Source: Burkholderiales bacterium
GTDB lineage: Bacteria; Pseudomonadota; Gammaproteobacteria; Burkholderiales; SG8-41
Direction: 5' to 3'
Assembly: GCA_019744975.1 (NCBI GenBank)
Contig: JAIETP010000025.1
Span: 1-64,000, forward strand
Length of the DNA: 64,000 nucleotides
Shown here: positions 1 to 64,000 of the stretch, one piece after another
How positions within the stretch are numbered: position 1 is the stretch's first letter
How the letters are laid out: each line of letters begins with the position of its first letter
The notes under the pieces: model-generated
The model's input: only the letters and a program-made list of their open reading frames with translations
Database searches by the model: none
What the model was told of the DNA's origin: nothing
Position numbers and translations under genes: made by a program

Positions 1-384
1 GACCTGCAAGTGCGCACTCCCAAAGCGATCCTTTTTCAGTGTGCCTGCAATTTGCTCGGGCGACCAACCCATTTCCAGTTGGCTGCGCACCTGCGCCCAA
101 AGGACGCTGTCTCGCGCGAGCTTTCTCGCACGTCGCGTCCGGCGACAAAGGCGCCTGGCGCGCTGCCCGGCACGCTTGGCATCATAGCCCCCAGCGATCG
201 TTGGGCGTCCCATGGCACCACGCTCGGCGTCAGAGTGCCAGCCATTGCGGCGCCGTTCTCTGGAAATGGAGCTGGGCGCACGGTTCAGGACCCGGGCGAT
301 TTCCCTTACCCCTTGCCCCGCTTGTGTCATCGCCATGATCGTGCCGCGCTCCTCAGCGCACAGATGATCGTAGTGCGTTCCCAT
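1..384 (-). mobile_element. IS30-family transposase, N-terminal part (runs off window start)
   Basis: Manual reverse-strand translation is open from ATG at 384 to base 1: MGTHYDHLCAEERGTIMAMTQAGQGVREIARVLNRAPSSISRERRRNGWHSDAERGAMGRPTIAGGYDAKRAGQRARRL...EMGWSPEQIAGTLKKD. This is the IS30-type HTH plus the WSPEQIAG motif. Absent from the ORF track because no stop lies in the window. Confidence 0.88.
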
Positions 385-692
385 GCAACACCTCCCTCTG
401 TATGGTGTTGCACTTGTACCTTGAATCCGCCCACCAAAGAAAAGTGCACCCTACTTCACCGCCCCTTCGGGGTTCCCTGCGTTGCTCGCACGGTCGGGCG
501 GCTGCGGAACTCGCGCACGTTCGCTATTTCTTGATACTGGTTTGGGCGGGAATTACTGGTGGTTCTGAGCCGTCCTGCGCGCTCGCACAGTCCTCGCCGA
601 CTACCCCCGGCCGCGCTGCGCTACTCGGCGGCTCAGAAGGGGGGCAAAGTCAACGGCAGATCGCACGGCGGAATACGAGAGCTTATTTTGTC

Positions 693-1124
693 TTATCCGT
701 TTTGGCGATGATGATCTTGAATTCGCTGTAATACTTTTTGGGATGTAAGACCGACAAACTTCTTGCCGCTTCTTAAAATTGCTTCAAAACAGACAAGGTC
801 ATCAGTTTTAATACTTTCGTTATTTTTCTCGGTACTTTTCGATGCTATGAGCCCGCCTAGCCAACCGCCTGCTATTTGCCCCATTGCCCGTTGGCCAGCC
901 CCAAAGAGCCCCTTGTTGTTGACTTTGTATGCTTCAAACTCGGGTCCACTGAGAGGCGTAATGCTTTGTAGCTCTTTTTTTAGTTTTAAAGTCTTTGTTC
1001 CGAGATAACCCATCGTTACCAATTGATGGTTCTCCATTCCATATTCCCAAGGTCCGTTCTGTATATCCCCAGAACAAACGATGATTTCGCCAACTTCATG
1101 ACCAAACCATTTGTGAGTGGACAT
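693..1124 (-). CDS. hypothetical protein with glycine-rich hydrophobic segment
   Basis: 143-aa ORF in an AT-richer region; segment GQRAMGQIAGGWLGGLIA. Confidence 0.6.
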   Translation of the reverse strand: MSTHKWFGHEVGEIIVCSGDIQNGPWEYGMENHQLVTMGYLGTKTLKLKKELQSITPLSGPEFEAYKVNNKGLFGAGQRAMGQIAGGWLGGLIASKSTEKNNESIKTDDLVCFEAILRSGKKFVGLTSQKVLQRIQDHHRQNG

Positions 1125-1176
1125 GGTGCACTCCTGGTTTCTGAAAATTCTGATTAGTGCTAATAACTCGCCCGTA

Positions 1177-1662
1177 TTAATCTTTAAAATTTTCTTTTGT
1201 CGTAATTAGGTAATCAGATAAATTTTCATCTTTTACGTTTTCAAGGAAAACGCTCATTAAATTTCTTATTGATTTATATAAATATTGCACATCCCAAAAC
1301 TTTGTGTCGGAGGTTGCGCTGGTGCGTTCATAGGTTAGATGGGCGAGATACTTGTTTGCACGGATTTTTGCCTGCTTAAGCTTCTCGGGCATCGGCGGCC
1401 TAATTTCGCCCCACTGCTTGGATGGCAACATAAAATCTTGAGCCACAATGTCATCGGATTCATCCGAGTCTCGGTTATAGAAAAAGTCAATTAATGACCG
1501 AGTGTGCAGCAAGTAAGATTCCAATATTGCATTTTCTATTGTTTCTTGGTGACGCGAATTGCCCAGAATTGCTTTAGATAACTCCACATGCATCCGATAT
1601 TCGTAGGAGAGCTCTATAGATCCTAGTTTTAGTTCCTCCATTTTGCGTTTGCGCCGCGGCAT
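1177..1662 (-). CDS. hypothetical protein (HEPN-like/AbiV-like character possible)
   Basis: 161-aa ORF, AT-rich, mostly helical composition; no firm family. Confidence 0.6.
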   Translation of the reverse strand: MPRRKRKMEELKLGSIELSYEYRMHVELSKAILGNSRHQETIENAILESYLLHTRSLIDFFYNRDSDESDDIVAQDFMLPSKQWGEIRPPMPEKLKQAKIRANKYLAHLTYERTSATSDTKFWDVQYLYKSIRNLMSVFLENVKDENLSDYLITTKENFKD

Positions 1663-1699
1663 GGGATTGATTGAATGCCCTCACTTTTGAGCGAGATTT

Positions 1700-2698
1700 T
1701 TAATTTACCTTCGCCCCCGAAACCTTCACCACCTCCGCCCAAAGCCTAGCCTCACTCGCCAACAGCTTGCCGAACTGCTCCGACGATCCGCCCACCGCAT
1801 CCGTCCCCAACTGCTTCAACCTTGCCGCCGTCGCCGGCGTGTTCAGCGCTTTCTGTGCGGCGCTGTGCAGCGTTGTGATGATCGCTTTCGGTGTTTTTGC
1901 CGGGGCGAGGATGCCGTACCAGGTGTCCGTCGCGTAGCCGGGCACGCTTTCGCCGATGGTGGGGATGTCGGGGGCGGCCTGGGCGCGTTTGCTGCTGGTC
2001 AGGCCCAGCGGGCGCAGGCGGCCGTCTTTGATGAAGGGTAGTACCGGCAAGAGGCCGTCCATCGAGAGCTGAATCTGGCCGCCGACTGTGTCCATGCGCG
2101 AGGGAGTGCTGCCTTTGTAGGGGATGTGGACGATGTCGACGCCGGCCATTTGTTTGAACAGTTCCATGTTCAGATGGGTCGCCGAACCGGTGCCGGCGGA
2201 GCCGTAGGACAGTTTGCCCGGGCTGGTTTTGGCCAGCGTGATCAGTTCTTTCAGGTTTTTTGCCGGCAGCGACGGATGCGCGACGATGATCTGGTAGGTG
2301 TTGGCGATGTGGATCACCGCTTCAAAATCCTTGATCGGGTCGTAGGTCTTCCTTGTGTGCAGCGCCGGGTTGATGACGTGGGACGGGCTGACGTTGATCA
2401 GCGTGTAGCCATCGGGTGCCGCGGTCGCAACGGTTTCGGTGCCGATCAGTCCGCCGGCGCCCATCCGGTTGTCGATGACGACGTTGGTGCCGAGGATGCG
2501 GCCCATTTCTTCGCCGACGGTGCGCGCCAGCGTGTCGCCGGTGCCGCCCGGTGCGAGAGGCACGATCATACGAATGACTTTGCTCGGGTAGGCCTGCGCT
2601 GAAACCAAGGCAGGGCTGAATGTGAAAATGAGTGCGAACAGGGCGCCGGCAGGGGCGGTGAGGGTGCGTTTCAAGTGAGCCTCCGTTGTATGGACCAT
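1700..2698 (-). CDS. Bug/TctC family tripartite tricarboxylate transporter substrate-binding protein
   Basis: Signal peptide then YPSKVIRMIVPLAPGGTGDTLAR...VIDNRMGAGGLIGTETVA, classic Bug motifs. Confidence 0.93.
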   Translation of the reverse strand: MVHTTEAHLKRTLTAPAGALFALIFTFSPALVSAQAYPSKVIRMIVPLAPGGTGDTLARTVGEEMGRILGTNVVIDNRMGAGGLIGTETVATAAPDGYTLINVSPSHVINPALHTRKTYDPIKDFEAVIHIANTYQIIVAHPSLPAKNLKELITLAKTSPGKLSYGSAGTGSATHLNMELFKQMAGVDIVHIPYKGSTPSRMDTVGGQIQLSMDGLLPVLPFIKDGRLRPLGLTSSKRAQAAPDIPTIGESVPGYATDTWYGILAPAKTPKAIITTLHSAAQKALNTPATAARLKQLGTDAVGGSSEQFGKLLASEARLWAEVVKVSGAKVN

Positions 2699-2801
2699 CG
2701 GAGACCGCAGGCTGGTGCCGCAGTCCTCTCGATGCCGTCATAGCCTACCGCAATGGCGGGCGGTGTTACAGGCAGATTGCCGGAGGCGGTGAAACGGAGG
2801 G

Positions 2802-3242
2802 TCAGACGCCGCTGCGTTTGACCAGGGCGTTGATGATTTTGACTTCGCCCGCGAGCTGATGGAGCCCGACGGGTTTGGTGACGTAATGGGTGGCCTGCAG
2901 GCGTTCGCTGGTGTCGCGGTCCTGCGGGGCGGCGGAGCTGGTCAGCATCATCACCGGCAGCGTGTGCAGGTCCGGGTGATGGCGGATGCCATGCAGCACC
3001 TCGTGGCCGCTTATTTTCGGCAGTTTGATATCCAGCAGCACGATGTCCGGACGCGTTGCGTTGATGTACTGGCCCTGCCGGTTGAGGTAGAGCAGCGCTT
3101 CTTCGCCGTCGGTGACTACTGCAAGGTTGTGCCGGATTTCTGCCAGGAACAGGGCTTCCTGCATCATGCGCACATCGGCGGGGTTGTCTTCCGCCAGCAG
3201 GATTTCGATGCGGCGATGGAGCTTGTCCTCGTCGTCATGCAT
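2802..3242 (-). CDS. response regulator (Rcp1-like CheY receiver)
   Basis: ILLAEDNPADVRMMQEAL...PDIVLLDIKLPKISGHEVL...MLTSS...YVTKPV; start at ATG 3242 overlaps the stop of the kinase. Confidence 0.88.
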   Translation of the reverse strand: MHDDEDKLHRRIEILLAEDNPADVRMMQEALFLAEIRHNLAVVTDGEEALLYLNRQGQYINATRPDIVLLDIKLPKISGHEVLHGIRHHPDLHTLPVMMLTSSAAPQDRDTSERLQATHYVTKPVGLHQLAGEVKIINALVKRSGV

Positions 3243-4596
3243 CTGCAGCGGGGAGGCTGAAGTAAAAAGTCGAGCCAGCCCCTTCTGTGGAATCAACCCA
3301 AATTCTTCCATGATGCCTCTCCACAATTTTTTTGCACAGGGCGAGTCCCATTCCGGTGCCCGGGTACCGGGGCCCGCTGTGCAGGCGTTCGTACATGTTG
3401 AAAATGCGTTTCTGGTACTTCGGTGGAATGCCGGTGCCGTTGTCCTGGACGGAAATTATACAGAGGCCATTCTCCCGTGCCGAGCGGATGTGGATCTGCG
3501 GCGGCGCTTCACGGCGGAACTTGATGGCGTTGGTCAGCAGGTTGGAAAACACCTGTTTGATCTGCACCGGATTGCCGCTGACTGTGGGCAGCGTGCCGCA
3601 TTGGATGGTCGCCCCGCTTTCCGCGATCGCGGCGATCAGGTCCTTCCGCAATTCCCCGAAGAGGGCGTTGCAGTCGACGTTGGCTGGTGATGGTGTTTCC
3701 GCGTCGACGCGGGCATAGGCCAGCAGGTCGTCGACCAGCTTGCGCATGTGATGGGCGCCGGTCACCACGTAGTTGATGAACTCCCTGCCGTCGGCATCCA
3801 GCCGGTCCGAGTAGCGGCTGCTCAGCAGTTCGGCGAAATTGGCCACGGTGCGCAGCGGTTCCTGCAGGTCGTGCGAGGCCGCGTAGGCGAATTTTTCGAG
3901 ATCCTGGTTGGCGCGTGACAGGTCACGCGTGCGTTCGTTGACGCGCTGCTCCAGTTCGTCGATGAGTTTCCGGTTTTCGAAACGCAGTTGCAGGGATTCG
4001 ACGATGGCACGGTTCACGCGATAGGCAACCACGAGCATGGTGGCCATGAACAGGAAGATCAGCCACGCCATCGCAATGTGCATGCCTTCGCCGACCATCG
4101 CAAAACGGAGGGCGGTCGGCAAGCCGATCAGTATCGAGAACAGCGCGAAGGCGGGAAACCACGATCCCATGATGCCGATGGCGCCGGCCAGCATTCCCGA
4201 CAGCACAAAGGCGAGGAAAATCTGGTGGACGAAGGAATCCGGCGTGAACAGCATGAAGCTGGATGCGCCCCAGACCATGCCGCCAAGGGCGGCGCCGACG
4301 CAGTAGAGATTGCGCCAGATGGCGCTTTGTCGGTGGTCCGGCGCTGCGCGATGGAAGGCGGCGGCGAGGGTGATGCGCGAGAAGCTGACGACGGCGAGCA
4401 GCGTGAACCAGAGGATGACCGCGCGGTAACCAAGGGCTGTGCCCTGTATGGCCGCCAGCAGCGCCCCGTTGAGCAGGGTGACGATCTGGGCAATGGTCGT
4501 GTTCCGGTACAGCAGCCGGATTTGTTCAGCCAGGAGATGCCCCGACTGATCGTCCTCCGCCACCGCCGCCGCGGCATTGGCTCCCGCCTGCGACAT
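3235..4596 (-). CDS. sensor histidine kinase
   Basis: SHDLQEPLRTVANFAELL (H box), DNGTGIPPKYQKRIFNMYERLH (N/G boxes), GTGMGLALCKKIVERHHGRIW; start MSQAG at 4596. Confidence 0.92.
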   Translation of the reverse strand: MSQAGANAAAAVAEDDQSGHLLAEQIRLLYRNTTIAQIVTLLNGALLAAIQGTALGYRAVILWFTLLAVVSFSRITLAAAFHRAAPDHRQSAIWRNLYCVGAALGGMVWGASSFMLFTPDSFVHQIFLAFVLSGMLAGAIGIMGSWFPAFALFSILIGLPTALRFAMVGEGMHIAMAWLIFLFMATMLVVAYRVNRAIVESLQLRFENRKLIDELEQRVNERTRDLSRANQDLEKFAYAASHDLQEPLRTVANFAELLSSRYSDRLDADGREFINYVVTGAHHMRKLVDDLLAYARVDAETPSPANVDCNALFGELRKDLIAAIAESGATIQCGTLPTVSGNPVQIKQVFSNLLTNAIKFRREAPPQIHIRSARENGLCIISVQDNGTGIPPKYQKRIFNMYERLHSGPRYPGTGMGLALCKKIVERHHGRIWVDSTEGAGSTFYFSLPAADA

Positions 4597-4597
4597 T

Positions 4598-5186
4598 TTA
4601 TTTCCCGGCAATCGGCTTGATGCTGCCGCAATCGCCCGACACAAACTTGCCCTGCGCGTCCATGGTCATCTGTTCCGGCTTGCCTTTGGCCTGGCTCGTC
4701 ATTTTCATTTTCATGGTGTAGGACTCGGGGCTTTGCACCGTCACTTCGCCTTCGCCGGTCGATGGCGGTTTGCTGCAGCTGAACTTGAACTTGGTGGTGT
4801 TGCCGCTTTTTTGCAGTTGTTCCTGCTTGCAGTCGCCCTGGTTCTGCGCCGGGGCTTCATTGCGGGCGGCCATTTCCTTGGTGATGCAGACTCGCGTGGA
4901 CATGCCGCCGCCGGGGGCGCCGGGCTGCATGCTGACACCCTGTTGCGCCATCATTTTTTCCATTTGTTTGCGCTGCTCGGGCGACATCGAGGCCATCTGT
5001 TTCTGCATCTGCTCCATGGCGGCGTTCATCTTGGCGCCCGTGTCGCCGCTGCCGCCCATCTTGTTGGTGATTTCCCACAGGCCGGGTTTCATGGTCTGTG
5101 CGGCGGCGGGCAACGTGGTCACGCCGAACGCAACGATACCCACAAGGCTGATGCCGAGGTACTGGCTCAAGGATGATGTACGCATG
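4598..5186 (-). CDS. DUF3617-type secreted protein
   Basis: Signal peptide MRTSSLSQYLGISLVGIVAFGVTTLPAAAQTMKPGLWEITNKM..., typical of DUF3617. Confidence 0.8.
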
Positions 5187-5384
5187 GTGTGCTCCCTCTT
5201 TGGGTGGAATGATTTTGCTGGACAGATTGTAGCGCCGAAAGCGGATTTCGACTGCCCACATGTTGATCTGTCGGCGCGGCGGTGGCGGGGCATGCGCCTG
5301 TGCGGATTCCACTGTATTCTCCCGCTCACAATCAAGCCGCCACAGACGCGGCGATCATCACCACGCATCCTTAAGGAGAGGCCC

Positions 5385-6281
5385 ATGGCGCAGGCTGCCA
5401 CCATCGCTGTCCAGCAGAACGTTCCGGAACTGAATTACCGCGTCGTCCCTGACATTTTCAAATTACCGGAAGGCGTGAATTTCGGGCCGTGTTCGGCGGT
5501 TGCGGTGCGCGCGAACGGCAACATCCTCGTCTTTACCCGCAGTGAACATGCGCTGATGGAATTCAACCCGCAGGGCATGTACCTGCGTTCGCTGGGTCGC
5601 GGCGTGTTCGACAATCCGCACGGCCTGCGCCTGGATGCGCAGGGCAATATCTGGGTCACCGATACCGTTGCACACATTGTCGTGAAAATGACGGCCGAAG
5701 GAAAAATCCTGATGGTGCTGGGCGTGAAGGGCCGTGCCACCGACTGGCACCAGGCGGGACATTTGCGTTGTTTCAACGAACCCAATGACATCGCGTTTGG
5801 ATTAAAAGGTGATGTCTATGTCACCCAGGGCCATGGCAAGGGCGAATCACGGGTGATCCGTTTTGATGGCGACGGAAACTTTTTGAATACCTGGGGCGGC
5901 GAGGGCAAGGAGCCGGGGCAGTTCAACCAGCCGCATGCGGTGATCACCGACAGCAAGGGACTGGTCTACATCGCCGACCGTTCCAACCAGCGCCTGCAGG
6001 TGTTCGATGCCGAGGGCAAATTCCTGCGCGAAAAAGCGCATCCGGGCACACCCTGCGGCCTGTGCATGATGAGCGACGGCAAACACATCATGATGGCGCA
6101 TGGCCACGCGGGCCGGATCATGAAGCTCGACATGGATCTGAATCTGCTCGCGGCCACCGGTGGCCAGGGCAAGGGCCCGAATCGTTATGGCGAAGCGCAT
6201 TACCTGACGCTGGATGCGCAGGACAATATTTATGTCGCGGATTCGCTGAACTGGAACGTGCAGAAACTGGTGAAGACCTAG
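5385..6281 (+). CDS. NHL-repeat protein (6-bladed propeller, peptidyl-alpha-hydroxyglycine lyase-like)
   Basis: Repeats such as FDNPHGLRLDAQGNIWVTDTVAHIVVKM and FNQPHAVITDSKGLVYIADRSNQRLQVFD; start MAQAATIAVQQ at 5385. Confidence 0.88.
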   Translation: MAQAATIAVQQNVPELNYRVVPDIFKLPEGVNFGPCSAVAVRANGNILVFTRSEHALMEFNPQGMYLRSLGRGVFDNPHGLRLDAQGNIWVTDTVAHIVVKMTAEGKILMVLGVKGRATDWHQAGHLRCFNEPNDIAFGLKGDVYVTQGHGKGESRVIRFDGDGNFLNTWGGEGKEPGQFNQPHAVITDSKGLVYIADRSNQRLQVFDAEGKFLREKAHPGTPCGLCMMSDGKHIMMAHGHAGRIMKLDMDLNLLAATGGQGKGPNRYGEAHYLTLDAQDNIYVADSLNWNVQKLVKT

Positions 6282-6365
6282 AATACTTGTAAGTATTTGA
6301 TTTTATTCATTATTTTGTAAATCAGAGCCGCTGCGTAACCGCGGCCCTGATCGCTGCAGCAAGGC

Positions 6366-7163
6366 TCAGCGGCCGAAGAATTTTTTCACCGTATCGTCGG
6401 CCACCTGCTGCAGGAACGCGGCGTCCTCGGCGGCAATCAGCTGGTGAAAGTTGTAGTCGTTGCCGACCGGCGATTTGCCGTACAGCGCGGCATACACGGT
6501 GTAGGCGCCGAGCAGGGTGCCGAGCAGTGTCGGGTGGCTGCCGTCGTATTCCTGGTGCAGCTTGATGTCGGGTCGCCGGCGGTAGGCTTCCTCGAAGGCG
6601 AGGCCGGTTGGGATCACCAGTGCGCCGATTTCGTTGCCGACGGAGACGTACATGTCTTCGGTCTTGCGCATCATGTCCGGGCCCGCCCGTTTGCTCGGTT
6701 TCACATGCGCCGGGGGCATGTAGAGCGCGGTCATTGCGCCGCGTCCGGTGATGAGCTTGTTGAACTCGATCGCCTTTTCGCGGAACGATGCGTGGCTTTT
6801 TTCGCTGAGCGCGTCGGTGCTGTTGCCCTGCAGGATCACCATGTCGAAAGGATCCTTGACGCCGATGTTTCCCGGCGTGATCAGGTGTTCGATATTGTGG
6901 TGTGCCAGCGGCGCGGCGGCGATGGTCGATGATTTGTAGATGAACGGTTTCGCCCAGGCGGGATCGGCGGCGAGTGCCACGCGCCGTGCGTGAAAATGCA
7001 GGCTCGCGTTGTAATAAAAATAACTGTTGCCGACAAACAGTACGCGTTTCGGCGTATCGGCCGGGGCTTTGACGGCCGGGGTCGCGGCCTGTGCAACGGC
7101 CGCCAGCAGGAGTGCGGCGGTCAACAGCAATGAATTCAGGGCGGAGATTGCGCGGGGCTGCAT
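6366..7163 (-). CDS. secreted SGNH/GDSL-hydrolase-like protein
   Basis: Signal peptide then KRVLFVGNSYFYYN... and DMVILQGNS, similar to SGNH blocks. Confidence 0.65.
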   Translation of the reverse strand: MQPRAISALNSLLLTAALLLAAVAQAATPAVKAPADTPKRVLFVGNSYFYYNASLHFHARRVALAADPAWAKPFIYKSSTIAAAPLAHHNIEHLITPGNIGVKDPFDMVILQGNSTDALSEKSHASFREKAIEFNKLITGRGAMTALYMPPAHVKPSKRAGPDMMRKTEDMYVSVGNEIGALVIPTGLAFEEAYRRRPDIKLHQEYDGSHPTLLGTLLGAYTVYAALYGKSPVGNDYNFHQLIAAEDAAFLQQVADDTVKKFFGR

Positions 7164-7201
7164 GGTGTCGCTCCTTTTCGGGGAATGGCCGGGTGATGCA
7201 T

Positions 7202-8569
7202 TCAGGGGTGTGTTGATTCGTGCCGGCGCATTGCGTTCGCCGCGACGCGGGCCGCTGCCGCCATTTCTCTGGCCATGGTGGCGCTGTGTCCGGTGTAGTT
7301 GGCCGGATCCAGCGCGGCGCGTAATGCCGGTTCGCCGACGGCGCTGCGCACCTGTTCATCCTGCAGCAACAGTTCCGGCAGTGCGACGCCGGTGGCCGCG
7401 GATTCGGCGACGGCATGATGCAGCAGGTCATGCGCATGGCCGCGGCCGATTGCCGGCGCCAGCACCATCATCGCGTTTTCAGCGGCGATGAATGATCCGG
7501 AAATTTCCAGGTTCTGCCGCATGCGTTCCGGCACCAGGCGGATGCAGTCCAGCAGTTGATCCAGTTCCGCGACCAGTTCGCAGGCCATCGGGCAGATGCT
7601 GTCCATCAGACCGTAGAGCATCTGGTTGTTTGCGACGTCGCCTTCATGGCTGGGCTGCATGGCTTCCAGCGCCAGCGGCGCCTGGCTGCGCAACCGGGCC
7701 GCGAGTGTGATGACCTGCACCGCCACCTTGGAATTGATTTTGTGCGGCATGGTGCTGGAACCGATCACTTCGTCGCCCAGACTTTCGTAAACCTCGCCGA
7801 ACTCGTCGGCCATCAGCACATAAAATTCCCGGGCGATTTTCGAGCAGGTCGCGCTGAACAGGGCCAGCAGCAGCACGTACTCCGCGACATGGTCGGTGCC
7901 GGCGCGCGAAGGTACGCGCATGGCATGCAGGCCCAGGCGCTGTGACAGGCGGCGGTTGATCTCGGGACCGTGTTCGCCGAAAGCATGCATGGCGCCGATG
8001 GCGCCGCCCCACAGCGACAGGAATACCCGTGGTTCGGCGGCAACAAGACGGTCGCGGTGGCGCAACAGTTCTTCGATCCATGCCGCGACCTTGAGGCCGA
8101 AGGTGATCGGCAGCGCATGGCGGTGGTTGGTGCGACCGGCGGTGAGCATGTCCGCGCTGCTCTCGGCAAGGGCGGCGAGTTTTTCCAGCACATCGCCGAA
8201 CATCAACATGAATGCCGCATGCGCCCGGCGCATCTGCAGGGTACGTCCGGTCTGCAGCACGTTCTGGGTGGTGGCGCCCCAGTGCACGTAATCGCCGGCG
8301 TCTCCGTCGCAGGCCTTGCCGAGTGTGCGCACCAGCGACAGGATGGGCGCGCGGGTGCGCGCCATGTCGGCGACGAGCGCGGTTTCGTCGATATGGTCGA
8401 GGTTGGCACGGCGGCGGATTTCTACAGCAGCGGCGCGCGGGATGATGCCAAGTTCCGCCTGCACTTCGGCCAGCGCAGCTTCGATGTCCAGCCAGGATTG
8501 CCACAGGCTGCGCTGCGTGAACAGTGCGCGGATTTCGGCGAGGGACGGGCGAGCAGGGCTGGAGTCCAT
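7202..8569 (-). CDS. adenylosuccinate lyase / 3-carboxymuconate cycloisomerase superfamily lyase
   Basis: Fumarase-superfamily signature GSSTMPHKINSKV; HWGATTQNVLQT; GRTNHRHALPITFG. Confidence 0.88.
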   Translation of the reverse strand: MDSSPARPSLAEIRALFTQRSLWQSWLDIEAALAEVQAELGIIPRAAAVEIRRRANLDHIDETALVADMARTRAPILSLVRTLGKACDGDAGDYVHWGATTQNVLQTGRTLQMRRAHAAFMLMFGDVLEKLAALAESSADMLTAGRTNHRHALPITFGLKVAAWIEELLRHRDRLVAAEPRVFLSLWGGAIGAMHAFGEHGPEINRRLSQRLGLHAMRVPSRAGTDHVAEYVLLLALFSATCSKIAREFYVLMADEFGEVYESLGDEVIGSSTMPHKINSKVAVQVITLAARLRSQAPLALEAMQPSHEGDVANNQMLYGLMDSICPMACELVAELDQLLDCIRLVPERMRQNLEISGSFIAAENAMMVLAPAIGRGHAHDLLHHAVAESAATGVALPELLLQDEQVRSAVGEPALRAALDPANYTGHSATMAREMAAAARVAANAMRRHESTHP

Positions 8570-8662
8570 GGTTGATGCGATGAGGTGGAGGTTGTTGCCC
8601 GGTTGCAGCGGGCGGGCAGGCGCCCGGCACAGGCTGTTCGCCTGCGCCGGGTCGTCGGGCGC

Positions 8663-9634
8663 TTATTTGGGCATTGCGAGTTTGACGACTTCCGCCCACT
8701 TCGCGGTTTCGCTGCGGATCAACGCGGCAAACTGCTCGGGTGTGCTGGCAACCGGCTCGGCGCCGAGTGTTGCGTAACGTTCGATGACCGTCGGCGATTT
8801 CACCGCTTTTTGCATTTCCGCGTTGAGCCGGGTCAGCGCGGGCTTCGGGATGCCTGCCGGGGCCAGGATGCCGCCCCAGGTCGTGACTTCAAAATCCTTG
8901 ATGGATTCGGCGACGGCCGGGATGTCGGGGAAGGCCTTGGCGCGATTGCGACTGGTCACCGCGAGGCCGCGGAGTTTGCCGGAACGTACATGGGGCGAGA
9001 CGCCGTTGATCGGGTCGAACATCAGTTGCACCTGGCCGGACATCACGTCGATGGCAGCCTGGCCGCCGCCCTTGTACGGGATGTGCAGGATGCGGGTGCC
9101 GCTTTTCATCTTGAAGTATTCGCCGGCGAGATGGCCGATGGTGCCGGTGCCGGCGGAGCCGTTGCTCAGGTCACCGGGTCTGGATTTCGCCAGCGTGATC
9201 AGGTCCTTCACGGTTTTTACCGGCAGGGTCGGCGAGACGGCGAGCATGATCGGCCCGTCCACGGCCTGCGAGATCGGCTGGTAATCCTTCTCGACATCGT
9301 AGGGCAGGTCCGGGGTCACGCTGCGGTTGATGGCGAGCGGGCCGGCGCCGGCATAACCGATGGTGTAGCCGTCGGGTGTGGCTTTGGCGAGCAATTGCAT
9401 GCCGATGGCGCCGCCGGCGCCCGGCCGGTTGTCGGCGATGACCTGCTGGCCCATCTGTTTGCTGAGTTCATTGGCGAAGATTCGTGCCGAGGTGTCAGTG
9501 GCGCTGCCGGAGGCGAAGGGAACAAACAACCGTATCGGCCGGCTCGGATAGTCGGCGGCGATGGCGGCGCCGTTCATCATGGTTGCGAACAGGATGATGC
9601 CGAGGCATCCGGTGGAAGCGACTGGGTGTTTCAT
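8663..9634 (-). CDS. Bug/TctC family substrate-binding protein
   Basis: DYPSRPIRLFVPFASGSATDTSARIFA...IADNRPGAGGAIGMQLLAKA. Confidence 0.92.
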   Translation of the reverse strand: MKHPVASTGCLGIILFATMMNGAAIAADYPSRPIRLFVPFASGSATDTSARIFANELSKQMGQQVIADNRPGAGGAIGMQLLAKATPDGYTIGYAGAGPLAINRSVTPDLPYDVEKDYQPISQAVDGPIMLAVSPTLPVKTVKDLITLAKSRPGDLSNGSAGTGTIGHLAGEYFKMKSGTRILHIPYKGGGQAAIDVMSGQVQLMFDPINGVSPHVRSGKLRGLAVTSRNRAKAFPDIPAVAESIKDFEVTTWGGILAPAGIPKPALTRLNAEMQKAVKSPTVIERYATLGAEPVASTPEQFAALIRSETAKWAEVVKLAMPK

Positions 9635-9838
9635 GACTGTTGTCTCCTCGAATATGGGAATACAGGCCGGTTTTTTTGTTGCTGTTTGGCCGCTTGCGAA
9701 ATCAGTCTAACCAATCGCCTTGTTGATGAAATTAGAATTATTCGACGTTTAATTCGACTTTTTGCAACAGTGGATGAATAATCCTTTGTACACAGCAGGT
9801 TAACCAGCCTTTGGAGCCTTGATCTGAATATCCGCGCC

Positions 9839-10774
9839 TTGCGCCTGTTCCGCCTGGTGGTGTCCACCGGTTCGCTGGCGGCCGCGGCCGATACCATGAG
9901 CCTCAGCGCGCCGGCGGCGAGCCGCCTGCTTTCACTGCTGGAAACGGAAACCAGGCTGCAGTTGTTCACGCGCGCGCGCCGCCGCCTGACGCTGACCCGG
10001 CAGGGCGAGGTTTTTTACCGGGAAGCCGAACATATCCTCGCCGGCTTTGACGAGATTCCGCGCATCGTGGCCGACATCCGTTCGCGTTCGCAGGGGCAGT
10101 TGCGGCTGGTGACTGCGCCGCGCATCGGCCAGGGTCTGGTGTCACCGGCGCTGGCCTTGTTCCGGCGGGAGCATCCGGGTATCCGCGTGTCGGTGGACAT
10201 GCAGTCGCGTTTCGGCATCGAGGGCAGCGTCGGCACCCGGCTTTATGATCTCGGCATCATTTCGCTGCCGGTATCGCATCCACTGGTGGAAATCGAGAAC
10301 AAGCCGCTGTTCAGGGTGCGTGTGGAGGCCATGCTGCCGGAAAAACACCGCCTCGCCGCCAAAAAAGTGGTCACCGCGCAGGATCTGGCCAGCGAGCCTT
10401 TGCTCGGCTTGTGGCCGGGCCAGCGCTGGCGCCAGCAGGTGGATGATTTTTTCGGTTCCGGCGGAGTGCGGCCGCAGTACGCCGTGGAAACCCGTTCTTC
10501 GCTGATGGCCTGCCAGTTGGTGCGTGACGGCGTGGGCGTGGCCTTGCTCGACCGGATCTGCGCGCAGGCGATTGACCTGCGCGGCGTGGTGATGCGTCCG
10601 CTGGAGCCGGAGCGCTGGATACTGTTCGGTTATGTATACCAGGCACGGCAACCACTGGGATCGAATGCCGTGGCATTTCTGGGCTGCCTGCGTCGCGTAC
10701 TGGAACGGTTTCGTGCGGCGAGTGCCGATAATGCCGCTTCAGTGGTGATGGTGCCGCCGGATGCTCAGGGTTAG
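9839..10774 (+). CDS. LysR-family transcriptional regulator
   Basis: LRLFRLVVSTGSLAAAADTMSLSAPAASRLLSLLETETRLQLFTRARRRLTLTRQGEVF HTH; true start may be slightly upstream. Confidence 0.9.
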   Translation: MRLFRLVVSTGSLAAAADTMSLSAPAASRLLSLLETETRLQLFTRARRRLTLTRQGEVFYREAEHILAGFDEIPRIVADIRSRSQGQLRLVTAPRIGQGLVSPALALFRREHPGIRVSVDMQSRFGIEGSVGTRLYDLGIISLPVSHPLVEIENKPLFRVRVEAMLPEKHRLAAKKVVTAQDLASEPLLGLWPGQRWRQQVDDFFGSGGVRPQYAVETRSSLMACQLVRDGVGVALLDRICAQAIDLRGVVMRPLEPERWILFGYVYQARQPLGSNAVAFLGCLRRVLERFRAASADNAASVVMVPPDAQG

Positions 10775-10818
10775 CCCGGGCGCGGCAATGTGGCACCGCC
10801 CCGATTACAATCGTCCTG

Positions 10819-12444
10819 ATGAACAAGGCGCAGGGAAACTGGGATTACGTGATCGTCGGCGCGGGCAGCGCCGGTTGCCTGCTGGCCAACCGTTTGTCTG
10901 CCGATCCCGATGTGTCGGTGCTGCTGCTGGAAGCGGGCGGCAAGGACAACTGGCACTGGATCCACATTCCCGTCGGTTATCTGTATTGCATTGGCAATCC
11001 GCGCACCGACTGGTGTTATCGCACCGAACCCGAAGCCGGATTGAACGGCCGCGTCATCAACTATCCGCGCGGTCGCGTACTCGGCGGTTCGTCGTCGATC
11101 AACGCCATGCTCTACCTGCGCGGCCAGGCCCGCGATTACGATGAATGGGCGCAACTGACCGGCGACAGCGGCTGGTCCTGGCAGCATGCGCTGCCGGCGT
11201 TCATGGACATCGAGGATCACTGGCGCGGCGCGGATGAAAAACACGGTGCCGGCGGCGAGCTGCGTATTGAGACCCCCCGCGTACAGTGGGACATCATTGA
11301 TGCCTTTCGCAATGCCGCCATCGAGTCCGGCATTCCGGCGACGGAGGATTTCAACCGCGGTGACAACCTCGGCGTGTCACGCTTTGAAGTGACGCAGAAA
11401 AATGGTCTGCGCTGGAGTGCATCAAAAGCCTTTCTGCGGCCGGCGCTGCAGCGGCCGAACCTGAAGGTGATGACCGGCGCGCTGGTCAAAAAACTGCGGC
11501 TGGAAGGACGACAGGTCACCGGTGTCGAATTTTTTCAGGGTAATGAGGAATGTTTTGCCGCGGCAAAGCGCGAAACCATCCTCGCAGCCGGCGCCATCGG
11601 CAGCCCGCAGATTCTGCAGTTGTCGGGCATCGGCCCCGGTGCGTTGTTGCAGCAGCATGGCATCCCGGTGATTCACGAACTGCCGGTGGGCGACAACCTG
11701 CAGGATCATCTGCAGCTCCGATTGGCGTTTCGCATCCAGAATGCGCTGACGCTGAACACCATGCTCGACTCCTGGTGGACCAAGGCGATGATGGGTCTGG
11801 AATATGCTTTCCGGCGCAGCGGGCCGCTGACCATGCCGCCGTCGCAGCTCGGCGCTTTCGCCAGATCCGATCCGGGGCAGGCGACAGCCAACCTCGAATA
11901 CCATGTGCAGCCGATATCGCTGGACCGTTTCGGTGCACCGCCGCACCCGTTCCCGGCGTTTACCGCCAGCGTGTGCAACCTGCGGCCGACTTCGCGTGGT
12001 TCGGTGCGCATCAGTTCGGCTGATCCGCGCGCACATCCGGCGATAGCACCCAACTACCTGTCGACCGTGGAAGACCGTGCGGTCGCGGCCGATGCGATCC
12101 GGCTGACGCGGCGCATAGTCAATGAATCCGCGGCGCTGAAGCCGCACACACCCGAAGAATTCATGCCGGGCCCGCAGTACCAGACGGAAGAAGAGCTGGT
12201 GCAGGCGGCGGGGCGAATCGGCACCACGATTTTCCATCCGGTGGGTACCTGCAAAATGGGTCGGGTCGATGACGCGATGGCCGTGGTCGATCCGCAGTTG
12301 CGGGTGCGCGGCATCCTGGGGCTTCGGGTGATCGACGCGTCGGTGATGCCGACCATCACCTCGGGCAATACCAATGCACCGACTCTGATGATCGCGGAGC
12401 GCGGCAGCCGCATCGTGCGCGCTGCACGGCAGACTATGCAATGA
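10819..12444 (+). CDS. GMC-family oxidoreductase (choline dehydrogenase-like)
   Basis: DYVIVGAGSAGCLLANRLS; RGRVLGGSSSINAMLYLRGQARDYD; C-terminal HPVGTCKMG and VIDASVMPTITSGNTNAP. Confidence 0.95.
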   Translation: MNKAQGNWDYVIVGAGSAGCLLANRLSADPDVSVLLLEAGGKDNWHWIHIPVGYLYCIGNPRTDWCYRTEPEAGLNGRVINYPRGRVLGGSSSINAMLYLRGQARDYDEWAQLTGDSGWSWQHALPAFMDIEDHWRGADEKHGAGGELRIETPRVQWDIIDAFRNAAIESGIPATEDFNRGDNLGVSRFEVTQKNGLRWSASKAFLRPALQRPNLKVMTGALVKKLRLEGRQVTGVEFFQGNEECFAAAKRETILAAGAIGSPQILQLSGIGPGALLQQHGIPVIHELPVGDNLQDHLQLRLAFRIQNALTLNTMLDSWWTKAMMGLEYAFRRSGPLTMPPSQLGAFARSDPGQATANLEYHVQPISLDRFGAPPHPFPAFTASVCNLRPTSRGSVRISSADPRAHPAIAPNYLSTVEDRAVAADAIRLTRRIVNESAALKPHTPEEFMPGPQYQTEEELVQAAGRIGTTIFHPVGTCKMGRVDDAMAVVDPQLRVRGILGLRVIDASVMPTITSGNTNAPTLMIAERGSRIVRAARQTMQ

Positions 12445-12496
12445 TTTGATAATGTTTATTGAGAGTTCAATGAAGGTTCAATGAGGGAGGAGCAAC

Positions 12497-13501
12497 ATGG
12501 TGGATGTGTTTAAAAATATTCTGGTCCTGGCGATTGCCGCTGTTTCGACTGCCGCCGGCGGCGTGAGTCATGCGCAAACGGCATGGAAACCCGAGCGCAA
12601 CATTGAAATCATTGTCGGTTCCAGCGCCGGTACCGGTACCGACCGCACGGCGCGGTTGATGCAGAAAATCTGGCAGGAGCAGAAAGCACTGCCGGTCACG
12701 ACCACGGTGATCAACAAGCCGGGGGCCGGCGGTGCGGTGGCCTGGGCCTATCTCGCGCCGAAGGCGGGCGATGCGCATTTTCTGCTGGTCTCGTCGTATA
12801 ACCTGGTCACCAACCACATCACCGGCCGCAGCAATCTGACGTACACCGATTTCACGCCGATCTCGCTGCTGATCAGCGAATACATCGGTTTTGCGGTGAA
12901 AACCGATTCGCCGTACAAAACCATGGCGGATCTGGCCAGGGCGCTGAAAGAGGATGCGGGCGCGGTGACGGTCGGCACATCGAGCAGCGCCGGCGGCGCC
13001 AACCACATCGCCGTCGGTCTGCTGGCGAAAGCGGCGGGGGCGGACGTCAAAAAACTGAAGGTGGTGATTTACAGCGGCGGCGGTGAGGCGCTGGCGGCGA
13101 TGCTCGGCGGTCATGTCACGCTGTGGGTCAATTCCGCGTCGTCGCTTGCCGCGCCTTATGCAGCGGGCACCATCCGGCCGCTGGCGATTGCGTCACCGCA
13201 GCGCCTGCCCGGTGCGCTGGCCAACCTGCCGACGGCAACCGAGGCGGGCCTGAAGGTGGTGGCCGACAACTGGCGGCTGGTGATTGCGCCCAAGGGTCTG
13301 GGCGCGCCGCAGGTGGGGTATTGGGACAACGCCTTCAAGGCGCTGACCCAGAGCAGGGAATGGAACGATGATCTGGCCGCCGCGCAGATGTCGAACAGTT
13401 ATCGCAACAGCGCCGACACCACACGCTACATCGCCGAGGAGTATGGCGAGATCAAGGGCATGCTGACGGAACTCGGACTGGCAAAAGCACCGGCGAAATA
13501 G
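12497..13501 (+). CDS. Bug/TctC-type substrate-binding protein
   Basis: NIEIIVGSSAGTGTDRTARLMQ...INKPGAGGAVAW. Confidence 0.85.
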   Translation: MVDVFKNILVLAIAAVSTAAGGVSHAQTAWKPERNIEIIVGSSAGTGTDRTARLMQKIWQEQKALPVTTTVINKPGAGGAVAWAYLAPKAGDAHFLLVSSYNLVTNHITGRSNLTYTDFTPISLLISEYIGFAVKTDSPYKTMADLARALKEDAGAVTVGTSSSAGGANHIAVGLLAKAAGADVKKLKVVIYSGGGEALAAMLGGHVTLWVNSASSLAAPYAAGTIRPLAIASPQRLPGALANLPTATEAGLKVVADNWRLVIAPKGLGAPQVGYWDNAFKALTQSREWNDDLAAAQMSNSYRNSADTTRYIAEEYGEIKGMLTELGLAKAPAK

Positions 13502-13579
13502 TCGGGCTTGATCCAGGTCAAGCCGCTGCGGCGCTGCCGACGTATATTGAATGCCTGTGTCCCACAAGGAGCCTGTGTC

Positions 13580-13996
13580 ATGCGCGATTTGCCGTCCGTT
13601 GCCGGTTTGAGTCTGACCCTGTTGTGTTGCGGCCTGCTGCTGGCGCCACCTGCAATGGCCCAGCCGTCGAAGCCGGGTGAGCAGGTTTACAGGGAGGTGT
13701 GCGTGGTCTGTCATGCCGCGGGCGTGGCCAATGCCCCAAAATTCGGTGACAAAAAAGCGTGGACGCCGCTGATTGCCGAGGGGCAGGCGGTGCTGACTGC
13801 GCATGCCTGGGTGGGTGTGCGCGGAATGCCGGCCAAAGGCGGCAATCCCCAGCTGTCACTGGATGAATTTTCGCGTGCCGCGGCCTATATGGCGCGCGCT
13901 GCCGGCGGCAACTGGAAGGATCCCGATGCGAAGATGCTGGCTGCGATCAAGGCAGAAGAGAAAAAGCGCATCGCAAGCCTGAATACCAAAAAATAG
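13580..13996 (+). CDS. cytochrome c5-like monohaem protein
   Basis: Signal peptide then GEQVYREVCVVCHAAGVANAPKFGDKKAW; CxxCH motif; C-terminal MPAKGG. Confidence 0.88.
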   Translation: MRDLPSVAGLSLTLLCCGLLLAPPAMAQPSKPGEQVYREVCVVCHAAGVANAPKFGDKKAWTPLIAEGQAVLTAHAWVGVRGMPAKGGNPQLSLDEFSRAAAYMARAAGGNWKDPDAKMLAAIKAEEKKRIASLNTKK

Positions 13997-14018
13997 GCGA
14001 ACTGCAGCATCGCCGGCT

Positions 14019-15827
14019 TTATGTTTCGGCGTCCTGCTGTTCCGTTTTTTGCGTCTTGCTGTCACTGGTCATGTGGTCCAGCACGTAACGCGTCATGCCC
14101 AGCGCCAGTTCGTGTTCACCCATGAACACCTTGCCCGGCATGTCCTTGCGCAGCAGTTCGGCTTCCTCATCGCTGTGGGTGCGCACGATGATGTCGATCT
14201 GCGGATTGAGCATGCGCGCGGTTTCGATCATCTTGTGCGCGCGCGCGGAGTCCGGCATCGCGATCACCAGTATTCGTGCACGGGCGACATGGGCCTGGAT
14301 CAGTACCGCGGGCTCGGCGGCGTCTCCCGATACTGCCGGGATGTTTTTTTTGCGCAATTGTTCGACGGCTTCACGGTTCTGTTCGGCGACCACGACGGAT
14401 ATGCCGCGTTCGACAAGGGCATCGCTGATGCGACGGCCGACACGGCCGTAACCGACGACCAGCACATGTCCTGTCAGCAGCTTCTGGTCAGTGGTCATCG
14501 GCAGTTCCGCCAGCGGGTCATCGCGGCGCTCCATCGCGCGGGCAAGGTCGGAGCGGGAGCGGATCCATTTCTGCAGCGGCTCGATGGCGCTGAACACCAG
14601 CGGGTTCAGCGCAATGGAAATCACCGCGCCGGCGAGGATCAGGCTCTGGCCTTCGGGCGGCAGCAGCTTCAGGGTGACGCCGAGGCCGACGAGGATGAAC
14701 GAGAATTCGCCGATCTGGGCCAGGCTCGCCGACACCGTCAGCGCGGTGTTGAGCGGGTAGCGGAAGAGGACGACGATGGCGAAGGCGGCGAGGGTCTTGC
14801 CGATGACGATGATCAACACGACCACCAGTATCTGCAGGGGCTGCTCGATCAGCATCCGCGGGTCGAACAGCATGCCGACCGATACGAAGAACAGCACCGA
14901 GAAGGCGTCACGCAGAGGCAGTGATTCCTCGGCGGCGCGGTGGCTCAGCGAGGATTCGCGCAGCACCATGCCGGCAAAGAAGGCGCCCAGGGCGAAGGAC
15001 ACCCCGAACAATGCAGCGGACCCGTAGGCGATGCCGAGTGCGGCGGCGATCACGCACAGTGTGAACAGTTCGCGCGAGCCGGTGCGCGCGACCTGCCACA
15101 GGATCCATGGGAAGAAACGGCGGCCTACGACCAGCATCAGTACAACGAACAGCGCGACCTGGCCCAGCGTCAGTCCCAGTGTGGTCCAGACGTTGCGGTC
15201 CTCGGCGCCGGCGCCGGCGAGTCCGCGCGGGTCGCCGCCGAGCCAGCCGGCCAGCGGCGGCAGCAGCACCAATACCAGCACCATCGCGAGGTCCTCGACC
15301 ACCAGCCAGCCAACGGCGATGCGGCCGGTCATCGAGTCGAGCACGCCGCGCGCCTCCAGCGCCTTCAGCAGCACCACTGTGCTCGCCACCGACAGCGCGA
15401 GGCCGAAGACGAGGCCGGCGCCCAGGCTCCAGCCCCAAAGCGCGGCCACGCCCATGCCCATGGCCGTGGCGACCGTCATCTGCGCGACCGCACCGGGCAG
15501 CGCGATTTTGCGTACTGCCAGCAGGTCGTCCAGTGAAAAATGCAGTCCGACGCCGAACATCAGCAGGATCACGCCGATTTCGGCGAGTTGCGCCGAGAGG
15601 TCGGCATCGGCGACAAAACCTGGTGTGAACGGGCCGATCAGCACGCCGGCCAACAGGTAGCCGACCAGCACCGGCAGTTTCAGCCTTGCGGCGATCAGGC
15701 CGAAGATCAGCGCCAGCCCGAAGGCGGCGGCGATGGTGGTGATCAGGTTGATGTTGTGCGGCACTCGCAGTGTCTCCCGGTTTTTGCTGGTATATAACAC
15801 ATTGCCGGCGCGGGTTCCGGCATGCAT
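14019..15827 (-). CDS. Kef-type monovalent cation:proton antiporter (CPA2) with TrkA-N domain
   Basis: Many TM helices, Kef-like core, C-terminal VLVVGYGRVGRRISDALVERGISVVVAEQN; start may be the internal GTG of VPHNINLI. Confidence 0.92.
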   Translation of the reverse strand: MHAGTRAGNVLYTSKNRETLRVPHNINLITTIAAAFGLALIFGLIAARLKLPVLVGYLLAGVLIGPFTPGFVADADLSAQLAEIGVILLMFGVGLHFSLDDLLAVRKIALPGAVAQMTVATAMGMGVAALWGWSLGAGLVFGLALSVASTVVLLKALEARGVLDSMTGRIAVGWLVVEDLAMVLVLVLLPPLAGWLGGDPRGLAGAGAEDRNVWTTLGLTLGQVALFVVLMLVVGRRFFPWILWQVARTGSRELFTLCVIAAALGIAYGSAALFGVSFALGAFFAGMVLRESSLSHRAAEESLPLRDAFSVLFFVSVGMLFDPRMLIEQPLQILVVVLIIVIGKTLAAFAIVVLFRYPLNTALTVSASLAQIGEFSFILVGLGVTLKLLPPEGQSLILAGAVISIALNPLVFSAIEPLQKWIRSRSDLARAMERRDDPLAELPMTTDQKLLTGHVLVVGYGRVGRRISDALVERGISVVVAEQNREAVEQLRKKNIPAVSGDAAEPAVLIQAHVARARILVIAMPDSARAHKMIETARMLNPQIDIIVRTHSDEEAELLRKDMPGKVFMGEHELALGMTRYVLDHMTSDSKTQKTEQQDAET

Positions 15828-15833
15828 CCGTGT

Positions 15834-16178
15834 TCAGTCATGGATGTCGCGACTGTCGCGCGGTACCTGCGCACGTTCGGTCATGCCGTAGTCGCGGATG
15901 ACGCCGGCGACGCGCAGCCGGTAATCGCGGAAAATCCCGCCGCGCCCCAGCACCTGCGCTTCACGGTGTCGTTCCAGCGCGCGCCAGCGGGCGACCGCAG
16001 CCTCATCGCGGAACACCGACAGCGAGAGGATTTTGCCGGGCTCGTTGAGGCTCTCGAAGCGTTCGATTGAAATGAAGCCGTCCACCTGTTCCAGCAGCGG
16101 GCGCAGGCTGGCGGCGAGATCCAGATATTCCTGCCGGCGGCCGGCGGCGGGCCATACTTCGAAGATGATTGCGATCAT
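15834..16178 (-). CDS. antibiotic biosynthesis monooxygenase (ABM)-like protein
   Basis: MIAIIFEVWPAAGRRQEYLDLAASLRPLLEQVDGFISIERFESL; start set at MIAII. Confidence 0.85.
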   Translation of the reverse strand: MIAIIFEVWPAAGRRQEYLDLAASLRPLLEQVDGFISIERFESLNEPGKILSLSVFRDEAAVARWRALERHREAQVLGRGGIFRDYRLRVAGVIRDYGMTERAQVPRDSRDIHD

Positions 16179-16191
16179 TGGCGTATGTCTT

Positions 16192-16947
16192 TCAGAACGC
16201 AAAGCGGCGCATGCCGCCGTCGACCGGGATCACCGTGCCGGTGATGTAGCTGCCGCGTTGTGATGCGAGGAACACTGCCATCGCGGCGATTTCCTCCGGC
16301 TCGCCGTAGCGGCCGAGCGGAATTTCATGCTGTTCCTCGTGGGCACGGAATTCAGGCGAGTACTTGCGGCGGATCTGTTCGCTCATGATGCGGCCGGGCG
16401 CGAGGCAGTTGACGGTGATGCCGTGTTTGCCGACTTCGCGCGACAGGCCTTTCGACCAGCCATGGATGGCGGCCTTGGCCGGTGTGGCGGCGAGCAGTGC
16501 GTCGGGTTCGGATTTGCCAGAGAGGTTGATGACGCGACCCCAGCGGCCTTTAATCATGTCCGGCAGCACGGCGTGGGTCAGCTGGCGTACACGGACAAAA
16601 TTGAGCTGCATCACGCTGACCCATTCTTCCTCGGGCGCATCGATCGTGATTGCCGGTCGGCTGCCGCCGGCGCTGTTGATCAGGATATCGACATGGCCCA
16701 GTGCGGCACGGGCGGCATCGGCGAGTTTCTGCGGTGCGCCGTCCTGCATGATGTCGGTTTCCACGATGGTCGGTGCAGCGCCGCCGGCCGCAGTGATTTC
16801 CCGCGCCAGCACTTCGAGCAGTTCGCGCCGCCGCGCCGCGATGCAGATTTTCACGCCTTCAGCCGCCAGCATTTTGGCGATGGCACGGCCGATGCCCTGG
16901 CTGGCACCGGTGACGAGTGCGGTTTTACCCTTCAGTTGCAAATCCAT
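16192..16947 (-). CDS. SDR-family oxidoreductase
   Basis: GKTALVTGASQGIGRAIA Rossmann motif, INSAGG, NLSGKS...AKAAIHGWSK; start MDLQLKG at 16947. Confidence 0.92.
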   Translation of the reverse strand: MDLQLKGKTALVTGASQGIGRAIAKMLAAEGVKICIAARRRELLEVLAREITAAGGAAPTIVETDIMQDGAPQKLADAARAALGHVDILINSAGGSRPAITIDAPEEEWVSVMQLNFVRVRQLTHAVLPDMIKGRWGRVINLSGKSEPDALLAATPAKAAIHGWSKGLSREVGKHGITVNCLAPGRIMSEQIRRKYSPEFRAHEEQHEIPLGRYGEPEEIAAMAVFLASQRGSYITGTVIPVDGGMRRFAF

Positions 16948-16977
16948 CGGCGGTGATCCTTTTAAAAATAGTGATGC

Positions 16978-17030
16978 ATGAGGATTGAGGGGCGCATTGC
17001 CACGGTTTTGCTCAATCCGCAATCCTCATC
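16978..17030. repeat. palindromic repeat between SDR gene and hpnD (second copy of the 34261 repeat)
   Basis: ATGAGGATTGAGG...CTCAATCCGCAATCCTCAT; overlaps the hpnD stop codon. Confidence 0.7.
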
Positions 17031-17874
17031 CCTTGATCCAGGTCTTCCACGCAATCCACAGTTTGCGCACAGGCGTCAGCGAGGTGCGATGGGTCAGCAC
17101 GCGGCAGCCGTCGGCGCGGATTTCCTCAAGCAGGGTGCGGTAGATCGCCGCCATGATGATGCCGGGGATCTGTGCCTTGCGGTCCTGCTGCGGCAGTTGC
17201 GCGAAAGCGCGGTCGTAGGTGGCCTGGGCGCGCGCGACCTGCTGTTCCATCAGTTTGCGGAAATTTTCGCTATGCTCCTGATGTGCATGGCCATGCACGA
17301 TTTGGGTGGCGTCGAGACCGGCTTTCGCCAGTTCGTCCAGCGGCAGGTAGACGCGGTTGCGCCGCGCATCCTCGCCGACGTCACGGATGATGTTCGTGAG
17401 CTGGAAAGCGAGGCCTAGGTCGGCGGCATAGTCGAGTGTGTGTGCATCGCTGTAACCAAAAATACGCGCCGACATCAGGCCGACCACGCCGGCGACGCGG
17501 TGGCAATACAGTTTCAGCGTGTCGAAATCCGGATAACGGTTGTATTCGAGGTCCATTGCCATGCCGTCGATGACGGTCAGCAACTGGTCCCGGGTGATGC
17601 CGTAGGTGCCAACGACATCGGCCAGCGCCCGCGCCACTGGATGCTGTGGCTTGCCTTCATAAAGGCGTGCCACTTCCTCGCGCCACCATGTCAGTTTGCT
17701 GCGGGCGACGCCGGGGTCGGTGCATTCATCGACAACGTCATCGACTTCGCGGCAATAGGCGTACAGCGCGGTGATCGCGCGCCGGCGTTCCGTCGGCAGG
17801 AACAGGAAGCTGTAATAGAAGCTTGAGCCGCTGGCGGCAGCTTTATCCTGGCAGTATTGGTGTGCGTCGGTCAT
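17026..17874 (-). CDS. hpnD: presqualene diphosphate synthase HpnD
   Basis: YYSFLFLPTERRRAITALYAYCREVDDVVDE; LTNIIRDVGEDARRNRVYLP. Confidence 0.92.
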   Translation of the reverse strand: MTDAHQYCQDKAAASGSSFYYSFLFLPTERRRAITALYAYCREVDDVVDECTDPGVARSKLTWWREEVARLYEGKPQHPVARALADVVGTYGITRDQLLTVIDGMAMDLEYNRYPDFDTLKLYCHRVAGVVGLMSARIFGYSDAHTLDYAADLGLAFQLTNIIRDVGEDARRNRVYLPLDELAKAGLDATQIVHGHAHQEHSENFRKLMEQQVARAQATYDRAFAQLPQQDRKAQIPGIIMAAIYRTLLEEIRADGCRVLTHRTSLTPVRKLWIAWKTWIKG

Positions 17875-17880
17875 GCTTAT

Positions 17881-17960
17881 CGGAAGACGGTCATCAGACC
17901 GTCTTGCGCAAGTACCACCCCTCTCCCAATGGGAGAGGGGCCGGGGGTGAGGGGCGCGGA
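17881..17960. repeat. palindromic intergenic repeat CCCCTCTCCC-AAT-GGGAGAGGGGC...GGGTGAGGG plus small hairpin GACGGTcatcaGACCGTC-like
   Basis: Direct reading between hpnC and hpnD; common class of dispersed GC-rich intergenic repeat. Confidence 0.7.
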
Positions 17961-17974
17961 GGGTGGTAAATCAT

Positions 17975-18787
17975 TCAGTTCCCCGTCAAGGACTTGGCCA
18001 GCATCAGCACCCAGTCCGGCTTGGTCAGCACCGGGCGATGACGGAACACATCGCCATTGACCGCGGAAATTTTGCTCAGGATGCGGTCCCCGCCGGCGAT
18101 GATGGTGCGCATTTCCAGGCCGATGCGGCCTTTGAGGATGCGACCCAGCGGTTTGCCCGAGTACAGCAGTTCGCGGCTGCGCTGCACCTGAAAAGCCATG
18201 AACGCCGACCAGGCGCCGCCGGTATCGCTGTTCGCGATTTGTTGTTCGGTGATGCCGTAACGCTGCATGTCGTCCTGCGGAAAGTAGACGCGATCCTTGC
18301 GCCAGTCGATGGCGACATCCTGCCAGAAGTTGATCAGTTGCAGGCTGGAGCAGATCGCGTTGGAGTATTCGAGATTTTTTGCGCTGGCCTCACCATACAG
18401 CACCAGCAGCAGCCGGCCCACGGGGTCAGCCGAGCGGTGACAGTAGTCGAGTACATCGGCATAGGTGGCATAACGTTTGGTGGTGACGTCCTGGGCAAAG
18501 GCCGAAAGCAGGTCGTGGAAAGCGGCCAGCGGCAACTGGTATTCGCGGATGATTGCTGCGAGGTCGCTGAACCAGGGGATGCCCGGTGGTTCAGCGCGTT
18601 CGATGCGTTGCAGTTCCCGGCTGAATCCCGCCAGTTGCGCCAGACGCTCGGCGTCGGGCGCGTCGCCTTCGTCGGCAAAGTCGTCAGCCTCTCGTGCGAA
18701 GCGGTAAATCAGGGCAATGGGGCGCCGCAGGCGGCGCGGCAGCAGGATCGAAGCGACAGGAAAATTTTCGTAGTGATCGACGGCCAC
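17975..18787 (-). CDS. hpnC: squalene synthase HpnC
   Basis: VDHYENFPVASILLPRRLRRPIALIYRFAREADDFADEGDA; LINFWQDVAIDWRKDRVYFPQDD; adjacent to hpnD. Confidence 0.92.
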   Translation of the reverse strand: MAVDHYENFPVASILLPRRLRRPIALIYRFAREADDFADEGDAPDAERLAQLAGFSRELQRIERAEPPGIPWFSDLAAIIREYQLPLAAFHDLLSAFAQDVTTKRYATYADVLDYCHRSADPVGRLLLVLYGEASAKNLEYSNAICSSLQLINFWQDVAIDWRKDRVYFPQDDMQRYGITEQQIANSDTGGAWSAFMAFQVQRSRELLYSGKPLGRILKGRIGLEMRTIIAGGDRILSKISAVNGDVFRHRPVLTKPDWVLMLAKSLTGN

Positions 18788-18794
18788 GGGATCA

Positions 18795-19073
18795 GGGCCT
18801 GTTAACTATTACTTCGTGAGTGCGACGGCGACGATTTGGCCTCAGGGCTAGGAGCGCCGAGCGCGGTTTGCCCGTAGGCAAACAAGCGAAGGCGCGACAA
18901 CGCACTGGGGCCAAATCGTCCCGTCCCTCCGGGTTGTGGCCAAAATCGCCACTGGCTGTGTTGCCGCATTTGGCCAATGAGTTGCCCATATTCCCGATAT
19001 GGGCCGCGGCAAGCGCCTTGCCACTGACAATTTTGGCCACAACGCATCTCACGAAGTAATAGTTAGCAGGCCC
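18795..19073. mobile_element. MITE-like non-autonomous element, 279 bp, 26-bp terminal inverted repeats (25/26 identical)
   Basis: Left GGGCCTGTTAACTATTACTTCGTGAG (18795-18820); right end reverse complement GGGCCTGCTAACTATTACTTCGTGAG (19048-19073). Confidence 0.8.
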
Positions 19074-19235
19074 AGGGAAAAGAGAGTGCCATCAAGGGCT
19101 TGGCGTATTTTTATGGGATGGATTGCCAGCCAGGGGCCATGTCGCTCGATGCCCAAGTATATTACAATCAAGGAGTTGCAAAAGGCCTCAAAACAGGCGG
19201 CAAGGCGCCCGGCAGCTTCGGGACCATGTTGCAGC

Positions 19236-19320
<85 letters not shown>

Positions 19321-19357
19321 GGCCGCCGCTGATTACGAACTTACAGGGAACGATTTG

Positions 19358-20668
19358 ATGCAAGCGAATTTGGAAACGCTGGGCAGCCTGGAACGCAAAC
19401 TGAGCGTTGCGGTACCGATGGCTGAGATTGACAGCGAAGTGGAGTCGCGGCTGAAAAAACTGTCGCGCACCGTGAAAATGGCCGGATTCCGGCCGGGCAA
19501 GGTGCCATTCAAGGTGGTGGTCCAGCAATACGGCCCGCAGGTGCGCCAGGAAGTGCTCGGCGACACGCTGCAAAGGACCTTTGGTGATGCGGTGAACGCG
19601 CAGAAACTGCGCGTTGCCGGATATCCGAAATTCGACGCGGCGCCGCCGACCGATGGCGCCAACGAATTCCATTACAGCGCGACCTTCGAGGTGTATCCCG
19701 AAGTGGTGGTCGGTGACGTCGCCAAATCCACGGTGACGCGCCCGACGCTGGAAGTGACCGATGCCGACATCGACAAGACGCTGGACATCATGCGCAAGCA
19801 GCGTGTGACATTTGCGCCTGCCGATCGCGCTGCGGAAAACGATGACCGCGTGACCATGGATTATGTCGGCAGGATCGACGGCGTTGAATTCGCCGGCGGC
19901 AAGGCTGAAGGCCAGAGTCTGGTGCTCGGTTCCGGCCGCTTCCTGCCGGATTTCGAGAAGGCGCTGCCGGGCATGAAGGCCGGTGACGTCAAAAGTTTCG
20001 ACGTGAAATTTCCCGATGATTACGCGGGCAAGGACGTCGCGGGCAAAACCGCGGTGTTCGAAGTCACCATCAAGGAAGTCGCCGCACCGCAACTGCCGCC
20101 GGTGGATGCCGAATTCGCAAAAACCCTGGGTGTCGCGGACGGCGACCTGGCGAAAATGCGTGCTGAAATCCGCGGCAACCTCGAGCGCGAGGTCAAGGCG
20201 CGGCTGAAGGGGCGGGTCAAGGAGCAGGTGATGGATGCATTGCTGGCCGCCACCAACATCCAGGTGCCGAAGTCGCTGATCGACATGGAAATCGAGCAGT
20301 TGCGCAACATGGCTAAACAGGACCTGGCTTCACGCGGCATTCCTGTGCGCGACGACATGCCGCTGCCGGCGGACCTGTTCGAAAAACAGGCGCAGCGCCG
20401 GGTCAGCCTCGGTTTGATCCTCGGTGAAGTGGTGCGTGTGCAGGGCCTGAGTGCCAGGCCGGAGCAGGTGCGCGCCGCGGTCGAGGAGCAGGCGCAGAGT
20501 TACGAACACCCGCAGGAAGTGGTGAAATGGTTTTACCAGTCGCAGGAGCGGCTGCGCGAGATCGAAGGCATGGTGCTCGAGGAAAATGTGGTGACCTGGG
20601 CGCTGGCGACGGCGAAAGTCGAAGACAAGGCAATCACCTTTGATGAACTGATGGGGAATGCCAAATGA
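19358..20668 (+). CDS. tig: trigger factor
   Basis: [20 protein letters not shown]..., [15 protein letters not shown]-type [13 protein letters not shown]; followed by clpP-clpX-lon; ORF-track 5' extension runs through the tRNA and was trimmed. Confidence 0.95.
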
Positions 20669-21315
20669 TGAAGCATTACGGTGAGCACGCAATGATGGAG
20701 CCGCAGGGCCTGGGCCTGATCCCGATGGTGATCGAGCAGAGCGGTCGTGGCGAGCGTGCCTATGACATTTATTCGCGGTTGCTGAAGGAGCGGGTGGTGT
20801 TCCTGGTCGGTCCGGTGAACGAGGTCACGGCGAACGTGATCGTCGCCCAGTTGCTGTTCCTGGAATCGGAAAATCCCGACAAGGACATCTCCTTCTACAT
20901 CAACTCGCCGGGCGGGTCGGTGTCGGCGGGGCTGGCCATTTACGACACCATGCAGTTCATCAAGCCGGATGTCTCGACCCTTTGTGTCGGCCAGGCGGCA
21001 AGCATGGGCGCGCTGCTGCTGACGGCGGGCGCCAAGGGCAAACGTTTCTGCCTGCCCAATTCGCGGGTGATGATTCACCAGCCGATGGGCGGATTCCAGG
21101 GCCAGGCCTCGGATATCGAGATCCATGCCAAGGAAATCCTGTTCCTTAAGGGCAAGCTGAACGAGATCATGGCCAAACATTCCGGCCAGAGCGTTGATGC
21201 CATCGGCCGTGACACGGATCGCGACAACTTCCTTTCCGCCGAACAGGCAGTAAACTATGGCCTGGTGGACAAGGTTCTGAGCAGTCGCGGGGATACAGTT
21301 GCGGTGGTGAAGTAG
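20665..21315 (+). CDS. clpP: ATP-dependent Clp protease proteolytic subunit
   Basis: [42 protein letters not shown]...[10 protein letters not shown]. Confidence 0.98.
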
Positions 21316-21448
21316 CGGTGCAGGAAAAACAGGTAAAGTTCGGGCAGGTAAAGCGCAGGCAGGTTAGGTGCGGTAAAACGGGCTTCCGGGACGGAATTTT
21401 CACCCGTGCCGGCGGTCACAGAGCAACAGTCGACAAAGGGTTGCGGGC

Positions 21449-22717
<1,269 letters not shown>

Positions 22718-22804
22718 TCAGGTCGCGGGCGCAGGTGGTCCGCGCTTTGGCCACACCTTCGGCACAGACGGAGTGGCGGCGGTGACGCTGTCGCGGCGGC
22801 CAGG

Positions 22805-22841
22805 CTTGAATTGGCTTGCCGCGCCCCAAGCTGCCCCATAT
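22805..22841 (+). promoter_or_regulatory. two interleaved sigma32-like promoters upstream of lon
   Basis: CTTGAA(22805)-N13-CCCCAAGC(22824) and CTTGCC(22815)-N13-CCCCATAT(22834), compared with the sigma32 consensus CTTGAA-N13/14-CCCCATNT. Confidence 0.65.
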
Positions 22842-22897
22842 GTTGTGCTTGTTGTACTCATTTTGACGCACTTATTTGACTCTCTCAGGTGACACCA

Positions 22898-25306
22898 ATG
22901 AATGACCAAGTAACGAATGAAATCAGCAAGTTGGAAATGCCCCTGCTCCCGTTAAGGGATGTCGTGGTATTCCCGCACATGGTCATTCCGCTGTTTGTGG
23001 GAAGGCCCAAGTCGATCAAGGCGCTGGAAACCGCGATGGAAACGGGGAAAAGCATCGTGCTGGTGGCGCAGAAATCCGCGGCCAAGGACGAGCCCGCACC
23101 CGATGATCTCTACGATGTCGGCAGCATTGCCAACATCCTGCAGATGCTGAAACTGCCGGACGGCACCGTGAAGGTGCTGGTCGAAGGCAGCCAGCGCGCG
23201 CGCATCCACGGCGTCGAGGATGTCAAAACCCATTTCACGGTGCAGGTCACGCCGATCGCCAGCGATCCTGATCTCGACAGCGAGACCGAGGCGATGCGGC
23301 GCACGATGATCCAGCAGTTCGATCAATACGTGAAACTGAACAAGAAAATCCCGCCGGAAATCCTGACTTCGCTGGCGGGCATCGATGACGCCGGCCGACT
23401 GGCCGATACCATCGCCGCGCACCTGCCGCTGAAACTCGAGCAGAAGCAGGAAGTGCTGGAGATGATCGGCGTCAAACAGCGCCTGGAGCACCTGCTGAAA
23501 GTGGTCGATGGCGAGCTCGACATCCTGCAGGTGGAAAAACGCATCCGTGGCCGCGTCAAGCGCCAGATGGAGAAAAGCCAGCGCGAGTATTATCTGAACG
23601 AACAGGTCAAGGCGATCCAGAAGGAGCTGGGCGAGACCGAGGAAGGTGCGGACATCGACGAGATCGAGAAACGCATCAAGGCCGCGCGCATGCCCAAGGA
23701 GGCGCGCAAAAAAGCCGATGCCGAACTGAAAAAGCTCAAGCTGATGTCGCCGATGTCGGCCGAAGCCACCGTCGTGCGCAATTACATCGATGCACTGATT
23801 GCGTTACCGTGGCGCAAGAAGAGCAAGATCAGCACTGATCTCAGCATCGCCGAAAAAGTCCTCGATGAGGATCATTACGGCCTGGAAAAGGTCAAGGAAC
23901 GCATCGTCGAGTATCTGGCCGTGCAGCAGCGCGTCGACAAGATGAAGGCGCCGATCCTGTGCCTGGTTGGCGCCCCCGGCGTCGGCAAAACTTCGCTCGG
24001 CCAGTCGATTGCACGTTCGACCAACCGCAAGTTCATCCGCATGTCGCTGGGCGGTGTGCGCGACGAGGCGGAAATCCGCGGCCATCGCCGCACTTACATC
24101 GGCTCCATGCCCGGCAAGATCCTCCAGAACATGGCCAAGGTGGGTGTGCGTAACCCTTTGTTTTTATTGGATGAAGTGGATAAGATGGGGATGGATTTCC
24201 GGGGTGACCCGGCATCCGCGCTGCTCGAGGTGCTGGATCCCGAGCAGAACCACACTTTTGTCGATCACTACATCGAGGTCGAGTACGACCTGTCCGACGT
24301 GATGTTCGTCGCCACCGCGAATACGCTGAACATTCCGGCGGCGCTGCTCGACCGTATGGAGGTGATCCGGCTCTCGGGTTATACCGAAGACGAAAAAATC
24401 CACATCGCCGAGCATCACCTGCTGCGCAAAACCATGGAAAACCACGGCCTCAAGGCCGGGGAATTGGTGGTGTCGGAAAGCGCGCTGCGCGACATCGTGC
24501 GTTACTACACCCGCGAAGCTGGCGTGCGCAGTCTCGACCGCGAGATTTCCAAGATCTGCCGCAAGGTGGTGAAGGAACTGGTCAGCGGCGGCAAGGAACG
24601 CAAAATCACGGTCAGCTCGCGCAACCTCGAGAAGTACCTGGGCGTACACCGTTATTCCTTCGGCATCGCCGAGAAGAAAAACCAGATCGGCCAGGTCAAC
24701 GGGCTGGCGTGGACGGAAGTCGGCGGCGAACTGCTGTCGATCGAAGCCGCGACCATGGCGGGCAAGGGCAAGATGACCACGACCGGCAAACTGGGCGAGG
24801 TCATGCAGGAGTCCGTGCAGGCCGCGATGTCAGTGGTGCGCAGCCGCTCGTCGCGCCTCGGCATCCATCCGGACTTCTATCAGAAGAATGACATTCACAT
24901 CCATCTGCCGGAAGGTGCAACGCCGAAGGACGGCCCGAGCGCCGGCATCGGCATCTGCTCGGCGATGGTGTCGGTGCTGACCGGCATCCCGGTGCGCGCC
25001 GATGTGGCGATGACCGGCGAGATCACGCTGCGCGGCGAAGTATTGCCGATCGGCGGGCTCAAGGAAAAGCTGCTGGCGGCGCACCGTGGCGGCATCAAGA
25101 CGGTGCTGATCCCGGAAGAAAACGTCAAGGATCTGAAGGAAATTCCGGACAACGTCAAAAACAAGCTCGACATCCATCCGGTCAAGTGGATCGACCAGGT
25201 GCTCGAACTGGCGCTGGAACGCAAACCCGAGCCGCTGCTTGAGGAGCAAACCGTGCCGGTGCCGGCGGCAGGCGGCAGTACGGCGCCTGCAGCGATCAAG
25301 CACTGA
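22898..25306 (+). CDS. lon: ATP-dependent protease Lon
   Basis: [38 protein letters not shown]; catalytic region [10 protein letters not shown]; start MNDQVTN at 22898. Confidence 0.98.
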
Positions 25307-25448
25307 GCTTTAAACCAAGTTCGACCAAACTTCAGGCTGGAAATCGGGGCCGGATTGGGCTACAATCCGGCCCTTTGTTCGGGCGGATAAATCCCGATCA
25401 GATGCGGGATTAGATACGGTCGGTTTGGATTCAGGGCGCTTAGATTCA

Positions 25449-25524
25449 GGGTGCTTAGCTCAGCTGGTAGAGCGTCGCCCTTACAAGGCGAATGTCGGCG
25501 GTTCGATCCCGTCAGCACCCACCA
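25449..25524 (+). tRNA. tRNA-Val(UAC)
   Basis: GGGTGCTTAGCTCAGCTGGTAGAGCGTCGCCCTTACAAGGCGAATGTCGGCGGTTCGATCCCGTCAGCACCCACCA. Confidence 0.97.
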
Positions 25525-25554
25525 GAAACAGAAGAAGCGAAGTAACGAGTCAAT

Positions 25555-25631
25555 GGAGTGGTAGTTCAGTTGGTTAGAATACCGGCCTGTCACGCCGGGG
25601 GTCGCGGGTTCGAGTCCCGTCCACTCCGCCA
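25555..25631 (+). tRNA. tRNA-Asp(GUC)
   Basis: GGAGTGGTAGTTCAGTTGGTTAGAATACCGGCCTGTCACGCCGGGGGTCGCGGGTTCGAGTCCCGTCCACTCCGCCA. Confidence 0.97.
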
Positions 25632-25639
25632 GCTATCGT

Positions 25640-25669
25640 AAAAAAGGCGAACCTGGTTCGCCTTTTTTC
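25640..25669 (+). terminator. rho-independent terminator after tRNA-Asp
   Basis: AAAAAAGGCGAACctgGTTCGCCTTTTTTC. Confidence 0.88.
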
Positions 25670-25718
25670 TTATGGGCGCCGATTCCGGTAATTTGTACGG
25701 GTTGCAGTGGAGAAAACG

Positions 25719-27608
25719 ATGTTCAATTTGATCGAAAAGCACCGTAAAACAGTCATGATCGGGATTTTCGTCCTGGTCATTCCGCCGTTCGCTTTTTTCG
25801 GCATCGACTCCTATTTCCAGAAGGGTGGCAGCGGGGACGCCGTGGCGACGATCGGCGATTACCGGGTTTCCCAGGGTGAATTCTCGCTGGCCTTGCGCGA
25901 GCGCCAGGAAATGCTGCAGCGGATGTCGGGCGGCCGCGTTGATCCCGAGATGCTCGACAGCACCGAACTGCGCTTTTCGGTGGTCGACAACCTGGTGCAG
26001 CAGCGCCTGCTGATGGACCGCGCGGTGCGTACCGGAATGGTCATTACCGACCGTCAGGTCCAGGATATTGTCGGCAGTGTCGAAGCCTTCCGCGAAAACG
26101 GCAAATTTTCCTATGCCCGTTATGAAGAACTGCTGCGGGGGCAGGGCATGACACCGCCGATTTTTGAGCAGCGCATGCGCCAGGATCTGCTGGTGGATCA
26201 TGTGACCAGCGGTTATATCAGCTCCGCATTCGTTTCGCGCGCCGAAGCGGCAATGCTGCAGCGTATTTCGGATCAGCAGCGCGAAATCAGCCATTTTGTA
26301 CTGAGCGCCGACCGCTTCGTGCCGCAGGTCAAACTCGAGGCCGATGCCGCGAAAAAATACTATGACAGCCATCAGGACGAGTTCCGCGTGCCGGAGCAGG
26401 TGCGCATCGAATTTGTGTCGCTGAGTGCGGATAACCTGCTGGCGCAGATGCAGCCGACGGCGGCCGAGGTGCGCAAGGCCTACGACGACAACATCAACCG
26501 GTTCGCGGTCAAGGAGGCGCGCCAGGCCAGCCATATCCTGATTACCGCCGATGCCAGTCCCGAGGCGAAGAAAAAAGCCAGGGCCCGTGCCGACGAACTG
26601 TATGCGCAGCTGAAAAAGAATCCCAGGGATTTTGCCGCGCTGGCCAAACAGCATTCACAGGATCCGGGATCGGCGACCAACGGCGGCGATCTGGGTTTCT
26701 TTGAGCGTGGCGCGATGGTCAAGCCGTTTGATGACGCGGTGTTCTCGATGAAAGCCGGCGAGATATCAGCACCGGTGGAAAGCGAATTCGGTTACCACAT
26801 CATCCGCCTGACCGCGGTGCGCGGCGGCAAAGGCAGGACTTTCGAAGAGGCGCGTCCGGAAATCGAACTCGAACTGAAAAAACAGCTGGCGGGGCGAAAA
26901 TTCGCCGAACTTGCGGAGGCCTTCAGCAACACGCTGTTCGAGCAGTCGGACAGCCTGAAAGCGGCCGCGGATCTGATCAAGGCTGCGCCGCAGAAAAGCG
27001 GCTGGATCGCGCGCAACAGCGTCGACACTTCCATGCCCGGCAATCAGAAGCTGTTGCAGGCGGTATTTTCGGACGACGTGCTGAAAAACAAGCGCAACAC
27101 GGAGGCGATCGAGGTGGCCCCCCGCGTACTGGTCGGGGCGCGGATTGCCGAACACAAACCGTCTGCCGTCCAGCCGTTTGACCAGGTCAGCGGCGCGCTG
27201 CAGAAAAAACTGGTGCTGCAGCAGGCGAGCCAGCTGGCCGCACAGGAGGGCCGCGCCAAACTCGAGGCGCTGAAACAGGGCAAGGACGCCCAGGTGGCCT
27301 GGAGCGCGCCGCTGCTGGCCGGACGCGGTGACCCCAAGGGGATTCCGGGCGAAGTGCTGCGCCAGGCGTTCAAAACGGACATCAGCAAGCTGCCGGCCTA
27401 TGCGGGTACCGAGGCGCCGGGCGGCGGTTATACGCTGGTGAGAATCAGCAAGGTGCAGGAAGCGACCGAGGGCGCCAAGGACAAGCAGAACACGATTGCA
27501 CAGACGCTGCGCCAAGTGGCGGGGCAGGCCGAGCTGGCGGCCTACCTGGCGAGCCTGAAGCAGAAAACCGAGGTCAAGCTGCGCAAGGATCTGATCGAAA
27601 AGAAGTGA
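25719..27608 (+). CDS. ppiD: SurA-N/parvulin peptidyl-prolyl isomerase PpiD
   Basis: Single N-terminal TM (MFNLIEKHRKTVMIGIFVLVIPPFAFFGID), rotamase domain EARQASHILITADAS...GGDLGFFERGAMVKPFDDAVF. Confidence 0.92.
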   Translation: MFNLIEKHRKTVMIGIFVLVIPPFAFFGIDSYFQKGGSGDAVATIGDYRVSQGEFSLALRERQEMLQRMSGGRVDPEMLDSTELRFSVVDNLVQQRLLMDRAVRTGMVITDRQVQDIVGSVEAFRENGKFSYARYEELLRGQGMTPPIFEQRMRQDLLVDHVTSGYISSAFVSRAEAAMLQRISDQQREISHFVLSADRFVPQVKLEADAAKKYYDSHQDEFRVPEQVRIEFVSLSADNLLAQMQPTAAEVRKAYDDNINRFAVKEARQASHILITADASPEAKKKARARADELYAQLKKNPRDFAALAKQHSQDPGSATNGGDLGFFERGAMVKPFDDAVFSMKAGEISAPVESEFGYHIIRLTAVRGGKGRTFEEARPEIELELKKQLAGRKFAELAEAFSNTLFEQSDSLKAAADLIKAAPQKSGWIARNSVDTSMPGNQKLLQAVFSDDVLKNKRNTEAIEVAPRVLVGARIAEHKPSAVQPFDQVSGALQKKLVLQQASQLAAQEGRAKLEALKQGKDAQVAWSAPLLAGRGDPKGIPGEVLRQAFKTDISKLPAYAGTEAPGGGYTLVRISKVQEATEGAKDKQNTIAQTLRQVAGQAELAAYLASLKQKTEVKLRKDLIEKK

Positions 27609-27613
27609 GCTAA

Positions 27614-27751
27614 GCTGGCAAAAGCAGCCAGCGGCAGAATCAGGACTCCCGGCAACAGCGGCCGGAATAAGCAGACTTAGCCGGCAAAAGCAGCCGGCAC
27701 CTTAAAACACTAAGCCGGAAGAATGAGGCTTACCCGGCAAAAGCAGCCGGG
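27614..27751 (+). repeat. four related hairpins (three with an identical AAAAGCA loop) in the ppiD 3' region
   Basis: GCTGGC-AAAAGCA-GCCAGC (27614-27632); CCGGC-AACAGCG-GCCGG (27649-27665); GCCGGC-AAAAGCA-GCCGGC (27680-27698); CCCGGC-AAAAGCA-GCCGGG (27733-27751). Confidence 0.85.
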
Positions 27752-27790
27752 ACCTGAAAACCAGTGGCAGCTATTGGTAAGTAGGAGAAA

Positions 27791-27820
27791 CCCGGTAACC
27801 GCAAGGTGCCGGGTTTTTTT
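27791..27820 (+). terminator. rho-independent terminator, ppiD/hairpin-array transcript
   Basis: CCCGGTAACCGCAAGGTGCCGGGTTTTTTT, GCAA loop. Confidence 0.88.
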
Positions 27821-27825
27821 ATTGC

Positions 27826-28614
27826 TTATTCGCCGCGCATGCCGCCGACGACGGTGCTGAAACCGCAATCGACGTAGGTGATTTCGCCGGTAATGCCGCC
27901 GGCGAGGTCGGACAGCAGGAAGGCCGCGGCATTGCCGACATCGTCGATGGTGACATTGCGCCGCAGTGGCGCGTTGTCTTCAACAAACTTGAGTATCTTG
28001 CCGAACCCGCCGATGCCTGCGGCCGCCAGGGTCTTGATCGGTCCCGCCGAAATGCCGTTGACGCGGATGCCCTGCGGGCCGAGGTCGCTGGCGAGGTAAC
28101 GCACGCAGGCTTCAAGGCTGGCCTTGGCCAGTCCCATGACGTTGTAGTTGGGAACGGTGCGTTCCGCGCCGAGGTAGGTCAGCGTCAGCATCGCGCCCGG
28201 TTTGCCGGCCATCAGTGGTGCAGCACCCTTGGCCATGGCGGCGAAGCTGTAGCTGCTGATGTCGTGCGCCATGGCAAAGCCGTCGCGGGTCAGGCCGTCG
28301 AGGAAATTTCCCTTCAGGGCTTCGCGCGGGGCAAATGCGATCGAATGCAACAGGCCGTCGAGTCCGCCCCATTCCGACTGCAGTTTTGCATACAGCGCGG
28401 CGATCTGGTCATCCTGTGACACATCGCAGGGCAACACCGGCACGGTGCCGAATTCGGCGGCCAGTTTGATCACGCGCTCCCTGATGTCCTCGCCCTGATA
28501 GGTAAAGGCGAGCTGCGCACCTTCGCGGCTCGCCGCCCTGGCGATGCCGTAAGCGATGGACCGGTTCGACAGCAGGCCGGTGATCAGGATTTTTTTGTCT
28601 TGCAGGAACGCCAT
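27826..28614 (-). CDS. fabI: enoyl-[acyl-carrier-protein] reductase (NADH)
   Basis: GKKILITGLLSNRSIAYGIA-type start, SYSFAAMAKGA, YLGAERTVPNYNVMGLAKASLEA. Confidence 0.96.
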   Translation of the reverse strand: MAFLQDKKILITGLLSNRSIAYGIARAASREGAQLAFTYQGEDIRERVIKLAAEFGTVPVLPCDVSQDDQIAALYAKLQSEWGGLDGLLHSIAFAPREALKGNFLDGLTRDGFAMAHDISSYSFAAMAKGAAPLMAGKPGAMLTLTYLGAERTVPNYNVMGLAKASLEACVRYLASDLGPQGIRVNGISAGPIKTLAAAGIGGFGKILKFVEDNAPLRRNVTIDDVGNAAAFLLSDLAGGITGEITYVDCGFSTVVGGMRGE

Positions 28615-28703
28615 GGTTTTTCCTGTAATGGTGATGCGAGGGAGGTCTGCGTTCGATTATAACCAGAAGAACAGCCTGCCATTATCGGCTACACTTTCCG
28701 TCA

Positions 28704-30887
28704 ATGACCTGCAACCGCTCAGCCACGCTGCTGTTGTTTTTTGCATTGACCCTCGCCCTCACCGCGGGCTGCGGCGGATCGGCGTGGAATGATCCCTATC
28801 CTGCCGCCGATGCCGGCGCGAACACCCTTTATACCTCCTTCTCCGAGCGGCCCAAACACCTGGACCCGGTGCAGTCTTATGCTGAAAATGAATTTGCGTT
28901 CATCGCCAACATTTATCAGCCGCCATTGCAGTACCACTACCTGAAGCGCCCCTATGAGCTGATCCCCTTCGGCGCCACCGAGGTGCCCAAGCCCGTTTAT
29001 CTTGATGCCGCGGGCAAATCTTTGCCGGACAGCGCGCCGGCGGAGCGGGTCGCGTACAGTGAATATGTGATTCGTATCAAACAGGGCGTCAAATACCAGC
29101 CGCACCCGGCGTTTGCCATCGACGAATCCGGAAAACCACGTTACCTCACACTGACCGCCGCCGACCTGCGCGGCATCGATACGCTGGGCGATTTCAAACA
29201 TACCGGTACGCGCGAACTGGAAGCCGCCGACTATGTGCACCAGATCAAACGCCTGGCGCATCCGCGGCTGCATTCACCGATTCTGCAACTGATGGGCGAA
29301 TACGTGATTGGTCTGAAGGATCTGGCTGACCAGTTGACCAAGGTCGCAGCCGGGCTGCCGGAAGAGGCATCCGTCGACCTGACCCAGTACGCCGTGTCGG
29401 GCGTGCGCATCATCGACCGCCATACTTATGCGGTGCGGGTGCGCGGCAAATATCCGCAGTTCGCCTACTGGCTGGCGATGCCGTTTTTTGCGCCGGTGCC
29501 GCCGGAAGCCGACCGTTTTTATGACCAGCCGGGCATGGCGAAAAAGAACATCACGCTCGACTGGTATCCGGTCGGCAGCGGGCCATACATGCTGACCGTC
29601 AATAACCCGAACCGGCAGATGGTGCTGGAGCGCAACCCGAATTACCGGGGGGAAACCTATCCGGCCGAGGGTGAGCCGGAAGACGGCAAAAAAGGTCTGC
29701 TGGCGGATGCCGGCAAGCCGCTGCCCTTTATTGACCGCGTGGTGTTCAGCCTGGAGAAGGAGCAGATCCCGTACTGGAACAAGTTCCTGCAGGGTTATTA
29801 CGATGCGTCCGGCATCGGTTCGGACACCTTTGACCAGGCGGTGCAGTTCAGCGGCGGCGACATCACCTTGACCGAGGACATGGTGGCGCGCGGCATCCGC
29901 TTGCAGACTTCCCTCGCGACCAGCGTGTTTTATCTCGGTTTCAACATGCTGGATCCTGTCGTCGGTGCGACACCTGGCGAACGTGCGCGCAAGCTGCGAC
30001 TGGCGATTTCCATTGCCGTTGATCAGGAAGAGCTTATTTCGATATTCCGCAACGGCCGCGGCGTGCCCTCGCATGGGCCGATTCCGCCGGGCATATTCGG
30101 ATATCGCGACGCCGACGCCAAGGGCATCAATCCCCAGGTCTATGACTGGGTCAACAACCAGCCGCAGCGCAAAAACATCGAGCAGGCGAAAAAACTGCTG
30201 GCAGAGGCCGGTTACCCGAACGGCCGTGACGCGAAGACCGGCCAGCCGCTGCTGTTGCATCTCGATACCACCTCCAGCGGCGCCGACAGCAAGGCGCGGC
30301 TGGACTGGTACATCAACCAGTTCGCAAAGCTGGGTGTGCAGCTGGTGATTCGCGCCACCGATTTCAACCGCCTGCAGGACAAGTTGCGGCGTGGCACTGC
30401 ACAGCTGTATTTCCTCGGCTGGAATGCCGATTACCCGGACCCGGAAAATTTCCTGTTCCTGTTGCACGGTGCGCAGGGGCGGGCTCAGACGCAGGGCGAG
30501 AACGCATCCAATTACAAAAACGCCGAATTCGATCGATTGTTTGATCGCATGAAACACATGGCCAACGGTCCTGAGCGTCAGGCCATCATCGACCGCATGA
30601 TTGAATTGCTGCGCCATGATGCGCCCTGGGTGTGGAGTTATTTCCCCAAGGATTACACGCTGCATCATGGCTGGGTGTTTAACCGCAAACCCAACCAGAT
30701 TGCCAACAACGGATTGAAATATCAGCGCCTCGATCCGGCATTACGCGTGCAGCGGCGCCGTGAGTGGAATCCGCCGGTGGTCTGGCCGCTGGTGCTGATT
30801 GGTGTGGTGCTGATATTGAGCGCGGTACCTGCTGTAGCTGCGTTTCGTCGTCGCGAACGACGCACCGCAACGATGGTGCAGTCATGA
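28704..30887 (+). CDS. ABC transporter substrate-binding protein (SBP_bac_5, oligopeptide type)
   Basis: Lipoprotein-like signal (LTAGCGG), family-5 SBP architecture, DWYPVGSGPYMLTVNNPNRQMVLERNPNYRG. Confidence 0.9.
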   Translation: MTCNRSATLLLFFALTLALTAGCGGSAWNDPYPAADAGANTLYTSFSERPKHLDPVQSYAENEFAFIANIYQPPLQYHYLKRPYELIPFGATEVPKPVYLDAAGKSLPDSAPAERVAYSEYVIRIKQGVKYQPHPAFAIDESGKPRYLTLTAADLRGIDTLGDFKHTGTRELEAADYVHQIKRLAHPRLHSPILQLMGEYVIGLKDLADQLTKVAAGLPEEASVDLTQYAVSGVRIIDRHTYAVRVRGKYPQFAYWLAMPFFAPVPPEADRFYDQPGMAKKNITLDWYPVGSGPYMLTVNNPNRQMVLERNPNYRGETYPAEGEPEDGKKGLLADAGKPLPFIDRVVFSLEKEQIPYWNKFLQGYYDASGIGSDTFDQAVQFSGGDITLTEDMVARGIRLQTSLATSVFYLGFNMLDPVVGATPGERARKLRLAISIAVDQEELISIFRNGRGVPSHGPIPPGIFGYRDADAKGINPQVYDWVNNQPQRKNIEQAKKLLAEAGYPNGRDAKTGQPLLLHLDTTSSGADSKARLDWYINQFAKLGVQLVIRATDFNRLQDKLRRGTAQLYFLGWNADYPDPENFLFLLHGAQGRAQTQGENASNYKNAEFDRLFDRMKHMANGPERQAIIDRMIELLRHDAPWVWSYFPKDYTLHHGWVFNRKPNQIANNGLKYQRLDPALRVQRRREWNPPVVWPLVLIGVVLILSAVPAVAAFRRRERRTATMVQS

Positions 30888-31861
30888 CCGGTTACATCAT
30901 CCGCCGCCTGATTTACGGCCTTTTGGTGCTGGTCGGCGTCAATGTGTTCACCTTCGCGCTGTTCTTTTTTGTCAATTCACCGGATGACATGGCGCGTGCG
31001 CAACTCGGCGCGAAACGGGTGACGCCGGAGGCCGTGGAAAAATGGAAGCGGGAGCGGGGATACGATAAACCATTGTTTTTAAACGAAAAAATGTTGGGCA
31101 CCGCTAAGGTCACCAACACGGTGTTTTTCGAAAAATCGGCGCGGCTGTTTGTCTTTGAATTCGGCGCCTCCGACCAGGGCCGCAACATCGGTTACGACAT
31201 CAGCACCCGCATGTGGCCCAGCCTCGCGGTGCAGCTGCCGGCGTTCATCATCGGGCTGCTGGTGTACATCTCGTTTGCGCTGATGATGGCGTTTTTCCGC
31301 GCGACCTATCTCGATTTCTGGGGCGTGGTGCTGTGTGTGCTGATGATGTCGATTTCCGGCTTGTTCTACATCATCGGCGGCCAGTTCATCTTCGGCAAGT
31401 TATGGAATCTGGTGCCGATCTCCGGCTACGACACGGGTTTTGAGGCGATCAAGTTTCTCGCGCTGCCGGTGCTGATCGGCGTGATCAGCGGCATCGGCGG
31501 CAACGCGCGCTGGTACCGCACCATATTCCTCGAGGAAATCAGCAAGGACTATGTGCGCACCGCGCGCGCCAAGGGGCTTTCGGAAACGCGGGTGCTGTTC
31601 CGCCACGTGTTGCAGAACGCGATGATCCCGATCCTCACCGGCGTGGTGGTGGTGATCCCGCTGCTGTTCATGGGTGCGCTGATCACCGAATCGTTTTTCG
31701 GCATCCCCGGCCTCGGCAGTTACACCATCGACGCCATCAGCCAGCAGGATTTCGCCATCGTGCGGGTGATGGTGTTCCTTGGCTCCGTGCTCTACATCAT
31801 CGGTCTGATCCTGACCGATATTTCCTACACCCTGGTCGATCCGCGGGTGCGGTTTTCATGA
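30884..31861 (+). CDS. ABC transporter permease (DppB/OppB/YejB type)
   Basis: YIIRRLIYGLLVLVGVNVFTFALFF; EEISKDYVRTARAKGLSETRVLFRHVLQNAMIPILT. Confidence 0.92.
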   Translation: MTGYIIRRLIYGLLVLVGVNVFTFALFFFVNSPDDMARAQLGAKRVTPEAVEKWKRERGYDKPLFLNEKMLGTAKVTNTVFFEKSARLFVFEFGASDQGRNIGYDISTRMWPSLAVQLPAFIIGLLVYISFALMMAFFRATYLDFWGVVLCVLMMSISGLFYIIGGQFIFGKLWNLVPISGYDTGFEAIKFLALPVLIGVISGIGGNARWYRTIFLEEISKDYVRTARAKGLSETRVLFRHVLQNAMIPILTGVVVVIPLLFMGALITESFFGIPGLGSYTIDAISQQDFAIVRVMVFLGSVLYIIGLILTDISYTLVDPRVRFS

Positions 31862-33291
31862 CGCCGCTCATTTTCCCTTTTCGTTTCGAGCTGCTGTGGA
31901 GCGATGCGCTGGTGTGGCTGCTGGTGCTGACCGCCATCGGTTTCGCGGCGTACACGCGCAATCATCCGCATCTGCGCGCGCCCTGGGCGCGTGTCGCGCG
32001 TAGCGCCAGCGGCATGGCGGCGGCGACGGTGCTGGCGGCGTTTGTGCTGGTCGGCTTGCTCGATTCCGTGCATTACCGCGCGGCGCTGCCGCCGCAGGGC
32101 GGCAAAACCGCCTATGCCACCGAAGTGCGCAGCCTGCTCGACCGCGTGCTGGAGCCCCTGCGCCTGACCCGTGAAAAAACCTATTCCGCACCGCTGGCCA
32201 CACATCTCTACGCCAAGGAGACCGTGCAAGGGCCCGACGGCAGCGAAACCCGGGTGTTTCCGCGGCTGCGCCATGGCGGCGCGCACCTGAAGGATCCGCA
32301 GGCCGACTGGGGCCGTGATGTTGCGCTGAAGGCCTTCCGCGGCCTGGCTTTCGGCTTGCTGTTCTGGTTCGTCGCGGTGCTTGGTGTCTGCGCGGTTTTG
32401 GCGCGGAGTCCGGACAGCAGCATCGAATCAACCTGGCGCGAGGCCTGGGCCGGGCGCACTGCCGTGCCGTGGCGGGCGGTGTTTTGCGCCTTCGGCCTCA
32501 TGTGTGTGCTGATCGGCCCGGTGGTGGCGCTGGCGCCGTATTACCACGTGCTGGGCACCGACAAGGTCGGCCAGGACGTGTTGTATCAGGCGCTGAAAAG
32601 TATCCGTACCGGCCTGGTCATCGGCACGCTGGCGACGCTGGTGATGCTGCCCTTCGCGCTGGTGCTGGGATTGATGGCGGGTTATTTCAAGGGCTGGATC
32701 GACGACGTCATCCAGTATGTCTACACCACACTGTCGTCGATTCCCGGCGTGCTGCTGATCGCCGCGGCGGTGCTGATGATGCAGGTCTACATCGAGAATC
32801 ATGCCGAGCTGTTCCCGACCACGGAAATCCGTGCCGACATCCGTTTGCTGGCCTTGTGCGTGATTCTCGGCGTCACCAGCTGGACGGGACTGTGCCGGCT
32901 GCTGCGCGGTGAAGCGCTGAAGCTGCGCGAAATGGAATACATCCAGGCGGCGCATGCCTTCGGCGTGTCGCACTGGCGCATCATGATGCGCCACATCACG
33001 CCCAATGTGATGCACATCGTGATGATTGCGTTGGTGATGGATTTCAGCGGCTTGGTGCTGGCCGAGGCGGTGTTGTCCTATGTCGGCGTCGGCGTGGACC
33101 CGTCGATGATCAGTTTCGGCACCATGATCAACAGCGCGCGGCTGGAAATGGCGCGCGAGCCCATGGTGTGGTGGTCGCTGGCAGCGGCATTCATGTTCAT
33201 GCTGACACTGGTTCTGGCGGCGAACCTGTTTGCCGATGCGGTGCGGGATGCCTTTGACCCACGGTTAATCGTGGGCGGAGGGCGGCCATGA
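31858..33291 (+). CDS. ABC transporter permease (DppC/YejE type)
   Basis: LGTDKVGQDVLYQALKSIRTGLVIG; LREMEYIQAAHAFGVSHWRIMMRHITPNVMHIV. Confidence 0.92.
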   Translation: MTPLIFPFRFELLWSDALVWLLVLTAIGFAAYTRNHPHLRAPWARVARSASGMAAATVLAAFVLVGLLDSVHYRAALPPQGGKTAYATEVRSLLDRVLEPLRLTREKTYSAPLATHLYAKETVQGPDGSETRVFPRLRHGGAHLKDPQADWGRDVALKAFRGLAFGLLFWFVAVLGVCAVLARSPDSSIESTWREAWAGRTAVPWRAVFCAFGLMCVLIGPVVALAPYYHVLGTDKVGQDVLYQALKSIRTGLVIGTLATLVMLPFALVLGLMAGYFKGWIDDVIQYVYTTLSSIPGVLLIAAAVLMMQVYIENHAELFPTTEIRADIRLLALCVILGVTSWTGLCRLLRGEALKLREMEYIQAAHAFGVSHWRIMMRHITPNVMHIVMIALVMDFSGLVLAEAVLSYVGVGVDPSMISFGTMINSARLEMAREPMVWWSLAAAFMFMLTLVLAANLFADAVRDAFDPRLIVGGGRP

Positions 33292-35297
33292 ACAAGCCGC
33301 TGCTGAAGGTGGTCGGGCTAACCACGCTGATCCGTGGCGGCTCGATGCCGATGCGCGCCGTGGACGGTATTTCCTTCGAGATCGCCGCCGGCGAGACCTT
33401 TGCGCTGGTCGGCGAATCCGGCTGCGGCAAATCGATGACGGCGCTGTCGATCATGCGTCTGTTGCCGGAGGCCGGCGAGATTGCCGGCGGTGCGGTTGAA
33501 CTCGCGGGCGAGGACCTGCTGGTGCTGCCGGAATCACGCATGCGCGATGTGCGCGGCCGGCGTGTGGCGATGATTTTCCAGGAACCGGGGCTGTCGCTGA
33601 ATCCGGTGATGACGGTCGGCGCGCAGATTGCCGAGGCGGTGACCCGGCACACTGCATTGACCGGCGCTGCCGTGGAAGCGCGGGTATTGGAGCTGCTGGA
33701 TGCGGTACGCATGCCCGACGCGCGGCGGCGCATGACGGAATATCCCTTCCAGATGTCCGGCGGCATGAAACAGCGGGTGATGATCGCCATCGCGCTGGCT
33801 TGTGATCCGGAACTGCTGATTGCCGACGAACCGACCACCGCGCTGGACGTCACGGTGCAGGCGCAGGTGCTGGATCTGCTGCGCGAGCTGCAGCGCAGCC
33901 GCGGCATGGCAATGTTGCTGATTACGCATGATCTCGGCGTGGTGGCGCAGATGGCGCAGCAGGTGGCGGTGATGTATGCCGGAGAAATCATTGAAACGGC
34001 AGCGGTCAACGCCTTTTTTGCCGGACCGGCGCATCCGTACTCGCGGAAGCTGTTCGAGTCATTGCCCGACCGCGCCGGGCGCGGCAAAACCCTGGCCGCG
34101 ATCCGCGGTACGGTGCCGGCACTGACGCGGCAGTTCGCCGGCTGCCGTTTTGCCGAACGTTGCGACAGCGCGTTGGCGCATTGCGCAGATACCATCCCGG
34201 CCTGGGGCGCGGTACGCGACGGCCAACGCGCGAAATGCCACTTGTACGGCAGTGATGATCGAGGATTGAGGATCGAGGAGCGAACTGCTGAATCGTGCGA
34301 TGAAGTTCGTTCCTCAATCCTCACTCCGCAATCCTCAATCCTGCGGATCGAAGACCTGCAAGTCCATTTTCCGATCCGCAAAGGGCTGTTGCAGCGTATC
34401 AAGGGTCAGGTCAAAGCCGTAGACGGTGTGTCCTTAAGTATCGCCCCCGGCCGCACACTGGGCTTGGTCGGTGAATCGGGTTGCGGCAAGACCACAGTCG
34501 GCAAGGGTTTGCTGCGGCTGGTGCCGCCGACCGGAGGGCAGGTACTGTTCGACGGTGTGGATTTGCTGACGCTGGATCGCTCCGCCTTGCGTGATCGCCG
34601 CCGGCATGCGCAGATCATTTTCCAGGATCCCTATGCCTCGCTGAATCCGCGGGTGCGCATCGGTGATGCGCTGGAGGAGGGCATGCTGGCGCTGGGGATT
34701 GGTGGCGGTGAGGAAGAACGCGCCCTGCGTATTAACGCCTTGCTGGTCGAAGTCGGTCTTGCGCCTGATGTCAAAGGCCGTTATCCCCACGAATTTTCCG
34801 GCGGGCAGCGCCAGCGCATCGCGATCGCCCGTGCGCTGTCGGTGGAGCCGCAGCTGATTGTGTGTGATGAGCCTACGAGTGCACTGGATGTGTCGGTGCA
34901 GGCGCAGATTCTCAACCTGCTGAAGCGCCTGCAGCGCGAGAAGGGGCTCGCCTATCTGTTCATCAGCCATAACATGGCAGTGGTTGAATACATGGCGGAT
35001 GAGCTTGCGGTGATGTATCTGGGGCGCATCGTCGAGCGCGGTACGGTGGCGGAAGTGCTGCATGATCCGAAACATCCGTACACCCGGGCGTTGCTGGCCG
35101 CCGTGCCGGTCGCCGATCCCAAGGCGGAGCGCCCGGTGATCCGTGTCGACGGTGACCTGCCGTCACCCGTCAATCCGCCACAGGGTTGTCATTTCCATCC
35201 GCGTTGCGGCGTAGCCCTGCCCTGCTGCGGCAGCGAGTATCCGGATGATCACAACTTCAGCGTGTCACACGCGACGCGCTGCCATCTCTACGGCTGA
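33288..35297 (+). CDS. ABC transporter fused ATP-binding protein (DppDF/YejF type)
   Basis: Two NBDs with Walker A GESGCGKS and GESGCGKT, and two oligopeptide C-terminal domains. Confidence 0.93.
   Translation: MNKPLLKVVGLTTLIRGGSMPMRAVDGISFEIAAGETFALVGESGCGKSMTALSIMRLLPEAGEIAGGAVELAGEDLLVLPESRMRDVRGRRVAMIFQEPGLSLNPVMTVGAQIAEAVTRHTALTGAAVEARVLELLDAVRMPDARRRMTEYPFQMSGGMKQRVMIAIALACDPELLIADEPTTALDVTVQAQVLDLLRELQRSRGMAMLLITHDLGVVAQMAQQVAVMYAGEIIETAAVNAFFAGPAHPYSRKLFESLPDRAGRGKTLAAIRGTVPALTRQFAGCRFAERCDSALAHCADTIPAWGAVRDGQRAKCHLYGSDDRGLRIEERTAESCDEVRSSILTPQSSILRIEDLQVHFPIRKGLLQRIKGQVKAVDGVSLSIAPGRTLGLVGESGCGKTTVGKGLLRLVPPTGGQVLFDGVDLLTLDRSALRDRRRHAQIIFQDPYASLNPRVRIGDALEEGMLALGIGGGEEERALRINALLVEVGLAPDVKGRYPHEFSGGQRQRIAIARALSVEPQLIVCDEPTSALDVSVQAQILNLLKRLQREKGLAYLFISHNMAVVEYMADELAVMYLGRIVERGTVAEVLHDPKHPYTRALLAAVPVADPKAERPVIRVDGDLPSPVNPPQGCHFHPRCGVALPCCGSEYPDDHNFSVSHATRCHLYG
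34261..34342. repeat. palindromic repeat inside the linker of the fused ABC ATPase
   Basis: GAGGATTGAGGATCGAGGAGCGAAC / GTTCGTTCCTCAATCCTCACTCCGCAATCCTCAATCCT inverted arms; shares GAGGATTGAGG and CCGCAATCCTCA with 16980-17028. Confidence 0.75.
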
Positions 35298-35325
35298 GTC
35301 TGCGACGGAGGTTTATAACGAAAGA

Positions 35326-36714
35326 TCAGCGACGCGATTGCGTTGCGACGACAGTGCCGGGCTTTTTGGCGGGCGCACCAGCTTTGATGGTGACCTTGCT
35401 GCGTTTCGCCGGCGCACGTTTGGCGACCGCGGTTTTGGCTGCCGGCTTGGCGCCAGGTTTGCTGGCGACTTTCGCGTTTTTGCTGCGCGCCGTCTTGTAA
35501 GCCTTGGGCAGGGATACCGGGGACGCCGGCAGGTCAGGCAGGTTGGGCGTGGCGCCGGCTGTGGTTTGCACCAGCAGCGGCTGGCCGGTGCGCATCTTGT
35601 TTTTGCCGCCAATGCCGTTGACCTGATTCAGTTCCGCGACGCTCATGCCGTACTTGGCGGCGATTTTTTCCGGCTTTTCGCCGGGTTTGACGGTATGCGC
35701 CTGCCATGACACCAGCGGCTTGTCGTGATTGGCGAGATTGGCGTGGAATATCGCGACCTTGTCACGCGGCAGCACGATGCTTTCCGCCGCATAGGACTTG
35801 ATCACCTGCTTGTTGTGCGCCGGGTTCAGGAATTTGAAGTCTTCGAGCGGAATTTCGGCGAATTTTGCCGCGAGTTTGACGTCGATGTGGCGCTGTACGG
35901 TGACCACTTCGAAATAAGGCTGGTTCGGCACGCTGGCCAGTTTGACGCCGAAGCGCGCCGGGTCGGCGATGATGTTTTTGACGGCGATCAGTTTCGGCAG
36001 GTAATTGCGGGTTTCCGCCGGCATGGTCAGGCTGGCGTAATCCGCCGGCAGACCCTTGGCCTGGTTGCGCGCCACGGCGCGGCCGACGGCGCCTTCGCCC
36101 CAGTTGTAGGAGGCGAGCGCCAGTTCCCAGTCGCCGAACTGGGCATGAAGTTTTTCCAGGTAATCCAGTGCCGCACCGGTGGCGGCAATCACGTCACGCC
36201 GGCCGTCGTACCACCAGTTCTGGCGCAGGCCATAGTGCTTGCCCGTGGACGGGATGAACTGCCACAGGCCCGAGGCATGGGCCTTGGAGTAGGCTTGCGG
36301 GTTATAGGCGGATTCGATCATCGGCAGCAGCGCGATTTCAGCCGGCATCCTGCGCCGCTCGATTTCTTCGATGATGTGGAACAGGTAATGGCTGCTGCGG
36401 TCGACCATGCGCGCGAAATATTCGGGCTTGGTCGAGTAGAAGATCTCCCATTGCCGGACCAGGTCATTGTCCATCGGCTTCATCGTGAACCCACCGCGGA
36501 CTCTTTCCCAGACGTCGCGCGGCGGCGCTTTGACGGTTACAGGTGGTGTTACGACTTCCGGAGCGGGCGCCGGGGCCGGCACGGCCATGGCGGCGATCGG
36601 GTCAGCGGCCGGAGGCGGCGTGGCAACGGTCTGTTCCGCGGTCGGCAGTTGCGCGCAGGCCGCGGCAAACAGGGCGGCAGTCAGCAGGGCGCAGCGGGTG
36701 ATGAGTTTCATCAT
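35326..36714 (-). CDS. mltD: membrane-bound lytic murein transglycosylase D with LysM
   Basis: Lipobox (AAC), PAEIALLPMIESAYNPQAYSKAHASGLWQFIPSTGKHYGL, LysM repeat; K/A-rich C-terminus. Confidence 0.93.
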   Translation of the reverse strand: MMKLITRCALLTAALFAAACAQLPTAEQTVATPPPAADPIAAMAVPAPAPAPEVVTPPVTVKAPPRDVWERVRGGFTMKPMDNDLVRQWEIFYSTKPEYFARMVDRSSHYLFHIIEEIERRRMPAEIALLPMIESAYNPQAYSKAHASGLWQFIPSTGKHYGLRQNWWYDGRRDVIAATGAALDYLEKLHAQFGDWELALASYNWGEGAVGRAVARNQAKGLPADYASLTMPAETRNYLPKLIAVKNIIADPARFGVKLASVPNQPYFEVVTVQRHIDVKLAAKFAEIPLEDFKFLNPAHNKQVIKSYAAESIVLPRDKVAIFHANLANHDKPLVSWQAHTVKPGEKPEKIAAKYGMSVAELNQVNGIGGKNKMRTGQPLLVQTTAGATPNLPDLPASPVSLPKAYKTARSKNAKVASKPGAKPAAKTAVAKRAPAKRSKVTIKAGAPAKKPGTVVATQSRR

Positions 36715-36873
36715 GCGTTCGGTGTCCTGAACAGGCGGATCAACGCCAGAAGATTGCCGGATAGTAGCCGCGGACCGTTATAAAGTCAAACCGGATATTC
36801 CTTCAAAATCAATATTTTATTGTCATATCTGGAGGTGGGGCGCGAGGTCTGTGACTTAGTGCCCGGAAGTGAC

Positions 36874-37650
36874 CTAGAAGTTGTTTTTCCAGTCGCGGAT
36901 TTCCGCCAGCACGCTGACCGGATCGCTGAGTTTTTTTGCCGCCCGCCCGCTGGCGCTGGCGATGATGGCCGGTTCGGCGACACGCAAAAATGGGTTGGTG
37001 GCTTTTTCCTGGGCAATGGTTGAGGGCAGGGTCGGCTGGCCGCGTTCCCGCAGCGCCTGCATCCGTGCTTCCAGTTCCGGCAGCCGGGGGTTGTCCGGTT
37101 CGGCCGCCCGGGCAAATTTGAGGTTGGACAGCGTGTATTCGTGACCGCAATAGACGCGGGTGGCATCGGGCAGGCGGGCCAGACGGGTCAGCGAGTCGTG
37201 CATCTGGCGCGGCGTGCCTTCAAACAGCCGGCCGCAACCTGCCGCGAACAGCGTGTCGCCGCAGAACAGCAGGCCGTCGCCATGAAAGGCGATATGCGAA
37301 CGGGTGTGGCCGGGTATTTCCAGGGTTTCCATTGCAATATTGAAATGCGGCAGCGTGAAGCGCGCACCGTCGGCGAGCCGTTCGCTGACTTCCGCGATGC
37401 GTTCGTCCTTTGGTCCATAAACCGGTACTTTTGTCCGCGCCAGCAAGGCCGCGTTGCCGCCGACATGATCGGCGTGGTGGTGGGTGTTGAGGATGGCGAC
37501 CAGCTGCAGTTTTTCGCGCGCCAGGTAGTCGAGCACCGGTTGCGCATCGCCCGGATCGACCACGGCGGCAAATCCGGCGTCACGGATGGTCCAGATGTAA
37601 TTATCGGCAAATGCGCGCAGCGGCACGACTTGGTATGCAGCCATATTCAA
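36874..37650 (-). CDS. gloB: hydroxyacylglutathione hydrolase (glyoxalase II)
   Basis: FADNYIWTIRD, ILNTHHHADHVGGN, GDTLFAAGCGRLFEGT, GHEYTLSNLKFA. Confidence 0.96.
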   Translation of the reverse strand: MNMAAYQVVPLRAFADNYIWTIRDAGFAAVVDPGDAQPVLDYLAREKLQLVAILNTHHHADHVGGNAALLARTKVPVYGPKDERIAEVSERLADGARFTLPHFNIAMETLEIPGHTRSHIAFHGDGLLFCGDTLFAAGCGRLFEGTPRQMHDSLTRLARLPDATRVYCGHEYTLSNLKFARAAEPDNPRLPELEARMQALRERGQPTLPSTIAQEKATNPFLRVAEPAIIASASGRAAKKLSDPVSVLAEIRDWKNNF

Positions 37651-37694
37651 ACTCCTTCAGGTCATCGGTCGATTATTTGATTTAAACTCCCGAC

Positions 37695-38450
37695 ATGTCA
37701 ATTACAGCCGACGGACTGACCGCGACTGAATGGCTGGCGAGTTCGCCGGGCCAGTACGTTATTACGCGCGAGCAGGCCTATTTCGACGAGGCGGTGGCCG
37801 ATATCTTCGGTTATCACGCACTGCAGCTCGGCCTCGAACAGCTGGACCTGCTGCGCGCCAGCCGCATTCCGCTGCGGGTGCATGCGGGGCCGCAGGGCGC
37901 GGTCGGCCTGCGCGCCGATTTCCGCGACCTGCCGATCGATTCGAACAGCGTCGACCTGATGGTGCTGCCGCACACGCTGGAGTTTTCCGCGCATCCGCAC
38001 CAGGTGGTGCGCGAAGTCGCGCGGGTGCTGCGCCCCGAAGGCCACGTCATCATTTCCGGATTCAATCCGCTGAGCCTGTGGGGCCTGCGCCGGGGTTTTG
38101 GCGCACGCCGAGATTTCCCGTGGAGCGGCGATTTCATCCACCTGGCACGGGTCAAGGACTGGTTTGCGCTGGTCGGCCTTGAAATCGTCGCCGGCTCGAT
38201 GGCCTGTTATGCACCGCCCTGCGCGGAGCAGAAATGGCTGGACCGTTTCGGTTTCATGGAAAAAGCCGGTGACCGCTGGTGGCCGATAGCCGGCGGGGTG
38301 TTTTTCCTGCAGGCGATCAAACGCGTACGCGGCATCCGTCTGATCCTGCCGAAGTGGAGTGATCGCGCGGCACCGCAAAAAAACCTGTCGCCGGTGCCGG
38401 AGCGGGTGCGTGATGAAGAGGGTATGGCGGCAAAGGTGCGCAGCGAATGA
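37695..38450 (+). CDS. SAM-dependent class I methyltransferase
   Basis: NSVDLMVLPHTLEFSAHPHQVVREVARVLRPEGHVIISGFNP. Confidence 0.88.
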   Translation: MSITADGLTATEWLASSPGQYVITREQAYFDEAVADIFGYHALQLGLEQLDLLRASRIPLRVHAGPQGAVGLRADFRDLPIDSNSVDLMVLPHTLEFSAHPHQVVREVARVLRPEGHVIISGFNPLSLWGLRRGFGARRDFPWSGDFIHLARVKDWFALVGLEIVAGSMACYAPPCAEQKWLDRFGFMEKAGDRWWPIAGGVFFLQAIKRVRGIRLILPKWSDRAAPQKNLSPVPERVRDEEGMAAKVRSE

Positions 38451-38480
38451 ATGACGCGAACAAATGAATGACGCGAACAA
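38447..38480. repeat. perfect 17-bp tandem duplication at the rnhA start
   Basis: ATGAATGACGCGAACAA x2 (38447-38463, 38464-38480). Confidence 0.97.
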
Positions 38481-38955
38481 AGAGGTGGCGGCCGGAACCG
38501 AAGCGGGCGGCGTCATCGAGATTTACACCGACGGCGCCTGCAAGGGCAACCCGGGCGTCGGCGGCTGGGGCGCTTTGCTCAGCGGCGGCGGTAAAACCCG
38601 TGAATTGTTCGGCGGCGAAGCCCATACCACCAACAACCGCATGGAACTGACCGCGGTGATCCGCGCGCTGGAGGCCCTGAAGCGCCGCTGCCGCGTGCGC
38701 CTGCACACCGACTCCAAGTATGTGCAGCAGGGCATTTCCGAATGGATCCATGCCTGGAAAAAACGCGGCTGGAAAACTTCTGACAAAAAGCCAGTCAAGA
38801 ATGAAGACCTGTGGCGTGAACTGGATGCGCTGGCGGTGCAGCACGACATCGAATGGTTGTGGGTCAAGGGACATAACGGGCATGACGGTAATGAGCGCGC
38901 CGACGAACTGGCGAACCGGGGCGTTGAAAGTGTAAAACCGGGGCAGGTGGCCTGA
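38464..38955 (+). CDS. rnhA: ribonuclease HI
   Basis: [55 protein letters not shown]. Confidence 0.97.
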
Positions 38956-39686
38956 TGTCGACGCGGCAGATCTTTCTCGATACCGAAACCACGGGCCTTG
39001 ATCCCAAGCTGGGCCACCGCGTGATTGAGGTTGCCGGTGTCGAAATGGTCAACCGGCGGCTGACCGGTAAACATTTCCACCGTTATCTGAATCCCGGTCG
39101 TGACAGCGAAGAGGGTGCGCTGCAGGTGCACGGCCTGACCACGGAGTTCCTCAGCGACAAACCGAAATTCGCCGAAATCGCCGACGAGTTTCTGGATTAC
39201 ATCTCGGGCGCTGAACTGATCATCCATAACGCGCCCTTCGATATCGGCTTCCTCGACAGCGAACTGGCGCTGGCGCGCAAAAAACGCCTGAAAACCTATT
39301 GTCCGGAAGTGACCGACACCCTGCGCATGGCCAAGGATCTGCATCCGGGCAAACGCAACGGCCTCGATGCCCTGTGCGACCGTTACCAGATCGACAACTC
39401 GGCGCGCACACTGCACGGTGCTTTACTGGACGCGGAACTGCTGGCCGAAGTTTATCTGGCGATGACCCGCGGCCAGGAAAGCCTGATCATCGAAACCGAG
39501 ACCGTACGCACTGAAGCCAGTGTGCCGGGATTCAAACGTGGTGAACTGAAGCTGACGGTGCTTCGCGCAAGTGCGGAAGAAATCGCCGCGCATGAAGCGC
39601 AACTGGTGGACATCGACAAGGCCAGTGGCGGCGCGGTGTGGAAAGCGATGAGCGCGGACAAGGGCACACTTGAAGCGAAGCATTGA
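38955..39686 (+). CDS. dnaQ: DNA polymerase III epsilon subunit
   Basis: RQIFLDTETTGLDPKLGHRVIEVAGVEMV, exonuclease motifs; adjacent to rnhA as usual. Confidence 0.96.
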   Translation: MSTRQIFLDTETTGLDPKLGHRVIEVAGVEMVNRRLTGKHFHRYLNPGRDSEEGALQVHGLTTEFLSDKPKFAEIADEFLDYISGAELIIHNAPFDIGFLDSELALARKKRLKTYCPEVTDTLRMAKDLHPGKRNGLDALCDRYQIDNSARTLHGALLDAELLAEVYLAMTRGQESLIIETETVRTEASVPGFKRGELKLTVLRASAEEIAAHEAQLVDIDKASGGAVWKAMSADKGTLEAKH

Positions 39687-39766
39687 TGAGCGGCTTCGGG
39701 CCTGCTCTTGCGCAAGAGCGGATATCAATATAAGTATTTGATTTTATTGATTATTTTTTGCCACCT

Positions 39767-40861
39767 TTATGCGGTCAGCGCCAGCAGCTGCCGGAACGAA
39801 TCCTCGAACTGCTTCAAGCCTTCCACCTGTAATTCCTGCCCGGCCGCATCCATGTCGATGCCGAAACGCTGCAGCGCTGCGAATTGTTCGCGCGCGGCAT
39901 CAATGTCGGTTTCCAGCGTGGCTTCCGCCTTGCCGTGGTCGCGGAACGCCGCCAGCGTGGCATCGGGCACCGTGTTGATGGTCTGCGGGCCGATCAGTGA
40001 TTCGATGTACAACACATCGTTGTAAGCCGGGTTTTTGGTGCCGGTGCTGGCCCACAGCATGGCCTGCGGCCGGGCGCCGCGTTTGGCAAGTGCGCCGAAG
40101 GCAGCATCCGAAAACGTTGTCAGATAATCCTGGTACGCCAGTTTGGCCAGCGCCACCGCCGATCGGCCGCGCAAGGCCAGCGCTTCGCCGCCGATGGTTT
40201 CGAGGCGTCTGTCGATCAGGGTATCAACGCGGCTCAAGAACAGGCTGGCGACTGATTTGACCTTGCCCGCATCACCGCCGGCCTCGACGTGGCGACTGAT
40301 GCCGCGCACATAGGCCTCGGCCACGTCGCGCACATGGCGCAGCGAAAACATCAGCGTGACATTGACCGAACAGCCGTGGGCAACCAGTTCTTCGATTGCG
40401 GTGAGGCCGGCATCGGTGGCCGGCACCTTGATCAGCAGGTTGTCGCGGGCCACTGCGGCTTTCAGTCGCAGCCCGGCGGCCAGCGTTCCTGCAGCGTCAT
40501 GCGCAAGCGCCGGCGACACTTCGAGGCTGACATAACCGTCGTCACCGGTGGTCGATTTGTACTGCGGCAGCAACAGGTCGCAGGCCGCCTGGATGTCGGC
40601 GATGGCCAGCGTCTCGTAACGCTGTTCAGCTGTCAACGCCGGGTCGCTTTTCAGTTTCTGCAGTTCTTCGCGGTAATGCGGGCTTTCGCTGATCGCCTTG
40701 AAAAAAATTGTCGGGTTCGAGGTCACGCCGGCGATGCGGTCTTCAGCGACCAGTTTTTTCAGCGTGCCTTCCTGCAGCAGTGTGCGCGACAGGTTGTCCA
40801 GCCAGATGCGCTGGCCCAGTGAGTGCAGGCGGAGCAGGGGATTGGGATTGATTTTGGCCAC
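39767..40861 (-). CDS. tal: transaldolase
   Basis: IAGVTSNPTIFFKAI, LLIKVPATDAGLTAIEEL, ASLFLSRVDT. Confidence 0.93.
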   Translation of the reverse strand: MAKINPNPLLRLHSLGQRIWLDNLSRTLLQEGTLKKLVAEDRIAGVTSNPTIFFKAISESPHYREELQKLKSDPALTAEQRYETLAIADIQAACDLLLPQYKSTTGDDGYVSLEVSPALAHDAAGTLAAGLRLKAAVARDNLLIKVPATDAGLTAIEELVAHGCSVNVTLMFSLRHVRDVAEAYVRGISRHVEAGGDAGKVKSVASLFLSRVDTLIDRRLETIGGEALALRGRSAVALAKLAYQDYLTTFSDAAFGALAKRGARPQAMLWASTGTKNPAYNDVLYIESLIGPQTINTVPDATLAAFRDHGKAEATLETDIDAAREQFAALQRFGIDMDAAGQELQVEGLKQFEDSFRQLLALTA

Positions 40862-40891
40862 GGTGATCTCGATTCGTGTTCAGGCAGAACT

Positions 40892-41743
40892 TCAGCGTTG
40901 GAGCGGATATTGCCGCGCCAGTTCCGCAGCCACGGTGGTGATCAGCCGGCGCGAAATACTGACGCTGGGCGGCAGCCGCGGCAGGGCTTCGGCATCGAAC
41001 CACGCCGCTTCCTCGATCTCGACACCGTCGGGACGCACCGCGCCGCCGGCGTATTCGGCGGTGAATGCGACCATCAGCGAATGCGGGAACGGCCAGGGCT
41101 GGCTGCCGAAATAACGCAGATTGCCGACTTCGACGCCAACTTCCTCACGGGTTTCGCGCACCACGGTGTCTTCGAGCATTTCACCGGGTTCGACGAATCC
41201 GGCAATCGCCGAATAACGTCCCGCCGGCCACACCCCCTTGCGCGCCAGCAGCAGTTCGCGACCGCGGGTGATCAACACCATCACCGCGGGAGACACCAGC
41301 GGATAGGTGGTAAAGCGGCAGGACGGACAGGTGCGGGCACGCTCATCGCTGCGCGCCTGCATGGGCGTGCCGCAGCGGCTGCAGAACTGGTGGTTGCGTT
41401 CCCAGTCGATGATCTGCAGCGCGCGTCCGGACAATGCGGCCAGTGTGCTGTCGACCATGCCGAACAGATCGCGCAGACCGAGTGGCGCCCAACCGGCGGG
41501 CAGCGGATGCGCTTCATCAACCTCGGCGGCGTAACAATGCTGTTCGCCGAGCAGGCCAAGATAATGGCTGCGCACGGTGGCCACGCCATGTTCTTCCAGC
41601 GTGCAGCAGCAGGGCAGTGCTGCGGATTCGGCATTGCTGACAAGGATCGATGAGCGCTGAAACGCAAACCACAATGCCGGAGTGTTCAGCGCCTGCGGTG
41701 GGGTGACGAGCGGGGTGTACTGTTGTTGTGGTTGGTCGGGCAC
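40892..41743 (-). CDS. nudC: NAD(+) diphosphatase NudC
   Basis: Zinc ribbon FCSRCGTPM...CPSCRFTTYPLVSPAVMVL, Nudix box GFVEPGEMLEDTVVRETREEVGVEV; probable GTG start 41743. Confidence 0.92.
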   Translation of the reverse strand: MPDQPQQQYTPLVTPPQALNTPALWFAFQRSSILVSNAESAALPCCCTLEEHGVATVRSHYLGLLGEQHCYAAEVDEAHPLPAGWAPLGLRDLFGMVDSTLAALSGRALQIIDWERNHQFCSRCGTPMQARSDERARTCPSCRFTTYPLVSPAVMVLITRGRELLLARKGVWPAGRYSAIAGFVEPGEMLEDTVVRETREEVGVEVGNLRYFGSQPWPFPHSLMVAFTAEYAGGAVRPDGVEIEEAAWFDAEALPRLPPSVSISRRLITTVAAELARQYPLQR

Positions 41744-41811
41744 GGCGGCTACTCGCAATCGGAATCGCGAGTATAGCCGCTGGCGGGACTGTCGGTGCCG
41801 CCGTGCACCTT

Positions 41812-43164
41812 TCAGTCGGCGATGTGGTCGGCGACGAGTTCCAGCAGGCTGTTCATGGACTTGTCCCACTGATAATGCGCCTGGCCGTCGTCAAAGGTCT
41901 GGCGGCAGTTGGAACAACTGGTGACCGGAATTTCGGCGCCCGTGGCGTTGATCTGGCGGATATTGATGTCGAAGGCCGCATGGCGCAGTTCATCGGCGCG
42001 ATGAATGGTGACCACGCCACCGCCGCCGCCACAGCACCAGCCCAGTGCACCGCTGTCGCGCGACTCGCGCAGATCGGCGCCCATAGCTTGCAGTACGTCG
42101 CGCGGCGCCTGCGTGGCGCCGCCGCGGCGGGATACCTGGCAGGGGTCGTGGAAAGTCACCGACTTGTCCAGTTTTTTCAGTTTCAGTTTGCCACTGTTGA
42201 CCTGTTCGGCGAGGAACTCCGAAATATGCAGCACCGTGAAGGGCAGCGGCTTGCCGTAGATGTTGGCTCCCTGCCAGCGCAATGCGCCGTAGGCGTGGCC
42301 GCATTCTGGCAGCACCAGCGTCCTTGCGCCGGCCGCTACAGCGGCATTGATCAGTTTCATGGTCATGTCCTTCTGCCAAGCGGCATTGCCGGACAGCAGG
42401 CCGAAATTGGTCGCCTCGTAACCGTCACTGCGCAGGGTCCAGTCGGTACCCAGATGGTTGAGTATTTTTGCCAGCGCAACGATCGATTCCGGGTATTTCA
42501 TGATCTCGATCGACGACAGCGTGCACACCACCTCGGCCTGGGGTTTGTCGAGCGGGATTTCGACCTCGTAGTCGTCGGCCAGCCATTCGATGCGGTCTTT
42601 GAGCACCTTGGCGGTGGCACCCAGCGGGCTGCCCTCGCGTTCGGCGCGTTCGGCCACGGCCCACAGTTCGTGCGGCACCAATCCTGCGTTGAACATGCCA
42701 TGGCGCGCCTGGCTGATCAGCGTCGCGATGTCGATGCCCATCGGGCAGATCATCGTGCAGCGGCCGCACATGGTGCATGAGTCGTAGAGCAGATGCTGCC
42801 ATTCCTCGAGCTCGGCCAGCGTGACCTTGGGTTTGAGGTTGAAGGCGCGGTAGGCGAAGGCAAACGGCCCGGCTTCGCGCTTGTAGGCCTGCTTGAACGG
42901 CTCGAGTTTCCAGATCGGCGTGTATTTCGGATCGCCCGTGACCTTGTAGAAGTGGCAGGCATCAGCGCAGTGGCCGCAGTGTATGCACGATTCCATGTAG
43001 GTGGCGGTGGTCGCGCTGAAATCCTTCATAAAACTCTGCATCGCGCGATCAACTCGTTCGGCGTCGGTCATGTCGCCCTGGCGGTCGCTGCGGACCTCCG
43101 GTTTCCTGATCGAGAAGCGCGGCGAATCGAGATCCAGAGGAAAACGGATGTTGACGTCGGTCAT
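41812..43164 (-). CDS. (Fe-S)-binding protein, HdrD/DsrK-like, with CCG domains
   Basis: Two 4Fe-4S motifs CIHCGHCADACHF and CTMCGRCTMICPMGID; CxxCGG-type motifs (LGWCCGGGGGV); start MTDVN at 43164. Confidence 0.88.
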   Translation of the reverse strand: MTDVNIRFPLDLDSPRFSIRKPEVRSDRQGDMTDAERVDRAMQSFMKDFSATTATYMESCIHCGHCADACHFYKVTGDPKYTPIWKLEPFKQAYKREAGPFAFAYRAFNLKPKVTLAELEEWQHLLYDSCTMCGRCTMICPMGIDIATLISQARHGMFNAGLVPHELWAVAERAEREGSPLGATAKVLKDRIEWLADDYEVEIPLDKPQAEVVCTLSSIEIMKYPESIVALAKILNHLGTDWTLRSDGYEATNFGLLSGNAAWQKDMTMKLINAAVAAGARTLVLPECGHAYGALRWQGANIYGKPLPFTVLHISEFLAEQVNSGKLKLKKLDKSVTFHDPCQVSRRGGATQAPRDVLQAMGADLRESRDSGALGWCCGGGGGVVTIHRADELRHAAFDINIRQINATGAEIPVTSCSNCRQTFDDGQAHYQWDKSMNSLLELVADHIAD

Positions 43165-43838
43165 GGCTGTGCTCCCTTGCGCGCGAACGCGGCGCCGGTG
43201 GTGCCGCGGGACAGGAATACCAGGAAGGCGTGGGACAGTTTGCCGAAAGGCATCCACACCAGCAGCAGTTCAAGACTCAGCAGGTGCAGCGCCAGCGGCG
43301 TGGTGTATGGCGTCGGCGGCACCTGTTTGAGGTCGTGGTAACCGCCGTGGATCAGCGCCATGCCGGTGATCAGCGGCAGCATGGTGACGATCCACGAAAA
43401 GTAGTCGTCAAAATTGGACAACAGCCGCAGCACCGGATCGGTCAGCCGGCGCAGCAGGGCGGCGACCAGGCCGAGAATGGCCAGCGCCGTGGCCACGTAT
43501 ATCACGGTGTCGGGCAGAGCCGGCCAGGAAACGCCAGTCAGTCGCTCGATGAAGGCAATGTGCGGCACGAAGGCGAGGAAGGCAACGAACCAGCCGACGT
43601 GGTAGAGGTAACCGTTGAAAGTCGCGCCGGCGGAGTCGGCGTAAAACTCGCGGTGCGGCCACATCCTGCGAAGGATCATGCGCCATGCGCCCGCGGTGGT
43701 TTGAATCGAGCGCGGCGCGGAGAAGTCCGGCTTGCGGCCCAGGCGCAGGATGCCGTAAATGCGCCAAGCGACGCCGATTGCGAATACCGTCAGCGAGACT
43801 GCGAGCCCGGGGCCGCGGGCAAATTCGAGTAGTTCCAT
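43161..43838 (-). CDS. NarI/DsrM-like b-type cytochrome membrane subunit
   Basis: Five predicted TM segments, overlaps downstream HdrD-like gene by ATGA, composition like nitrate reductase gamma subunit. Confidence 0.75.
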   Translation of the reverse strand: MELLEFARGPGLAVSLTVFAIGVAWRIYGILRLGRKPDFSAPRSIQTTAGAWRMILRRMWPHREFYADSAGATFNGYLYHVGWFVAFLAFVPHIAFIERLTGVSWPALPDTVIYVATALAILGLVAALLRRLTDPVLRLLSNFDDYFSWIVTMLPLITGMALIHGGYHDLKQVPPTPYTTPLALHLLSLELLLVWMPFGKLSHAFLVFLSRGTTGAAFARKGAQP

Positions 43839-44021
43839 GCATTCGCTCCTTCGCAGGGGGAACCAGCTTTTTGGCTATGGTTGATGGTGTGAGGCATTCG
43901 CTGATGATGTGCTGCAAACCCGGTATAACCTTTGATCTGTATCAAAGGCCGGGAGCAAAACTCGACAGGATTGGACGCCGGCGCAAAACGGGCGTTCAGG
44001 AGAGATGCGGGAGGGGGTATG

Positions 44022-44097
44022 TGGTGGGCGGTACTGGGATCGAACCAGTGGCTTCCACCGTGTGAAGGTGGCACTCTACCGCTGAGTTAACCGCCCC
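44022..44097 (-). tRNA. tRNA-Val(CAC)
   Basis: Reverse complement GGGGCGGTTAACTCAGCGGTAGAGTGCCACCTTCACACGGTGGAAGCCACTGGTTCGATCCCAGTACCGCCCACCA. Confidence 0.95.
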
Positions 44098-44179
44098 AGC
44101 CGGCGCGGATTTTACCACCGGTCGCGGACGGCCGCCAAACCCGCCAGCTGGTTCACAGGCCCTATAATCGGGCCAGCCC

Positions 44180-45427
44180 ATGGAAAAAAAGAACATCACC
44201 GTCATCGGTGCCGGCATTGTCGGCATTACCACCGCCAGTTATCTGCGCCGGGACGGCCACCAAGTGACTGTCGTCGACCAGCGCCCGCCTGGGGAATACT
44301 GTTCCTTCGGCAATGCCGGCATCCTCAGTCCCGGTTCCTGTGTGCCGATCGCGATGCCCGGGATTCTGTCCCAGGTGCCCGGTTATCTGCTGGATCCGTT
44401 GGGGCCGCTGGCGCTGCGCTGGTCCTACCTGCCGCAGGCCTTGCCCTGGCTGATGAAGTTTGTTGCGGCGGCCGACGTCAAGCGGGTCGAGAAAATTGCC
44501 GACGGGCTGCGCGCGCTGCTCAGCCAGACTTTTGATGCCTATGCGCCGCTGGTCAAAAACGCCGGTGTCGAAGACCTGATCCACAAAAGCGGCTACATGG
44601 TGGTCTACTCCTCGCGCGGCGCCTACGCGGCCGATGCGCTGGGCTGGAAACTGCGGCGCGATCGCGGTGTGGTGATCGACGAACTCGATGCTGCCGAGGT
44701 TCGTCGTCGTTTGCCCGGTCTGCATGGCGATTACGAAATGGGCCTGTTCCTGCATGACCACGGCTGGTGCGCCAATCCCGAACGCCTGACCAAATCACTG
44801 GCCGCGCAGTTCGAACGCGACGGCGGCACCATCCTGCAACGCAAGGTGCTGAGCATTGATGTCGGTCCTGACGGACCGCGGGCCTTGCGCACCGATGCCG
44901 GCAATCTGCCGGTGGAACATCTGGTGATCTGTGCCGGTGCACATTCGAATGAATTTACTGCGCAGCTCGGTGATGTGCTGCCGCTGGAAGCGGAGCGCGG
45001 TTACCACATTACTTATTCCGATCCGCGTTTCCAGTTGCCGATGCCGGTGATGCTGCCGGAGCAGAAATGTTTTGTCACGCCGATGGAAATGGGGCTGCGC
45101 ATCGCCGGGCAAAGCGAAATCGCAGGTATAGACGCGGCGCCAAACTATGCGCGGGCGGATGTGCTGGGCAAGCTGATGCAGCGCATGTTCCCCGGCATCA
45201 GCAATGTCGATGCGACGAAGTGGATGGGGCGCCGGCCGTCGATGCCGGATTCAACACCGGTGATCGGTCCGTCCACGCATTTCAGCAATGTGCATTACGC
45301 CTTCGGTCACGGCCATGTCGGTCTCGTTGGTGGTGCGCCGACCGCGCGCCTGGTGGCCGACATGATTGCCGGGCGGACACCGCGTATTGACTTGCAACCG
45401 TACCGTCCTGAGCGTTTTTCCCGCTGA
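44180..45427 (+). CDS. FAD-dependent D-amino acid dehydrogenase-like oxidoreductase (DadA family)
   Basis: ITVIGAGIVGITTASYLRRDGHQVTVVDQ; C-terminal MGRRPSMPDSTPVIGPS...YAFGHGHVGLVGGAPTA. Confidence 0.92.
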   Translation: MEKKNITVIGAGIVGITTASYLRRDGHQVTVVDQRPPGEYCSFGNAGILSPGSCVPIAMPGILSQVPGYLLDPLGPLALRWSYLPQALPWLMKFVAAADVKRVEKIADGLRALLSQTFDAYAPLVKNAGVEDLIHKSGYMVVYSSRGAYAADALGWKLRRDRGVVIDELDAAEVRRRLPGLHGDYEMGLFLHDHGWCANPERLTKSLAAQFERDGGTILQRKVLSIDVGPDGPRALRTDAGNLPVEHLVICAGAHSNEFTAQLGDVLPLEAERGYHITYSDPRFQLPMPVMLPEQKCFVTPMEMGLRIAGQSEIAGIDAAPNYARADVLGKLMQRMFPGISNVDATKWMGRRPSMPDSTPVIGPSTHFSNVHYAFGHGHVGLVGGAPTARLVADMIAGRTPRIDLQPYRPERFSR

Positions 45428-45495
45428 AGCCGGCGTCCGGCAAGGTGCGTGACGTAAAATAGCGGCTCTTTCCACGCGCATTTTTTGAATATTCC

Positions 45496-46899
45496 ATGGT
45501 TCGCACCCGCTTCGCTCCCAGTCCCACCGGTTATCTGCACATCGGCGGCGCCCGCACGGCCTTGTTCTGCTGGGCTTATGCCAAGCAGCAGGGCGGCACT
45601 TTCATCCTGCGCGTTGAAGACACCGACCGCGAACGCTCCACTGATGCCTCGGTGCAGGCGATTCTCGACGGCATGCAATGGCTGGGCCTCGATTACGAAG
45701 GCCCGTATTTCCAGATGCAGCGCCTCGATCGGTACAAGGCGGCTGTGGATCAATTGCTGCGCGACGGCCATGCCTATCCCTGTTATGCGACGCGCGAAGA
45801 AATCGACGCCTTGCGAGAGGCGCAGCGCGCCCGCGGTGACAAGCCGCGTTATGACGGCCGCTGGCGCCCGGAGAACGCGAAACGCCTCGGTCTGAAGCCG
45901 CCGGCGGGCATGCAGCCGGTGATTCGTTTTCGCACGCCGGACAGCGGCGAGGTGACGTTCAACGATCTGGTCAAAGGCCCGATCACCGTGGCCAATGCCG
46001 AGCTCGACGATCTGGTGATCATGCGTGCCGACGGCATCCCCACCTACAATTTCGGCGTGGTCATCGACGATGCCGACATGAACATCACCCATGTCGTGCG
46101 CGGTGATGACCATGTCAACAACACGCCGCGGCAGATCAACATCTACCGCGCGCTGGGCGCCAACCTGCCGCTGTTCGCGCATCTGCCGATGATCCTGGGT
46201 GCCGACGGTGAGCGCCTGTCGAAGCGCCACGGCGCGGTCAGCGTGATGCAGTATTTTGAGGACGGTTATCTGCCGGAGGCGCTGAACAATTACCTGGCGC
46301 GACTGGGCTGGTCGCATGGTGACGCCGAAAAATTCTCGCTGCAGCAGATGGTGGAGTGGTTCGACCTTGCGCATGTCAGCCGTTCGCCGGCGCGTTTTGA
46401 TGCGGAAAAACTCGGCTGGCTGAACCAGCAATACCTGAAAGAGGCGGATGACAGGCGGCTGGCAGGGCTGGTGACGCCGTTTCTGGAGCGTGATGGCTGC
46501 ACCGTGGCGGCGGGGCCGGATTTGCCGCGGGTGGTCGCGCTGCTGAAAGAGCGCGTCAGCACCATTGAAGAATTGGCGGATGCCGCGGTTTATTTTTACC
46601 GGCGGCTGGAGCCGTCGGCGGCGCTGCGGGAAGCGCACTATGCCGCTGCAGCAAAACCGGCGCTGCGCGCATTCCGCAAACAGCTGGAGACCGTGGAATG
46701 GCGGCGCGAGGCGATTGCTGCCGCGTTAAAAGCGGTATTGGCCGAACATCAGCTGAAAATGCCGAAAATCGCAATGCCGCTGCGGGTCATGGTCACCGGC
46801 GAGCCACAATCACCCTCCATTGATGCCACGCTGGAGCTGATCGGCCGCGAGGAAGTGCTGGCGCGGATGGAGCGGGAATTACGGGTATTCCCCGATTGA
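45496..46899 (+). CDS. gltX: glutamate-tRNA ligase
   Basis: [22 protein letters not shown] (HIGH region), [16 protein letters not shown] (KMSKS-like). Confidence 0.97.
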
Positions 46900-46951
46900 G
46901 TTTTTGCGGTTTACAGCACCGGGTCGCCTCGGTATAATCCGCCGCTCTCGT

Positions 46952-47027
<76 letters not shown>

Positions 47028-47055
47028 GCAGAATACCTCGCTGTAATCAGACGTA

Positions 47056-47131
47056 GTCCCTATCGTCTAGAGGCCTAGGACACTGCCCTTTCACGGCGGT
47101 AACAGGGGTTCGAATCCCCTTGGGGACGCCA
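47056..47131 (+). tRNA. tRNA-Glu(UUC), integration target of the element
   Basis: GTCCCTATCGTCTAGAGGCCTAGGACACTGCCCTTTCACGGCGGTAACAGGGGTTCGAATCCCCTTGGGGACGCCA. Confidence 0.97.
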
Positions 47132-47138
47132 ATAAAAT

Positions 47139-47176
47139 CAATGGGTTAGGTAGAAATACCTAGCCCATTGTTCTTT
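47139..47176 (+). terminator. strong hairpin with GAAA loop and T-rich tail just inside attL
   Basis: CAATGGGTTAGGTA-GAAA-TACCTAGCCCATTG followed by TTCTTTC. Confidence 0.75.
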
Positions 47177-47270
47177 CGTGTCGCGGCCATGTCGCGATAG
47201 CATCACGGCTGAATTCGCACCAACTGCCAGCCAGCCTTAATTCGGTGCGATGTATCCCAAGGAGCGCAAT

Positions 47271-47591
47271 ATGCGATTGCGAAGAGACGTGCTCATGACG
47301 ATTGTGGGCATAGCGGTGGGCGCAGTTGTGGGTGGGTTGATCGGCTGGGTGACCTCGCATGCCTATTATCTGAAGGCGCTCGATGATGCCAGAGCCGACG
47401 CGAAGGAGCGCCAGCGGGAACACGAACTAACTCTCCGTGGCATCGAGAGCATCGGCACGATCAAGTACGATCGCGACGCCAAGGGGAAAATCAGCGGCGT
47501 GGTGATCGAACTCCAGGCACATGCAGCCGCGTCAGCATCGGCTACGGCGGATATTTCTACAGCAGGCGATTCGGCGTCGCGATGCCGCTGA
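47271..47591 (+). CDS. small membrane-anchored protein (element, only plus-strand gene)
   Basis: AAGGAG RBS, N-terminal TM VLMTIVGIAVGAVVGGLIGW followed by charged region. Confidence 0.6.
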   Translation: MRLRRDVLMTIVGIAVGAVVGGLIGWVTSHAYYLKALDDARADAKERQREHELTLRGIESIGTIKYDRDAKGKISGVVIELQAHAAASASATADISTAGDSASRCR

Positions 47592-47650
47592 ACCCCGCTA
47601 TCTTGAATGGCTGCATGTCCGCCTCTCTATCCGTCGCAGGTCGGTCATAG

Positions 47651-50600
47651 TTATGGCCTCACACCTTGCTTTACCGCAGTGAGCATGGTTTCTCGGGCGG
47701 TACTTCGGATTTCCTGGTTACGATTATTGATGTGGTTGCGCTTTTCGTTCGCCGAGTAAACTCGATCCTCGCCAATCTCGCGAGCTTCACGGCGCGCTTC
47801 TGCCATGTCGCGCGCCGCACTGTTGAGGATTGGTGCCGCATCGATCAGCTCTTTGTTTTTCTCGTAGTAGGCGTCCGCTTTCCCGCCTTGGAGTTGGCGC
47901 AGGGTGGCATCGGCTTTCCGTGCCTTGCTCAGAGCCTCATAAAACTCCGCCACGTAACGGCTGTTCGGCGATGTCGGATCGTGTGTGAAAGCCCGTACTA
48001 TCGGAATTTCCCGCACCGTCGCAGATGGCTTGATCGGATAATCGCCCAGCGGACGGATCGCCAGATCGGCAAGGGCGGTCACGTAGACGCCCATCGTTCC
48101 GAAGAACCCGCGGATGGCATGGTCGATCCGGGCGGGACTGACCCCGAGTGCTTCCCCGGCCTCGCGCGCAGCCAGGCTGGTGCCGGCGGTGTATTGCAGT
48201 TCCGGATCCAGGCGCTCCAGCCCTTCCGAAACTATCGGGCGTCCGGTGAACATACTTCGGTTCGCCCACATTTCCATGGGCACCAATGCTGCGGTGGGCA
48301 CGGCGCGGAGCGAGAATGCGTCGGTGACGACCGACTTCAAACGTTTACCGAACTCCACGCCGTTCTGGTCAATCGCGACTTTTGCCAAACTCTCAGGCAC
48401 AGATCCGAACACGGCACCCCATTCAAACGGTTTCGGAATGCGGACCGGGATGACTTTGCCGTCGCTGGTTTTGAATCCGACATCCAGGTGCCAGTAGACG
48501 TTGCGCTCCCAGTTTTCCAGGTCGTCATACCAGTCCTCGTCGCGGTTCTGCAGGAACAGTGCGACGCTGAAGGCCGTCAGCATCGAGCCGCGGAGCATGG
48601 TGACCGTGAATCGTTCCTGACTGGTGCGGGCCATTTTGTAAAAACCTTGCATGGCGGGATTCAGGAACGGCGTGATGCGGGTCAGCAGTCGGATGTTCTG
48701 GCTGGCACCATGCATACCGAAATCAACGGATACCTCCCGCGCGTTGTAGGCTGCCTCAGTGAGGCTATCCACGTCGCCAGGCCGCATCGTCGCCTTGAAC
48801 TCGGCGACCCGTGTACCGGCCTCTGTGATTGATCCCAGATCGTTCAGCAGTTGGATGATGCCGCCGGGGGTCAGGATTGTTCTAGGGTCGAACCGGCCGC
48901 GCTTGGCCATGCGCTCCAACACAGCTTTGGTCTGCTGGCTGTCGCCTTTCCACATGTCCGCATACGCACCACCGAAGGCGCGGAACAGGCGCGCGGCGTC
49001 TGATCGGGTAGCGACTTCCTTGAAGCCGGAGACCGTGCCGGCGACAGGGATGAGTCCGGCCTTGGACTGGACGAAGCCGGAAAGCGTGTCGCGCATGAAG
49101 TTGCGCGCCATGAATTCGGGGGACAGCGTGACCCCAGCCCGCAGCAGGTCCGCCGGCACGGTCAACATCTGCTCGATGAACCCAAGGTCCGCTGGTTCGA
49201 AACTTTGGAGCGCACGCCACAGCATCTCATTGTTGATCTGCATGGCCTTGGGCTGGCCAGCGACGCGGGCGATGACAATGCGATCCCCGCGGTCCTCCAC
49301 CGGGCGGGGTACTACCAGCCGCTGGATCTGGTTCAGGGCCTGCAGGCTGTCCTGGTCAAGCGTCACGCCCTGCCGGCCCAGCGCGTCCAGAACGCTCCTG
49401 GTGGGCACCTCAAGCACGGCGTCAGGTACCGGGATGTCCTCGATCCACCGGCCCCCGCCGCGCACGGCATTGGCCAGCGCGCGGGCTTTCAGCAGCACGG
49501 CATTCCGGTTCGTCGCATAGATGATGTTCGCCATGTTCTGGATCAGGTTGGCGATGGGGTCGCGCAGGTTTTCCGTGCCACCCAGCAGCCGCTTGAACGG
49601 GTTCTTGCCGCCGCCGTGCCCATCGCCGTCCCGGGACTCTCGGAAAAACGGGATGTAGGCGCTGTACTGGCGCAGCTTGCCGGCGGTGGACGGGGACAGC
49701 AGCCCGCCCTCGACCGCGTAATCGATCAGGCTGTCGTTGTAGGCGTAGACCTCGCTCGCCGCCTTCTTGAACACCGGGGTTTCCAGCGACAGGCCGGCGC
49801 GGATTTCCTCCGGGGTGAACAGGCGCTCCTTGCCGTGGCGCGTGAGTTCATCCGCACGACGCGCGATCAGGTAGGCATTGAACGAGCGGATGTCGGCGGC
49901 AACCGGCTGTAGGATCTCTCGCAGGGGCTTCCCGTAATTCTTGGGGTCCGCACGTCGCACCGGATCAAAGGGAATGGTGTTGGTGGTGATCCAGTCCTCG
50001 ATGATGGCCCCGTCACCGGCCAGCAGGTGAGCGGCCTTGAACGGGTCTTTGCTGGGTGCGATACCGGGATTCAGGTCGCGGACCATCTGTTTCAGTGGCA
50101 CCCATTTGTCCAGAACCTCGAAAATGAAGCGGTCGCGTACCGCTTTGGGATCCGGGCGCTGCGGGGCCTGGCCGACTTTGGCAAGAATGCGGTCGGCTGG
50201 CGGTAGGTTCTGCCAGTCCCGAATTGCGCCGGCAATCTTGTCGAACGCCGGGCGATGTCCGTTTTTTTCGATGTACTGGGCGAAGGCCGCATGGAAGCCC
50301 GGGGCGCGTGCCGCGGCCTGCGCGGGCTGGGTCCAGAGCAGCCGCAGATACTCGGCAAACCCTTCTTCACGTTTTAAGGCGACTGTTTTCTGCTGCGCTG
50401 CATACGGCGTGATCTTGCTCAGCTCACCGTAATGGACCTTCATGAACTCGCGCACCGGCTGGCTGGTTTCAGAGAAGTGATGTCCGGTTTCGTGGGCAAT
50501 GACGCCGATGTCGTTCTGGTTGCGCACTCGGATGGTCTGTGGCTTCACCTTGTAAATGCCCAACGTGTCCCGGCTTTGTTTGAAATGGCCCTCGTTGAGA

Positions 50601-52510
50601 GGCACTTTAAACAGTGTCCGAATCGCTTGGCGAATCGCGTCAGGCCGCGCGCCAGCCAAATCTTTAACCTCGCCGCCGGCAGACTGATACGGCGGAGTCA
50701 TGACGATGCCGGCGCCCGCCGACAACTCAGCTGGTTGTCCGGATGCGCTCTGCACGCTTGGAAACTCGGACATCATCGGCAGCAGGTCTTTGATCGGCGC
50801 ATTGAGCCGGATGACCTGGATGGGGTCGCCGTTTGCGGCTTTCGCCAGCCACTGATGATGTCCATCGACGACATGGTTGTCCGACGAAATCAGGATGGAG
50901 CGGTCACCGCCCTCGAAGTTCTGTGCTGTCGTCACTTTCGCCGGCGAGTATTCGGCCTGGGTCGCTTTCAGTGTGCTCGGCGCGACTTCCTCTTTTGCGC
51001 TGGTGATGCCGCGGCCCTTGAGGAAATTAACCAGCGCACCGCGGTGCTCGGCTTTGACTTGGGGCATTTCGGCACGCGGGACGCCCAGCGTACCGGACTC
51101 CGGCGGGAAGGCTGCCCAGCCGTCTTTGTCAACTTCGGGGGCGGCATTGTCAACTGCGGGGGCCGCCGGCGCAGCGGCGCCTAGCGTTGTGTCTTGGTTC
51201 TCGGGTGATGTGTCCTGATCCAGAAAATCTGCCGCCTGCATCATGTCGCCGGATGCTGCTGCTGGTTGTGTGTCGGCTGCAGTCTGCGCAGTCGCGTCGA
51301 TGCGGGGAAGTGACGCGACGGGTTTCCGTACGGACAAAATCGTGTCGCCGAGCTTCTGGATCGCATCCGAAATCGGCCCCGGATGCCTCGCTTCGTTGAA
51401 CGCCGGCGGCAGCACGCCGTCGTCCAGGTAGCTTCCCGCGGTAGGGATATCAGCCTGCTGATCATCTTTGCCGGTTTTGCGCTTGGGAGTGTGCCCTGCA
51501 GCGGCACCGATACCACCGTATACAGCGCCACCCATTCCACCGGTAAGGGTAGCGACTTTGAGGTTGTGCCACGCCTCGTTGAAAGTGATGTTCGGGTTGT
51601 AGGTCGCGTAGGCATTCAGATCCTGCATAGCCTGCGTGGCTGCTTCCTGCCCGGCACTGGTAATTATGGTGCCGTAGATGCGCGCTGCGATCGGGCTGCC
51701 GCGCTTCATGGCGATGCGTAGCGGTAACGCCTCTCCGACGCCCTCAAGGATGGCATCGATTGTGGCCGCGGTTGATGACAACCGGTGTGATGCGCCTTTT
51801 GCGCGAGCCTCGCCATAGGTAGACCCTGCTTGTATTGCGCCGCCGCCACCCCCGGCGATGGTCATGGCAAGGGCGGGATTGCGGGTCAAGATGCCTGCAG
51901 CGATGCCCAAGGCTGTAGGTGGGGCTGATTGCGCCAGAGAACTGACCGCCTCTTGTGCCAGATTCATGTTTTGTGGGGTCACCAGTTTCAGGTCAACCAT
52001 GGCCGAATCGGCGTCCCGGGCTGCTTTTGATGCCGCCGTTTCGTCGTCGGCCAGCATCCGTGCTTGCCTCTCAGTCGAACCCGGAGCGGGGCGTCCAGTG
52101 ATGGCGCCGGCGGGGGTGTCCCCTTGTGCGGCGCCCGAGACCGCAGGACGGCGCTGTGCCGCAGATTCCTCGGCCATCATTCTTCGGAGATTGGCAACCG
52201 CATTCCGCGTGCTGGCAACCATCTGGGCCGGCAAGCTTTCCAATACACCGCCGTCACCGGTCCATGGTGCCCGCTGTTCCCCCTGAACGTCGACATCCCA
52301 ATTGTCCCGGGTTTGCAGTTCGGACTCCGGCACAAACAGAGTCCGGCCACCGCGCGTCGTTATTGCTCTTGCAGGTCTGTTCGCAATATCCAACTCCGCC
52401 GGTGATGGGTGTTGTCCAGCCGTGGCTGTCCCATTCAGGAAAGCATCAACTCTGGGACCGCCGTCATTCACGGTGTGATCCGCAGCATCCAAAAAATCGT
52501 TCGCTTTCAT
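47651..52510 (-). CDS. 1619-aa phage polyvalent/internal-virion (ejection)-like protein
   Basis: Multi-domain: hydrophobic segment (ALGIAAGILTRNPALAMTIAGGGGGAIQAG), ParB-like VVDGHHQWLAKAANG, zincin HETGHH, long C-terminal region resembling large polyvalent-protein-associated domains. Confidence 0.75.
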   Translation of the reverse strand: MKANDFLDAADHTVNDGGPRVDAFLNGTATAGQHPSPAELDIANRPARAITTRGGRTLFVPESELQTRDNWDVDVQGEQRAPWTGDGGVLESLPAQMVASTRNAVANLRRMMAEESAAQRRPAVSGAAQGDTPAGAITGRPAPGSTERQARMLADDETAASKAARDADSAMVDLKLVTPQNMNLAQEAVSSLAQSAPPTALGIAAGILTRNPALAMTIAGGGGGAIQAGSTYGEARAKGASHRLSSTAATIDAILEGVGEALPLRIAMKRGSPIAARIYGTIITSAGQEAATQAMQDLNAYATYNPNITFNEAWHNLKVATLTGGMGGAVYGGIGAAAGHTPKRKTGKDDQQADIPTAGSYLDDGVLPPAFNEARHPGPISDAIQKLGDTILSVRKPVASLPRIDATAQTAADTQPAAASGDMMQAADFLDQDTSPENQDTTLGAAAPAAPAVDNAAPEVDKDGWAAFPPESGTLGVPRAEMPQVKAEHRGALVNFLKGRGITSAKEEVAPSTLKATQAEYSPAKVTTAQNFEGGDRSILISSDNHVVDGHHQWLAKAANGDPIQVIRLNAPIKDLLPMMSEFPSVQSASGQPAELSAGAGIVMTPPYQSAGGEVKDLAGARPDAIRQAIRTLFKVPLNEGHFKQSRDTLGIYKVKPQTIRVRNQNDIGVIAHETGHHFSETSQPVREFMKVHYGELSKITPYAAQQKTVALKREEGFAEYLRLLWTQPAQAAARAPGFHAAFAQYIEKNGHRPAFDKIAGAIRDWQNLPPADRILAKVGQAPQRPDPKAVRDRFIFEVLDKWVPLKQMVRDLNPGIAPSKDPFKAAHLLAGDGAIIEDWITTNTIPFDPVRRADPKNYGKPLREILQPVAADIRSFNAYLIARRADELTRHGKERLFTPEEIRAGLSLETPVFKKAASEVYAYNDSLIDYAVEGGLLSPSTAGKLRQYSAYIPFFRESRDGDGHGGGKNPFKRLLGGTENLRDPIANLIQNMANIIYATNRNAVLLKARALANAVRGGGRWIEDIPVPDAVLEVPTRSVLDALGRQGVTLDQDSLQALNQIQRLVVPRPVEDRGDRIVIARVAGQPKAMQINNEMLWRALQSFEPADLGFIEQMLTVPADLLRAGVTLSPEFMARNFMRDTLSGFVQSKAGLIPVAGTVSGFKEVATRSDAARLFRAFGGAYADMWKGDSQQTKAVLERMAKRGRFDPRTILTPGGIIQLLNDLGSITEAGTRVAEFKATMRPGDVDSLTEAAYNAREVSVDFGMHGASQNIRLLTRITPFLNPAMQGFYKMARTSQERFTVTMLRGSMLTAFSVALFLQNRDEDWYDDLENWERNVYWHLDVGFKTSDGKVIPVRIPKPFEWGAVFGSVPESLAKVAIDQNGVEFGKRLKSVVTDAFSLRAVPTAALVPMEMWANRSMFTGRPIVSEGLERLDPELQYTAGTSLAAREAGEALGVSPARIDHAIRGFFGTMGVYVTALADLAIRPLGDYPIKPSATVREIPIVRAFTHDPTSPNSRYVAEFYEALSKARKADATLRQLQGGKADAYYEKNKELIDAAPILNSAARDMAEARREAREIGEDRVYSANEKRNHINNRNQEIRSTARETMLTAVKQGVRP

Positions 52511-53601
52511 TGGTAACCGAAGTCGTTGCGCAGTGCAGCCTCTGCTGCTGCGCGGTCAATCGTGCCGGCGCGGAATGCCGCACGGACATCCTCTGGTGAC
52601 TTGTAAGGTGATTTCTGAGCAGGTTGCCCCGCATTGCCAGGTAGAGGGTCAGCCACGCCGCTCCGAACTGATTTCACCATGCCGGCGGCATCACTCATTG
52701 CCCGGCTGAGTCCGTCCTTGCCTCGGTATCCCGGGCTTTTGACCAAGGTCGTTGCCAGCGCCAGGATCGCATCCTCTTCCGGTTTCTCCATCGTCGTGCG
52801 TAGCTTGGCATAGGCATCCTTGCTGTCGGCCGCGACGCCACTGCTGACCAGGTATTCCATGTTCTGTATCAGCGCCGTGGCCTTTCCCTCACCGTGCTTG
52901 GTTTTGAAGGATTCGAGCTTGCGCTTCAGACCATACTCGTAATCAAGTTTCTGCCGATCTGCGGTCGCTTTGGCTTCAACACCAGCCGTGTTGGTTGCAA
53001 CGATCTTGCCATCGACGGCCAACTGAGCGCCGGCCGGCACGACACTCTGCTTCGATTCCGGGCGCTTCACGATGCCCAGCAATTCGGCATACCTTGTCAT
53101 GTTGACCTGCTTTTGCTCTCCGTTCATTGAAAAGCTCACGAACCCGGTTTGCCGGTCCATCTTTACTGATCCCGGATCGACGCGATCCTGCCCCGACTTG
53201 TTGTAAATACGCTCCAACTCGGCATCGTCGGCACCGGAAAGCGCGGCTATGACGACATCTTTCATACCTTCGCGCTCGGCATTTGTTTGGGCCGTGGTGA
53301 ATTCCTTCATCGATGCAAGGTCGCCACGTTTCTTCGCTGCTTCTGCCAAGGCCTCGAATGACGCGCCAGTGGCAGCAAGTTGTTGGTAATGCGTGATGTG
53401 GTCACGCTGCTGGCGCTTGCCTTGCAGGGTGGCTCGCCGGTCTTCGGTTTCTTCTGGCAGCAGTGAATCCTGTGCCTCCATCCGCTTAACCCCGGACTGG
53501 ATGACTTTACTTTCGTATTCACGCCGCTCCTGCTGGGCATCGTAATCTTGGACGGCTCGATGCTGGAGTCCACCTTGGATGATGATGTTTTTGAGATTCA
53601 T
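52507..53601 (-). CDS. coiled-coil phage internal-virion-like protein
   Basis: 364 aa, charged helical; overlaps start of the 1619-aa gene. Confidence 0.55.
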   Translation of the reverse strand: MNLKNIIIQGGLQHRAVQDYDAQQERREYESKVIQSGVKRMEAQDSLLPEETEDRRATLQGKRQQRDHITHYQQLAATGASFEALAEAAKKRGDLASMKEFTTAQTNAEREGMKDVVIAALSGADDAELERIYNKSGQDRVDPGSVKMDRQTGFVSFSMNGEQKQVNMTRYAELLGIVKRPESKQSVVPAGAQLAVDGKIVATNTAGVEAKATADRQKLDYEYGLKRKLESFKTKHGEGKATALIQNMEYLVSSGVAADSKDAYAKLRTTMEKPEEDAILALATTLVKSPGYRGKDGLSRAMSDAAGMVKSVRSGVADPLPGNAGQPAQKSPYKSPEDVRAAFRAGTIDRAAAEAALRNDFGYQ

Positions 53602-53673
53602 GACATTTCTCCAATCTTGATATCAGGTCAGCCTTGCATTGAATAAAAATGAATATTTAATTCATCACTTCGA

Positions 53674-54015
53674 CTACGGTTTTTGATAGCCTGGGGGTTT
53701 CCGCCGGGAGCCATTGACTATTTCCAGCAACTCCACCCATGGATTGCTGGGGCCAACGGAAGCCTTAAGGCCGACAGCCGACAATCGGGGTGCGTAGAAG
53801 GGCGCCGCTCTGTCCGCCGCCTGAACACGTTCTTCGAAAGTGGGGTAGTGCGGCTTTTTCTGGCCAGGCATAGCAATCGCCTCACCCCGCGACACTCGCA
53901 GCAGGAACTCATGGGGTAGTTCACCAGTATTCGCGGCGACCTCGCGCATTTTCCGGGTGAACTTGTTCGACGCTCCGGGTGGTCGGCCCCGGCCCTTGCG
54001 CTTAGGGGTAGTCAT
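53674..54015 (-). CDS. phage-type small protein, possible small terminase-like
   Basis: KRKGRGRPPGASNKFTRKMREVAANTGELPHEFLLRVSRGE...YPTFEERVQAADRAAPFYAPRL, typical of phage GRPxGxxNK proteins; TerS assignment is inference. Confidence 0.5.
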   Translation of the reverse strand: MTTPKRKGRGRPPGASNKFTRKMREVAANTGELPHEFLLRVSRGEAIAMPGQKKPHYPTFEERVQAADRAAPFYAPRLSAVGLKASVGPSNPWVELLEIVNGSRRKPPGYQKP

Positions 54016-54344
54016 TGCGGGCGCTCCCGTTGTTCATCAAGTGGCGGGGCAATAAGCAACTCGATGCCGAATTTCTGCTCAAGTTTGTGAGCGATATCCT
54101 GCAAAGCATTGACCCATACTTGGTAGCTGTCTGGTTTGACCCATGCCGGACGAAATTCCAGCCACTCGTCATAGGGCAGGGTGGCCGCGATCATGTCTCG
54201 GACATCTCGGTATTGCCGTTGTGCGATGGTCAGGTCGTTGAGGTCATAGACCGTTGCCAACATCCATGGCATCGGAACGAAGTTCGCCTCGCACCATTCT
54301 TGGTCCGGCACGTCGAATCCAGCTTTTTTAAGCATTTCAAGCAT
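54012..54344 (-). CDS. hypothetical phage protein
   Basis: Overlaps neighbours by 4-8 bp in the same operon; start MLEMLKKAGFD. Confidence 0.6.
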   Translation of the reverse strand: MLEMLKKAGFDVPDQEWCEANFVPMPWMLATVYDLNDLTIAQRQYRDVRDMIAATLPYDEWLEFRPAWVKPDSYQVWVNALQDIAHKLEQKFGIELLIAPPLDEQRERPQ

Positions 54345-54546
54345 TGTTGTTCCCGTCCATGATTCCGGTCTCATCAAGCCTTCGCCGCACATCGTCGTAC
54401 TGCTCTGTCACCACGAATGGCTCAGAACTGCCTTCGACCCACAATTCGCAGCCTTTCGTCACCGGCTGCCGTGTCAGCCCGTTGATCTTGTTCAGCGGCA
54501 CAGCAGCGGGTGTGCCGCCGTAGCCCCGGAAATCGAACATTCGCAT
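54337..54546 (-). CDS. hypothetical phage protein
   Basis: 69 aa, tightly packed in operon. Confidence 0.5.
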   Translation of the reverse strand: MRMFDFRGYGGTPAAVPLNKINGLTRQPVTKGCELWVEGSSEPFVVTEQYDDVRRRLDETGIMDGNNNA

Positions 54547-54549
54547 CCA

Positions 54550-55023
54550 TCAGTACCCGGTTCTTTTGCCTGCGAAACGCTGAGGTGGTTTGTGCAAGTT
54601 GTCGGGCAGGCCTGCTTCCTCCAGTCGCCTGGTTCGTTCAGCGCATGCCCAGCCCGGTATCGGGTTATCGGTATCGACCTTTGCTGCCGGCGCCGGCGCC
54701 GCCTTTCCACCGGAATACGGACGCAACCCAACAATTTGTTGGCCGGTGATGTATTGAATCCGGCTCGGCAGGTCGGCCTCGGAACGGGTCGCCAATGGAG
54801 ACCAGTCCGGTCTGTCGGAAAACTGGATTTCAAGAAGCGATACACCTTCAATGGAATAGAGGAATTTCGCGACATTCCCGGGGTCGCTATTAAATGATGT
54901 CCCGCAATCGAATCTGGTTGCCCAGAGATCCGGACGCAGCCGAAATGCTGCGCTGGCGTTGACGACGCAAAACCCTGTCGCTGCCAAGGATTCGATCACA
55001 TACCGCTCAAGCTTTGAGTTCAT
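54550..55023 (-). CDS. hypothetical phage protein
   Basis: Start MNSKLERYVIESLAATGFCVVNAS at 55023; packed in operon. Confidence 0.55.
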   Translation of the reverse strand: MNSKLERYVIESLAATGFCVVNASAAFRLRPDLWATRFDCGTSFNSDPGNVAKFLYSIEGVSLLEIQFSDRPDWSPLATRSEADLPSRIQYITGQQIVGLRPYSGGKAAPAPAAKVDTDNPIPGWACAERTRRLEEAGLPDNLHKPPQRFAGKRTGY

Positions 55024-55660
55024 TGGTTTTCTCCGATTTATGCTTTGTGACCGCTGCTGCGACGCGAACTTGGAATGCCCCTTCGCCTTCATTGGGTTGT
55101 TTCTCGATACCGAGTTCTCCCGCCCAAGCTGCGGCGGATTTCACGGAAATGGCATTGGGGACTTCCCTTCCTTTCTTTTCTTCTTCACTTCCCTTCACTT
55201 CGGCGGTTGGGGAACGGTTGCCTAGTTGCTGCCCAACCGTTGGAATTGCACCTGACACATTGATTTTCTTGAACTTTTCTTTTGCGTCCTCATCATCGAA
55301 AAGTAATGCTGCAGGTGGAGCAGGATTTTTCAGCGTCATTCGCTGCAATCTCTGACGAAATCGAGGAATAAAGCCGTATCGGCCGTTGCCGGCCTCATAG
55401 ATTCTGAGCAAATCCTCGTCATGTAATTGAGTGAGCAGTTTCTCGATCTTTGCGGGAGTAGGCGCATCATCAAAACAGCGTCGACGGATAAAGCCTGCGG
55501 CAAGGGAGACCGTTGCGAAATCATCGGCAAGCAGCATCAGGTGCCAGAAGAGCTGCCTGGCCTCGACGGTGACGGACCAATACCGCTCGGAGTCCAGTAA
55601 GCCTTCGCGAATGATCCGACTAGGCATTCTGGGCACCACCGTTTTGACCATGGTTGCCAA
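55007..55660 (-). CDS. phage replication-initiator-like winged-helix protein
   Basis: MPSRIIREGLLDSERYWSVTVEARQLFWHLMLLADDFATVSLAAGFIRRRCF...KIEKLLTQLHDEDLLRIYEAGNGRYGFIPRFRQRLQR; start could be 55627. Confidence 0.6.
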   Translation of the reverse strand: MATMVKTVVPRMPSRIIREGLLDSERYWSVTVEARQLFWHLMLLADDFATVSLAAGFIRRRCFDDAPTPAKIEKLLTQLHDEDLLRIYEAGNGRYGFIPRFRQRLQRMTLKNPAPPAALLFDDEDAKEKFKKINVSGAIPTVGQQLGNRSPTAEVKGSEEEKKGREVPNAISVKSAAAWAGELGIEKQPNEGEGAFQVRVAAAVTKHKSEKTNELKA

Positions 55661-55940
55661 GCCCCAGAAGCTCCCTGGCGCGTTCGACTGACTCTTGGGC
55701 CAACCAGTATCGGCAGACCCGCGTCGGTGCGCCCATAAAGCCGGGAACAGTCTCTTCGCGGCGATTCAGAATCAGCCCGCGGCCCTGCAAAGCAGCGACC
55801 GTGCTGTGAAGGGCATGGTCCCCGATGCGCTCAGCTTCGAACCGGTTCAGCGTATCTCCCCGTGCGAATACACCGAGAATGCGCTGCCATTTTTTGGGAT
55901 GCTGGTTCGGCTGAGCTAGCGCGTGAGTAGTTTGGGCCAT
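55620..55940 (-). CDS. phage HTH-type hypothetical protein
   Basis: HPKKWQRILGVFARGDTLNRFEAERIGDHALHSTVAALQGRGLI, winged-helix-like. Confidence 0.55.
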   Translation of the reverse strand: MAQTTHALAQPNQHPKKWQRILGVFARGDTLNRFEAERIGDHALHSTVAALQGRGLILNRREETVPGFMGAPTRVCRYWLAQESVERARELLGLGNHGQNGGAQNA

Positions 55941-55945
55941 GGCGC

Positions 55946-56215
55946 TCACGCAGCCTTTTTATTCGGCGTCTCGCGCGTTGCCGAATAGACTGCCTGTTCA
56001 CCGCTGCGCAGCAACTCGGCGATGGATTCACCGGTAATGAGGCGCTTGCTGCGGACAATCGTACTCCGCAGCTTTCCTTCCCGGAGCAGAGAATAAACGG
56101 GAACCGGGCTTTTCAGGCCCAGTAGCTTGCCGGCGTCGAGAATCGTTACTGCGGCGGGAATTTCTTGAACGCGGATGCGCGTTTGAACGTCGCTGTGCGG
56201 CATACAGTCCTCCAT
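55946..56215 (-). CDS. AlpA/excisionase-like small DNA-binding protein
   Basis: TILDAGKLLGLKSPVPVYSLLREGKLRSTIVRSKRLITGESIAELL, MerR/AlpA-like binding helix pattern. Confidence 0.65.
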   Translation of the reverse strand: MEDCMPHSDVQTRIRVQEIPAAVTILDAGKLLGLKSPVPVYSLLREGKLRSTIVRSKRLITGESIAELLRSGEQAVYSATRETPNKKAA

Positions 56216-56388
56216 CGAAAAATGGCATTGAATTGAATGCCGATGGAGGGACTTTATAAAATGCGACCCATAAAGTATCCGACAAGAAGTGGGGGGGCTT
56301 ATTGTCGCTTCTGGGGTGAATTAGAGGGGTGGGGCTTTCTCGGCGTCGCCATGGCACTTTAGAGCGGAACTTGCTGTCCTGGCAGATA

Positions 56389-56889
56389 TCAATCAATGAT
56401 GGATTCAAGCTCAGTGCTACTTAATCCTTGTAATCTGCAGTTTGCTACGGCGCGCTCAATGTTTCGGATAGAGGTGTTGCACTCTTTTGCAATCTTGCTC
56501 TTTGCGTCAGTTGGTTTTAATTTGTCCCTATCCTTGTACAGGAGGAAGCGCGCTGCGAGTTGCATAGGATCAGTAGTATTGCCATGCGAACCTTTTTTGC
56601 GATGCGGTGGGGTGAGACCAAGTGATTTTTCGAGCGTCATTTCGCCGAGTAGATACCGGGATATTCCCCATTGCAGGTATGCGATCACGGGGCGGGGAAT
56701 GCTTTTCCCATCATTGGCGGTCATGGAGAACGTTTCGAGCAAATAACGTGCGCTTTCATTATTGCCACGGGACGCCTTCCGCCAATGATTAACGAAGTGA
56801 TCGTGCGACTCGCCGTAACCTTGCGGTACGAGCCTCGACTTCTTTGCGGATGAGGGTGGTTTATTTTGCCCTCCTTTTTTTGGGTTCAT
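56389..56889 (-). CDS. hypothetical phage protein
   Basis: 166-aa reading from MNPKKGGQNKPPSSAKKSRLVPQ. Confidence 0.55.
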   Translation of the reverse strand: MNPKKGGQNKPPSSAKKSRLVPQGYGESHDHFVNHWRKASRGNNESARYLLETFSMTANDGKSIPRPVIAYLQWGISRYLLGEMTLEKSLGLTPPHRKKGSHGNTTDPMQLAARFLLYKDRDKLKPTDAKSKIAKECNTSIRNIERAVANCRLQGLSSTELESIID

Positions 56890-57221
56890 TATTGCTTCCT
56901 TGCATACCCATTGAACCATGCCTGCGCCATGCCCCGGTAATGGTCTGAGTTCTCGCCAAGGTACGGGTTGGACTCCGGAGATTGCCCGCGGGATGCTGCT
57001 TCAAACCCTGCTGCTTCAGCCTTCGCGTGATCGCGTTTTCTCTGGAGATCAATGTATCGGGTCAATCCAAGGAAAATGAATCGACCGCCGACGAATATGA
57101 GGCCCCACAACGTCCCGCTAGTAATGCTGAACACAATGGTTCCAAGAGTGGATCCCGGGTGTTCGGGCGCTCCAATGGCTCCGAGAGCAAACCCAGCGAT
57201 GAACGTTTTTAGCCGGGACAC
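56889..57221 (-). CDS. small membrane protein
   Basis: Hydrophobic IVFSITSGTLWGLIFVGGRFIFLGL. Confidence 0.5.
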   Translation of the reverse strand: MSRLKTFIAGFALGAIGAPEHPGSTLGTIVFSITSGTLWGLIFVGGRFIFLGLTRYIDLQRKRDHAKAEAAGFEAASRGQSPESNPYLGENSDHYRGMAQAWFNGYARKQ

Positions 57222-57505
57222 CGCATTGCCCGATCCACAAATGACCGGAATGTGGAAATGTCCGCATGTTCTGCACAGGTCAGATGCGCAACAATCAGTT
57301 CTTGCAGGGCGTCGCCAAAACCATTGGAAAATTGATTTTGGTCATATTCGTCTATGGTCCCGAATGATCGGACATCATCGAGATAGCCGGCGAGGCAAAC
57401 CGATTTAGGATTACTAACCAGCCCATGAAAATAGGATTGAGCGAGTTCGCGGCCCCTCTGATTTTCGGCACTCTGACCATTTGCTTTAAGATTGCTGGCA
57501 GTCAT
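57209..57505 (-). CDS. hypothetical protein
   Basis: 98 aa, in operon order. Confidence 0.45.
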   Translation of the reverse strand: MTASNLKANGQSAENQRGRELAQSYFHGLVSNPKSVCLAGYLDDVRSFGTIDEYDQNQFSNGFGDALQELIVAHLTCAEHADISTFRSFVDRAMRCPG

Positions 57506-57539
57506 GATGGCAGTCTCCTAGTCTGGTTTGTGTCGCGAC

Positions 57540-57812
57540 TCATAAGCCGAATTCGTCCTCGTACAACCCGGTTTTTTCACCTGTCAGTTTGGTCACACAT
57601 ACATCCAGTCGCTGGGCGCACAATTGCGCGACCCCTTTCGCCGCAACTATGTTTTCCGAGTTTTCAAAATCTGCCGGGATTTCGAGGATCAGCAGTCTGT
57701 AAAGCGCGACCATCTGGTGATACATATCCGCTGCGGCATCTGCGACAGAATTGATGTCCTCGACCGAAGGGGTGAACTCTTGTGGGGGATTTGTTACAGT
57801 TTGGCGAGCCAT
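57540..57812 (-). CDS. hypothetical protein
   Basis: 90 aa, in operon order. Confidence 0.45.
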   Translation of the reverse strand: MARQTVTNPPQEFTPSVEDINSVADAAADMYHQMVALYRLLILEIPADFENSENIVAAKGVAQLCAQRLDVCVTKLTGEKTGLYEDEFGL

Positions 57813-57923
57813 GATGCAGTCTCCTTAATCGTGCTGCGTTGTGGTCAGCCGGGCAGGGTGTTTGCGCATCCTGTTCCGGCGCTTTCCCGATGGTCCGCAT
57901 CGGGGACGGTTAATCGTCAGTGC

Positions 57924-58217
57924 TCAGGCCGCCAGTTTCAACGGTTGAACCTTGGGCCGGAGCTTTTTTGCCGCATGCCACAGATCATATGCGGCTTGCA
58001 TCTGTAGCCACGACTCTGCAGAACCTCCGAGTGCGGCGGCCAGGCGTAGTGCCATGTCTGCGCTGACGGACGCCCGGCTGTTGACCACGCGCGAGAGGGC
58101 CACGCGCGAGACACCAAGATTCTTGGCGAACTTACTGACGGTGATACGCCCCTCAGCAAGCACTGTGTCTTGAAGTATCTCTCCAGGATGTGGCGGGTTA
58201 TGCATACGTGTCGTCAT
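57924..58217 (-). CDS. higA: HigA-type antitoxin (XRE, addiction module)
   Basis: MHNPPHPGEILQDTVLAEGRITVSKFAKNLGVSRVALSRVVNSRASVSADMALRLAAALGGSAESWLQMQAAYDLW. Confidence 0.92.
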   Translation of the reverse strand: MTTRMHNPPHPGEILQDTVLAEGRITVSKFAKNLGVSRVALSRVVNSRASVSADMALRLAAALGGSAESWLQMQAAYDLWHAAKKLRPKVQPLKLAA

Positions 58218-58227
58218 TGCTTTTCTC

Positions 58228-58506
58228 CTAGTGGTAGTCCTGATAATCGACCAGCACGGCGTTCGATCCTTCAAAGGTAAACGTCAGGCGCCAGTTCTTT
58301 TCCACATATACAGCCCAGTGGCCTTTGAAATTTCCAGTCAGCGGGTGCCACCGCCAGCCGGCAAGATCCATGTCGGCGGCGCTTGCCGAGGCATCGAGCC
58401 GACCGAGTTGCAAGCGCAGTCGCTTCTCATGTTTTGGCTGAATTCCAGCCTTTGATCCCTCACGAAAAAACTTCTCAAGCCCTTTGTGTCGGAAGGTTTT
58501 GATCAT
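58228..58506 (-). CDS. higB: HigB-type RelE-superfamily toxin
   Basis: MIKTFRHKGLEKFFREGSKAGIQPKHEKRLRLQLGRLDASASAADMDLAGWRWHPLTGNFKGHWAVYVEKNWRLTFTF. Confidence 0.93.
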   Translation of the reverse strand: MIKTFRHKGLEKFFREGSKAGIQPKHEKRLRLQLGRLDASASAADMDLAGWRWHPLTGNFKGHWAVYVEKNWRLTFTFEGSNAVLVDYQDYH

Positions 58507-58544
58507 TATTTAGTGTATCTCTATGCGATACATATTGTCAATGA

Positions 58545-59819
58545 CTACTGAATCGCCCTGACTTTGGGCGGGTTGCTGGTGCCAAAGCTGGGGAGTTTTG
58601 TGACTGCGCGGGCCAGCGTGGTGTCAGCCAGATGCGCGTAGTGCTTTGAGGTCATGCGGGTATCTGCATGCCCGAGTAATTTGCTGATTGTCAGGAGATC
58701 GACGCCGGCCTGCGCCAGGTGTGAGGCATAGGTATGGCGCAATTCGTGGAACGCGATTTGGGGCTTGATCTTGGCCTTTCCGCAAGCCTCCTGCAGCGCC
58801 CGTACATGGTGGTTCTTACCCCATGGGTTGCCGTCTTTTCGGGTGAATACCAGCGCGTCGCCGGTTTTGCCGGCCAACAGGTCCCGGAACAAGTTGACGC
58901 CCTCCGGGTTCAGAGGGACGAACCGCGGCCTCCCGGACTTGGATTGGGCAATGTAGACCTGCCGGGTGCTGAGATTCACGTCGTGCGCACGCATCGCGGC
59001 GAGTTCGCCATGGCGGGCGCCGGTGAGCAGCGCGCCGCGGATGAGCGCCCGGAGATCGGTCGGGCTGGCATTGACCAGCCGCAGACCTTCGGCATCGGTC
59101 AGGAAGCGGATACGTGCCTCGTCGGCTTTGGGGAAGGGGCGCACCTGCCGCCAAGCCGTGTCGTCCCGCACGCGGCCGTCCTGGAATGCTCGATTGAGGA
59201 TGGCCTTGAGAACACTCAGGATGCGGTTTGCGGTTGCCCGGCGTGCCCGTTTTTCGTCGTCGGTCTTGGCGGGTGCCCGGAGGTTGGGTTTCTTGGACAG
59301 TCGGCCAGTGCGGAGCCGGGCCGGTCGACTTGCCAGTTTTTCGTGCCACGCCCGGATGTCGCGAGCGGTCAGGGAGTGGATCAGGTGATCACCAAGGGCT
59401 GGCGCGATGTGTACGCGGATGTTGTGTTCGGTTTCCTTGATGGACTTCCGGTGCTGCCGAAACCACGTCAGGTAGCGGTCAGCCGCGTCTTTCACCCGGT
59501 CAGGTTTCATGACGATCCCGCCGTCAATTTTGACCGTATCGGACAGCCCGCGCGCTTTATCCTGGGCCTGGTGGAAGTTCAGCACATCCGCGCCGTTCGC
59601 GTCTTGGTAGTCATCTGCCGCGCCGATGGCGCGCAGGGCGTATTTCCCGCGCGGCAGCGCGAGTTTGGCGGTCCATGTGCCATAACCCTCGCCCGTGCGC
59701 CTGTAGATCAGCGTGAGGCCGCTTCCGATGGCTTTGTAGTGCCGGAGTTTGACCTTGAGGCGCAGGCGCGCGCTACGGGTTTCCAGTCTTGAATCTCGCG
59801 CTGATTGCGCCATGGTCAA
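58545..59819 (-). CDS. tyrosine recombinase/integrase
   Basis: C-terminal R-HxLRHTYASH...LLGHADTRMTSKHYAHL; N-terminal Arm-DNA-binding-like domain; abuts attR. Confidence 0.95.
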   Translation of the reverse strand: MTMAQSARDSRLETRSARLRLKVKLRHYKAIGSGLTLIYRRTGEGYGTWTAKLALPRGKYALRAIGAADDYQDANGADVLNFHQAQDKARGLSDTVKIDGGIVMKPDRVKDAADRYLTWFRQHRKSIKETEHNIRVHIAPALGDHLIHSLTARDIRAWHEKLASRPARLRTGRLSKKPNLRAPAKTDDEKRARRATANRILSVLKAILNRAFQDGRVRDDTAWRQVRPFPKADEARIRFLTDAEGLRLVNASPTDLRALIRGALLTGARHGELAAMRAHDVNLSTRQVYIAQSKSGRPRFVPLNPEGVNLFRDLLAGKTGDALVFTRKDGNPWGKNHHVRALQEACGKAKIKPQIAFHELRHTYASHLAQAGVDLLTISKLLGHADTRMTSKHYAHLADTTLARAVTKLPSFGTSNPPKVRAIQ

Positions 59820-60062
59820 CCCTCATTTGATCCGTGTCGCGGCCGTGTCGCGGCCATATACGTAAATGAGGATAAATGCAGAATCTTAAAAAATCAATAT
59901 AGAACAATAACTTTCAGGGACTTACGTAATTTAACTGCATTCATTTCTATGCTGGTTACAACGCTTTCACGGCGGTAACAGGGGTTCGAATCCCCTTGGG
60001 GACGCCAGCAAAAAAACACCGGTCCGCCGCAAGGCGGGCCGTTTGTTTTTGTGCGGCCGTGT

Positions 60063-60944
60063 TCAGTGTTTGTGCGCGGGCAGCACGTTCAGGGGAATGC
60101 GCAGGTAGGCCACGCCATTGTCTTCCGCAGGTGGCAGTGCGCCGCCGCGGATATTCACCTGGATGGACGGCAGGATCAGGGTCGGCATTCCCAGCGTGGC
60201 ATCACGTTTCCTGCGCATGCTGACGAAATCATCCTCGCTGATGCCATCGCGCACATGAATGTTGTGTGCGCGTTGCTCTGCGACCGTGGTCTGCCATGCC
60301 GCGTTCCGCGATGCGGGCGGGTAGTCGTGACAGACGTAAATCGCCGTTTCCGGCGGCAGGTCGAGCAGGCGCCTGATTGAGCGGTAAAGCTGTCGCGCAT
60401 CACCACCCGGGAAATCCGCGCGGGCGGTACCCACATCCGGCATGAACAGCGTGTCACCAACAAACACCGAGCCATCCACGAGGTACGCCATGTCAGCCGG
60501 GGTGTGGCCGGGCACCAGCATCGCAGTGGCCTCGATGCCGCCGATCATGAAACGTTCGCCGTCGCGGAACAGCTGGTCGAACTGGCTGCCGTCAGGCAGG
60601 AAACCGCGGTCAAGGTTGTAAATCTTCTTGAAGGTTGTCTGAACCAGGCGGATGTTCTCGCCGATGGCGATGCGGCCGCCTGCGCGCTCCTTCAGGTAGT
60701 GCGCGGCGGAGAGGTGGTCGGCATGGGCGTGCGTTTCCAGTATCCAGTCCACGCCCAGGCGATGTTCCTTGAGGTAGGCCAGCACCTGATCGGCCGCTGC
60801 TGTGCTGGTGCGCCCTGATTTGAACTCGTAGTCGAGCACAGGGTCGATCACGGCGGAGCGCCGGGTCGCGGGATCCCATAGGACGTAGGTGATTGTCCCG
60901 GTAGAGGGATCAAAGAAGGCTTGGGTATTTGCGCGCTGGCTCAT
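60063..60944 (-). CDS. MBL-fold hydrolase (Blh / persulfide dioxygenase-like)
   Basis: AFFDPSTGTITYVLWDPATRRSAVIDPVLDYEFKSGRTSTAAADQVLAYL, ETHAHADHLSAAHYLKE, GDTLFMPDVGTARADFPGGDARQLYRSI. Confidence 0.92.
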   Translation of the reverse strand: MSQRANTQAFFDPSTGTITYVLWDPATRRSAVIDPVLDYEFKSGRTSTAAADQVLAYLKEHRLGVDWILETHAHADHLSAAHYLKERAGGRIAIGENIRLVQTTFKKIYNLDRGFLPDGSQFDQLFRDGERFMIGGIEATAMLVPGHTPADMAYLVDGSVFVGDTLFMPDVGTARADFPGGDARQLYRSIRRLLDLPPETAIYVCHDYPPASRNAAWQTTVAEQRAHNIHVRDGISEDDFVSMRRKRDATLGMPTLILPSIQVNIRGGALPPAEDNGVAYLRIPLNVLPAHKH

Positions 60945-60975
60945 GGGGTTCTCGGTTTTCTTGGGGTTTGCATTT

Positions 60976-61008
60976 AATATATTGACTTACATTATATATA
61001 ATTATATA
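60976..61008. promoter_or_regulatory. AT-rich palindromes in divergent promoter, candidate ArsR/BigR-type operator
   Basis: AATATATT (60976-60983) and TATATAATTATATA (60995-61008). Confidence 0.5.
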
Positions 61009-61038
61009 TTAATAGCAAGTCCATTCAGTGAGTGACCC

Positions 61039-61374
61039 ATGCCATCTGCTGCTATTTCCCCCAATCACGCCATCGATGTTGATGCCTTGCGTCATAACGC
61101 AGACCGCGCCGTCAGTGCATTGCGGCTGCTCGCCAACAAAGACCGCCTGTTGTTGTTGTGCCAGCTCGCGCAGGGTGAAATGTGCGTCAGCGAGCTGGAG
61201 GCGCAACTCGACATTCGTCAGCCGACATTGTCACAACAGCTGGGTGTTCTGCGCAGCGAGGAGGTCGTCAGTACCCGCCGCCAGGGCAAAAACATTTTTT
61301 ATGGCGCTGCTGACCCGGCCCTGCTCGAAATCCTCATGCTGTTGCATCGCCTCTACTGCAGGAAGGATTCATGA
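61039..61374 (+). CDS. ArsR-family repressor (BigR/SqrR-like)
   Basis: LRLLANKDRLLLLCQLAQGEMCVSELEAQLDIRQPTLSQQLGVLRSEEVVSTRRQGKNIFYGAAD. Confidence 0.9.
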   Translation: MPSAAISPNHAIDVDALRHNADRAVSALRLLANKDRLLLLCQLAQGEMCVSELEAQLDIRQPTLSQQLGVLRSEEVVSTRRQGKNIFYGAADPALLEILMLLHRLYCRKDS

Positions 61375-61808
61375 TGGCGATCGCCTGGGACATGTTCACG
61401 CCGTGGTCGGCGCTTGCGGGCGGGGTGCTGATCGGTTTTGCGGCAGGGATGTTCGTGCTGCTCAATGGCCGTATTGCCGGTATCAGCGGCATCATCGGCG
61501 GCTTGCTGAAACCGGCCCGGGGTGACGTGGTGTGGCGCATGGCATTTATCGGCGGTTTGGTGGTCGCGCCGATGGTGTATGCGCTGGCGGCGACATTGCC
61601 CGTGCCGCAGATTGACGCCGGCTACGGCGCATTGGTGGCGGCCGGCCTGTTGGTCGGCATCGGTACGCGTTATGGCTCCGGTTGCACCAGCGGTCATGGC
61701 GTCTGCGGCTTGTCACGGCTGTCGCCCCGTTCACTGGCGGCGACGGCGGTCTTCATGGCGGCGGGTTTTGTCACCGTCTTCATGATGCGTCATCTGTTCA
61801 ACGCCTGA
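61371..61808 (+). CDS. YeeE/YedE-family (PmpA-like) transporter half
   Basis: GGVLIGFAAGMFVLLNGRIAGISGIIGGLL...GIGTRYGSGCTSGHGVCGLSRLS. Confidence 0.9.
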   Translation: MMAIAWDMFTPWSALAGGVLIGFAAGMFVLLNGRIAGISGIIGGLLKPARGDVVWRMAFIGGLVVAPMVYALAATLPVPQIDAGYGALVAAGLLVGIGTRYGSGCTSGHGVCGLSRLSPRSLAATAVFMAAGFVTVFMMRHLFNA

Positions 61809-61818
61809 GGAACCGTCC

Positions 61819-62244
61819 ATGCATACCCTTGCTTCTTTACTCGCCGGCCTGGTTTTCGGGCTGGGTCTCATCTTGTCCGGCATGGCGAACCCGGCGAAGG
61901 TGCTGGGCTTCCTCGACCTTGCCGGAGCCTGGGATCCGTCGCTCGTATTCGTGATGGGGGGCGCGATTGCGGTCGGTGCAGTGGCTTTTTTTGTTGCGCA
62001 CAAACGGGTGGTTTCCCTGCTGGGCTCAACCATGAGTTTGCCGACATCGCGCGACATTGATCGTCGACTGGTCGGCGGCAGTCTGCTGTTCGGCATCGGT
62101 TGGGGTATTGCCGGGTTCTGTCCGGGTCCGGGGCTGGTCGCGCTGGGCATGGGCGAGCTGAAGGCGCTGGTGTTTGTCGCGGCGATGCTGGTGGGCATGG
62201 GGATATGGGAATTATTTGAAACCCGGGCGAGGGCCGCGAAATGA
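61819..62244 (+). CDS. YeeE/YedE-family (PmpB-like) transporter half
   Basis: LVFGLGLILSGMANPAKVLGFLDLAGAWDPSL...GIGWGIAGFCPGPGLVALG. Confidence 0.9.
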   Translation: MHTLASLLAGLVFGLGLILSGMANPAKVLGFLDLAGAWDPSLVFVMGGAIAVGAVAFFVAHKRVVSLLGSTMSLPTSRDIDRRLVGGSLLFGIGWGIAGFCPGPGLVALGMGELKALVFVAAMLVGMGIWELFETRARAAK

Positions 62245-62418
62245 GCAATCTCTGCGTGATGTCTTTGTGCCAAACGGTTCACCGACGCAAGCCCAATTAG
62301 TGGATGGCGGGCTGCTGGTGTTGCCGCATTGCGACGCCCATGGGCATGCGCTAAAGTCCGGACGCCCTCCGCGCGTTTTTCGAGGACGGAGGCGCTTAAA
62401 TCGTTCGCAGGAGTCCAC

Positions 62419-62958
62419 ATGAATCAGAAAGTCCGTCTGGTCGTTCCGGAAGCACCGTCGCCGCAGACTGTCGCGGTCACCGAGACCCGCGCTGTCGCCA
62501 AAGGCGGCATCCGCCTCGGCGTGCTCGACAACAGCAAGGGCAATGCCGACCACCTGTTGCGTTTCATCGTCGATGGCGTCAAGGCGCTGTTGCCGGTCGC
62601 CTCGGTGGTGTCGCTGCGCAAGGACAGCGTCAGCCTGCCGGCGCCAGATGCCATCCTTGATCAACTCGCCGCGGAATCGGATTACGTCATCACCGCAATG
62701 GCCGATTGAGGGTCGTGCACGTCGTGGAGTGTCCACGACATGGCAAACCTCAGCAAACGCGGTCTGACGACCGCGGTGATCTGTTCCGGCCCCTTCATGA
62801 AACTGGGGCAGGCGCAGGCGCGCGTATTCGGCGTGCCCGATCTTCCGCTGCTGCTGATCCCGCATCCGCTGGGTGGTGTGAGCATCGAACAGGTGCAGGC
62901 GCGCGCTGAAGTCGCGGTGCCGCAGTTCGTGAAATTGCTGAAGGAGAAAGCGCAATGA
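62419..62958 (+). CDS. UGSC-family selenoprotein, in-frame UGA (62707-62709) read as selenocysteine
   Basis: Same frame before and after TGA: ...DQLAAESDYVITAMAD-U-GSCTSWSVHDMANLSKRGLTTAVICSGPFMKLGQAQARVFGVPDLPLLLIPHPLGGVSIEQVQARAEVAVPQFVKLLKEKAQ*; RBS GCAGGAG upstream; hairpin right after UGA. Confidence 0.9.
62721..62739 (+). promoter_or_regulatory. candidate bacterial SECIS hairpin
   Basis: GTCGTGGA-GTG-TCCACGAC, 8 bp perfect stem, G first in apical loop, 19 nt between UGA and loop. Confidence 0.75.
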
Positions 62959-64000
62959 GCAAGCTTGCGCAGTTGCTGCAGGCGTCGGGCGCGAGCGTTG
63001 AAGCCGAGGATGATTTTGATGCGATCAATGCGCTGATGCGGGAGAAGGGCTGGAGCGACGGCCTGCCGATCGTGCCGCCGACGGAAGCCCGCGTTGCGGC
63101 GATGCTGGAATATTGTGACCGGCCCTGGGATCAGCCGATCGCGAAAATTCCGCCGCGCTGGGGCGAGGCGACGCCTTTGCTGCTCGCTGCCAATGCGGTA
63201 ATGGCGGGCTGCCAGCCGCGTTATTTTCCGCTGTTCATGCTGGCCATTGAGGCGATGTGCGAGGAACCGCTGAACCTCTACGGCGTGCAGGCGACGACGC
63301 ACTTGTGTGCACCGCTGGTCATCGTCAACGGTCCGGTTGCGAAAGAGCTGGACATCAACTCCGGCCACAACGCATTCGGGCCGGGGCATCAGGCCAACGC
63401 CACCATCGGCCGCGCGATCCGCCTGGCGCTGGTCAACATCGGCGGTGCGATTCCGGCGCTGGGCGACATGTCGACCTTTGGTTCACCGGCCAAGTACAGT
63501 TACCTGGTCGCCGAGAATGAAGCGGAAAGTCCGTGGGAGCCGCTGCATGTCGAGCGCGGTTTGCCGATTGATGCGAGTGCGGTGACGGTGATCGGCGCCG
63601 AATGTCCGCACAACGTCAACGATCATGAAAGCCTGACCGCCGAGAGCGTGCTGAAAACGATCGCCGGCACCATGGGTATTGCCGGGGTCAACGATATTTA
63701 TTACCAGTCGCAGCCGTTGGTGATCATGGGGCCGGAACACGCAAAAATGGCGGCCTCGGGTTTTACCAAAGCCGCGGCCAAACGCTTCATCCAGCAGCGT
63801 GCCCATGTCGCGGTCGGCAAACTCTCGCAGGAAAACATCGATCGCCGCGTCAAGATCACCTTCAAGGACCGGCTGGCCAATCCCAAACCGGATGATGTGG
63901 TCTACGCGGTGCAGCGCCCCGAGGATCTGCTGATCGCGGTGATCGGCGGGGCGGGTAAACATTCCGCCTACGTGCCGACCTTCGGCGCGACCAAACCGGT
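62955..64000 (+). CDS. conserved protein downstream of UGSC selenoprotein (partial, runs off window end)
   Basis: ATG overlaps selenoprotein stop (ATGA); open to window end: MSKLAQLLQASGASVEAEDDFDAINALMREKGWSDGLPIVPPTEARVAAML...YGVQATTHLCAPLVIVNGPVAKELDINSGHNAFGPGHQANATIGRAIRLALVNIGGAIPALGDMSTFG...; missing from ORF track because no stop lies in the window. Confidence 0.85.
   Translation, partial: MSKLAQLLQASGASVEAEDDFDAINALMREKGWSDGLPIVPPTEARVAAMLEYCDRPWDQPIAKIPPRWGEATPLLLAANAVMAGCQPRYFPLFMLAIEAMCEEPLNLYGVQATTHLCAPLVIVNGPVAKELDINSGHNAFGPGHQANATIGRAIRLALVNIGGAIPALGDMSTFGSPAKYSYLVAENEAESPWEPLHVERGLPIDASAVTVIGAECPHNVNDHESLTAESVLKTIAGTMGIAGVNDIYYQSQPLVIMGPEHAKMAASGFTKAAAKRFIQQRAHVAVGKLSQENIDRRVKITFKDRLANPKPDDVVYAVQRPEDLLIAVIGGAGKHSAYVPTFGATKP

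Follow-up and report, generated by a model that had tools for sequence, protein, structure and literature searches.

The 64,000-nucleotide stretch of a Burkholderiales contig analysed here (the window) raises the question whether a TGA codon inside a reading frame ends a short gene or specifies selenocysteine (Sec), and what a selenoprotein read in this way might do. From ATG 62419 on the forward strand, the frame is open to TGA 62707-62709 and runs on to TGA 62956-62958, as the original prediction had read it. With the first TGA as Sec, the gene (62419..62958, +) encodes 179 amino acids, with Sec-Gly-Ser-Cys at residues 97-100 in the context AMAD-UGA-GSC-TSWSVHDMANL; the Sec codon lies at 62707..62709 (+). 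A Shine-Dalgarno sequence, AGGAG, is seen directly in the sequence at 62409..62413 (+).

The read-through product scores 126.1 bits with the NCBIfam model NF041046 (UGSC_fam), a thin margin over the cut-off of 125, and 153.6 bits (E 7e-45) with the Pfam model PF24696 (UGSC), for which the cut-off is 25. The PF24696 match is one profile alignment, covering model positions 3-171 of 172 and spanning the UGA on both sides. The source genome holds nine UGSC loci, and all nine have TGA at the Sec position. Since a single match crosses the UGA and the TGA recurs at the same position in every one of these loci, chance read-through is excluded. In the part after the UGA, dN is 0.114 and dS 0.464 (dN/dS 0.25) relative to the nearest relative (L088, 89% identical), and 0.189 and 0.778 (dN/dS 0.24) relative to the next (L077); judged from these rates, the downstream sequence is under protein-level constraint. 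The assignment to the UGSC family and the conservation of both flanks of the UGA, both part of the original prediction, are thereby borne out. The word ‘hidden’ fits naive ORF calling, and not the current NCBIfam and Pfam models, which recognise the family.

The host has what Sec insertion takes. The source genome (3.69 Mb, 99% complete) contains selA (579 bits), selB (424 bits) and a tRNA-Sec with anticodon UCA (75.9 bits) within 7 kb on contig C3, and selD (420 bits), which itself carries one in-frame TGA, on contig C20, so that selA, selB, selC and selD, the genes named for checking in the original prediction, are all present. Downstream of the UGA, a SECIS-like hairpin, GUCGUGGA-GUG-UCCACGAC, occupies 62721..62739 (+), with an 8-bp stem in which all eight pairs are formed and a GUG apical loop at 62729-62731; it begins 12 nt past the UGA, and its loop lies 19 nt past it. 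Because the full Sec machinery occurs together with this hairpin, SelB-dependent insertion of Sec is the expected reading.

The hairpin stands out in comparison across the family. When the 54-nt stretch from the UGA was compared with 200 dinucleotide shuffles, it folded better than 198 of them (z -2.6), whereas z is only -1.4 relative to codon-preserving shuffles; the folding energy of a single gene is not diagnostic. At least seven of the eight pairs are formed in 91 of 105 distinct TGA homologues, and pairing across these homologues reaches 91% in register, compared with 18-50% in slid registers. U stands at the second loop position in 97 of the 105 TGA genes and in none of 6 Cys genes (Fisher 1.3e-6). 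Among 31 diverse sequences, 27 double-change paired cells were counted where 10 are expected, and none of 500 shuffles matched this, a count to which no probability is attached as the sequences are related. Three of the nine copies in the source genome, namely two fused ones and the copy on contig C27, do not form the same hairpin. By these comparisons, a covarying hairpin of the bacterial SECIS type follows the UGA, and its binding by SelB is predicted.

The codon at the Sec position varies among homologues. At 80 loci of named genomes that carry the partner gene described below, it is TGA in 84 domains, TGC in 4, TGT in 2 and GGC in 1, and a further homologue, in Blastococcus (L135:7675), has TAG. 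Most Cys homologues retain CGSC. A selA gene above the cut-off was found in 13 of 13 genomes with the TGA form and in none of 6 with the Cys form, Natrialba asiatica and five others (Fisher 3.7e-5, some of the genomes being incomplete MAGs), nor was one found above the cut-off in the one genome with the Gly form. The Blastococcus with the TAG codon has its own tRNA-Sec with anticodon CUA, which ARAGORN labels as tRNA-Pyl. UAG-coded selenoproteins with the UGSC motif are already known in Geodermatophilaceae (PMC5330540), and the Blastococcus form is a repeat of that case. The resolving Cys is replaced, giving UGSS, in L075:4980-5327 (the end of G000:C27) and in L136, and the fused protein of L144 has lost Sec altogether (GGNP). 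Close relatives of the window's environmental betaproteobacterial locus occur in MAGs titled ‘Bordetella parapertussis’ (L086, L090, L129 and L137), names that look like taxonomic mislabels.

No homologue that truly ends at the UGA was found; Cys homologues continue as the same protein, and about 25 run into a fused partner. The original prediction had held a pseudogene unlikely, and the read-through homologues, the Cys and UAG forms and the dN/dS after the UGA all agree with this. Thus, 62419-62958 almost certainly encodes a selenoprotein, with UGA 62707 read as Sec.

The gene is an ordinary further member of a family that is already known and modelled. According to the 2008 metagenome study of Zhang and Gladyshev (PMC2398784), UGSC ranks with the most abundant selenoprotein families of bacteria in aquatic metagenomes. 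The window gene shares with the family described there Sec-Gly-Ser-Cys, the SECIS-like hairpin and Cys homologues, and differs by the variant SWSVHD after the motif and by its marginal NCBIfam score. The original prediction stated that the biochemical function is not established, and in the literature consulted, up to a 2026 review (PMC13188914), the family is still listed as uncharacterised.

What UGSC does may be approached through the gene that follows it. The next gene had been described as starting at the far stop in an ATGA overlap; this start, ATG 62955, stands, and the gene is more than a neighbour. It runs from 62955 past the window end at 64000 (+) to C6:64067, encoding 370 amino acids. 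Searches of Pfam and NCBIfam with a threshold as loose as E 10 gave chance-level matches and assigned it to no family, and a sequence search revealed no related PDB structure. Its profile has at least 583 relatives in the GTDB genome set. The best 80 of these include Betaproteobacteria, Gammaproteobacteria, Alphaproteobacteria, Chloroflexota, Rokubacteria, Nitrospinota, actinobacteria, a Bacillus and a haloarchaeon, among others, and 76 of the 80 loci contain a UGSC domain, usually directly adjoining and on the same strand. In the reverse direction, the partner lies within 310 bp at 37 of 39 UGSC loci (nine from the source genome, thirty from relatives), and the other two are cut by contig ends. 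In about 25 distinct ORFs, a single chain carries both UGSC and the partner, and the UGA lies inside nearly all of these ORFs. Among 61 related genomes, both genes occur in the same 40 and both are missing from the other 21, and their copy numbers correlate (r = 0.97; the genomes are related, so no probability is given). The partner, the larger subunit, has many invariant residues, including DGxP, NGP and NATIGR, and a nearly invariant Cys that is absent in one fusion type (MAGG). On this genomic evidence, UGSC and its partner very probably form one functional unit, as an operon or as a single fused chain.

A fusion of UGSC to ‘Unknown_1’, a domain of limited distribution, is reported in the 2008 GOS study (PMC2398784). 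We take the partner to be this domain, matched by its description as a fused domain only; in the window it is a separate, overlapping gene, and the linkage is far wider here than that study states. Two tandem partner genes stand beside a single UGSC gene at L072:649-2732 (G000:C25), and an orphan partner gene lies at C3:129838, which suggests that one UGSC may serve several partners. Copies of UGSC peak at 47 matches in one genome of the same bacterial family (G021, 5.7 Mb), an extreme selenoprotein paralogue expansion.

UGSC-partner modules sit among catabolic genes. Paralogues in the source genome lie near genes for TctC solute receptors, amidases, an aldehyde dehydrogenase, TauD and an amidohydrolase. 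Within 1.3 kb of modules, TctC genes take up 13.2% of the DNA, against 5.2% in the rest of the same loci, an enrichment of only 2.5-fold for a gene that is common in Burkholderiales. The closest paralogue of the window copy lies on contig C7, downstream of two TctC genes, and its partner is 57% identical; the window locus itself has no TctC or comparable catabolic neighbour. Directly upstream of the window locus, at 60063-62244, is a cluster of the sulfide-detoxification type, which encodes a persulfide dioxygenase-like MBL protein, two half-size transporters (YeeE/DUF6691) and an ArsR regulator resembling BigR. A role in sulfur metabolism, considered on account of this bigR-pmpAB-blh-like operon, was rejected, as the operon is found beside UGSC at 0 of 80 other loci. 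Further upstream are a tyrosine-recombinase-like integrase (58545-59819) and, beside it, what looks on inspection of the translations by eye like a toxin-antitoxin pair of the HigBA type (57924-58506).

The predicted structure suggests a fold class for UGSC. An AlphaFold2 model of the window protein, built with 50 sequences, has a pLDDT of 92.6 and a pTM of 0.85. In its topology, beta-alpha-beta-alpha-beta-(Sec)alpha-beta-alpha-beta-alpha, five strands alternate with five helices; Sec97 follows the third strand and directly precedes helix 98-113. The best PDB matches found with Foldseek are flavodiiron proteins (E 3e-5, presumably through the flavodoxin domain) and other Rossmann-type folds, at a TM-score of about 0.5, and no thioredoxin is among the 50 matches listed. 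The fold is thus predicted to be flavodoxin/Rossmann-like, and not thioredoxin-like as suggested earlier; a thioredoxin-like fold was rejected in view of the predicted topology, Foldseek and profile comparison. A natural UGSC-partner fusion of 539 amino acids was modelled with a pLDDT of 94.3 and a pTM of 0.94, which indicates that the two parts hold a defined arrangement, as predicted for the fusion and not for the window pair. In a Foldseek search with the fusion, Rossmann-type matches fit the UGSC half only. Sequence searches for solved structures of UGSC or GRDB gave none that was convincing.

Profile comparison connects UGSC with selenoprotein B. With hhalign, UGSC aligns with the C-terminal Sec domain of GRDB (PF07355) at a probability of 87.5%, Sec on Sec. 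The score is 43.8, and the highest-scoring of 200 column shuffles reached 23.4 (0/200), the control here being shuffles and not other real Rossmann-like families. The reversed profile, the partner, the GrdB N-terminus, a GrdE-like protein and a sequence that we take to be E. coli TrxA each remained below 1%, with 0.8% for TrxA. Among 50 UGSC proteins, the commonest NCBIfam match after UGSC_fam is TIGR01917 (gly_red_sel_B; 20 of 50, best 1.7e-4), followed by TIGR01918 (7), sarcosine GrdF (7), betaine GrdH (4) and PrdB (3). These HMMER matches are mostly weak and far below the curated cut-offs. The window protein matches TIGR01917 at E 0.02 (residues 82-160 on 332-404), with 13.8 bits against a curated cut-off of 602.2, and has no PF07355 match at E <= 10. 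By profile similarity, UGSC is likely a remote relative of the selenoprotein-B Sec domain, not a member of that family.

UGSC shows a remote profile likeness to GrdB, GrdF, GrdH and PrdB (PF07355, TIGR01917, TIGR01918, TIGR04483) over the Sec-helix region, with Sec on Sec, and has in common with them a paralogue expansion, which in GrdB goes with substrate. In contrast to selenoprotein B, UGSC is a free-standing domain that lacks the N-terminal part of GrdB, and its partner is unrelated to GrdE and does not qualify as a GrdE/PrdA (pyruvoyl) subunit. Homology of the partner to GrdE was rejected at a profile probability of 0.25%, the comparison protein being one from the relative genome G021 that was called GrdE-like by eye. 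With the partner unconnected to GrdE at the profile level, the GrdB analogy extends to the Sec domain only. The hosts differ as well, many UGSC hosts being freshwater, groundwater or soil proteobacteria and not Stickland fermenters. The same genomes carry GRDB-like UPNC/UPQC selenoproteins, which have a PF07355 C-terminal domain and a UxxC motif with Sec, and which form a family apart from UGSC with an extra C-terminal region of their own. One of these, at G000:C3:211584-211799 (L162), reads ...LLTPV-TGA-PNCTCAVGALGHY... (UPNC); it represents a second family of the Sec type in the source genome and is found in many related genomes as well. In the relative genome G021, which belongs to the same bacterial family, a complete GrdB that contains TGA (UGTC) is followed by a GrdE-like gene (L157).

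A selenoprotein-B-type Sec domain, the Cys of the UxxC motif, a near-obligate larger subunit and catabolic paralogue expansion together lead us to read the pair as a two-subunit reductive enzyme. GrdB-type systems cleave glycine, sarcosine, betaine and proline reductively, and by analogy we propose, at about even odds, GrdB-like chemistry for the pair. The UGSC domain would present Sec97 at a helix N-terminus as a selenolate nucleophile, while the partner would bind and orient a small substrate, probably of the carboxylate type. Sec would attack or reductively cleave a C-N, C-X or similar bond, Cys100 would resolve the selenium intermediate as an Se-S bond, and a cellular thiol system would re-reduce the Se-S form. 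The partner would give substrate specificity, and paralogues would act on different substrates, in the manner of those of GrdB. The substrates over which GrdB-type proteins have diversified include, by one proposal, fluoroacetate (PMC10838667). As a whole, the explanation that the Sec-read UGSC protein and its partner form a two-subunit reductive selenoenzyme, kin to selenoprotein B, is the best that we can offer, with a probability of roughly 0.5.

The pair might instead be one enzyme that uses Sec in a manner unlike GrdB, with the partner as catalyst and UGSC as its reductase or activator, or with Sec carrying a group such as sulfur. Near-obligate pairing and fusion, the invariant motifs and Cys of the larger partner and the adjoining sulfide-detoxification-type operon would suit such an arrangement; we consider it rather doubtful, as that operon is absent from the 80 other loci, the partner Cys is missing in the MAGG fusion type, and the profile kinship points to Sec proteins that attack their substrates. 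A general role of UGSC as thiol-disulfide oxidoreductase or peroxidase, acting through a thioredoxin-like UxxC site as suggested in the 2008 study (PMC2398784), is improbable. UGSC does share a UxxC motif at a helix N-terminus with thioredoxin-fold selenoproteins, and most Cys homologues keep CGSC; however, its predicted topology differs, with Sec after the third strand and flavodoxin/Rossmann-type folds as best structural matches, profile likeness to TrxA is lacking, the 25 NCBIfam families listed for 50 UGSC proteins include no thioredoxin-superfamily model, and the near-obligate partner, together with as many as 47 matches in one genome, also argues against this role. The reading of UGA 62707 as a true stop, with a 96-residue product and a downstream remnant or separate ORF, has in its favour that UGA counts among the standard stops of table 11 and that a 72-aa ORF starts at ATG 62740, but it is hardly tenable beside the Sec machinery, the covarying hairpin, the Cys and UAG homologues, a dN/dS of about 0.25 after the UGA and the fused ORFs, and these sequence data allow both the stop-codon and the pseudogene reading to be set aside.

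Returning to the two-subunit reductive selenoenzyme, we tentatively raise the possibility of an unrecognised large class, in which a stand-alone Sec domain of the GrdB/PrdB type acts with a catalytic or substrate-binding subunit; in free-living bacteria that are apparently not Stickland fermenters, dozens of paralogues per genome would each have a small molecule of their own as substrate. Beyond the published work that we found, the near-obligate partner, the predicted flavodoxin/Rossmann-like fold and the probable kinship with selenoprotein B are new. The activity would probably escape assays of UGSC alone. What gives the locus its worth is not the gene itself but its partner and its probable kinship, through which the function of the family becomes testable: partner, fold class and probable relatives turn UGSC from an unknown selenoprotein into a testable two-subunit enzyme.
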